NCBI GenBank assembly: GCA_902798745.1
Contig: CADBXM010000016.1
Coordinates: forward strand, 1 to 36,280
Direction of reading: 5' to 3'
Origin: an uncultured Eubacteriales bacterium
GTDB taxonomy: Bacteria > Bacillota > Clostridia > Peptostreptococcales > Anaerovoracaceae
DNA length: 36,280 nt
The notes beneath the pieces are model-generated. The model did no database searches. It was not told the DNA's origin and saw only the letters and a program-made list of their open reading frames with translations. The position numbers and the translations under genes were made by a program. Of the stretch, positions 1-36,280 are shown one piece after another; the stretch's first letter is position 1; each line of letters begins with the position of its first letter.

Positions 1-1
1 C

Positions 2-154
2 ATCACTGAGGACATGACTCTCAGGATGGCTCTGACAGACGGATGGACGCTCCTCATGGCAGCTATCCTCCTGATCCAGGCAGTCATCGCAGTGATCGCC
101 AACAAGTCAGACAAGGAAGACGAAGAAGAAATGACAGAAGCAGTTAACGCTTAA
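2..154 (+). CDS. C-terminal end of a membrane protein (partial)
   Basis: The frame open from the left edge ends at TAA 152-154, directly followed by a second stop, TAG. The visible 50 residues hold one hydrophobic stretch (LLMAAILLIQAVIAVIA) followed by a Lys/Asp/Glu-rich tail, as in the last transmembrane helix and cytoplasmic tail of a transporter. An internal ATG at 14 could instead start a 46-residue single-span protein, but no good ribosome binding site is visible there. The family cannot be named from this piece. Confidence 0.5.
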   Translation: MTEDMTLRMALTDGWTLLMAAILLIQAVIAVIANKSDKEDEEEMTEAVNA

Positions 155-216
155 TAGAAAACAGATTTCAACATAGACTCCAACCCCTAATACATGGGAT
201 GTTCTCCCAGGCAAAA

Positions 217-245
217 CCCCGGCTCAAAGAGCCGGGGCTTTGCTG
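217..245 (+). terminator. Rho-independent terminator of the left-edge gene
   Basis: A GC-rich stem (217-225 with 229-237, CCCCGGCTC / GAGCCGGGG) with a 3-nt loop is followed by CTTTGCTGTTCT. On the minus strand the same stem is followed by TTTTGC, so it may also back up termination of coaBC. Confidence 0.75.
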
Positions 246-272
246 TTCTGACGATTCTCTGTGCCAAAACAA

Positions 273-311
273 GTGGTGCTCAACGGGAGTTGGGCACCAC
301 AGTTATTTTGC
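273..311 (-). terminator. Bidirectional terminator hairpin after coaBC
   Basis: A 12-bp stem (273-284 with 289-300, one G-U pair) and a GGGA loop. On the minus strand it is followed by TTGTTTTGG and on the plus strand by AGTTATTTTG. It lies 48 bp past the coaBC stop. Confidence 0.6.
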
Positions 312-358
312 GAAAGTATTATATTTTGTGATTTGATGTTGCTTGACTGAAACCGCGA

Positions 359-1555
359 TTAGAGCTTTTTCGCTATCCTGTCGAGTATAGCGTCGGCGGC
401 TTCCTCTTTGCTCATGATAGGGAGTTCGTCGATTTTGTCTTTCGTGATGAGAGTCAGGATGTTGGTGTCTCCGGCGAAACCGGCGCCCTCTTTCCTGAGG
501 CTGTTGGCGCAGATCATGTCGACGTTCTTTTTCTCAAGCTTGGCTGACGCGTTTGCAAGGAGGTTTTCTGTCTCCATCGCGAATCCGCAGAGGAACTGCC
601 CCTCTCTTCTGTGGCGGCCGAGCCAGGCGAGTATATCCTGAGTCGGTTCAAGCTCTATGCTGCGGCCCGATTCCGCGTCGCTCTTTTTGATTTTCTCTGT
701 CGCGACTTCGGCCGGCCTGTAGTCGGCGACCGCCGCTGCTTTGATGATTATATCCATGTCTTCTGCGCGGGAAGTCACCGCCTCAAACATGTCCTCGGCG
801 CTCAGCACGTTTACTGTCTCTACGAAAGGCTCTTTTGGAAGAGCTGTTCTGCCCGATACCAAAGTAACTTCGGCTCCGCGCCTCGCTGCCATCCTGGCGA
901 TGGCATAGCCCATTTTGCCGCTGGAATGATTGGTGATGTAGCGCACAGGGTCGATCGCTTCCTGCGTCGGCCCTGCGGTCACGAGCAGCTTTTTGCCCAG
1001 GAGGTCTTTCTCGTGACCGATCGCATGCTCCACGCATGCGATCAGCGCGTCCGGCTCAGGCATCTTTCCCTTGCCCTCATCGCCGCACGCGAGCAGGCCC
1101 TCCGCCGGCTCTATCACTTCGAAACCGTAATCGCGCAGTATATCCAGATTGTCCTGCGTGGCAGGGTTCTCATACATCGCCGTATTCATCGCCGGCGCGA
1201 CGATCTTAGGGCAGGTGCAAGCCAGAACAGTAGTAGTGAGCATATTGTCCGCTATTCCGTGGGCGAGCTTTGCGATGGTGTTCGCTGTCGCAGGCGCTAT
1301 AAGCACCACATCCGCAGCCTTGGCAAGCGAGATATGCTTCACATCATATTCAAAATCGCGGTCAAACATATCCACTGTGCAGCGGTTGTTTGTCAGTGTC
1401 TCAAATGTGAGAGGGGAGATAAACTTTGCAGCGTTCTCGGTCATCACGACATGGACATCGTATCCTTTTTTCTTGAGCCCGCTTGCGACATACGCCGTTT
1501 TATACGCGGCTATCCCGCCTGTGATCCCCAGTAGTACAGTCTTTTTCTTCGCCAT
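359..1555 (-). CDS. coaBC: Bifunctional phosphopantothenoylcysteine decarboxylase / phosphopantothenate-cysteine ligase
   Basis: Makes 4'-phosphopantetheine precursor in cytosolic coenzyme A synthesis: CoaB couples cysteine to phosphopantothenate and CoaC, an FMN enzyme, decarboxylates the product. The 398-aa length is normal for the fused enzyme. The N-terminal CoaC half has the flavoprotein start GITGGIAAYK, the His of VKHISLAKAADV, the PAMNTAMYENP substrate clamp and the flap Cys in ACGDEGKGKM. The CoaB half has AGPTQEAIDPVRYITNHSSG, KAAAVADYRP and the Lys-rich KIKKSD. The ATG is preceded by GAGG on the minus strand. It is a single gene between terminators, divergent from pta. Confidence 0.96.
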   Translation of the reverse strand: MAKKKTVLLGITGGIAAYKTAYVASGLKKKGYDVHVVMTENAAKFISPLTFETLTNNRCTVDMFDRDFEYDVKHISLAKAADVVLIAPATANTIAKLAHGIADNMLTTTVLACTCPKIVAPAMNTAMYENPATQDNLDILRDYGFEVIEPAEGLLACGDEGKGKMPEPDALIACVEHAIGHEKDLLGKKLLVTAGPTQEAIDPVRYITNHSSGKMGYAIARMAARRGAEVTLVSGRTALPKEPFVETVNVLSAEDMFEAVTSRAEDMDIIIKAAAVADYRPAEVATEKIKKSDAESGRSIELEPTQDILAWLGRHRREGQFLCGFAMETENLLANASAKLEKKNVDMICANSLRKEGAGFAGDTNILTLITKDKIDELPIMSKEEAADAILDRIAKKL

Positions 1556-1595
1556 TTCGAATACCTCGCGACTTCAAAAGCTATTTTCTACCAAT

Positions 1596-1624
1596 AGTGT
1601 AAGCATCTGCCGTGCTTTGGTCAA
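1596..1624 (-). promoter_or_regulatory. Sigma-A type promoter of coaBC
   Basis: On the minus strand TTGACC (1624-1619), a 17-bp spacer and TACACT (1601-1596), about 40 bp upstream of the coaBC ATG. The match and spacing are close to consensus. Confidence 0.65.
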
Positions 1625-1633
1625 TAAAAAGTG

Positions 1634-1662
1634 TTTTATTTAACGCCCCTCGCTGATACAAT
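1634..1662 (+). promoter_or_regulatory. Possible promoter of pta
   Basis: A TACAAT -10 hexamer at 1657-1662 lies 60 bp before the pta ATG. The -35 at 17-bp spacing (TTTTAT, 1634-1639) is weak, so only the -10 is persuasive. The site overlaps no other gene. Confidence 0.35.
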
Positions 1663-1722
1663 ATATACGGCAACAATATTGCAAGATTATCACTGATTTA
1701 CTAATGAAAACGGAGATTTGAT

Positions 1723-2733
1723 ATGTTTGACAAACTGATCGAAAAAGTAAAGGCTGAGCCTAAGACCATCGTATTCACAGAAGGCCCTGACGCACGTATC
1801 CAGGAGGCTGCTGCGAGACTTCTCGCTGAGGGTCTCATGAACGTTATCCTCGTTGGTAACGAGGCTGAGATCAAGGAAGCTGCTGCAAAGGGCGGTTTCG
1901 ACATCAGCAAGGCTGAGATCATCGACCCTGAGGCTTATGAGGGCATGGATGAGATGGTAGCTAAGATGGTAGAGCTCAGAAAGGGCAAAATGACCGAGGA
2001 AGAGTGCGCTGCCAACCTCAAGAAGGGCAACTACTTCGGCACTATGCTCGTAAAGATGGGCAAGGCTGACTGCCTGCTCGGCGGAGCTACTTACTCCACA
2101 GCCGACACGATCCGCCCTGCGCTCCAGCTCGTAAAGACAAAACCTGGCGCTCACCTCGTAAGTTCATGCTTCATCCTCAACCGTGACAGCGGCGACGAGA
2201 ATCTCAGAACTATCGCGATGGGTGACTGCGCGGTCAACCTCGACTACACAGACAGCACAGACAAAGAGGGCAATGTGACCTTCACAGGCGCTCAGAAACT
2301 CGCTGAGGTAGCAGTTGAGATCGAAAAGTGCGCTCGCACATTCGGCATCGACCCTAAAGTAGCGATGCTCAGCTTCTCCACAAAGGGATCCGGCAAGGGC
2401 GGCACAGTCGCTCTCTCCGCAGAGGCTGTCAAGATCGCGAAAGAGCTCAACCCTGATATGAAGATCGACGGCGAGATGCAGTTCGACGCAGCTGTTTCCC
2501 CAACAGTCGGCCAGCTCAAATTCCCTGGCTCCGACGTTGCGGGTTATGCAAACACATTCGTGTTCCCTCTGATCGAGGCTGGTAACATCGGCTACAAGAT
2601 CGCTCAGAGACTCGGCGGCTACGCTGCTTACGGACCTATCCTGCTCGGACTCAACGCGCCTATCAACGACTTGTCGAGAGGCTGCGACGCAGAGGAAGTT
2701 TACAGGATGTCGATCATCACAGCAGCTCTGTAA
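1723..2733 (+). CDS. pta: Phosphate acetyltransferase
   Basis: Interconverts acetyl-CoA and acetyl phosphate, the first step of ATP-yielding acetate formation. The 336-aa length is that of the short, single-domain Pta of Gram-positive bacteria. Family marks include the N-terminal KTIVFTEGPDARIQEAA, GGATYSTADTIRPALQ, LSFSTKGSGKG, GEMQFDAA and the C-terminal NDLSRGC. A GGAG ribosome binding site (1712-1715) sits 7 bp before the ATG. The usual partner ackA (acetate kinase) is not adjacent; pta stands alone with its own terminator. Codon use is that of a highly expressed gene (uniform GCT, AAG, CTC). Function is near certain from the sequence. Confidence 0.95.
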   Translation: MFDKLIEKVKAEPKTIVFTEGPDARIQEAAARLLAEGLMNVILVGNEAEIKEAAAKGGFDISKAEIIDPEAYEGMDEMVAKMVELRKGKMTEEECAANLKKGNYFGTMLVKMGKADCLLGGATYSTADTIRPALQLVKTKPGAHLVSSCFILNRDSGDENLRTIAMGDCAVNLDYTDSTDKEGNVTFTGAQKLAEVAVEIEKCARTFGIDPKVAMLSFSTKGSGKGGTVALSAEAVKIAKELNPDMKIDGEMQFDAAVSPTVGQLKFPGSDVAGYANTFVFPLIEAGNIGYKIAQRLGGYAAYGPILLGLNAPINDLSRGCDAEEVYRMSIITAAL

Positions 2734-2796
2734 TCTGCGCGGATCTTCGCTTGCGGCATTGTAAGGTTTCGACCGGTCGCAGCGGATATATTGAAC

Positions 2797-2836
2797 AAAA
2801 AAGGCGGATAGCTGACAAAGCCGTCCGCCTTTGTCA
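2797..2836 (+). terminator. Terminator after pta
   Basis: AAAGGCGGA (2800-2808) pairs with TCCGCCTTT (2824-2832) around a 15-nt loop, 65 bp after the pta stop. The T-tract is short (TTTGTC), so strength is uncertain. Confidence 0.55.
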
Positions 2837-2944
2837 TTGACTGATATGCCTTTTCGTTCATGTGTGATAATATTGATTTGTACGGGCAACAAGTTAGTTG
2901 CATATGTGCATATGAATGATTTAGTTTTATGAAGGGAGATAACA

Positions 2945-3625
2945 ATGGGGACTGTCAATTTGAAAAAAATCGCATCTGTTGTGTTGGCTATGGCGGTATT
3001 CTTTTCCTTTACCCTGGCTATGACAGCAGAAGCAAATGCGGCTTCATCGGGCACATTGAAATCAACAGTGTATACAGGAGTGATTAAAAACGGCAACACG
3101 GTATACTGCAGCACATCAGCAGGCATATACAAAGTGAAACTGAAAAATCAGAAAGTTGTAAAGAAAACGCGTCTGGTAAAAAGCTATGAGAATAACGTTG
3201 TTAATACTATGAAACTAAAAGGCAACTACTTGTATTACACATGCTTCTATCCTGTCGGCGAATACATGAATAGGGTCAATGTAAAGACAGGCAAGGAAGA
3301 AGAAATTTTTGGACCTTATAAAGGACGCTTTAAAAAATATATGTCAGTATCCGTATTATCATATGCGATTAAAGGGAAAAAACTATACGCAAGAATTAAT
3401 TACGGTGATGGGGATGAAAAAGATTACAAAAAAACTTTTGTTTCAAAGTTAAACGGAAAATCCCCGGAAAAAACAAGCGTCAAGATAAAAAGTACGGAAA
3501 AAGCTTCAAATAAGAAGGGTTACACGATAGTCGAAAAAGGAATAGAAACGGAAGATAGTTATGAAACTAAGTGCTATCTTAAAACTCCTAAAGGAAAGTT
3601 CTACCTTGGAAAGTACGCGTATTAA
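2945..3625 (+). CDS. Secreted DUF5050-like beta-propeller-repeat protein
   Basis: A 226-aa exported protein of unknown role. Residues 1-32 form a signal peptide with a cleavage-like ANA-AS end. The mature part is rich in Lys and Tyr and holds short strands such as GNYLYYTCFYP and NRVNVKTGKEEEI that resemble the repeats of DUF5050/beta-propeller surface proteins, in which one strand displays a value and the next reports it. AAGGGAGA (2931-2938) is the ribosome binding site. The gene is visibly richer in A/T than pta, which fits recent acquisition or relaxed codon use. It is monocistronic and convergent with the acyl-CoA synthetase. Family assignment is tentative; export is well supported. Confidence 0.7.
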   Translation: MGTVNLKKIASVVLAMAVFFSFTLAMTAEANAASSGTLKSTVYTGVIKNGNTVYCSTSAGIYKVKLKNQKVVKKTRLVKSYENNVVNTMKLKGNYLYYTCFYPVGEYMNRVNVKTGKEEEIFGPYKGRFKKYMSVSVLSYAIKGKKLYARINYGDGDEKDYKKTFVSKLNGKSPEKTSVKIKSTEKASNKKGYTIVEKGIETEDSYETKCYLKTPKGKFYLGKYAY

Positions 3626-3657
3626 AGATTTCTGACAGCATTGACACATAACAACAA

Positions 3658-3712
3658 AACTGACCTCCTTAAGTTGGATATTTTGTCTAACTTTGGGGGG
3701 TCAGTTCATTTT
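3658..3712. terminator. Long palindrome between convergent genes; terminator and possible IS-end remnant
   Basis: An imperfect inverted repeat: AACTGACC at 3658 pairs with GGTCAGTT ending at 3706, and AAGTTGGA (3671-3678) with TCTAACTT (3686-3693), around a TATTTTG loop. It lies 34 bp after one stop and 47 bp from the other, so it can terminate both genes. On the minus strand it begins TGAACTGACCCCCCAAAG, followed by TTAGACA, which resembles the ends of IS3-family (IS150 group) elements as I remember them. No transposase is present. Confidence 0.55.
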
Positions 3713-3758
3713 CAAGGGTATTTTCAGCCACTTATAGTATACGCTTAGGATATCTTGC

Positions 3759-5600
3759 TTATGCGCGCTTGTTATCCTCTACGAAGCGTCTTATCTTCAT
3801 CGATGTGGTCTTGTCGAATTCTCTCTCTCGTATGATGAAGTGAGCTATCTTCTTGAACCTCGGCATGTCGGAATTGATCTTGTCGATCTCTTTGTCGATC
3901 AGATCGTACACCTGCTCTTCGGTGTAGCCTTCGCCGAGCTTCGCCTCGACTTCCTCCTTGTTGAGCCTTACAGTTGCGTGGATACCGTTGAACTCAGAGC
4001 TTGGGTCGAGCTCGCCGCCCCATACCATGCACTCATCGATGTATTTGTTTGCCAGCAGATAACTTTCGAGTTCCTCAGGGAACACGTTCTTGCCGTTGGC
4101 TGCGATGATGATGTTCTTCTTGCGGCCTGTGATGAATACATAGTTGTCGCGGTCGAGGTAACCGACGTCGCCTGTGTGGAACCAACCCTCTTCATCGAGC
4201 ACCGCTTTGGTGTTCTCTTCATCTTTATAATAGCCCTTCATGATCTGAGGGCCGCGGAACGCGATCTCTCCGATTCCGTTTGAGTCGGCGTCGAGTATCT
4301 TGCACTCGGTGAATGGCATGACATGCCCCGCCGAAGAGTTCCTCATATATTTACGCTTGGCCGGGTTGAGCGCCACGATAGGAGAGCACTCAGTGAGCCC
4401 GTATCCCTGTATCGCGTTGAAGCCCACGCTGCAGAAGAAATCGAGTATGGCTCCGTCGATCGGAGCGCCACCCGAAATAAGGGTGTGCAGCCTGCCGCCA
4501 AACACTTCCTGAATGTCCTTCGATACGCTTTTCGGCAGCTTCACTTTGAAGCGTCTGGCTTCTCTGTCCATCAGTCTGAACGCCATCATCTGCTTATCGG
4601 TGAGCTTGTCCTCGATATTGCGCATTATCTTGCCGTAGAAATTCTCGATGAGAGCCGGAACCGCGAGCAAGATCGTCGGGCGCACTTCCTGTATATCCTT
4701 CCTCAGGTATTTGAGGCCGCGGCTGAACGCGATGGTCGAACCGCTGTAGCAGCATGAAAGGAATGTTGCTGTGCATTCGTAAGCGTGGTGTATCGGCAGC
4801 ACTGAGAAGCAGATGTCTTTTGGCTTCGCCTCGAACATCGACTGCACCAGCACCGTGTCGAGCAGGAGGTTTCTGTGGGTGAGCATGACGCCCTTGCTGA
4901 CTCCGGTCGTTCCTGAAGTAAAGAGTATGGCGGCAACGTCTGTGTTGACAACCTGCGCGTCGATGTAGCGCCTGTCGCCGCTCCAGATCTTATGCCTTCC
5001 TTCTTCTCTCAGCTTCTGCCACGAGAGGAGACCCGCTTCGACGTCTTCGTCTTCCTCCATGTCCGCGTTGATGATATAGCGGAGCTTTGTCTCGCCGCTC
5101 GCCTTGATGTTCTTGAATCTCTCGTAGTATTTCTTGTTGATCGTGATCACGGCTTCCATTTCGCCCTTGATCGTGAGCTGTTTCAGCTCGCTTTCGTTGA
5201 GCTCCCTGTCGAGAGGGCATACGACTCCGACTCCGCCTACGATGGCGAGGTAGGACTCAGCCCACTCTGAGGAGTTTCTGCCGATAAGACCGATGTGCCT
5301 GTCCTCGAGCCCGAGGTCCAGAAGCCCTGTCCCGATCGCGTTGACATCCTCGCGCGCCTTGAGGAAGCTTATCTCCCTGAACGGCTCGTTCGGCTTATAC
5401 TTCTGCATGAAAAACGGCAGATCCGGGTGCTCGTCGGCGCTGTAGTTCAGCATGTCCTTGAGATCCGTCACCACGTGCTTATCTTTGAAGAGGTAGCGCT
5501 TGTCTTTGGATTTTCTGAGCCCATCGAGCATCTCGCTGATGACATCGCGCTCGCGCCTCTTGATGTTTCTGTATTCTGAATCTGTAAATCTTCTGCTCAT
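3759..5600 (-). CDS. Long-chain acyl-CoA synthetase (AMP-forming), FadD/FAA1-like
   Basis: Activates a fatty or related carboxylic acid to acyl-CoA through an acyl-adenylate. The 613 residues carry the whole ANL superfamily signature: P-loop TSGTTGVSKG (228-237), GYGLTE (399-404), HTGD (475-478), GRKKN (492-496) and the catalytic C-terminal Lys in TTSMKIRR (Lys602). The length and GYGLTECSPI motif fit long-chain (FAA1) rather than acetyl-CoA synthetases. The exact acid cannot be read from sequence. The start has no Shine-Dalgarno site; a TATAAA hexamer (minus strand, 5616-5611) ends only 10 bp before the ATG, so the 5' leader may be very short. Monocistronic, divergent from the hypB genes. 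Confidence 0.92.
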   Translation of the reverse strand: MSRRFTDSEYRNIKRRERDVISEMLDGLRKSKDKRYLFKDKHVVTDLKDMLNYSADEHPDLPFFMQKYKPNEPFREISFLKAREDVNAIGTGLLDLGLEDRHIGLIGRNSSEWAESYLAIVGGVGVVCPLDRELNESELKQLTIKGEMEAVITINKKYYERFKNIKASGETKLRYIINADMEEDEDVEAGLLSWQKLREEGRHKIWSGDRRYIDAQVVNTDVAAILFTSGTTGVSKGVMLTHRNLLLDTVLVQSMFEAKPKDICFSVLPIHHAYECTATFLSCCYSGSTIAFSRGLKYLRKDIQEVRPTILLAVPALIENFYGKIMRNIEDKLTDKQMMAFRLMDREARRFKVKLPKSVSKDIQEVFGGRLHTLISGGAPIDGAILDFFCSVGFNAIQGYGLTECSPIVALNPAKRKYMRNSSAGHVMPFTECKILDADSNGIGEIAFRGPQIMKGYYKDEENTKAVLDEEGWFHTGDVGYLDRDNYVFITGRKKNIIIAANGKNVFPEELESYLLANKYIDECMVWGGELDPSSEFNGIHATVRLNKEEVEAKLGEGYTEEQVYDLIDKEIDKINSDMPRFKKIAHFIIREREFDKTTSMKIRRFVEDNKRA

Positions 5601-5644
5601 ATAGTGTGAGTTTATATCTTTTGATACCCTTTGTTATTGATGCT

Positions 5645-5758
5645 TGCATATTGAGCGCTACAGCGTACTATAGCACAAACATATTATGCGTGCATATTGA
5701 AATAGAAATTGGTAAAATACTTCTTAATAGTTGCTAAGCGTTATGGCGAACCAACTAT
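5645..5758. promoter_or_regulatory. Intergenic repeats between acyl-CoA synthetase and hypB genes
   Basis: The divergent intergenic region (5601-5842) contains a direct repeat TGCATATTGA (5645-5654 and 5691-5700, 46 bp apart) and an inverted repeat ATAGTTG (5727-5733) / CAACTAT (5752-5758). These could be operators, but no regulator is identified and the region is A/T-rich. No clear -35/-10 pair for the first hypB gene was found. Confidence 0.25.
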
Positions 5759-5842
5759 AACGAACGAATTATACCATACATGGGCGACGTGTCCATGAGT
5801 ATGTGTATATAAATGAAGAAATATTAATCGAAAGGCAAAACT

Positions 5843-6514
5843 ATGGAACTAAGTGAACTTAAGATCATCGATCTGAAAGAGAGCATCCTCGCGGACAACG
5901 ACGCGGACGCAGAAAAACTGAGAAAAGAACTCGCGGACGAGAAGACAGTGTATATCAATGTGATGAGCTCGCCGGGGTCGGGCAAGACTTCTACTATACT
6001 GAGGATCGTCGAGCAGCTGAAGCTGAGCCACAAAGTGGGCGTGCTTGAGGCGGATATCGACGGTGACGTGGATACAAAGACAATGCTGAGCGAGGGCATT
6101 CCTTCGATACAGCTTCATACGGGCGGCATGTGCCATCTCGACGCGGACATGTCGAGACAGGCGCTTCGCGAGATCGGCTCGCAGGGCCTCGACATCGTGA
6201 TCCTGGAGAACGTCGGCAATCTCGTTTGCCCGGCGGAGTTCGACACAGGAGCAAATATCAATCTCGTGATCCTGTCGGTGCCTGAGGGCGACGACAAACC
6301 TCTCAAGTACCCTCTGATGTTCAGCAAGGCCGATGTGGTAGTCGTCAACAAGATCGACGCCATGGAGGCGTTCGACTTCAACACAGAGAGGTTCAAGGAG
6401 AACGTGGCGAAATGTACCAACGCTCCTGTGTTCTTCGTATCGGCTGCGACAGGCGAGGGCATCGTGAAGCTGGGAGAGTGGCTGCACGAGCAGGCCGACG
6501 CGCTGCTTGCGTAA
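5843..6514 (+). CDS. hypB: HypB-family nickel metallochaperone GTPase (complete metal site)
   Basis: HypB is a SIMIBI-class GTPase that delivers Ni to [NiFe]-hydrogenase, usually with HypA. The 223-aa protein has Walker A SPGSGKT (43-49), a VLEADIDGD switch region, GNLVCP, NKID base recognition and FFVSAATGEG. The interface metal ligands of the family are present as Cys97-His98 (GGMCHLD) and Cys129 (NLVCP). There is no N-terminal His-rich stretch. AAAGG precedes the ATG. No hypA, other hyp genes or hydrogenase subunits lie in the window, so the client is unknown. A second paralogue follows after 159 bp. Confidence 0.9.
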   Translation: MELSELKIIDLKESILADNDADAEKLRKELADEKTVYINVMSSPGSGKTSTILRIVEQLKLSHKVGVLEADIDGDVDTKTMLSEGIPSIQLHTGGMCHLDADMSRQALREIGSQGLDIVILENVGNLVCPAEFDTGANINLVILSVPEGDDKPLKYPLMFSKADVVVVNKIDAMEAFDFNTERFKENVAKCTNAPVFFVSAATGEGIVKLGEWLHEQADALLA

Positions 6515-6633
6515 ACGGGCAGGCGGGAAAGCGACAGCGCTATACGGACGATACTCTCGCACGGCGTGCTGAAAGCAGAAGAAACCGATAATGAGCGATT
6601 GTCAACAATAATTATTAAGGCGAAAGACAATAG

Positions 6634-6639
6634 TATAAT
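6634..6639 (+). promoter_or_regulatory. -10 hexamer before the second hypB-like gene
   Basis: A perfect TATAAT, 34 bp before the second hypB-like ATG. At 17-bp spacing the -35 (ATTATT) is poor. If used, it would allow the second GTPase and the flavoprotein to be expressed apart from the first hypB. Confidence 0.4.
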
Positions 6640-6673
6640 ATGCTTATAAAAATCCAAAGAAAGTGATAAGGAT

Positions 6674-7345
6674 ATGGCTGAGGAAAAAGTAAGAGTAATA
6701 GACGTAAACGTAGGAATATTTGAGGAAAACGACCGCATCGCCGCTGAGGTGAGAGCGGACAACAAGGCCAAGGGGACATTCATGGTAAACGTGATGGCGT
6801 CGCCGGGCGCAGGCAAGACAACGACACTCCTGCGCACCATCGCCGATCTCGGAGACGAGTATAAGATCGGCGTGATGGAGGCCGACATCGAGGCCACCGT
6901 CGACGCCGAGAAGATGGCAGAGGCAGGAGTCCGCTCCATGCAGATCCACACGGGTGGTGAGTGCGCGATGGATGCTTCGATGACTCAGGCGGCTCTCGCG
7001 GAGTTCGATACATCCGACCTCGACCTGGTGTTCCTCGAGAACGTTGGTAACCTCGTCTGCACAGCTGAGCAGGACACGGGCGCCAACATCAATATAGAGA
7101 TACTGTCGCTTCCTGAAGGCGACGACAAACCTCTCAAGTACCCTCTGATGTTCACAGTGACCCAGGCTGTTATCGTCAACAAGATCGACACACGCAGGTT
7201 CTTTGAGTTCGATGACGAGGCGTTCGTTGAGAGAGTAAAGAGTCTCAATCCGCTTTCCGAGGTGTTCTTCGTATCCGCAAAGACGGGCGAGGGCTTCGAC
7301 GCGTGGGTCGAGTGGCTCAGGAAACAGATCGAGGCGGCGAAGTAG
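6674..7345 (+). CDS. HypB-like GTPase paralogue with altered metal site
   Basis: Same length (223 aa) and layout as the preceding HypB: Walker A SPGAGKT (43-49), EADIEATVD, ENVGNLVC, NKID and FFVSAKTGEG. The key difference is at the metal site, where Cys97 is kept but the His is Ala98 (GGECAMD, codons TGC GCG instead of TGC CAT); Cys129 remains. The GTPase core looks intact, so this is not a decaying copy. It may handle another metal, act without metal, or serve a different client. The ribosome binding site is weak (AAGGA, 6668-6672). The next gene starts 19 bp after the stop, so the two are probably cotranscribed. Confidence 0.85.
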   Translation: MAEEKVRVIDVNVGIFEENDRIAAEVRADNKAKGTFMVNVMASPGAGKTTTLLRTIADLGDEYKIGVMEADIEATVDAEKMAEAGVRSMQIHTGGECAMDASMTQAALAEFDTSDLDLVFLENVGNLVCTAEQDTGANINIEILSLPEGDDKPLKYPLMFTVTQAVIVNKIDTRRFFEFDDEAFVERVKSLNPLSEVFFVSAKTGEGFDAWVEWLRKQIEAAK

Positions 7346-7364
7346 TTGTATATGAGGTGACGCA

Positions 7365-8225
7365 ATGTTATACGATGTAGCGATAGTCGGTACCGGGCCG
7401 GCGGGACTGTCCGCTGCGCTGACGCTGAAACTTCACAACAAAGAAATCGTTTGGTTCGGCTCTGCTGAGCTTTCCGACAAAGTGGGCAAGAGTGAGAAGA
7501 TCGCAAACTACCCGGGTGTTCCGATGGTGAGCGGGGAAGAACTCAACGCGAGGTTTCGCGCGCAGGTCGAGGAGATGGGCATCGAGATGACCGAGAAGAA
7601 GGTCACCAACATCGCCGATCTGGGCGACAAGTTCATGCTGCTCGCGGACAACGAGATGTTCGAGGCCAAGTGTGTGCTGCTCTCGACCGGGATGCCTGCT
7701 GCGAAAGGCATGGAGAACGAGGACAGGCTGCTAGGTATGGGCGTCAGTTACTGCGCTACCTGCGACGGCTTCCTCTACAAAGACAAAGTGATCGCATGCT
7801 ACTGCACCGATAATCGCATGGAGCATGATATCAAGTATCTTGAGGAGATCGCGTCCAAGCTCTATATTTACACGAACTTCGGCTACACGAGCGACTCGCC
7901 GAATGTGGAGATCCTGCCAAAGCCTGTCACCAAACTGGATGGTGGAATGAAGTGCGATAAGATAGCGCTTTCTGACGGTACAGAGATCGATGTCGACGGA
8001 GTCTTTATCCTGAGACCTGCGATCGCGCCTTCAACGCTCTTCGGCGGACTCGAACTCGACGGCGCGCACATCAAGGTGGACGGAAACCAGGAGACCAACT
8101 ACAAAGGCTGCTACGCTGCGGGTGACTGCACGGGCCGGCCATATCAGATCGCGAAGGCAGTTGGAGAGGGAAATGTCGCTGCCCATGCGATGCTCGAGCG
8201 ATTGAGTGAAATGGATAAAAATTAG
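7365..8225 (+). CDS. Thioredoxin-reductase-fold flavoprotein without NAD(P)H motif (FFTR-like)
   Basis: A 286-aa FAD disulfide reductase. The FAD motif GTGPAG (9-14), the redox pair Cys130-Ala-Thr-Cys133 and the C-terminal YAAGDCTGRPYQIAKAVGEG are those of TrxB. However, the second Rossmann motif that binds NADPH in TrxB (GGGDSA type) is replaced by KVIACYCTDNRMEHD (141-155). The sequence closely resembles clostridial flavoproteins described as pyridine-nucleotide-independent, ferredoxin-linked thioredoxin reductases (FFTR). Inference: electrons come from ferredoxin rather than NADPH. GAGGTGA (7354-7360) is a strong ribosome binding site. Operon with the HypB-like genes. No thioredoxin is adjacent. 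Confidence 0.85.
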   Translation: MLYDVAIVGTGPAGLSAALTLKLHNKEIVWFGSAELSDKVGKSEKIANYPGVPMVSGEELNARFRAQVEEMGIEMTEKKVTNIADLGDKFMLLADNEMFEAKCVLLSTGMPAAKGMENEDRLLGMGVSYCATCDGFLYKDKVIACYCTDNRMEHDIKYLEEIASKLYIYTNFGYTSDSPNVEILPKPVTKLDGGMKCDKIALSDGTEIDVDGVFILRPAIAPSTLFGGLELDGAHIKVDGNQETNYKGCYAAGDCTGRPYQIAKAVGEGNVAAHAMLERLSEMDKN

Positions 8226-8245
8226 AAACAGATTGATAGAATAAT

Positions 8246-8291
8246 AAAAAACCCTTTTTTACGGACATGAATCGTCGAAAAGGGTTTTTAA
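8246..8291 (+). terminator. Terminator of the hypB-flavoprotein operon
   Basis: AAAAACCCTTTT (from 8246) pairs with AAAAGGGTTTTT (8278-8289) around a loop of about 20 nt, directly after the flavoprotein stop. Both strands end in T-runs. Confidence 0.75.
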
Positions 8292-8395
8292 TGTCCATCC
8301 ATTCAGGCAGAATTGTTATCATAGCGCGCACGAGAGCACGATACATTCACGCTCTGCGATATCTCGTGTGCGCTCAAAATCGCATCGTCTTTACC

Positions 8396-8716
8396 TTATT
8401 TTTCTTTAGCAAGTTTAACATCCAAAAAATCCAGGACATCTTCCTTGACTGGTTTTGGTACATTGCGGAGTTTACCTATAAACTCTCTTTCGAAATCGGT
8501 GAGCGGCGAGTCGTTAATAGGGGCTCTTCCATAGAGGTAATCTAAAGAAACACTGAAAAACTCGGCCAGCATGACAAGTGTTTCAATAGATGGTTCCCGA
8601 TCCCCGGACTCATACCGGTTGTAGGCAGCGGTCGTGCAATTGATTCCTTTGGCCACCTGAGCTTGTGTTAGATGCTTAGTCTTTCTGAGTTCTCTTAGTC
8701 TTTGTCCAATAGGCAT
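8396..8716 (-). CDS. XRE-family transcriptional regulator
   Basis: A 106-aa DNA-binding protein. Residues 1-62 form a Cro/C1-type helix-turn-helix (RLRELRKTKHLTQAQVAKGI, then YNRYESGDREPSIETLVMLA); a short C-terminal helical region (about 70-106) probably dimerises. AGGAGG stands just before the ATG on the minus strand. It diverges from the serine recombinase, with 190 bp between starts, an arrangement typical of small mobile islands in which such proteins repress neighbours. Its operator is unknown; the palindromes near 9520 and 9670 are one candidate. Confidence 0.85.
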   Translation of the reverse strand: MPIGQRLRELRKTKHLTQAQVAKGINCTTAAYNRYESGDREPSIETLVMLAEFFSVSLDYLYGRAPINDSPLTDFEREFIGKLRNVPKPVKEDVLDFLDVKLAKEK

Positions 8717-8759
8717 AGTGTATCCTCCTTTGATTTCTGTTATAATTTTGCCATCTTAA

Positions 8760-9509
<750 letters not shown>

Positions 9510-9517
9510 ATGAGCTG

Positions 9518-9537
9518 TCAAAAGGTGTACCTTTTGA
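9518..9537. repeat. Palindromic site L (GT centre)
   Basis: A perfect inverted repeat with 9-bp arms: TCAAAAGGT (9518-9526), GT centre (9527-9528), ACCTTTTGA (9529-9537). It starts 8 bp after the recombinase stop. The right flank GATAAAAGTGG is shared, with one change, by site R. Size and two-base centre fit a serine-recombinase crossover site; a dimeric repressor operator is the alternative. Confidence 0.6.
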
Positions 9538-9615
9538 TAAAAGTGGGGTAAGTTTTTTGGCATGCTTCTTTTGGTTTACAATAGTCGAAAAGAGTTATCA
9601 ATAGCTTGCGTTTTC

Positions 9616-9644
9616 TTGAGTTTATTACTGATTACTGCTACAAT
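9616..9644 (+). promoter_or_regulatory. Rightward promoter between the two palindromes
   Basis: TTGAGT (9616-9621), a 17-bp spacer and TACAAT (9639-9644). A second possible promoter begins at TTGACA (9650-9655), whose -10 (TACACC, 9674-9679) lies in site R. No coding sequence follows closely. Confidence 0.5.
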
Positions 9645-9666
9645 TAAAGTTGACAATAGGCACTAC

Positions 9667-9684
9667 CAAAAGGTACACCTTTTG
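9667..9684. repeat. Palindromic site R (AC centre)
   Basis: 8-bp arms CAAAAGGT (9667-9674) and ACCTTTTG (9677-9684) around AC (9675-9676). Over 29 bases it matches site L at 25 positions, but its centre is AC instead of GT, so the two-base centres are in opposite orientation. Confidence 0.6.
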
Positions 9685-9778
9685 ATAAAACTGGATGGAT
9701 AAGGAAAGAAGTAATGTAATAATGAAATAAAGATCCGGCAAAAGGGAAAGATAGGGAGCGCAGTATTACCGCTACGTC

Positions 9779-9897
9779 TTTACTTTTTGAAAGGGGTAAA
9801 TATAATAGAGATAGAAATGAGCTACCGATAGACGGTTAGCCCGAAAGTAGCCAATAAGATTAACCGCCTTCAAGCCACTTGGCGGTTATTTCTTTTT
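9779..9897 (+). ncRNA. Candidate small RNA with its own promoter and terminator
   Basis: TTTACT (9779-9784), 16 bp and TATAAT (9801-9806) form a good promoter. About 55 bp after the predicted start, TAACCGCC (9861-9868) pairs with GGCGGTTA (9881-9888), followed by a T-rich tail (9887-9897). The roughly 85-nt transcript contains GAGCTACCGATAGACGG, which I recall as a recurring stretch in antisense RNAs of Bacillota type I (Hol-Tox-like) toxin cassettes. No intact toxin gene was found opposite; only a hydrophobic, start-less reading frame ending at 9886 (-) is visible. The family is uncertain. Confidence 0.4.
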
Positions 9898-9928
9898 ACC
9901 GAGGCTGTACCCGGCTATTAAGAAAGCG

Positions 9929-9962
9929 AGCCCAAAAGAACACTTGTTCTGAAGGGCTTTTT
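9929..9962 (+). terminator. Terminator immediately upstream of uvrB
   Basis: AGCCC (9929-9933) pairs with GGGCT (9954-9958), and AGAAC with GTTCT inside, followed by TTTTT (9958-9962). The uvrB -35 lies within this hairpin. Confidence 0.6.
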
Positions 9963-9972
9963 CTGATACAAT
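9944..9972 (+). promoter_or_regulatory. uvrB promoter, positioned for a leaderless mRNA
   Basis: TTGTTC (9944-9949), a 17-bp spacer and TACAAT (9967-9972). Only seven bases separate the -10 from the uvrB ATG, so transcription should start at or next to the A of the start codon. No Shine-Dalgarno sequence is present. Confidence 0.6.
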
Positions 9973-9979
9973 ACATGCG

Positions 9980-11959
9980 ATGGGAAAATTTGTAGTTAAA
10001 AGTGATTTTGCTCCTATGGGAGATCAGCCGCAGGCGATCAGAGAGATCGCAGACGGCATACTTGCGGGCAGGCAGGCGCAGACCCTGATGGGTGTGACCG
10101 GCTCCGGCAAGACTTTTACGATGGCTAAAATCATCGAGGCGGTACAGAAACCAACGCTCGTTATTTCGCATAATAAGACTCTTGCTGCGCAGCTTCACGG
10201 CGAGTTCAAGGAGTTCTTCCCGGACAACGCCGTTGAGTACTTCGTTTCGTACTACGATTACTATCAGCCTGAGGCGTATGTTCCTTCGACTGACATGTAT
10301 ATAGAGAAGGACGCGGATATCAACGACGAGATCGACAAGCTTCGTCACTCGGCGACGGCGGCACAGCTCGAGCGGAAGGACGTTATCATCGTTGCTTCAG
10401 TGTCGTGCATATACGGGCTTGGTAGTCCGGCGTCGTACCGCAATCAGCTGATCAGTTTGCGGCCCGGCATGGAGATGGACCGCATGTCACTTCTTCGCAA
10501 GCTCACTGACATCCAGTACACCCGAAACGATATGGACTTCGCGAGGGGCACATTCAGGGCGAGAGGTGATATCGTCGACATCTATCCGGCCGGCGGAGAA
10601 AGCGCTGTCAGGGTCGAGCTGTTTGGCGACGAGATCGAGAGCATCAGGGAGATCGATCCGCTGACGGGAGAAGTCACCGGCGCGAGGCAGCATATTTCGA
10701 TCTTCCCGGCAAGCCATTATGTGACGAGCAAAGAGGACATGAAGCTTGCGGTGGCATCGATCAGGGAGGAGCTTCGTGAGAGGCTCGACTGGTTCCGTGC
10801 GAACGGCAAATTGCTGGAGGCTGAGAGGCTGGAGCAGAGAACTAACTACGATATAGAAATGATGATGGAAGTCGGAAGCTGCAAGGGCATCGAGAATTAT
10901 TCGAGGCATATCAACTTCCTGAAGCCGGGCGAGAGGCCTTACACTCTGCTTGACTACTTCCCTGACGGGGACTTCCTTACGATAATAGATGAGTCGCACG
11001 CTATGTTGCCGCAGCTGCGCGCGATGTATAACGGCGATCATTCGAGGAAGGAATCACTGGTGGAATACGGCTTCAGGCTGCCGTCCGCATTTGATAACAG
11101 ACCGCTTAGATTCGAGGAATTCAATGAGCTCACGGGGCAGACCGTTTATGTGTCTGCGACTCCGGCTGCTTATGAGGTCGAGAAGGCGGGCGGGATCACT
11201 GCGGAGCAGTTGATCAGGCCGACAGGCCTCCTCGATCCGGAGATCGAGGTCCGCCCGACCGAAGGGCAGATCGACGATCTCATTGGTGAGATCTATCAGA
11301 CGGCTGAGAAGGGCGAGAGGGTGCTCGTCACCACGCTCACCAAGCGCATGGCCGAGGATCTCACTAAGTATCTTCAGGAACAAGGGATAAGAGTCAGGTA
11401 CCTCCACTCTGAAATCGACAACTTCGAGAGGCTCGAGATCATACGCGATCTTAGAATGGGCAAGTTCGATGTGCTGGTAGGTATCAACCTCCTGAGAGAG
11501 GGACTCGACCTGCCGGAGGTCTCGCTCATCGCCATACTCGACGCAGACAAAGAAGGCTTCCTCAGGACCGAGACTTCACTGATTCAGACGGTAGGCCGTG
11601 CCGCTCGTAACGAACACGGCCGAGTCATCATGTACGCTGACCGGGTCAGCAAGGCGATGAAGGTCTGCATAGACGAGACAGCGAGGCGCCGGGCGGCTCA
11701 GGATGCATACAACAAGGAGCACGGCATCGTGCCGAAGACCATAGTCAAACCGATCCGTGAGATTGCAAGGGCGACTGACGCGTTTACTGCAGAGATCGAT
11801 ATAAAGAATCCTAAGTCGATGACTGCACACGAGCTGCGCGAGACTATAAAAGATGTAGAGAAGAGCATGAAAGAAGCCGCGAAACAGCTTGACTTCGAGC
11901 GTGCGGCAGAACTTCGTGATATACTGTTTGAACTGCGGGCAAGCACGCGGGCCAAATAG
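9980..11959 (+). CDS. uvrB: Excinuclease ABC subunit B
   Basis: Damage-verifying helicase-like subunit of nucleotide excision repair; loaded by UvrA, it recruits UvrC for incision. The 659 aa are full length. Walker A is GVTGSGKT (38-45); the beta-hairpin region reads [21 protein letters not shown]; Walker B is DESHA; helicase motif VI is QTVGRAARN. The C-terminal UVR motif ([16 protein letters not shown]) that binds UvrC is present. The start matches the family N-terminus ([14 protein letters not shown]). It probably lacks a leader. uvrA begins 49 bp after its stop, so the pair may be one transcription unit, as is common in Bacillota. Confidence 0.97.
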
Positions 11960-12008
11960 GCCGATCTAAGTGCCGAAGCAGCGAGCTGTATATAATAATA
12001 AGAAGAAA

Positions 12009-14915
12009 ATGGAAACAAACATTGTAATTAAGGGTGCGAGAGAGCACAACCTAAAGGGAATAGACGTTACGATCCCGCGTGACAAGATGGTGGTGCTGAC
12101 GGGCCTCAGCGGCTCGGGCAAGTCTTCGCTTGCTTTCGATACCATCTACGCCGAAGGCCAGAAGAAGTATGTGGAGTCGCTCTCATCTTACGCGAGGCAG
12201 TTCCTCGGGCTCATGAAGAAGCCAGACGTCCAGCTTATTGAGGGGCTCTCACCGGCTATCAGCATCGACCAAAAGACGACCAATAAGAACCCTAGATCGA
12301 CCGTTGGTACGGTTACTGAGATATATGACTATCTGAGACTGCTTTACGCAAGGATAGGTGTTCCTCATTGCCCTGTCTGCGGGCGTGAGATAACGAGCCA
12401 GAACATAGACAGCATTATAGAGCAGATACAGGAGCATGCGGAAGGGACCAGGCTCACTGTCTTTGCGCCTGTCATCAGAGGGCGCAAAGGCGAGCACAAG
12501 TCGGTCCTTGACCGACTGCGCCGCGACGGCTATACACGCGTGCGCGTCGACGGCGAGATGTCGCGTCTCGACGACGGCGACATCGTGCTCGCCAAAAACA
12601 ACAAGCACAACATCGACATAGTGATCGATCGCATAGTCCTTCGCGCTGACAACAGGAGTCGCATCGCGGAGGCGCTCGAGCTCGCCATCAAGGAAGGCGA
12701 GGGCATCTGCAGCGTGCTCTTCGCGCCTCCGAAATCATCAGCTACAGCTGATGCTTCTGCCTCCGGCAGCGATGTGCCCGACGGCAATATCCTGCGCGAA
12801 GAGTCAGAGACAGAAGTTACATATTCAACCAATTTCTCGTGCCCGGATCATGGGGTCGGGCTTGAAGAGATGGAGCCTCGCATGTTCTCGTTCAACGCTC
12901 CTTACGGCGCCTGCGAAAACTGCAGCGGGCTCGGTTTCACACTTCGCATCACAGATGAAGCGGTGATCGCCGATGAGAACAAAAGCATCCTTAACGGCGC
13001 GATGGGCAATGTCTTCGCGTCCCTCGACGCTATGGGCTTCTATCGCCAGATGCTCACCCGCCTGGCAATAGACCACGGCACAGACCTCAGTGTTCCATAC
13101 AAAAAGCTTCCGGCGAAGTTCAAAGACGAGCTTCTCCACGGCACAGGGACACGCAGGCTCAAATACACCTACGAGAGCCGCTCCGGCAGAGTCTCGCACA
13201 TGAACCACACCTTCGAGGGCGTGATCCCAAGCCTCGAGCGCAGGTGGGGCGAGACAAATTCCGAATATATAAAGAACAAGATCAGCGAAATGATGACCGA
13301 GGATGAGTGCCCGGTCTGCAAAGGACGCAAACTGAAGGACACGGTGCTCGCCGTCACTGTCGGCGGGCTCAACATAATGGAACTCACCGATCTTTCGGTA
13401 GTGCAGGCGCTCGACTTCTTCGATAAACTCGATGACCGTCTGTCCGAAAGAGATAAGAAGATCAGCGAGATGGTCACAAAAGAGATCAAGGCCAGGCTCA
13501 GCTTCCTAAAGAACGTAGGGCTCGGCTATCTCACACTTTCTAGATCAGCCAACACTTTGTCCGGTGGTGAGTCGCAGCGCATAAGACTTGCGACACAGAT
13601 CGGTTCGGGCCTAGTAGGAGTGCTTTACATTCTCGATGAACCATCCATCGGTCTCCATCAAAGTGACAACAACAAACTGCTGGCGTCACTTCGCGATCTT
13701 ACCGACATGGGCAATACGCTCATCATTGTCGAGCACGACGAAGACACGATGTATGCGGCGGACCACATCGTAGACATCGGACCGGGAGCAGGCGTTAACG
13801 GCGGCGAGCTGGTGGCGCAGGGCACAGTCGAAGACATAAAGAACTGTCCTGAGTCGATAACCGGGCAGTTTCTGTCGGGCAAGCGCCACATCCCTGTCCC
13901 TATGGCAAGGCGTGACGGGAATGGCAAATATCTCGAGATCATAGGGGCGGCCGAAAACAATCTGAAGAATATCGACGTAAAGATACCGGCGGGCAAATTG
14001 GTGCTGGTGACCGGAGTGTCAGGCTCGGGCAAGTCCAGTCTGGTCAACGAGATACTCTACAAGGGAGTCTCACGTGTCACGAACCGCACTCAGGAGCGCC
14101 CGGGCAAGTTCCGAGAGATAAATGGCATAGAAAACTTCGATAAGGTCATCAACATCGACCAGTCGCCTATAGGAAAGACGCCGAGATCCAACCCGGCGAC
14201 ATACACCGGCATGTTCACGCACATACGCAATCTCTTCGCGGAGATGCCTGAGGCCAAGGTGAGAGGCTACAAAGCCGGACGCTTCAGCTTCAATGTCAAA
14301 GGCGGGCGCTGCGAGCACTGCAACGGCGACGGCATCATCAAGGTCGAGATGAACTTCCTCCCTGATGTCTATGTGCCATGCGAAGTCTGCGGCGGCGCGC
14401 GCTACAATCATGAGACCCTAGAGGTCAAATACAGAGGAAAGAACATCTCCGAGGTCCTCAACATGACGGTCGCGGAAGCGATACCTTTCTTCGAGAACCA
14501 GCAGAGCATACTTCGCTATCTGAAGACTCTCGATGATGTCGGTCTCGGATACATAAGCCTCGGTCAGCCGTCGACTCAGCTGTCCGGCGGAGAGGCTCAG
14601 AGGATCAAACTCGCGACAGAGCTCTCCAGAAGGAGCACCGGCAGGACGCTTTACATACTAGACGAGCCTACCACGGGACTTCACTTCGCTGACGTCGAAA
14701 AGCTGCTCTATGTGCTGAACCGCCTTGTCGATGAGGGCAATACCGTAGTCGTCATCGAGCACAACCTCGACGTGGTCAAGCAGGCCGATCACATAATCGA
14801 CCTCGGGCCTGAAGGCGGAGACGAGGGTGGCTTAATAGTCTGTGAAGGCACACCGGAAGAGGTGGCAGAGGTAGCCGAGTCCAAGACGGGGCAATACCTC
14901 AAGCGCATGCTCTGA
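12009..14915 (+). CDS. uvrA: Excinuclease ABC subunit A
   Basis: Damage-recognition ABC ATPase of nucleotide excision repair. A GTG 39 bp upstream is in frame, but the ATG at 12009 fits the family N-terminus ([15 protein letters not shown]), giving 968 aa. It has two nucleotide-binding domains: Walker [10 protein letters not shown] (32-40) and GVSGSGKSS, signatures [12 protein letters not shown] and [12 protein letters not shown]. The zinc modules include [25 protein letters not shown], and CEHCNGDG with CEVCGG. In the first damage-binding zinc module the opening pair reads CPDH rather than CxxC. A poorly conserved Ser/Ala/Asp-rich stretch precedes it. A TATAAT (11991-11996) ends 12 bp before the ATG, so an extra promoter with a very short leader is possible. 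Confidence 0.97.
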
Positions 14916-15103
14916 TAACGCATCAGAACACATTGCCTGTCTTGCATCACAAATGGCATACATCCTACGCAGTCTGCCGGGCTGTCTGACAATAAAAAGA
15001 CTTTTATATATTCACTAATACGACTCTGATATACTGAACCTGCGGGGTAGCATAGTAAGGAAGAAACGCATTAGCTCGGAAGACAGATGAAAAGGAGTGC
15101 GCT

Positions 15104-15535
15104 ATGAAAAAGAAACTGTTGATGCTATTGCTTGCACTGTGCATGATCGCAACCATGACAGCACTTACTGCCTGTGGAGGCGGAGGTGGCTCCGAAGACA
15201 GCAGCAGCGAAACTGCAAGCGAAGAGACCGCACAGGCGGAAGATGAAACCGATTTCCTGCTGGGCTCGTGGTTCGCGAAGACCGCGACATACAATGGCGA
15301 AGAAAAAGACCCTGACGAAGTATTCAACGGGACTTTCCATCTGTACTTTACAGAGGATAAATGCAATATGGCCATTGACAGCAAGACGGCTCCGGTGTCC
15401 TGGGAACGCACAGACAAAGGAGTTACACTTATCGGCGATGATACTTATTACATTACGTTCCCTGACGACAGCAAGGAGACCTTGATAATTACGATCAACG
15501 GCATTGAGGTCCTCATGGAAAAGTACGAGGAATAG
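15104..15535 (+). CDS. Small secreted lipoprotein
   Basis: A 143-aa predicted lipoprotein: signal peptide with lipobox LTAC (Cys about 24), a Gly/Ser/Glu-rich linker, then a compact beta-rich domain starting DFLLGSW, as in small lipocalin-like or DUF-type 'GSW' lipoproteins. The function is not recognised. AAAGGAG (15091-15097) is the ribosome binding site. It ends with TAG, and the same frame then continues for 90 codons with sequence copied from the C-terminus of the surface protein further downstream (separate entry). Confidence 0.8.
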   Translation: MKKKLLMLLLALCMIATMTALTACGGGGGSEDSSSETASEETAQAEDETDFLLGSWFAKTATYNGEEKDPDEVFNGTFHLYFTEDKCNMAIDSKTAPVSWERTDKGVTLIGDDTYYITFPDDSKETLIITINGIEVLMEKYEE

Positions 15536-15808
15536 CTGAAGACTGTAAAGACCAACAGTTACAACGTCAAGAAAATCAGCAAGAAGCTCAAGAAGGGCAA
15601 GACTCTGAAGCTGAAAGCCAAGGCTGTTGCCAAGAGCAAGAAGCTCAAGGTGAAGAAGCACGTAGCAGTTCGCTACGAGTCGACCAATACCAAGATCGCG
15701 ACAGTCTCAAAGGCGGGCGTGGTAAAGGCCAAAGCTAAGGGCACATGCTACTTCAACGCATATGCACAGAACGGAGTTGCCAAGAAGATCAAGGTAACAG
15801 TAAAGTAG
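15536..15808 (+). pseudogene. In-frame remnant of a surface-protein C-terminal domain
   Basis: Ninety sense codons follow the lipoprotein's TAG without a frame change and end at TAG 15806-15808. They encode the same Lys-rich Ig-like (Big_2-type) tail as the end of the 991-aa surface protein (TNSYNVKKISKKLKKG, then KTLKLKAKA, YESTNTKIATVS, KKIKVTVK). Relative to that gene, 162 bp are missing between two copies of an 18-bp repeat encoding KKLKKG (18605-18622 and 18767-18784), so the deletion is explained by recombination between repeats. There is no start codon or ribosome binding site of its own. It is probably a remnant of a duplicated gene; read-through of the amber stop is the alternative. 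Confidence 0.7.
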
Positions 15809-15852
15809 TGACTTAATTGTTATTTCGCTTTTACTTCTAGAAACTAAGAACA

Positions 15853-15897
15853 ACGAGAGGATCAGACATAAAAAGCTGATTCTCTCGTATTCTTTTT
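15853..15897 (+). terminator. Terminator after the lipoprotein/remnant locus
   Basis: A 13-bp stem (15853-15865 with 15875-15887, one G-U pair) with a 9-nt loop, then ATTCTTTTTT. Confidence 0.85.
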
Positions 15898-15973
15898 TGA
15901 GCTTTTCTTTTGAAAGAGCCTCTTTTAAAGCAGGCTTTTCAGTGATAAGTTGGATGATTCTAACCCTGTAATA

Positions 15974-15982
15974 TGATACAAT
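15974..15982 (+). promoter_or_regulatory. Extended -10 promoter of the surface protein gene
   Basis: TGATACAAT: a TG motif one base before TACAAT (15977-15982), 36 bp before the ATG. No good -35 is visible at normal spacing, which fits an extended -10 promoter. Confidence 0.45.
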
Positions 15983-16018
15983 CAATCCGTGAAACCGATA
16001 AGATAGAGGAGGAATACG

Positions 16019-18994
16019 ATGAAACGGGTATTTAAAAAGGGGGCTATGCAGATCCTGACGGCACTGCTGACTATGGCAGTTATTATTGGATTTGCACCGC
16101 GGATTGGGATGCCGGTCTATGCGGAAAGCAACGGCCTGTCTATGACGATGGGCGCCGGTGTGCTTGGACAGAATGTAAACACGCCCGATGCGCAGACCGT
16201 TTGGTATGCAGACAAGACATGGCGCGTGATTGGTTATGATTCCAAAGACACCTGGGCAAGTGAAGAAGATGTTGCTACATTACTGTCTGCGGTAAATCTT
16301 GAACAAACGCCGTTTAATGAGAACAACACCAGTAATGTTTACAGCACCAGTCTGCTCAAAGAGAAGGTCGATCAGATAACGGAGGATCTGACACCAGGAG
16401 AGAAAAAGGCGATAAGAACAAGGACCCTTGAGAGCGGTCCTTATGAAGGCCAGTTTACTAATTGCATTGCTGGGCCGGAGGTTCCTGACACTTGGATGTG
16501 GCCTCTTTCATCGAGGGAAGCAAATGATGTAAATAGAGAACTACGCAAGCCAGATCCTGAGCACCCATATTGGGAAAGCAGCTATTGGTGGCTTCGTTCA
16601 CCGGGAAGTATGAAGTCTGCTTTTTCACAAGTTGCTGAAAACGGGCTTCTTTATAGCAATATCATGCCTCTTCCAGGAAGTGCATGTGGAGTGCGTCCTG
16701 CTTTTTATCTGAATCTTGAATCTGTTCTTTTCACATCTGCTGCTGAAAACGGCAAGGTCACCGGTGAAGCAGGTGCTGACGCGCTTACCGAAGTAACAAA
16801 TGCAGCCGGAAGCGAATGGAAAGTAACAGTTCTGGATCCTGAAAGAAACTTTAAAATAACACAGTTGAATCAAGCGGGAAATGTTTTTACGGTAAACTAT
16901 TCAGGCGCCAAGATAGGAGCCAACGAATATATCTCCGCTGTTATACAAAACAGCAATGGTGACGTGACATATTATGGAAGGCTCAAGAATGTAACTTCAG
17001 ATGCTGACGCAAGCGGAGAGATCTCAATCAATACCGAAGGAAAGTTCAATGCCGGTGATACGATCTATGTTTTCAACGAACAGTGTAATGGAGACAAGAA
17101 AACGGATTATGCAAGCAAGCTTCAAGGGATCTATACCGTTACATTCTTAAATGGCTATGAAGAAGAACCAATTAAGTCGGAAATAGTTCTAGAGGGCAAG
17201 AATGCAACTGCTCCTGAAAATCCGACAAGAAAAGGATATTCATTCAAGGGCTGGGACAAGGATTTCAGCAATGTAACATCTAATTTGAACGTAACAGCAG
17301 AATGGGAGCTGGTGACTTATACAGTAACATTTGTAGACGACCTTGAGAACGTTTTTGATACACAGACTGTAGTTAGCGGCAATGCAGCTACTGCTCCGGA
17401 GGTTCCGGTAAGGTACGGATATACATTCAAGGGCTGGGACAAGGATTTCAGTAATGTTACAGGGGATTTGACAGTAACCGCAATATATGAGCCGATCAAG
17501 GTCACTTCCCTTAGATTCAGGAAAGTTCCTAGCGAAATCGATGAAGGCAAGGAAGCTGATATAACAGTTTCTATCGAGCCTGTAAAGGCGCTGGACAAAA
17601 GCTTAGAGTGGAGCAGCAGCGATACAGACGTCCTTACGGTCGACGAGAATGGCCATATCGAAGGACTCAAAGCAGGTAAGGCCACTGTGACGGTCAGAAC
17701 TAAAGACGGAAGCGATCTGAGCCGATCAAGAATTATTAAAGTCAATTGTGCTCACGATTGGGGTGGTTGGAGTCCGACCAAGCCGGCAACAGCAGAAGAA
17801 GCCGGCGAGGAGACTCGCGAATGCAGTAAATGCGGAGAAAAAGAAACAAGAGTTATCCCGATCGATCATGATCACGACCTGATCCTTGAAGAGACAGAGG
17901 CAACATGCACAAGCAGCGGGATGATGGCTCATTATAAATGCAGCAAATGCGAAGCACTGTTTAAGGATGCAGCCGGTACTGAAGTGACATCGGCCGGAGA
18001 GCTTAGGATCCCTCCAACAGGTCATATCGGTGGAGACCCAGTGAAAGAAGGCGATGAGACAGCTGCGACTTGTAGTTTGCCTGGAGGTTATAACCTGTAT
18101 ACCAGGTGTGAGAATTGTAATGCCGTACTTACGGTCGAGCGTTTTGAGATCCCAATTGATCCGGATGCGCATGTCTGGGGCGAGTGGAAGGTGATAACAC
18201 CGGCAACGACTTCAGCAGAAGGAGTAGAGACTCGCACTTGCAGTCTCTGCGATGAACAGGAGACCAGAGCAATTCCGAAGATCAAGCCTGAACCAACGCC
18301 TGCACCTGGAAGCGACCCTAATCAGAAGGGCGCAGACGGCACGGCAGTTGGGCCAGGAGCTTCAGCTGCTTGCGCAGACAAGGCCATCACTTCCATGAAG
18401 AGCGATAACGACCCTGCCGGTTCCAAGTTTGCTCCGCTCAAGCTCAAGAGCACCAAGCAGGGCAAGAACAGCGTAAAACTGGCCTGCACAAAAGCAAAGG
18501 GCGCTACCAGCTACGTCATTTACGGCAATGCCTGCGGCACTAAGAACAAGATGAAGAAGCTGACTACTGTAAAGACGAACAGCTACAACGTCAAGAAAAT
18601 CAGCAAGAAGCTCAAGAAGGGCACATATCACAAGTTCATCGTAGTTGCGCTGGATAAGAACAACAACGTAGTATCGACATCAAAACTGATCCACGTCGCG
18701 ACAACAGGCGGCAAGGTCGGCAACAACAAGAGCGTGACAGTCACGAAGAAGGTCGTGAACAAGGCGAAGAAGCTTAAGAAGGGCAAGACCCTGAAGCTGA
18801 AAGCCAAGGCTATCGCCAAGAGCAAGAAGCTCAAGGTGAAGAAGCACAAAGCAGTTCGCTACGAGTCGACCAATACCAAGATCGCAACCGTTTCAAATGC
18901 GGGCGTCGTGAAGGCCAAGAAGAAGGGCACATGCTACATCTATGCATACGCGCAGAACGGTGTGTCCAAGAAGATCAAGGTAACAGTAAAGTAG
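16019..18994 (+). CDS. Large modular secreted surface protein (DUF6273, InlB-type repeats, Big_2)
   Basis: A 991-aa exported protein without a visible LPXTG. After the signal peptide (about 1-35), a DUF6273-like domain (about 55-240) holds WRVIGYD, WWLRSPG and GVRPAFYLNL. Two Listeria-Bacteroides/InlB-B type repeats follow (about 371-430 and 432-493; both contain GYxFKGWDKDFSNVT), then a Big_2 Ig-like domain (about 494-575), two HxWGxW units with CSKCGEKETR and CSLCDEQETR Cys pairs flanking a third Cys-rich segment (about 577-765), a Pro-rich linker, and a Lys-rich Ig-like C-terminus (about 800-991) that may bind anionic wall polymers. GAGGAGG precedes the ATG. Probably an adhesin or wall-associated protein; partner unknown. 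Confidence 0.9.
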   Translation: MKRVFKKGAMQILTALLTMAVIIGFAPRIGMPVYAESNGLSMTMGAGVLGQNVNTPDAQTVWYADKTWRVIGYDSKDTWASEEDVATLLSAVNLEQTPFNENNTSNVYSTSLLKEKVDQITEDLTPGEKKAIRTRTLESGPYEGQFTNCIAGPEVPDTWMWPLSSREANDVNRELRKPDPEHPYWESSYWWLRSPGSMKSAFSQVAENGLLYSNIMPLPGSACGVRPAFYLNLESVLFTSAAENGKVTGEAGADALTEVTNAAGSEWKVTVLDPERNFKITQLNQAGNVFTVNYSGAKIGANEYISAVIQNSNGDVTYYGRLKNVTSDADASGEISINTEGKFNAGDTIYVFNEQCNGDKKTDYASKLQGIYTVTFLNGYEEEPIKSEIVLEGKNATAPENPTRKGYSFKGWDKDFSNVTSNLNVTAEWELVTYTVTFVDDLENVFDTQTVVSGNAATAPEVPVRYGYTFKGWDKDFSNVTGDLTVTAIYEPIKVTSLRFRKVPSEIDEGKEADITVSIEPVKALDKSLEWSSSDTDVLTVDENGHIEGLKAGKATVTVRTKDGSDLSRSRIIKVNCAHDWGGWSPTKPATAEEAGEETRECSKCGEKETRVIPIDHDHDLILEETEATCTSSGMMAHYKCSKCEALFKDAAGTEVTSAGELRIPPTGHIGGDPVKEGDETAATCSLPGGYNLYTRCENCNAVLTVERFEIPIDPDAHVWGEWKVITPATTSAEGVETRTCSLCDEQETRAIPKIKPEPTPAPGSDPNQKGADGTAVGPGASAACADKAITSMKSDNDPAGSKFAPLKLKSTKQGKNSVKLACTKAKGATSYVIYGNACGTKNKMKKLTTVKTNSYNVKKISKKLKKGTYHKFIVVALDKNNNVVSTSKLIHVATTGGKVGNNKSVTVTKKVVNKAKKLKKGKTLKLKAKAIAKSKKLKVKKHKAVRYESTNTKIATVSNAGVVKAKKKGTCYIYAYAQNGVSKKIKVTVK

Positions 18995-19017
18995 TGATGT
19001 GCTGTAATATGTAGCGA

Positions 19018-19050
19018 TATAAGGTTCATTTAAGGTAAATGCGCTTAAAT
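19018..19050 (+). promoter_or_regulatory. PmrA/OmpR-type box A upstream of the two-component genes
   Basis: TATAAG (19018-19023), GTTCA, TTTAAG (19029-19034): two six-base half-sites with 11-bp period. After 10 bp comes TTAAAT (19045-19050), a weak -10-like hexamer. It shares layout with boxes B (22357) and C (25122). It overlaps the start of a terminator hairpin. Confidence 0.4.
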
Positions 19051-19078
19051 TCAATTATTGGATCTAAGCGCATTTTTA
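19037..19078 (+). terminator. Terminator of the surface protein gene
   Basis: An 11-bp perfect stem (AAATGCGCTTA 19037-19047 with TAAGCGCATTT 19065-19075) followed by TT; about 45 bp after the stop. Confidence 0.8.
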
Positions 19079-19103
19079 CTTTTGCGCCCGGTAAGGGTAA
19101 AAT
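19075..19103 (+). promoter_or_regulatory. Promoter of the two-component operon
   Basis: TTTACT (19075-19080), a 17-bp spacer and TAAAAT (19098-19103), 40 bp before the response-regulator ATG. Confidence 0.5.
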
Positions 19104-19143
19104 GGTTTCAAATACAGTGATGGCATTGCCAAAAGGGGGGAAA

Positions 19144-19821
19144 ATGAGGATATTGCTCGCGGAAGACGAAAAAGCGCTGTCGAAAGCGCTCGTAAAGATC
19201 TTTGAGAACAGCAATTATTCGATAGACGCTGTCTTCGACGGACAGGAGGCTCTAGATTATCTAGAGGCAGGCAACTACGATGTTGCCGTGCTGGATATAA
19301 TGATGCCTAAAGTCGACGGCATCACTGTGCTGAAAAAGCTTCGCGCTTCGGGTTCAGACCTTCCTGTGTTGATGCTTACCGCGAAAGCTGAGATAGACGA
19401 CAAGGTGCTCGGTCTCGACAGCGGGGCCAACTACTATCTTACCAAGCCTTTCGATGCGAAGGAACTGCTGGCCGCCGTCAGGGCGATTACCCGCAGCGGC
19501 AATGAGGTGGACACCAAGCTCAGCTTCGGCAACATCACACTCGACAGAGCCGGTTTCGAGCTCTCGTCTCCTACCGGAAGCGTAAAGCTTGCGAATAAAG
19601 AGTTCCAGATGATGGAGCTTCTGATGGCGAAACCGGGCAATGTGATCTCAGTTGACACTTTCATGGATCACATCTGGGGATATGACACAGAGACCGAGAG
19701 CAACGTGGTGTGGGTATACATCTCGTATCTCAGGAAAAAACTCACGGCGCTCGGAGCGGACATCAAGATAAAGGCACTTAGGAATGCGGGCTACTCGCTC
19801 GTAAAGTCGGAGGAAAACTGA
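19144..19821 (+). CDS. OmpR/PhoB-family response regulator
   Basis: A 225-aa response regulator. The start at 19144 follows AGGGGGG and fits the family start RILLAEDE; an in-frame ATG 105 bp upstream lies inside the terminator and is rejected. The receiver has acidic pocket Glu7-Asp8, phospho-acceptor Asp51 (LDIMMP), Thr79 and Lys101 (LTKPFD). The C-terminal winged helix (about 125-220) includes KEFQMMELLMAKPGNVIS and VVWVYISYLRKKL, typical of OmpR-family regulators that bind direct repeats. The cognate kinase starts 33 bp downstream. Three direct-repeat boxes in this window are its likely sites (inference). Confidence 0.95.
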   Translation: MRILLAEDEKALSKALVKIFENSNYSIDAVFDGQEALDYLEAGNYDVAVLDIMMPKVDGITVLKKLRASGSDLPVLMLTAKAEIDDKVLGLDSGANYYLTKPFDAKELLAAVRAITRSGNEVDTKLSFGNITLDRAGFELSSPTGSVKLANKEFQMMELLMAKPGNVISVDTFMDHIWGYDTETESNVVWVYISYLRKKLTALGADIKIKALRNAGYSLVKSEEN

Positions 19822-19854
19822 TCCCTTAAAGCTGACACACAGGACAAAGACACA

Positions 19855-21297
19855 ATGATCAAGAAACTGAAAATCAGATTCATAGTGCTTGCCATGGCAT
19901 CGCTGGTGGTGCTGTTGTCACTGATAGTGGCGGGCATGAACATCGCAAACTACCGCAATGTGGTAAGCGATGCGGACAAAAGGATAGAGGTGCTCGAGGA
20001 GAACTCTTCCAGACTGCTTGATATGCGCAAAGATGCAGGCTCTGTTCCGCCGCCGGGTGTATTTGGAGAGCGTGAAGACGCCGACAACTTCGGTGAAGAA
20101 ATCGGAGATCTCGATGATCAATTCGACTCTGATTATGCGGAAGACGATATCGATGAGGGCGGACGCTATTTCGGCAGGAACGGTGATCGCGGGCCTTCGA
20201 TGTCTCGTGACGAGGCTGAAGAATCCAGGTTTTTCATGGTCACTCTGGGCAGCGATGACAGTGTCGAATGGACCAACGTAGATCGCATATCCTCCGTTGA
20301 CAGCGATGAAGCGGGAGAGATGGCGAAGCAGGCAGCTTCTTCCGGCGAAGATAAGGGCTTCATTGGCGACTTCAGATACTCGGTCGATGAAGGTGAAGAG
20401 GATGGAACCACTCGCGTTACTTTCCTCGACTGCGGCAGGACACTCGCCGATTTTCACGACTTCCTTAGAGCAAGCGTGCTGATGTCGCTCGCGGGATTGA
20501 TTGCTGTGTTCTTCGTGATCCTCTATTTCGCAGAGCGCATCGTGAAGCCGGTGGCTGAGAGCTACGACAAGCAGAAGCGCTTCATTACTGATGCCGGGCA
20601 TGAGATAAAGACTCCTCTCGCAATCATCAAAGCCAACATCGACCTTATGGACATGGAGCTCGATGGTGAGAACTTCGACAAGGGCGAGATAAAGGAAAGC
20701 CTCGGCGATATAAACGATCAGGTCGATAGGCTGACAGGTCTCACTAACGACCTCGTATACCTTTCACGCATGGAAGAAACGGAAGGTCAGCTCGTGATGA
20801 CCGAAGTGCCGGTATCTGACATAGTTGCAGAAACGGTCTCGACGTTCGAAACACTCGCGGCCGAAAAAGGACTGGCGATATGCCCGGATATCGAGCCGAT
20901 GATCTCCATACAGGGCAGCAGCAAAGAACTTGAGAAACTCGTATCCATATTGATGGAAAACGCGATAAAGTATTCGGAACCGCCGCGAGTCATAGACCTT
21001 AGGGAGGGCGAGGACGGCATGCCGGCCCCTCCTGAGATACGAGTGGACTTCCATAAGGAAGGTAGGAACGCTGTGCTCAAGGTGTCGAACAGGACCGAGA
21101 CCGAGCTCACCAACGAGTCACTTTCGCATGTGTTCGAGAGGTTCTACCGGGCAGACAGCTCCCGCAACTCACAGACAGGCGGGCACGGCATAGGACTCTC
21201 GATGGCAAGCGCTATCGTAAAAGCGCATGGCGGTGATATCTCCGCACGCACCACCGACGGTCACGACTTCATCGCAACTGCATTCCTGCCGCTATGA
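19855..21297 (+). CDS. Sensor histidine kinase with acidic extracytoplasmic loop
   Basis: A 480-aa membrane kinase. TM1 is at about 8-30 and TM2 at about 205-227. Between them lies an exported sensor region that is very acidic (residues 70-105 are mostly Asp/Glu/Gly) and contains an ExxE-type EAEE motif. The HisKA box carries His249 (DAGHEIKTPLAII); the ATPase domain has the N box MENAIKYSEPP and the G box GHGIGLSMASAIVKAHGG. An acidic loop with ExxE recalls PmrB, which senses Fe3+ and other cations, but the ligand here is not known. Ribosome binding is weak (AGGA). In an operon with the response regulator. Confidence 0.93.
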   Translation: MIKKLKIRFIVLAMASLVVLLSLIVAGMNIANYRNVVSDADKRIEVLEENSSRLLDMRKDAGSVPPPGVFGEREDADNFGEEIGDLDDQFDSDYAEDDIDEGGRYFGRNGDRGPSMSRDEAEESRFFMVTLGSDDSVEWTNVDRISSVDSDEAGEMAKQAASSGEDKGFIGDFRYSVDEGEEDGTTRVTFLDCGRTLADFHDFLRASVLMSLAGLIAVFFVILYFAERIVKPVAESYDKQKRFITDAGHEIKTPLAIIKANIDLMDMELDGENFDKGEIKESLGDINDQVDRLTGLTNDLVYLSRMEETEGQLVMTEVPVSDIVAETVSTFETLAAEKGLAICPDIEPMISIQGSSKELEKLVSILMENAIKYSEPPRVIDLREGEDGMPAPPEIRVDFHKEGRNAVLKVSNRTETELTNESLSHVFERFYRADSSRNSQTGGHGIGLSMASAIVKAHGGDISARTTDGHDFIATAFLPL

Positions 21298-21331
21298 GGT
21301 AATGAAATGAAACGGTTATGTGTTAGTAGCG

Positions 21332-21359
21332 TTGACTAAATTAAGGTACATGGTATAAT
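21332..21359 (+). promoter_or_regulatory. Promoter of the MntA/HepT pair
   Basis: TTGACT (21332-21337), a 16-bp spacer, and TATAAT (21354-21359) with a TG extended -10. The predicted start is near 21366. Confidence 0.65.
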
Positions 21360-21394
21360 TAACCTACAAGATGGATGATGTGAAGGTTAATTAT

Positions 21395-21979
21395 ATGAAC
21401 GACTTAGAAAAAGCAGTAATAAATGAATACCAGGCTTTAATGAAGAAAGAGAAGCTCCTAAGAGAAGATCTAAGTGAGCTTCCTTTTGGTTATTTGCAAA
21501 AGAAAACAATCAGTGGTAAAGAGTATTACTATCTTCAGCACCGTGAAGGGAAAAAAGTGAAGTCAGTATATGTTAAAAAAGAAGATTTGGAAGAGACAAG
21601 AGAAAAAGTTGAGAAGCGTAAAGAAATAGAAAAAGGGATAAAAGAAATAAAAAAACGCAAACAGGCGTTGGAAGGAATAATAGATAAGGATTTGCTGCAG
21701 GTGCTCGTAATAAAACAGGCCGTCCTTAAGGTAATAGCGGATTACGAGGGGATAAAGAAAGTGGTGCTTTTTGGCTCAAGAGCTGAGGGCCGATATAGAG
21801 ATGACAGTGATGTTGATTTGATGTTCGAATCAAGAGAATCGATGTCTCTGATGACTCAGGCTGAGATAAGGTTGAGACTTGAAGATGAACTCGGCCTAAA
21901 CGTTGACCTTGTCCATGGGCCGATAAAAGAGGATGCCTTCCTTGAGATCGACAGAGAGGTAGAGATTTATGCAGCATAG
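21395..21979 (+). CDS. mntA: MntA-type nucleotidyltransferase antitoxin with N-terminal extension
   Basis: Antitoxin of a HEPN/MNT toxin-antitoxin module; MntA enzymes inactivate HepT by adding AMP to a Tyr near its active site. The 194-aa start at 21395 is chosen because AAGG (21383-21386) precedes it; an ATG at 21371 lies about five bases from the predicted transcript start. The minimal nucleotidyltransferase motif G-S-x10-D-x-D is exact: Gly127, Ser128, Asp139, Asp141 (FGSRAEGRYRDDSDVD). Residues 1-95 are an extra domain resembling DUF6788 (GYLQKKTISGKEYYYLQHR, then a charged helix), absent from minimal MntA proteins. The gene is A/T-rich relative to neighbours, suggesting transfer. Confidence 0.88.
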   Translation: MNDLEKAVINEYQALMKKEKLLREDLSELPFGYLQKKTISGKEYYYLQHREGKKVKSVYVKKEDLEETREKVEKRKEIEKGIKEIKKRKQALEGIIDKDLLQVLVIKQAVLKVIADYEGIKKVVLFGSRAEGRYRDDSDVDLMFESRESMSLMTQAEIRLRLEDELGLNVDLVHGPIKEDAFLEIDREVEIYAA

Positions 21980-22298
21980 AGATGAAATAGTTATACAAAA
22001 GATCATTAAAGAAATAGATTTTGCGACTAACAGACTTAAGGGCATCTCCAATGACGACTTTATTGTTGATGATGATGCGCAACATGCAGTTGGAATGGCT
22101 GTTATAAACGTCGGAGAGTTGATAAAGCATATATCCGACAATCTACGGAAAGATAATCCGGGAATTCCCTGGAAAGAAGCTGCCGGGCTCAGAGACGTTG
22201 CTGCGCATTCTTACGACACAATACGAATGGATGACTTGTTTAGTACAGTGACCGATGATTTTCCAGTGCTGAGAGAGATGTTGGAAAAGCTTTTGTAA
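21969..22298 (+). CDS. hepT: HepT-type HEPN RNase toxin
   Basis: A 109-aa HEPN-domain toxin. The family motif R-x4-H-x-Y is exact: Arg75, His80, Tyr82 (RDVAAHSY); Arg and His form the RNase site and the Tyr is the usual AMPylation target. The length and all-helical pattern fit HepT (DUF86). It overlaps the antitoxin gene by 11 bp, indicating translational coupling. Antitoxin first, toxin second is the normal order. A terminator follows. Confidence 0.92.
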   Translation: MQHRDEIVIQKIIKEIDFATNRLKGISNDDFIVDDDAQHAVGMAVINVGELIKHISDNLRKDNPGIPWKEAAGLRDVAAHSYDTIRMDDLFSTVTDDFPVLREMLEKLL

Positions 22299-22327
22299 TT
22301 AGACTGGAAAACGTTACTTGGCGCATA

Positions 22328-22362
22328 TGCAAAAGACTTTCCGATCGGGAGGTCTTTTTTAG
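22328..22362 (+). terminator. Terminator of the toxin-antitoxin operon
   Basis: AAAGAC pairs with GTCTTT with an inner CC-GATC-GG, followed by TTTTTT. The T-tract overlaps the first half-site of box B. Confidence 0.65.
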
Positions 22363-22389
22363 TTTCATTTAAGTTACGCGGGCTATTAT
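22357..22389 (+). promoter_or_regulatory. PmrA/OmpR-type box B and -10 of the VTC gene
   Basis: TTTTAG (22357-22362), TTTCA, TTTAAG (22368-22373), then 10 bp and TATTAT (22384-22389). The -35 at normal spacing is poor (AGTTTC), which fits an activator-dependent promoter. The element ends 50 bp before the GTG start. Confidence 0.55.
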
Positions 22390-22423
22390 GTGAACTGTAA
22401 AGAGAAAGAAAGGAGAGCTCGCG

Positions 22424-23326
22424 GTGAAGTATCAGGCGGTTTTCAAAAGATATGAAATCAAATACGCTGTTACGGCGGCGCAGAAGGAGAAGATCATCGA
22501 GGCGATGAAGCCATATATGGTCATGGACAAATATGGAAAGTCGACTGTCAGGAATCTCTACTTCGACACGGATGACTTTGTGCTAGCCAGGCATTCCATC
22601 GCGAAGCCTGACTACAAAGAAAAGCTGCGCATAAGAAGCTACTCGAAGGCTGATTCCGAGAGCACGGTGTTTGTCGAACTGAAGCGCAAGTATGACGGCG
22701 TTGTATACAAGAGAAGGATAAGCCTGCCCGAGAAAGACGCGATGCGTTGGACTTCGGAATCAAAGGACAATGCGATCATGAACGAGCTCAGCAAGGAATC
22801 CCCGCAGGTCGCCGATGAGATCGGCTATTTCCTGGGTATGTACTCATGGCTTAAGCCTGTCATCTACCTTTCGTATGACCGCGAGGCTTACAGGATGAGA
22901 AACGGTATGAGCGCGACCGAAGGAGGCTCGGATTTCAGAGTGACTTTCGATTCGAACATTCGCTGCAGAGAGACCGATCTATCGCTTGCTTCTGACCCTT
23001 ACGGCAGATCCATCCTGGAGGACGGCATGTACCTGATGGAACTGAAGTGCTCGGGCAGCATCCCGCTCTGGCTTGCGAGGCTTCTCTCGGAAGAGCATAT
23101 ATACAAGACTTCGTTTTCGAAATACGGCACGGCGTATTGCCACTTCATGGACGAAACGCCGGCAGACAGATCGCATATGATAGCGGTCGAAGGAATCAGA
23201 GCAATAAGAACCAAGGGAGAAACAAGATCGATACATTCAGATTTCGGAAGATCGGAAAGAAACCGCGCGGCGGAAGGCGGCAGTCGTCGAAGGCTCGCGT
23301 TCCTTGGCCACAGAGCAACAGCTTGA
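22424..23326 (+). CDS. VTC-domain polyphosphate polymerase-like protein
   Basis: A 300-aa protein with the VTC/CYTH-like tunnel fold that makes polyphosphate in yeast Vtc4; bacterial members are annotated as polyphosphate polymerase-domain proteins. Visible conserved positions: FKRYEIKY near the start, NLYFDTDDF, EKLRIRSY, FVELKRKYDGVVYKRR, SYDREAY, RVTFDSNIR, LMELKC and the Lys of KTSFSKYG. The charged residues lining the tunnel are kept. Residues after about 255 are an unconserved Arg/Ser-rich tail. It starts with GTG after AGGAG (22411-22415). No membrane or SPX domain is present. The actual polymer has not been shown for such proteins. Confidence 0.85.
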   Translation: MKYQAVFKRYEIKYAVTAAQKEKIIEAMKPYMVMDKYGKSTVRNLYFDTDDFVLARHSIAKPDYKEKLRIRSYSKADSESTVFVELKRKYDGVVYKRRISLPEKDAMRWTSESKDNAIMNELSKESPQVADEIGYFLGMYSWLKPVIYLSYDREAYRMRNGMSATEGGSDFRVTFDSNIRCRETDLSLASDPYGRSILEDGMYLMELKCSGSIPLWLARLLSEEHIYKTSFSKYGTAYCHFMDETPADRSHMIAVEGIRAIRTKGETRSIHSDFGRSERNRAAEGGSRRRLAFLGHRATA

Positions 23327-23407
23327 TCGCATTAAGTTCTTAAGCAGGGTGCACTTTATTGAACAAAATAGCTTCTTCATAACAATTCCCTTAATATATA
23401 GAGAGAG

Positions 23408-23434
23408 GTCCGCGGAAACGCGGGCTTTTTTCTT
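23408..23434 (+). terminator. Terminator after the VTC gene
   Basis: GTCCGCG (23408-23414) pairs with CGCGGGC (23419-23425) around a GAAA tetraloop, followed by TTTTTTCTTT. Confidence 0.85.
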
Positions 23435-23495
23435 TGTGCTCGCAAACTGCTGTCGATACCAACCATTTGCGGGCGTTTTGCTCGTGTAAAAGTGG

Positions 23496-23523
23496 TTTCA
23501 GCCGAGTAAAAACGTGTTATACT
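23496..23523 (+). promoter_or_regulatory. azlC promoter, positioned for a leaderless mRNA
   Basis: TTTCAG (23496-23501) with 16-bp spacing to TATACT (23518-23523), preceded by an extended -10 TG. Six bases (TTTTGC) separate the -10 from the azlC ATG. No Shine-Dalgarno is present. Confidence 0.55.
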
Positions 23524-23529
23524 TTTTGC

Positions 23530-24327
23530 ATGGCTGAACTCAAGGAAAGCAGAAGCAAATTATATATCGAAGGCGTCAAGGCGGGTTTCCCGATCGGACT
23601 CGGGTATTTTGCTGTTGCTTTTTCTCTTGGTATCGCTGCCAGAGACTACGGCTTCACGGCGTTCCAGGGATTCATCTCGAGCCTGTTCACCTACGCTTCG
23701 GCAGGGCAGTACATAGGATTCTCGCTTTACGCGGCGAACGGTACGCTGCTTACGCTGATACTCCTGACCGCGATCACCAACCTCAGATACATATTGATGG
23801 GGTTTGCGCTCAACCAGAGGATGCCGGCCGGCACGAGCCTCGGCACTCGCATGCTGGTTGGCACATGCATCACGGATGAGATCTTCAGCGTTACGATTGC
23901 GAGGTCGGGTATACCGACTCCGTGGTATACCTTCGGAGCCCTCCTTACGGCGGCTCCGATGTGGGCGGCCGGCACTGCTGTCGGCATCAGTATGGGAAGC
24001 ATACTTCCGGATCGCATAGTCAGCGCGCTTTCGGTGGCGCTCTTTGGCATGTTCATCGCCAGCATCATACCGCCCGCAAAGAAGGATCGCGCCGTGGCAC
24101 TTGCGATAGCGGTCAGCTTTGCCTGTTCACTTGCATGCGAATACATTCCTTTTGTAAAGGATCTGTCTCAGGGCACCAGGCTCACCATTCTCGCGATAGG
24201 GATCTCCGCGTTGTTCGCGCTGCTGTTCCCGAGGGCCGATGAAGAGGACAAGATGCTCGAAGAGGCCGAAGGAGTAACATCGGGTGAGTCCAACGAAACA
24301 GACGGGGAGGTGCGTAATGAAGGTTAA
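23530..24327 (+). CDS. azlC: AzlC-family branched-chain amino acid exporter subunit
   Basis: Large subunit of the AzlCD (BrnFE-type) exporter for branched-chain amino acids and analogues. 265 aa from the chosen start; in-frame codons upstream overlap the promoter. Conserved N-terminus with FPIGLGYFAVAFSLGI, then AGQYIGFSLY, TAITNLRYILMGFAL and TDEIFSVT, all AzlC marks; about 7-8 hydrophobic segments, and an acidic tail after about residue 235. The last 11 bases overlap azlD. The operon continues to a methionine sulfoxide reductase. Substrate is inferred from the family. Confidence 0.9.
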   Translation: MAELKESRSKLYIEGVKAGFPIGLGYFAVAFSLGIAARDYGFTAFQGFISSLFTYASAGQYIGFSLYAANGTLLTLILLTAITNLRYILMGFALNQRMPAGTSLGTRMLVGTCITDEIFSVTIARSGIPTPWYTFGALLTAAPMWAAGTAVGISMGSILPDRIVSALSVALFGMFIASIIPPAKKDRAVALAIAVSFACSLACEYIPFVKDLSQGTRLTILAIGISALFALLFPRADEEDKMLEEAEGVTSGESNETDGEVRNEG

Positions 24328-24622
24328 CATCTACCTGTACATATTCGTGATGGCCTTCGCCACATGGTGCATGCGCGTGATCCCGTCACTCATCATGAAG
24401 AAGCCTATCGAGAACTGCTTCGCCAAATCCTTCTTATACTATGTGCCTTACGTCACTCTGGCCATCATGACTTTCCCTGCGATAGTGCAGGCGACCGATC
24501 AGCCACTCGCGGGTGCGGCGGCTCTGGTTGCCGGGATCGTTGCGGCGTGGTTTGGCGCCAACCTCTTCAGCGTGGCCAGCATCTGCTGCGTCACAGTGCT
24601 CATACTGGAATTTCTGCTGTAA
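24317..24622 (+). CDS. azlD: AzlD-family branched-chain amino acid exporter subunit
   Basis: Small membrane partner of AzlC, 101 aa with about four hydrophobic segments. TWCMRVIPSLIMKK at the start and YYVPYVTLAIMTFPAI are typical AzlD sequence. GGGGAGGTG (24304-24312) lies within the end of azlC and directs this start, so the two subunits are translationally coupled. Confidence 0.88.
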   Translation: MKVNIYLYIFVMAFATWCMRVIPSLIMKKPIENCFAKSFLYYVPYVTLAIMTFPAIVQATDQPLAGAAALVAGIVAAWFGANLFSVASICCVTVLILEFLL

Positions 24623-24639
24623 AGAAATAGGATATTCAG

Positions 24640-25086
24640 ATGACAGATTATAAACTGCTTTGCGAGCAGATAACTGAACTTTCAAAAGAATCCGCTGACC
24701 CTGTCCCGCTCATGGCGAACGCATCGGCCTTGCTGTATCACGCCATGCCCGATGTGAACTGGGTCGGCTTTTATAATGTAAAAAACGGCGAGCTCCTGCT
24801 CGGACCGTTCCAGGGGAATACAGCATGCGTCCGTATTCAGAAGGGTCGAGGTGTATGCGGAACCGCATGGAAGACAGACAGCACTCAGCTTGTGCCTGAT
24901 GTTCATGCGTTCCCGGGACATATCGCTTGCGACGCTGCCTCCAGGTCTGAAATAGTGGTCCCGATACATCGTGACGGAGAGGTCGCAGCGGTACTCGACA
25001 TCGACAGCCCTGTCCCGGATCGATTCGCAGAAGAAGATAAGGAAGGGCTCGAAGCATTTGCCGCCACCCTCGAGCAGATCATGTGA
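24640..25086 (+). CDS. msrC: Free methionine-(R)-sulfoxide reductase (GAF domain)
   Basis: Reduces free L-methionine-(R)-sulfoxide. The 148-aa single GAF domain matches the fRMsr family throughout: NWVGFY, LGPFQGNTACVRI, GRGVCGTAW, DVHAFPGHIACD, SEIVVPI and LDIDSP. The three redox cysteines are Cys63, Cys73 and Cys97. AGGA (24629-24632) is 7 bp before the ATG. It lies 17 bp after azlD and is probably cotranscribed. The pairing is unexplained but makes sense as amino acid stress handling. Confidence 0.93.
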   Translation: MTDYKLLCEQITELSKESADPVPLMANASALLYHAMPDVNWVGFYNVKNGELLLGPFQGNTACVRIQKGRGVCGTAWKTDSTQLVPDVHAFPGHIACDAASRSEIVVPIHRDGEVAAVLDIDSPVPDRFAEEDKEGLEAFAATLEQIM

Positions 25087-25104
25087 CCACAATAAACGAT
25101 TAAA

Positions 25105-25156
25105 AAAAGAAACTCCGCTCCTTTTAGTTTCACTTAAGGGAGTGGAGTTATTTTAT
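25105..25156 (+). terminator. Terminator after msrC, with box C in its loop
   Basis: AACTCCGCTCC (25111-25121) pairs with GGAGTGGAGTT (25139-25149, one G-U pair), followed by ATTTTATT. The 17-nt loop is the regulatory box C. Confidence 0.65.
25122..25154 (+). promoter_or_regulatory. PmrA/OmpR-type box C and -10 of the DUF4956 operon
   Basis: TTTTAG (25122-25127), TTTCA, CTTAAG (25133-25138), then 10 bp and TATTTT (25149-25154). It matches box B at 16 of 17 positions. The predicted leader to the ATG at 25245 is about 85 nt and contains two small hairpins (25158-25180 and 25199-25213). Confidence 0.55.
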
Positions 25157-25244
25157 TGGTGTAAACAGAAAGAAAACACCCAGAGCAGGGGCGGCCGGTG
25201 GGTGCGAGACCCATATAGACGTTGCTAACGGAGAAAAGGAGATT

Positions 25245-25940
25245 ATGAAAATGGAAGAATTGATCAGCAGCATTTACGCAAGTCAGGCGGCATCGATAAG
25301 CTTCACGGATTTCGCGGCAGCGTTCGCGGCATCCATAGCGCTCGGTCTTATGATCGCGGCCGCATATATGCATAATACACGCTACACCAAGAGCTTCGTG
25401 GTAACACTCGCGATGCTTCCGGCGATCATATGCGTCATCATCATGATGGTGAACGGCAGTGTCGGCACGGGAGTCGCAGTGGCAGGAGCGTTCAGCCTCG
25501 TGAGGTTCCGCTCGGTACCGGGCACAGCAAAAGAGATCTGCGCTCTCTTCCTCGCAATGGGAACAGGCCTCATTACCGGCATGGGATACCTCGGGCTCGC
25601 GACAGTTTTCGCGGCGGTGCTCTCGCTTGCGATTGTGGTCTTCAATCATGTCGACCTAGGCGCGAAGAAAAACGCGGACAGATACAAGAGCATAAGAGTC
25701 ATGATCCCGGAAGACCTTGATTACACCGGTGTGTTTGACGAAGTGCTTAGAGAGTACACCAGCTCGTGCGAGCTCGTGAATGTCAAGACGACCAACATGG
25801 GCAGCATGTTCAGGCTCACCTACGATGTGGTGCTCAAGGACCCTGCGAGGGAGAAAGAGATGATCGACAGGCTGCGCATGAGAAACGGCAATCTCGAGGT
25901 CAATGTGTCGAGACAGGCGACGGCGGCAACCGAGCTTTAA
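25245..25940 (+). CDS. DUF4956 membrane protein
   Basis: A 231-aa protein: four hydrophobic segments in residues about 20-135 (including SIALGLMIAAAYM, LPAIICVIIMMVNGS and AIVVFNHV), with the family-typical GAFSLVRFRSVPGTAKEI between them, and a cytosolic alpha/beta tail of about 90 aa. AAGGAG precedes the ATG. In many Bacillota DUF4956 genes sit beside VTC-domain genes, and often CotH-type kinases, so a joint role in making or exporting a surface or phosphate polymer is suspected. It has no known biochemical activity. Here it is separated from the VTC gene by the azl-msrC operon but shares the same upstream box. Confidence 0.88.
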   Translation: MKMEELISSIYASQAASISFTDFAAAFAASIALGLMIAAAYMHNTRYTKSFVVTLAMLPAIICVIIMMVNGSVGTGVAVAGAFSLVRFRSVPGTAKEICALFLAMGTGLITGMGYLGLATVFAAVLSLAIVVFNHVDLGAKKNADRYKSIRVMIPEDLDYTGVFDEVLREYTSSCELVNVKTTNMGSMFRLTYDVVLKDPAREKEMIDRLRMRNGNLEVNVSRQATAATEL

Positions 25941-26043
25941 AGAACGATGCGTAGCACATGATGTTTGATAATAGAGCAGCAGAACGCGTGAAAAAGAACA
26001 CTAAATGTTTGATGCTAAGTAATAGATCGGAACAGATGAAGAA

Positions 26044-27753
26044 ATGAATAAATACGATAACAGAGTATGTAATAACGGCGAAACGAAAATCGGGGCGGAG
26101 ACCGGAACAGAGAAGGGCGTTGCGGCAAAGGCTTTCGCAGCGATGCTGGCGCTGTTACTGGCGCTGGTCCTTACACTAAGCTCATGCGGAAGTTCGGCCG
26201 CAGGGTCCGGCACAGACGATGAAGCGATCGGTACGGTTTCGGCAGAGACGACAAGCACTGCGTCAAGTAATGCGGCAAGCAAGTCGGAGATGTTCACGGA
26301 ACGTGACCTCGCGGATGACTACAACGAGTCGGAGGCTGAGACGATCACACTGAGCGGTACATCGGCGGAGACTTCGGCAAAGTCCGGCGTGAGCATTGAC
26401 GGAAGCACTATAACCATTTCGGCAGAAGGAGTGTATGTCGTGAGCGGCACACTGAGCGATGGCAAGATCGCAGTCGATGCTGACGAGAACGCCAAGGTCC
26501 AGATAGTGCTGAAGGACGCGGATATCACAAGCAAGACTTCGGCGGCTATATATGTCAAGTCGGCGGATAAGGTGTTCATCACGACAGCAAGCGAAACAGA
26601 GAATTCTCTCGCAAATGGCGGCAGCTTCACGGCTGATGGAGATACAAATATCGATGGGGCTGTCTTCGCAAAGGACGACATCACATTCAATGGTAGCGGC
26701 AGCCTGGCCATCGAATCGCCTGCGGGGCATGGCGTTGTCGGCAAGGATGATGTCAAGTTCGGCGGCGGCACATACACGATCACCGCGGCAAAGCACGGAG
26801 TACAGGCCAACGATTCGATAAGGATGGCGGAGTCGGACGTCACCATCACGGCAGGAGCTGATAAGGATGGAGTCCACGTATCTGACGATGACGCGGAAAC
26901 CTCTGAGAGCTTCTTCTATATGGCTGACGGAACGCTCAGCATCGACTCTCAGGATGACGGTATACATGCGGATGCAGAGGTCATCATCGAAGGCGGCGAG
27001 ATCAACATCACGGAGTCTTACGAAGGTATCGAGGGACTTTCGATAAAGATCAGCGGCGGAAGCACGTCTCTGGTCGCGACGGACGACGGACTCAATGCGG
27101 CAGGTGGCAATAATTCCACGAGTGACAGTACTTTCTCGGAAGACGACTGGATGGGCGGCCACGGAGGCGGATTCAATGATGGCGGTACCAATGGCAGCAT
27201 CGAGATCAGTGGTGGCAAGCTCCATGTAATAGCGGGCGGTGACGGCCTCGACTCCAACGGATCGCTTGAGATCAGCGGCGGCTATACAGAGGTGGTCGGA
27301 CCATCGAGCGGGGACACTTCAGTGATCGACTTCAATGGTTCGGGCGTTATCACAGGCGGCACATTCATCGGAACAGGCGGAGCCGGGATGGCCGAGAGTT
27401 TCACAAGCGCGGAGCAGGGCCTCATCGCGGTGAGCGTAGGAAACCAGTCGGGCGCAGTGAGCCTGAAGGATGCTGAGGGAAATGTCATCGCAGAGGCAGA
27501 GCCGGAACTTGACTATGCTGTTGTATATATCAGCACAGAGGATATGGCAAAAGGCGAGACATATACACTGACTGCCGGAAGCTACAGCGGAGAGATCACG
27601 CTTGAGGACTATATGTACAGTGAACTTGCCGGCGGAATGGGTGGCGGCATGGGCGGCCACGGAGGAGGAATGAAAGGCGGCATGAGCGGCCATGGAAATG
27701 AAATGCAGGGCGGCATGAGTGATGTCATGCAGAGCGAAGGTATTGCGTCGTAA
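26044..27753 (+). CDS. Cthe_2159-type carbohydrate-binding lipoprotein
   Basis: A 569-aa predicted surface lipoprotein with a lipobox at LSSC (Cys about 48) after an unusually long, polar N-terminus (about 30 aa), so the true start could be internal. The body is a repetitive parallel beta-helix (VVSGTLSDGKIAVDA, KDADITSKTSAAIYVKSADK, AAKHGVQANDSI, DKDGVHVSDDD, DDGIHADAEVIIEGGEINI) as in the Cthe_2159 family, whose founder binds cellulose-like and acidic polysaccharides with calcium. The last 45 residues are Gly/Met/His-rich (GGMGGGMGGHGGGMKGGM) and may bind metal. It belongs to the DUF4956 operon, with the next gene 33 bp downstream. Confidence 0.85.
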   Translation: MNKYDNRVCNNGETKIGAETGTEKGVAAKAFAAMLALLLALVLTLSSCGSSAAGSGTDDEAIGTVSAETTSTASSNAASKSEMFTERDLADDYNESEAETITLSGTSAETSAKSGVSIDGSTITISAEGVYVVSGTLSDGKIAVDADENAKVQIVLKDADITSKTSAAIYVKSADKVFITTASETENSLANGGSFTADGDTNIDGAVFAKDDITFNGSGSLAIESPAGHGVVGKDDVKFGGGTYTITAAKHGVQANDSIRMAESDVTITAGADKDGVHVSDDDAETSESFFYMADGTLSIDSQDDGIHADAEVIIEGGEINITESYEGIEGLSIKISGGSTSLVATDDGLNAAGGNNSTSDSTFSEDDWMGGHGGGFNDGGTNGSIEISGGKLHVIAGGDGLDSNGSLEISGGYTEVVGPSSGDTSVIDFNGSGVITGGTFIGTGGAGMAESFTSAEQGLIAVSVGNQSGAVSLKDAEGNVIAEAEPELDYAVVYISTEDMAKGETYTLTAGSYSGEITLEDYMYSELAGGMGGGMGGHGGGMKGGMSGHGNEMQGGMSDVMQSEGIAS

Positions 27754-27786
27754 ATGTCGTTGAAGATAAAGGATGGGTGAACTACG

Positions 27787-28944
27787 TTGAGTAACAGATA
27801 TATAGCATTGATACCGGCGTATGAGCCGGATGAGCGGATGCTCGCCTTGATCGACGAGCTGAGCGATAGAGGCTTCGATATAGTCGTCGTGGATGACGGC
27901 AGCGGAAGCGAATACGAAGGCATATTTGAAAAAGCCGAGGAGAAGGCGATAGTGCTGACCCATGCCGCGAACCGCGGCAAGGGCGCCGCCCTCAAGACCG
28001 GCATGAAATACATAGAAAAATACATGGCCTACTACGAAACGGCAAAGAAGGCGGGCGGCGCTGTCAGCGTCTCCGGCAAGGATGCCGTGGTAGTCACCGT
28101 CGACGCTGACGGTCAGCACAGACCCGACGACGTCGAAAGAGTTGCAAGGATATCCGAGCAGCACAAAAACGCGCTGGTCCTCGGAAGCAGGGCTCTCGCA
28201 GACGGCACTCCGCTAAGGAGCATGATGGGGAATACCATCACAAGGCACGTCTACAAAATGGCCACCGGAGTGCCGGTCCACGACACGCAGACCGGTCTCA
28301 GGGCTTTCCGTCTCAGCATGATCCCATTGCTTCTCGAGGTGGAAGGTGAGCGCTATGAGTATGAGATGAACATGCTGCTCAGCCTTGCAAGCGGTGGGAC
28401 CCCGATCATAGAAGAGGAGATCGAGACCGTTTACGAGGACAACAACAGCGGTTCGCATTTCAAGACAATAAGAGATTCGGCAAGAGTGTATAAGGAGATC
28501 CTTAAATTCTCTGCCTCATCCCTTGCGAGCTTCGTTATCGACTATACCGCGTACGCGCTGCTGCTTGCCATTACGGGAGCTGCAGGCATCGCAAACGGGT
28601 TGATCGTATCCAACATAGCAGCCAGGATAATAAGCGGAGCCGCCAACTACACGATGAACAAAAAACTGGTGTTCAGGAGCAGAACAGGCTTTGCGAAGTC
28701 CGCGCTGCAGTACACGATACTCGCGGGCTTCATCCTTGCGGGCAACACCATAGTCCTCAGCATACTCACCGGAACTTTCGGCTTGAACAGTTACCTCGCG
28801 AAGCTGCTCACAGAGCTCATATTCTTTGCGATAAGCTGGACGGTGCAGCGCTATGTCATCTTTTTCAGCGACCGGGAGCCTGAAGCATCAGCTGAAGAAG
28901 TGCCGGCTTCGAAGGAAGCGCCGGCTGCGGAAGAGGCGCGCTGA
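27787..28944 (+). CDS. GT2 glycosyltransferase fused to a GtrA membrane domain
   Basis: A 385-aa bifunctional protein. Residues 1-235 are a family-2 glycosyltransferase of the polyprenyl-phosphate sugar synthase type: IPAYEPD, VVVDDGSGS (Asp-Asp pair), NRGKGAALKTGM, the metal site DADGQH, GSR and QTGLRAF. Residues about 240-365 form a GtrA-like four-helix membrane domain (SLASFVIDYTAYALLL, NYTMNKKLVFRS) thought to flip the lipid-linked sugar. The C-terminus is a Glu/Ala-rich tail. The start is TTG after AAGGATGG. Probably supplies a lipid-linked sugar for surface decoration; the sugar is unknown. Confidence 0.9.
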   Translation: MSNRYIALIPAYEPDERMLALIDELSDRGFDIVVVDDGSGSEYEGIFEKAEEKAIVLTHAANRGKGAALKTGMKYIEKYMAYYETAKKAGGAVSVSGKDAVVVTVDADGQHRPDDVERVARISEQHKNALVLGSRALADGTPLRSMMGNTITRHVYKMATGVPVHDTQTGLRAFRLSMIPLLLEVEGERYEYEMNMLLSLASGGTPIIEEEIETVYEDNNSGSHFKTIRDSARVYKEILKFSASSLASFVIDYTAYALLLAITGAAGIANGLIVSNIAARIISGAANYTMNKKLVFRSRTGFAKSALQYTILAGFILAGNTIVLSILTGTFGLNSYLAKLLTELIFFAISWTVQRYVIFFSDREPEASAEEVPASKEAPAAEEAR

Positions 28945-28972
28945 TCAGTCGGAGAATATGGAGAGTAAAGCA

Positions 28973-29941
28973 ATGAGGACAATGAAGAAACATATTATCG
29001 TGATCGCGTATGTGCTTATACTTGCTGTGTTCACTGCTTATGTCGCGCTCGACACCTTCGTGATCACCAGAGTTTATGGGGACAGCAACTCGGCAAATCC
29101 GATAACAGCGGAAACCGAGCAAGGCGGCGCGGCGACAGGGTCGGCCGGCTCGACAACAGGAGCAGACAGCTCAGCAGATAGCGACGCTGCGGAATCGGCA
29201 GTCGTGACAGGCGACAGCTACTCGGATGAAAATATATCCGTGGAACTTAGCGAGTACACATCGAACAACACACAGATCCACGTAGCTGAGGTGACGCTGA
29301 GTTCGCCTGAATACCTGCAGACCTACCTCGCGCACGGAGTCTACGGCAAGAATGTGACGGAGGCGACATCTGAGATGGCTGACGATGTGGACGCGATACT
29401 GGCTATCAATGGCGATTACTACGGGGCCCGCGAGTCGGGCTACGTTATACGCGGCGGAGAGGTCTACAGAAACAGCGCCGATCAAGGTCAGGAAGATCTC
29501 GTGATCTATGAAGACGGGTCGTTTGGGATCATCAACGAGAGTGATGTCACCGCTGAAGAATTGGTCGAAGACGGAGTGGTGCAGAGCCTGTCGTTCGGGC
29601 CTGCGTTGGTCGAAAACAGCGAGGTCGCTGTAGCTGAGGGCGAAGAGGTCGGCCGCGCCATGGCCAGCAACCCGAGGACAGCGATAGGCATAAAAGATGA
29701 CGGCACTTACTTGTTCGTAGTGTCTGATGGCAGGACGGATGAGAGCGAAGGCCTGAGCCTTGCAGAGCTCGCGGAGTTCATGCAGAGTCTCGGCGCAGAA
29801 ACAGCATACAACCTAGACGGCGGTGGGTCGTCCACGATGGTGTTCAACGGTGAAGTCGTGAACACACCGACCGGTGGAAAAGCCGGTCATGGGGCGGGAA
29901 ATGAAAGGAGCGTGAGTGACATTGTATACATCGGATACTAA
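28973..29941 (+). CDS. Phosphodiester glycosidase family (NAGPA) exported protein
   Basis: Family PF09992 proteins cleave sugar-1-phosphodiester bonds, as human NAGPA does. 322 aa from the start chosen at 28973, because GGAG (28960-28963) stands 9 bp before it; ATGs at 28958 and 28982 are alternatives. An N-terminal signal anchor (about 8-28) is followed by a Ser/Thr/Ala linker. Catalytic-domain marks: AINGDYYGARESGYVIRGGE, SNPRTAIGIK and YNLDGGGSSTMVFNG. In this operon it could trim or release a phosphodiester-linked glycan. The last 26 bases overlap the next gene. Confidence 0.88.
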   Translation: MRTMKKHIIVIAYVLILAVFTAYVALDTFVITRVYGDSNSANPITAETEQGGAATGSAGSTTGADSSADSDAAESAVVTGDSYSDENISVELSEYTSNNTQIHVAEVTLSSPEYLQTYLAHGVYGKNVTEATSEMADDVDAILAINGDYYGARESGYVIRGGEVYRNSADQGQEDLVIYEDGSFGIINESDVTAEELVEDGVVQSLSFGPALVENSEVAVAEGEEVGRAMASNPRTAIGIKDDGTYLFVVSDGRTDESEGLSLAELAEFMQSLGAETAYNLDGGGSSTMVFNGEVVNTPTGGKAGHGAGNERSVSDIVYIGY

Positions 29942-30293
29942 GACAAAATACCTCATCGCTTCGGCGGTCATATTGATCTGCTCACTCGTATACGAGCACT
30001 TCAGCCACGGAGTGTATTCAGTGTTCATGCTCGGAGCCTTCCTTGTACCGCTGCTCGGAGGAGCTATCCCTTGCTTACTTAATGAAAGATCCAGCAAGAG
30101 AATCGGTAATAGATCCGCAACAATACTTCAGTTCGCTTCGGTAGCGACTTTAACGGTAGGTAGTTTTATGCAGGGCGTTCTTGAGATCTACGGAACTACA
30201 AACAGGCTCATGGTGATCTATCCGATCGTAGGCGTGGCTCTGGCGATCGCCGCAATATGCATGAGCGTCAAAAAAATAAGCGCTTCCTCTTGA
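29916..30293 (+). CDS. Small integral membrane protein
   Basis: A 125-aa protein with four hydrophobic segments (about 12-28, 33-52, 68-85, 97-117) and a Lys/Ser tail. It starts with GTG after AGGAG (29906-29910) and overlaps the glycosidase gene, so it is translationally coupled to it. The family is not recognised. A hairpin follows near its stop. Confidence 0.75.
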   Translation: MTLYTSDTKTKYLIASAVILICSLVYEHFSHGVYSVFMLGAFLVPLLGGAIPCLLNERSSKRIGNRSATILQFASVATLTVGSFMQGVLEIYGTTNRLMVIYPIVGVALAIAAICMSVKKISASS

Positions 30294-30312
30294 AGAGGCG
30301 CGCGTATCTTCT
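30278..30312. terminator. Weak hairpin between convergent genes
   Basis: GCGC...CCTCT-TGA-AGAGG...GCGC at about 30280-30303 lies between the stop of the small membrane protein and the Gx gene. The downstream T content is poor, so its function as terminator is uncertain. Confidence 0.35.
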
Positions 30313-30341
30313 TAGAGGGATCGACTTAGAGGGAGCGATGG

Positions 30342-30887
30342 TCATACAGTCTTGAGAGATCGGAGCACCAAAGTTGCGATGATGCCGACTAATATGCCGG
30401 CCGCGATACCACTGAAAATAAGCACAGGAAAATAGAAGAATATATGCAGATCTTCGATAAGGGCGGCGGCCACGAGCAGTTGCCCGAAGTTATGCAGCAC
30501 ACCGGCTGCCATACTCACACCGACCACCGAGAAGCGGTCGGTTTTTTTGAGCAATATCATCCCGATCAGACTAACACAAGCGCCGGCGAGAGAGTAGACC
30601 ATGCCGAAGAGTCCGTTGAAAAGAAGACCTGCGATCACTATTCTGATGACGCTGACAGCGACAGCATCTTTGGTCCCGAACTTATATAGCGCGATCAGAG
30701 TGACCACGTTAGCAATGCCTATCTTGATGCCCGGAATGCCCGGATTATATGGTATAATTGCTTCAATGTACGAAAATATGAGTGCCAGAGCAGCCATAAG
30801 GCCGACCCTCGCAACGAATGAAGCGCTGATCGATTTGATGCGAGCCGATCTGCGACTGCCGGAGGTATCAGGATGTGACTGTGTCAT
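30342..30887 (-). CDS. Gx transporter / heptaprenyl diphosphate synthase component I family membrane protein
   Basis: A 181-aa membrane protein with about five to six helices. YIEAIIPYNPGIPGIKIGIANVV and GLLFNGLFGMVYSLAG are typical of the Gx / Hpre_diP_synt_I family. The start at 30887 is chosen because GGAGGTG stands just before it, inside the end of the upstream gene, indicating coupling with the NusG-II protein. These families recur together with ApbE in flavin-based electron transfer loci; a transport role is assumed from fold only. Confidence 0.85.
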   Translation of the reverse strand: MTQSHPDTSGSRRSARIKSISASFVARVGLMAALALIFSYIEAIIPYNPGIPGIKIGIANVVTLIALYKFGTKDAVAVSVIRIVIAGLLFNGLFGMVYSLAGACVSLIGMILLKKTDRFSVVGVSMAAGVLHNFGQLLVAAALIEDLHIFFYFPVLIFSGIAAGILVGIIATLVLRSLKTV

Positions 30888-31260
30888 ATCCACCTCCTTC
30901 AGGATCTTCAATCCGCACTACCAGCCTGTTCGGGAGGCACACTATAGTCTCGCCGGTACGCGAGATGCTGCCGTGCTTCACGCACACCTGGTTCTTGCAC
31001 GAGGCCTCGGTGACTCTGACCTTGCCCTTGCTGATCTCTACTACATTATAGTTCTCGTTCTGCTTAGGCGCAGGGACTGTCAAGCTCACGTCGTCATACA
31101 GCGAGTATTCGGCGAACTCACTGCCGTTTGACTCGATCACGACCCTGGCGCTCCGCCCCGCTTCAGTATGGGACATGGAAAGAACGACCGTAGCGGCTAA
31201 GCCGCATGCGACCAGCAAAAAAAACAGTATTATATCTGCCTTGCGGATGTATTTCTTCAT
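30868..31260 (-). CDS. NusG domain II-containing exported protein
   Basis: A 130-aa protein starting MKKYIRKADI, with an N-terminal transmembrane anchor (about 8-27) and an extracytoplasmic NusG_II-type beta-barrel holding VRVTEASCKNQVCVKHG and ETIVCLPNRLVVRIE, including three conserved Cys. It is not the transcription factor NusG, as the N-terminal NGN domain is absent. A TTG 18 bp upstream is an alternative start; neither has a clear ribosome binding site. The gene overlaps the Gx gene and diverges from apbE. Confidence 0.85.
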   Translation of the reverse strand: MKKYIRKADIILFFLLVACGLAATVVLSMSHTEAGRSARVVIESNGSEFAEYSLYDDVSLTVPAPKQNENYNVVEISKGKVRVTEASCKNQVCVKHGSISRTGETIVCLPNRLVVRIEDPEGGGYDTVTS

Positions 31261-31363
31261 AAGAACGATGAGCAGCAAAAGCGCGCGTTTTCATAAACAA
31301 ATGAACTGCAAACACACAACTTCCAAATTGGATAGGGCTTCCGGTGGAAGCCGCATTAGACTC

Positions 31364-32416
31364 ATGAAACTGAGCGCTCTCGCAGTTTTGTTCGCTACTC
31401 TGATTATATCACAGACGGCTTGCGGCGGCACTCAGGCGCAGCCCGTCATGGACGACGGTTACTTCCTCGACACCATCTGTTCGGTTTCGATCTACAGGAT
31501 GGCCGATGAGAACGGCGATGTGAAGGACGCTTCAAAAATGAAGGAAGAGGCCGAAGACACGATCGAAGATGCTTTTGATCTCTGTGAAGACCTGGAGGAC
31601 AAGCTGAGCCGCACCCGCGAAGGTTCGGATATCAGCAAGGTGAACGCCGCAGGAGGTGAATGGGTCGAGGTGTCCGACGAGACGCTGGACATCGTGGAGC
31701 GCGGTCTGGAATGCTCGATAAATTCCGGCGGCGATTTCGATATAACGATAGGCGGAGTCACCAAGCTCTGGGACTTCCACGCGGCTGAGGGCGAAGCGAA
31801 GCTTCCCGATGAGGAGGAACTCGCCGAGGCTGTGAAGCACGTAGACTTTAACGATATAGAGGTCGACGGTAATAAGATCCGGCTCAAGGACCCGAAAACA
31901 GAGATAGATCTCGGTGGCATCGCCAAGGGATACATCGGTGACAGGATGACAGATCTTCTAGAGGAGAAGGGCGTCATATCCGCTACCATCAACCTCGGCG
32001 GCAATGTCATATGCATAGGCGGAAAGACAGAAGACGACGATTTCGTGATCGGTGTCGAAGCTCCGTTCTCCGACAGGACAGAGATCATCGGCAAGATAGA
32101 CGCGAGAGATAAGACTCTCGTGACATCGGGCATCTATGAGCGCAAGATAGAGGTGGACGGTAAGCTTTATCACCACATCCTCGATACGCGCACCGGTATG
32201 CCGGTAGATTCAGGGCTTTCGGCAGTGACGCTCACCGCGGACAAAGGGCTTTCGGCAGATCTTGACGCCGCGAGCACCATTTGCCTTATCAAGGGCTACG
32301 ATGGCGCGCTCAAATATATAAATGAAGAAATGCCCGAAGGGGTCGAGGCCGTGTTCGTATTCGAGAACGGCGACATAAAGACCACGGATGGCTCGGGCTT
32401 TGAAAAAGAGCAGTAA
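31364..32416 (+). CDS. apbE: FAD:protein FMN transferase (lipoprotein)
   Basis: Covalently attaches FMN to Thr of extracytoplasmic flavoproteins such as RnfG/NqrC or FMN_bind-domain proteins. 350 aa from MKLSALAV, with lipobox SQTAC (Cys about 20), so it is anchored outside the membrane. Family motifs: SKVNAAGG, NSGGDFDITIGGVTKLWDF, IDLGGIAKGYIGDRM, TINLGGN, and HHILDTRTGMPVDSG with the Mg2+ site. A longer start is possible (ATG at 31301), but neither has a strong ribosome binding site. No acceptor flavoprotein is encoded in this window. Divergent from the NusG-II/Gx pair. Confidence 0.93.
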   Translation: MKLSALAVLFATLIISQTACGGTQAQPVMDDGYFLDTICSVSIYRMADENGDVKDASKMKEEAEDTIEDAFDLCEDLEDKLSRTREGSDISKVNAAGGEWVEVSDETLDIVERGLECSINSGGDFDITIGGVTKLWDFHAAEGEAKLPDEEELAEAVKHVDFNDIEVDGNKIRLKDPKTEIDLGGIAKGYIGDRMTDLLEEKGVISATINLGGNVICIGGKTEDDDFVIGVEAPFSDRTEIIGKIDARDKTLVTSGIYERKIEVDGKLYHHILDTRTGMPVDSGLSAVTLTADKGLSADLDAASTICLIKGYDGALKYINEEMPEGVEAVFVFENGDIKTTDGSGFEKEQ

Positions 32417-32438
32417 TAATAGAAAGAGATCATAAGGA

Positions 32439-33218
32439 ATGAGTTCAGAAAAAACGATGAAAAAGATACTGGTAACGAACGATGATGGCATAGGGGCTGC
32501 CGGGCTCAGAAAACTGGTGGAAGCGCTTGAACCAATGGCAGAAGTTTATGTTTCCGCGCCGATGGTACAGCACAGCGCCAAGAGCCAGAGCATCACATTC
32601 CTGCACGAGGTCGATGTGTCCGAGCAGAAGATCGCCGGGGCTAAAGCGGCATGGGCGGTACACGGCACACCGACGGATTGTGTAAAGATAGGGCTTCTTA
32701 GAATGAAGGAAATGGGCATAAAGCCCGATCACGTGATAAGCGGGATCAACATGGGCTACAACACAGGCCTCGCTGTTTACTATTCCGGCACTGTCGCGGC
32801 GGCAAGAGAGGGAGCTCTGAACGGCATCCACTCGATAGCTCTTTCTGTCGGAAGCCATGAGGCGTCAAAGTTCTGCTATATGCTAGACAATCTGCCGTAT
32901 ATACTGGAGCTTTCGGAAAAAGCGCCTGAAGATTGTTTTCTCAACGTCAACGCCCCGAATGTGCTCGCGGCAGACATGAACGGCATAAAAATCGCTCCGA
33001 CGGCGCCATTTGGTTACGGCCTGCTGTTCAGCTTCGCGCCTACAAAGAGCGGTAACTATCAGCTGACGGGCGAACCGACATATACAGGAGATGAGCCGGT
33101 ATATGATATGGACTGGAACAATGAAGGGTACATGACTATTTCTCCTGTCCCAACCGCCGTGGATGATTCGAAATTGTTGAAACAACTTGCTAAAGCGGCG
33201 GAGAAGATCCACGATTGA
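32439..33218 (+). CDS. surE: 5'/3'-nucleotidase SurE
   Basis: Metal-dependent phosphatase acting on nucleoside monophosphates. 259 aa. The catalytic N-terminus has ILVTNDDG with the acidic pair; further SurE marks are SAPMVQHSAKSQSIT, VHGTPTDCVKIG and SGINMGYNTG, YSGTVAAAREG, and NVNAPN. A second ATG at 32457 would start directly before the conserved KKILVTNDDG; the first ATG has AAGGA very close (2 bp). It follows apbE by 22 bp and may be cotranscribed with it. Confidence 0.93.
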   Translation: MSSEKTMKKILVTNDDGIGAAGLRKLVEALEPMAEVYVSAPMVQHSAKSQSITFLHEVDVSEQKIAGAKAAWAVHGTPTDCVKIGLLRMKEMGIKPDHVISGINMGYNTGLAVYYSGTVAAAREGALNGIHSIALSVGSHEASKFCYMLDNLPYILELSEKAPEDCFLNVNAPNVLAADMNGIKIAPTAPFGYGLLFSFAPTKSGNYQLTGEPTYTGDEPVYDMDWNNEGYMTISPVPTAVDDSKLLKQLAKAAEKIHD

Positions 33219-33293
33219 AGCTGAGATGATCACCGACTGAAATAGATAATAATTGGTAGAAATAGAAAAGGATAAACAGAGGAGAGAACGACT

Positions 33294-34598
33294 ATGAAAG
33301 AAATGAAAGACATGGGTTTCGAAACAAGATGTGTACACGGAGCATACAAGGCGGAGTCTGCTCAGCCGCAGAATCTCCCAATCATCCAGAGCACCACTTA
33401 CAGATACTATAACGCTCAGGACGTGGCCGAACTCTTCGACCTCGACAGTCCGAATCATATGTACGCGAGACTCGGAAGCCCAACTGTCGACGCTCTTGAA
33501 CAGAAGATGGCATTGCTAGAATGCGGCACAGCCGGCATGTCGACTTCTTCCGGCCAGGCAGCTAACCTCATTGCTTTGCTCAACATATGCGAAGCGGGCG
33601 ACCATGTACTGAGCGGCACCAACATCTACGGAGGCACATACAATCTCTTCAACGTGACACTGAGAAAACTCGGCATTGATGTGGAATTCTTCGATCAGGA
33701 TCTGCCTCTCGAGGATATCGTCGCGCTGCAGAGACCTAACACGAGGGCACTCTTTGGCGAGACTCTCGGCAACCCTGCGCTCAGCGTGCTCGACCTCGAG
33801 AAATTTGCGACCGCGGCAGCTGAGATGAAAGTTCCGTTCATCGTCGACAACACTCTTGCAACACCTGCTCTTTGCAGACCTATCGAATACGGCGCAAATA
33901 TCGTGACTCACTCCACAACTAAGTTTGCCGACGGTCACGGCACCAGCATCGGAGGCTGCGTCATTGAAGGCGGCAATTTTGACTGGACTGTAAAGAATGA
34001 TGACGGCACACTCAAGTTCCCTAGCATGGCTGCTCCTGATGAGAGCTACCATGGACTCAACTTCTATGAGAAGTTCGGACAGGCCGCGTTCTGCACCAGA
34101 CTTAAAGCTGTTCTTGTCAGAGACCTCGGTTGCACAATGGCGCCTATGAACGCATACCTCACACATCAGGGCCTTCAGACCCTCGACGTAAGAATGGAAA
34201 GACATTGTAAGAACGCGAAGGCAGTCGCTGACTTCCTTTCGGGTCATCCGATGGTCGAGTGGATCGTTTATCCGGGCCTCAAAGGCGACAAGTACTACGA
34301 TCTCGCGCAGAAATATATGCCTAAGGGTGCCGGCGGCGTAATGAGCTTCTGCGTCAAGGGCGGCAGAGAAGCGGGCGAGAAGTTCCTCGAGAATCTCGAG
34401 CTCTGCAGCATAGTCGTTCACGTAGGCGACATCCACACGAGCGTACTTCACCCGGCCAGCACTACACACAGACAGCTTTCCGAGGAGGCTCAGCTTGCAG
34501 CGGGCATCGATCCGGGCCTGATCCGTCTGTCGGTTGGTCTCGAGAACACTGAGGACGTAATTGCCGATCTCAGCCAGGCGCTCGACAAGGTCAAGTAG
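33294..34598 (+). CDS. metY: O-acetylhomoserine aminocarboxypropyltransferase (sulfhydrylase)
   Basis: PLP enzyme making homocysteine from O-acetylhomoserine and sulfide. 434 aa, typical for MetY and longer than most cystathionine gamma-synthases. Seen: ETRCVHGAYK, the aromatic PLP-phosphate region SPNHMYARLGSPTVDALE, SSGQAANL, GTNIYGGTYNLF, VDNTLATPALCRP and the PLP-Lys loop THSTTKFADGHGTSIGG. GAGGAGAG precedes the ATG. metA follows after 66 bp with no terminator between, giving a direct-sulfhydrylation methionine module. Confidence 0.94.
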   Translation: MKEMKDMGFETRCVHGAYKAESAQPQNLPIIQSTTYRYYNAQDVAELFDLDSPNHMYARLGSPTVDALEQKMALLECGTAGMSTSSGQAANLIALLNICEAGDHVLSGTNIYGGTYNLFNVTLRKLGIDVEFFDQDLPLEDIVALQRPNTRALFGETLGNPALSVLDLEKFATAAAEMKVPFIVDNTLATPALCRPIEYGANIVTHSTTKFADGHGTSIGGCVIEGGNFDWTVKNDDGTLKFPSMAAPDESYHGLNFYEKFGQAAFCTRLKAVLVRDLGCTMAPMNAYLTHQGLQTLDVRMERHCKNAKAVADFLSGHPMVEWIVYPGLKGDKYYDLAQKYMPKGAGGVMSFCVKGGREAGEKFLENLELCSIVVHVGDIHTSVLHPASTTHRQLSEEAQLAAGIDPGLIRLSVGLENTEDVIADLSQALDKVK

Positions 34599-34664
34599 TC
34601 ACAGAAAAAGCAAAACGATATCATATATTTCAATTAGTTATAGCAGAGGAAGAATCATCATCAA

Positions 34665-35636
34665 ATGCCACTTATAATACCTGATAAGCTCCCGGCAGCG
34701 GACATGCTGAGGAGCGAGAACATATTCGTAATGAATCGCGCGAGGGCGTCGTCCCAGGACATCCGTCCGCTCAAGGTGATCATGGTCAACCTGATGCCTA
34801 CCAAGATCAAGACGGAAACTCAGCTCGCACGCGTGCTGGCCAACAGCCCTCTCCAGATAGAGATGAAGCTGGTGACCATGGATTCACATACATCGACTCA
34901 CGTCTCAGAAGAGCACATGGAGTCGTTCTACACTTCACTCGACGAATTCCGTGACGAGTATTTCGATGGGATGATACTTACAGGTTCTCCGGTCGAGAAG
35001 CTTGCGTTCGAAGAAGTCGACTACTGGGAAGAGCTTTGCGAGCTGTTCGAGTTCGCGAAGACCCACGTATACAGCAGCATGTTCATCTGCTGGGGCGCCC
35101 AGGCGGCGATGTACTATTACTACGGAATACAGAAGCACGAGCTGGATAAGAAACTCTTCGGAGTATACGAGCAGTACAACGTGAGACCGCACAGCCCGCT
35201 CATGAGGGGTTTCGATGAGGTCTTCTACGCTCCGCATTCGAGACATACCGAGATAAGGAAGAGCGATATATTGGCAAGACCGGAGCTTCGCATACTCGCC
35301 GAATCGCCGGAGTCCGGTCCGCACATCGTATCGACCGACAGCGGCAGACAGATCTTCCTCTTCGGTCACCAGGAATACGACCGTGACACCCTTGCTGATG
35401 AGTACTTCCGCGATAAAGCCAGGGGACTCGACATCGAAGTGCCGGTCAATTATTTCAGGAACGATGATCCGGAACAGGGCGTGATCTTCAGATGGAGGAG
35501 CCACGCCAACCTGCTGTTTTCAAACTGGCTCAATTACTACCTCTATCAGGCCGTTCCTTACAATCTCGACGATCTCAGAGACGGCAAAGAGGACGCGTGG
35601 AAAGAGGCGTTTTCGGACGAAGGCCTCGAGCTGTGA
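34665..35636 (+). CDS. metAA: Homoserine O-acetyltransferase (MetA family)
   Basis: Acylates homoserine, the committed step of methionine synthesis. The 323-aa MetA fold has the nucleophile Cys142 (FICWGAQA), His235 and Glu237 (FGHQEYD). Residue 111, which sets acyl-CoA choice in this family, is Glu (GSPVEKL), as in enzymes shown to use acetyl-CoA, where the E. coli succinyl-CoA enzyme has Gly. So acetylation is predicted in spite of the 'succinyltransferase' family name, matching metY next door. The Shine-Dalgarno GAGGA (34646-34650) is unusually far (14 bp) from the ATG. Confidence 0.94.
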   Translation: MPLIIPDKLPAADMLRSENIFVMNRARASSQDIRPLKVIMVNLMPTKIKTETQLARVLANSPLQIEMKLVTMDSHTSTHVSEEHMESFYTSLDEFRDEYFDGMILTGSPVEKLAFEEVDYWEELCELFEFAKTHVYSSMFICWGAQAAMYYYYGIQKHELDKKLFGVYEQYNVRPHSPLMRGFDEVFYAPHSRHTEIRKSDILARPELRILAESPESGPHIVSTDSGRQIFLFGHQEYDRDTLADEYFRDKARGLDIEVPVNYFRNDDPEQGVIFRWRSHANLLFSNWLNYYLYQAVPYNLDDLRDGKEDAWKEAFSDEGLEL

Positions 35637-35642
35637 CGCGAG

Positions 35643-35672
35643 CGGCTGCCGGCATTTCGGCGGCCGTTTTTT
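35643..35672 (+). terminator. Terminator of the methionine operon
   Basis: CGGCTGCCG (35643-35651) pairs with CGGCGGCCG (35658-35666), with one G-U pair, followed by TTTTTT. Confidence 0.85.
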
Positions 35673-35707
35673 AATGCTGATTTTGACGGAGAAAAACACG
35701 TGGATTC

Positions 35708-35736
35708 TTGACACTTTAGGGGGTATGTTGTAATAT
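35708..35736 (+). promoter_or_regulatory. Strong promoter of the tRNA-Thr/tuf unit
   Basis: TTGACA (35708-35713), a 17-bp spacer and TAATAT (35731-35736). The predicted start is about 8 bp before the tRNA. Confidence 0.8.
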
Positions 35737-35750
35737 CTTAAATGCTATGC

Positions 35751-35828
35751 GCTGATGTAGCTCAGTAGGTAGAGCACTTCCTTGGTAAGGAAGAGGTTTC
35801 GGCAGTTCGAGTCTGCTCATCAGCTCCA
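35751..35828 (+). tRNA. tRNA-Thr (GGU anticodon), CCA encoded
   Basis: A full cloverleaf: acceptor GCTGATG/CATCAGC, D arm GCTC...GAGC, anticodon arm CTTCC-TTGGTAA-GGAAG with anticodon GGT, T arm GGCAG-TTCGAGT-CTGCT (one G-U pair), discriminator T and encoded CCA. The variable loop, as drawn, is 7 nt, slightly longer than usual. It reads threonine codon ACC (and ACU). Confidence 0.95.
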
Positions 35829-35837
35829 GGCAACCCG

Positions 35838-35870
35838 TTAGGGACAGGGACGCTTGTCCCTAATCTTTTT
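35838..35870 (+). terminator. Terminator or attenuator between tRNA-Thr and tuf
   Basis: A perfect 9-bp stem TTAGGGACA (35838-35846) / TGTCCCTAA (35855-35863), followed by TCTTTTT. No separate clear promoter was found between it and tuf. Confidence 0.75.
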
Positions 35871-35980
35871 AAGAAGGTCATCAATAAGCGATCGGCGTTG
35901 CCGTAATGCAGATGGCCTCGACCCCCGGAGGTAAACTCCTTCGGTAGAACGTTCTAACAAAAAAGGAGGAAATTTCAGAA

Positions 35981-36280
35981 ATGGCAAAGCAGAAGTATGA
36001 GAGAACCAAACCGCATATCAACATCGGTACAATCGGCCACGTTGACCACGGTAAGACAACTCTTACAGCAGCTATCACATCGGTACTCAACAGAAAGTAC
36101 GGACTCGGCGGTGACGTAGCATTCGATCAGATCGATAAGGCACCGGAAGAGAGAGAAAGAGGAATCACTATCTCGACAGCCCACGTTGAGTATGAGACAC
36201 CAAACAGACACTACGCACACGTAGACTGCCCGGGACACGCTGACTATGTAAAGAACATGATCACAGGAGCAGCTCAGATG
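35981..36280 (+). CDS. tuf: Elongation factor Tu (partial, 3' end outside the window)
   Basis: The first 100 codons of EF-Tu, the GTPase that brings aminoacyl-tRNA to the ribosome. P-loop GHVDHGKTT, the switch I effector region ERERGITIS and [19 protein letters not shown] are all present. AGGAGG (35965-35970) is the ribosome binding site. The reading frame is open at the right edge. A/C-ending codon bias is that of a very highly expressed gene. Confidence 0.98.

Follow-up and report, generated by a model that had tools for sequence, protein, structure and literature searches.

The direct repeat recognised by PmrA/BasR has the form YTTAAK-N5-YTTAAK. In the CiaRH system of Streptococcus, which likewise has an OmpR-family regulator (PMC3091779, PMC8186281, PMC4507080), the target promoters carry a direct repeat NTTAAG-N5-TTTAAG placed 10 bp before the -10 element (PMC3091779), and the excerpts of these papers used here describe several small RNAs per genome, the csRNAs, with unpaired anti-SD and anti-AUG sequences. 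HtrA is a streptococcal target of CiaRH according to the title of PMC10197876. CiaRH itself is reported, in the available text of PMC3091779, to be absent outside streptococci, and no CiaR-type system outside them was found among the matches listed from open-licence PMC papers. A clostridial regulator of the same family, RR_1586 (CD1688) of Clostridioides difficile, has the consensus DRTTAAGNWWWDRTTAAGNWWW with an 11-bp period; as excerpted, the two papers on it give sporulation and transporter genes as predicted targets, repression of reporters in E. coli, and an operon of a hypothetical protein, a DNA-binding protein, a lipoprotein, the response regulator and the histidine kinase (PMC6222199, PMC9380558). 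Streptococcal and clostridial Pel loci have among their accessory genes those for CotH, polyphosphate polymerase, DUF4956 and DUF4832, the polyphosphate-polymerase-like and DUF4956 genes being adjacent as they are in relatives of the locus described here; the term two-component does not appear in the available text of that paper (PMC7112168). No role was assigned to the VTC, DUF4956 and Cthe_2159 genes in Clostridia among the literature matches listed.

The locus lies in a window of 36,280 nucleotides, the whole stretch of DNA that was analysed, and all features given below are on its forward strand. An OmpR-family response regulator (19144-19821) and a sensor histidine kinase (19855-21297; HisKA, HATPase_c) are followed by a nucleotidyltransferase and HepT-like pair (21371-22298), a VTC-domain, polyphosphate polymerase-like protein (22424-23326; VTC, E = 2.2e-42), AzlC, AzlD and GAF genes (23530-25086) and a DUF4956 membrane protein conserved in relatives (25245-25940). 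The conserved cluster continues with a Cthe_2159-type carbohydrate-binding surface protein (26044-27753) and a GT2/GtrA glycosyltransferase and NAGPA phosphodiester glycosidase (27787-29941; all assignments from Pfam), unlike the Pel loci. Across 20 stretches fetched from relatives the order VTC, DUF4956, Cthe_2159 is kept in 19 (L037 is the exception), Cthe_2159 follows DUF4956 in all 20, and the GT2/GtrA and NAGPA genes come next in 18 (not in L036 and L044); the regulator and kinase precede the cluster where the stretch includes them. The initial annotation took VTC and DUF4956 to be separated by an unrelated operon, which agrees with their adjoining in the relatives. Neither the nucleotidyltransferase-HepT pair (by tblastn) nor the GAF gene has a match in the 20 stretches, so that both look like insertions, while AzlCD is also found in the sister L033, between cluster genes, with no match in the other 19. 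The pair and the AzlC-AzlD-GAF genes were each probably inserted.

The regulator consists of a receiver and a winged-helix output domain (Pfam Response_reg and Trans_reg_C), as in the OmpR/PhoB family, and its recognition helix, placed by alignment, is NVVWVYISYLRKKL. The solved BasR chains 8jo2 and 4s04 are among its relatives; 1kgs (response regulator D) and 3r0j (PhoP) are closer. Membership of PmrA was rejected, the NCBIfam PmrA model giving 157.8 bits against a cut-off of 330, and none of the 25 NCBIfam models listed reaches its own cut-off.

Three boxes share one layout of two half-sites separated by five bases and followed, after 10 bp, by a -10-like hexamer; their sequences, coordinates and spacing were all confirmed as first described. 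Box A, upstream of the two-component system, is TATAAG-GTTCA-TTTAAG (19018-19034) followed by TTAAAT (19045-19050). Box B, upstream of VTC, is TTTTAG-TTTCA-TTTAAG (22357-22373) with the hexamer TATTAT (22384-22389), whose position is the same in relatives. Box C, upstream of DUF4956, shares its first half-site with B and has CTTAAG as its second, TTTTAG-TTTCA-CTTAAG (25122-25138), with the hexamer TATTTT (25149-25154), identical in the sister genome G041. The earlier description of these as OmpR/PmrA-type sites holds for the OmpR family and the 11-bp period, but the nearest published matches are those of CiaR and RR_1586 and not that of PmrA.

A matrix built from 46 sites of other genomes (window excluded, spacer ignored, the VTC and DUF4956 sites of relatives included) ranked B (35.1), C (29.6) and A (9.6) above the next position in the window, at 2.3, over both strands. 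The same matrix applied to 4 Mb of Markov control sequence gave scores of at least 8 at two positions, at least 10 at one and at least 12 at none. With up to two mismatches TTTTAGTTTCAYTTAAG matched no place other than B and C in the genome of 1.97 Mb, the reversed pattern having one match, and a degenerate pattern with up to three mismatches gave five matches, the three boxes and two more, where the control had seven. Chance cannot account for B and C, which lie far beyond it. Box A alone is not beyond chance, its score being barely above it and its p value within its own intergenic region 0.19. No sigma-70-type promoter was found at B or C in a promoter scan.

Conservation within the genus was followed with a strict pattern of box, N10 and -10, which was devised after the VTC and DUF4956 sites were known. 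It gave 46 matches in 47 genomes and none when reversed at equal composition; 28 of these are at VTC or DUF4956, so only the 18 at other units are independent of the pattern. The matrix consensus is TTTAAGTTTCGTTTAAG. Taking sites as distinct by their best 33-mer and dropping regions shorter than 100 bases, the box is present upstream of VTC at 24 of 26 best sites and of DUF4956 at 22 of 24, the N10 spacing at these sites being fixed by the search pattern. The VTC box is missing at two sites and oddly placed at a third, L040; at the two DUF4956 sites that lack it (L007 and L030) DUF4956 lies directly behind VTC. Other boxed units in the genus are a lipoprotein, DUF4405, PDZ proteins and small RNAs, and G032, a genome without a DUF4956 match, has the box at the head of a PDZ-regulator-kinase gene group. 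A lipoprotein gene on contig C30 of the window's own genome, behind a box with two mismatches, is 71% identical to a boxed lipoprotein in G034. The box is present in 20 of the 31 genus genomes with the kinase and in 2 of the 16 without (p = 0.0008). The initial annotation, which had placed VTC, DUF4956 and the two-component system in one regulon, had called for comparison with related species and named random occurrence in the genome as an argument against its proposal; the box is conserved before the orthologous genes and its occurrence is not random. The regulon exceeds these three units, and in relatives it takes in small RNAs.

Box A had been proposed as a third site. The sequence and layout are there, but the site is weak here, and its hexamer, inside a terminator hairpin, is doubtful as a promoter element. 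At the aligned place the sister genome has CTTTAG-GTTGA-TTTAAA. A pattern looser than the one used for B and C detected a box in 23 of 29 distinct regulator upstream regions of relatives, and at these 23 sites the -10 follows after N14-16 in 12 and after N10 in only 4.

Regulators beside VTC in other Clostridia fall into classes by their recognition helix. Where the helix is of the NVEVY class a TTCAAT-N5-TTCAAT box precedes VTC in 18 of 19 loci, as against 0 of 24 for the VVWVY class (p = 3e-11; 43 loci compared, 23 of 66 without a classed regulator being left out). The VVWVY class has a TTTAAG-N5-TTTAAG box, at up to four mismatches, in just 13 of its 24 loci, and distant loci with a weak or absent VTC box are L134, L143, L175, L176, L183, L192 and L196. 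In Lachnoclostridium phytofermentans (L188), a cultured relative whose regulator beside VTC is of the VVWVY class, the VTC box is likewise weak (score 7.0, p = 0.01). Judged from these loci, the sequence of the box covaries with the recognition helix of the regulator beside VTC, which argues for the neighbouring regulator, the candidate from the start.

The small RNAs of relatives carry the same box. A search with a model of the RNA that excludes the promoter added 40 candidates, every match at E ≤ 0.0097 outside the existing set (among them the near-identical copies L250, L253, L255, L258 and L263, and also L256 and L257). A box is present at 31 of them, and at 27 of the 31 the box and -10 end exactly at the start of the model (distance 0); nine have no box. 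CTTCATA occurs in 33 of 36 distinct rows, and in 32 an anti-SD follows it by no more than 12 bases, where 0.04 would be expected; of the four rows that fall short, two are antisense. The terminator helix covaries in alignment A4, which was itself fitted to the structure counted and, like model R2, includes four antisense or partial rows. A small protein encoded opposite the RNAs was considered and dropped, since its frames, compared by eye, differ between copies whereas the RNA structure covaries. Nine of the small-RNA loci gave no match in Rfam, in which they differ from the csRNAs. Boxed small RNAs occur in four genomes without a kinase match and are absent from 12 with the kinase (p = 0.03, in incomplete assemblies). 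Beyond the genus the box was found at the small RNAs of G218 and G136, a third, G165, being at a contig end; beyond the family, matches occur in 2 of 393 class genomes, L294 without an upstream box and L293 with an uncertain offset.

In the genome of the window itself, model R1 gave no small RNA up to E = 10, and model R2 gave six weak matches (E 0.3 to 7.5), none with a box. The second best of these, at E = 1.2, is the 3' end of VTC (23352-23436), which includes the terminator hairpin after that gene (23400-23433, fold z -3.32). Here the 3' untranslated region contains CTTCTTCATAA (23372-23382), the complement of a TTATGAAGAAG-type start region. Seventeen VTC 3' regions (that of the window limited to 200 bp and that of L033 to 260 bp) hold 20 copies of CTTCATA against 0.43 expected. 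An anti-start motif at the 3' end of VTC is a difference from CiaRH.

The box, its conservation, its covariation with the regulator class, its place at small-RNA starts and the RNA structure are all observed, and together they support one regulon of VTC, DUF4956 and the neighbouring two-component system through an OmpR-family box. We consider it very probable that the regulator encoded at 19144-19821 binds this box as a tandem site of two half-sites with an 11-bp period and activates VTC and DUF4956-Cthe_2159, in a CiaRH-like system with small RNAs in relatives. We infer that the kinase would phosphorylate the regulator, which would then occupy the direct repeat, the substitute for a -35 element, and bring RNA polymerase to box B before VTC and to box C before the DUF4956-Cthe_2159 operon. 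Its own operon (A) and the lipoprotein gene on contig C30 would probably be controlled too. In relatives the same regulator would drive a family of RNAs of about 120 nt, whose 5' hairpin, unpaired anti-start-site linker and terminator suggest that they would keep target mRNAs from being translated. The system would work as the streptococcal CiaRH and csRNAs do, with a cluster of polyphosphate-polymerase and surface genes added to its targets.

The initial annotation had cautioned that terminators account for part of the A/T-richness, and all three boxes do overlap one: the hairpin after the Big_2 protein gene (19034-19080, fold z -4.15) covers the spacer and hexamer of A, the T-tract of another (22331-22358) overlaps the first half-site of B, and C lies within a 14-bp hairpin that has a T-rich tail behind it (25111-25149, fold z -5.30). 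That the likeness of B and C is nothing but terminator sequence is nevertheless hardly credible, as relatives with different flanks keep the box, 56-74 bp before the VTC start at 23 of 26 sites. It also stands at small-RNA starts, and G041 keeps box C with two mismatches although the hairpin is altered in its 5' arm; chance or a terminator artefact is ruled out by this conservation and the reversed-pattern control. It would seem unlikely, too, that the box is the target of another response regulator of the cell, with the two-component system beside it uninvolved. More than one regulator of the OmpR family binds 11-bp repeats of the TTAAG type, RR_1586 being an example in the excerpt of PMC6222199, others could bind similar repeats, and a broader box pattern gives 60 matches against 11 for the control in many genomes of the class; against this, the box sequence follows the class of regulator beside VTC, its presence goes with the kinase, it heads the regulator-kinase group of G032, and a looser form of it precedes the regulator in most relatives. 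Only a little less improbable is that the regulator represses at B and C, as RR_1586 did with similar repeats (PMC6222199), its own operon rising upon its deletion (PMC9380558). Several predicted RR_1586 targets fell in that deletion, however (PMC9380558, as excerpted), and the repeat at B and C takes the -35 position, 10 bp from a -10 without a sigma-70-type promoter in the scan, which is the layout described for CiaR-activated promoters (PMC3091779).

Descent is a separate matter, and we give even chances to the regulator being an independent lineage that converged on the CiaR box without common descent with CiaRH. With the CiaR helix VVEVYVSKVRKKL the VVWVY class has 9 of 13 residues in common, but the number is just as high for the NVEVY class, whose box is a different one (counted by hand on the published helix only), and the reported restriction of CiaRH to streptococci also favours convergence. 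On the other side several features coincide, namely the box and its spacing, the anti-start-site small RNAs, and HtrA, a candidate target found in full length behind a box of similar form in 3 of 29 loci of the class; in G032 the boxed protein is PDZ-only. The likeness to CiaRH here comes from the box and the RNAs, with kinship assessed over the 13-residue helix; the host belongs to the Clostridia and not the streptococci, and the main conserved targets are VTC, DUF4956 and Cthe_2159.

Whether a CiaRH-type system with csRNA-like RNAs controls the polyphosphate-polymerase/DUF4956/Cthe_2159 cluster in Clostridia, with a csRNA-like 3' end on the VTC mRNA, is in our estimate finely balanced; if true, one VTC transcript would supply both an enzyme and a translational silencer. 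The VTC-DUF4956-Cthe_2159 genes gain a testable regulator, a predicted binding site and a regulon. Two regulator classes that would serve one operon through their own half-sites in the same geometry offer a natural experiment in DNA recognition by helices of the OmpR family. A design of regulator and small RNAs reported as confined to streptococci would be extended to Clostridia, and the anti-start-site small RNAs suggest an additional, post-transcriptional level of control in ruminant and gut bacteria.

Re-reading of the sequence places the three direct-repeat boxes at 19018-19034 (A, upstream of the OmpR-family response regulator, RR, and its histidine kinase, HK), 22357-22373 (B, upstream of the VTC gene) and 25122-25138 (C, upstream of the DUF4956 gene). 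The main claim of the initial annotation, that one response-regulator box joins these units in a regulon, is right and the finding is larger than had been stated. The window is one entire contig of a 1.97 Mb genome in 41 contigs, and genome-wide B and C are the sole matches to TTTTAGTTTCAYTTAAG with up to 2 mismatches, a control pattern giving 1. A matrix of the 17-bp box plus -10, with the spacer excluded, was built from 46 sites in other genus genomes. It scores B at 35.1, C at 29.6 and A at 9.6, the top three when both strands of the window are scanned; the fourth-best position has 2.3. In 4 Mb of Markov background a score of 8 is reached at 2 positions, 10 at 1 and 12 at none. Site A is the weak link among the three.

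The annotation had also cautioned that the boxes overlap terminators, and this is borne out. Terminator structures are present at A, B and C: box C is enclosed by a 14-bp hairpin, B sits on a T-tract, and the spacer and hexamer of A lie inside a hairpin. In the sister genome box C is retained with 2 mismatches though the 5' arm of the hairpin is altered, and at least 24 consecutive bases around its -10 are identical.

A DUF4956 match was found in 32 of the 47 genomes of the genus, 29 of these being strong. VTC, DUF4956 and Cthe_2159 follow one order in 19 of 20 stretches of relatives, preceded by RR and HK where the stretch covers them. The exception, L037, has VTC, HK and RR in opposite orientation; the VTC match of L040 is split in two pieces, and the sister (L033) carries AzlCD between VTC and DUF4956. 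Polyphosphate-polymerase-like and DUF4956 genes have been described as adjoining pel loci (PMC7112168). Upstream of VTC the box and -10 are seen with up to 3 mismatches in 24 of 26 distinct best sites (missing in L037 and L050), 56-74 bp from the start in 23 of the 24 and 225 bp in L040. Upstream of DUF4956 the box has up to 2 mismatches in 22 of 24 distinct best sites and is missing in L007 and L030, where DUF4956 is directly 3' of VTC. For RR a looser pattern was used: the repeat is mismatch-free in 23 of 29 relatives versus 0.32 expected, with the best -10 at N14-16 in 12 of the 23, N10 in 4 and N11 in 3. Site A and its sister counterpart each have one mismatch to this pattern, neither being significant alone.

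In 10 of the 11 relatives with both genes in the stretch uvrA ends ~110-190 bp before RR; in the window the two are separated by a 991-residue protein with Big_2 and Listeria-Bacteroides repeats (16019-18994). A nucleotidyltransferase and HepT-like pair (21371-22298) occupies the interval from the kinase to the VTC gene; preceded by a good promoter match (TTGACT-16-TATAAT), it resembles an MNT-HEPN toxin-antitoxin module. Neither this pair nor the GAF gene of the window is matched in the 20 stretches of relatives.

Across the genus YTTWAGTTTSRYTTAAG-N10-TANNNT gives 46 matches in 22 of the 47 genomes and the reversed pattern none. VTC or DUF4956 accounts for 28; the remaining 18, assigned by reading, are 11 small-RNA loci, 3 lipoprotein genes (G010, G013, G034), 3 genes for DUF4405 membrane proteins (identified by Pfam in G012 and G032; the sequence printed for G027 is that of G012) and 1 PDZ-protein gene (G032). 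The lipoprotein type conserved and boxed in those three genomes also occurs in the own genome, where an extra box with 2 mismatches (G000:C30:6138-6170, minus strand, L084) starts 102 bp from the start codon of the gene, whose product and the G034 lipoprotein are 71% identical. Among the 31 genomes with a kinase match 20 have the box, versus 2 of the 16 without (p = 0.0008). G032 has the kinase and no DUF4956 match; its box precedes a PDZ-only protein, followed by RR and HK (G032:C20, L207).

At the small-RNA sites a 5' hairpin (UUGUC..GACAA) is followed by an unpaired linker, which contains CUUCAUA and an anti-SD stretch, and then by a terminator. The hairpin is in the minimum-energy fold of four of the five folded copies, L080 folding otherwise (z of the five, -3.9 to -5.7). 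The linker CTTCATAAAAACCTTCC is complementary to a ribosome site separated by five bases from ATGAAG. Six of the RNAs were used for a covariance model that begins after the -10 and so excludes the promoter; it matches 29 of the 47 genomes, up to 8 times per genome. A box (p <=0.01) within the preceding 90 bp accompanies 31 of 40 additional matches (E <=0.0097, some near-identical copies), and for 27 of these 31 the model starts exactly where the -10 ends; the 9 without a box in that interval include one VTC 3' end. In a model-fitted 38-row alignment, with 4 rows antisense or partial, 93.2% of cells pair and 97 are changed on both sides versus 24 in shuffles. Among the 36 distinct rows of at least 80 nt, CTTCATA occurs in 33 (0.54 expected), with an anti-SD no more than 12 bases after it in 32 (0.04 expected). 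Rfam gave no family match. Boxed RNAs outside the genus were found in G218 and G136, of the same family, and the RNA models found no such RNA in the own genome. A second conserved small-RNA-like family, AAACCTCCATATAA..TTTCCATATAATACC followed by a terminator, has anti-start-site motifs and no TTTAAG box upstream; it is present in the own genome (G000:C15:11595-11700, minus strand, L282) and in L233, L237, L288 and L273.

In 17 genomes CTTCATA occurs 20 times between VTC and the next gene (0.43 expected) and its reverse complement never. It is in the VTC 3' region of 10 of the 17, including the window (23375-23381), where a terminator hairpin follows. The first RNA model reaches the VTC 3' end in G034, G043 and G013, and a second matches that of the window weakly (E 1.2). 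It is possible that a small RNA is cut from the VTC mRNA.

In DUF4956 loci of other families (L126-L196), 25 of the 66 with a usable VTC start have a VTC box with p <=0.01. Most regulators encoded next to VTC belong to one of two helix classes, VVWVY[IV]SYLRKKL and NVEVYMSFTRKKL, with variants. With the 23 loci lacking a classed regulator left out, and allowing up to 4 mismatches, TTCAAT-N5-TTCAAT-N10-TACAAT is at the VTC promoter in 18 of 19 loci of the second class and 0 of 24 of the first (p = 3e-11), and the TTTAAG box in only 13 of 24 of the first versus 2 of 19 of the second (p = 0.004). In the VVWVY class 20 of 24 loci match the TTTAAG box more closely than the TTCAAT one, and 2 are ties. 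Both classes have one geometry at the same operon, and the box thus goes with the regulator. A broader pattern gives 60 matches in 393 Clostridia genomes versus 11 for the control, counted by hand from the table. At 29 of these loci, all outside the own genome, the next gene encodes HtrA (trypsin and PDZ) three times, Cthe_2159 three times, a VTC or VTC-like protein twice and a response regulator once, the rest being varied; 6 of the loci lack a 60-codon open frame within 250 bp. In two genomes of the same taxonomic order (L322, L323) a TTAAGCTTTWGTTAAGC-type box and -10 lie upstream of genes named GroES-like from the protein start alone.

The best reading would be that the regulator acts as a class II activator: its phosphorylated dimer would occupy the direct repeat in place of the -35 element and touch polymerase 10 bp from the -10. 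We infer binding, activation and phosphorylation from the regulator family and from CiaR. Streptococcal CiaR is described as binding NTTAAG-N5-TTTAAG, 10 bp from the -10, and as driving csRNAs with anti-SD and anti-AUG sequences (PMC3091779, PMC8186281, PMC4507080); C. difficile RR_1586 is reported to have DRTTAAGNWWWDRTTAAGNWWW (PMC6222199). The CiaR helix has 9 of 13 residues in common with each of the two Clostridial classes, and since both share them equally this comparison does not decide CiaR orthology. The putative regulon here works like CiaRH.
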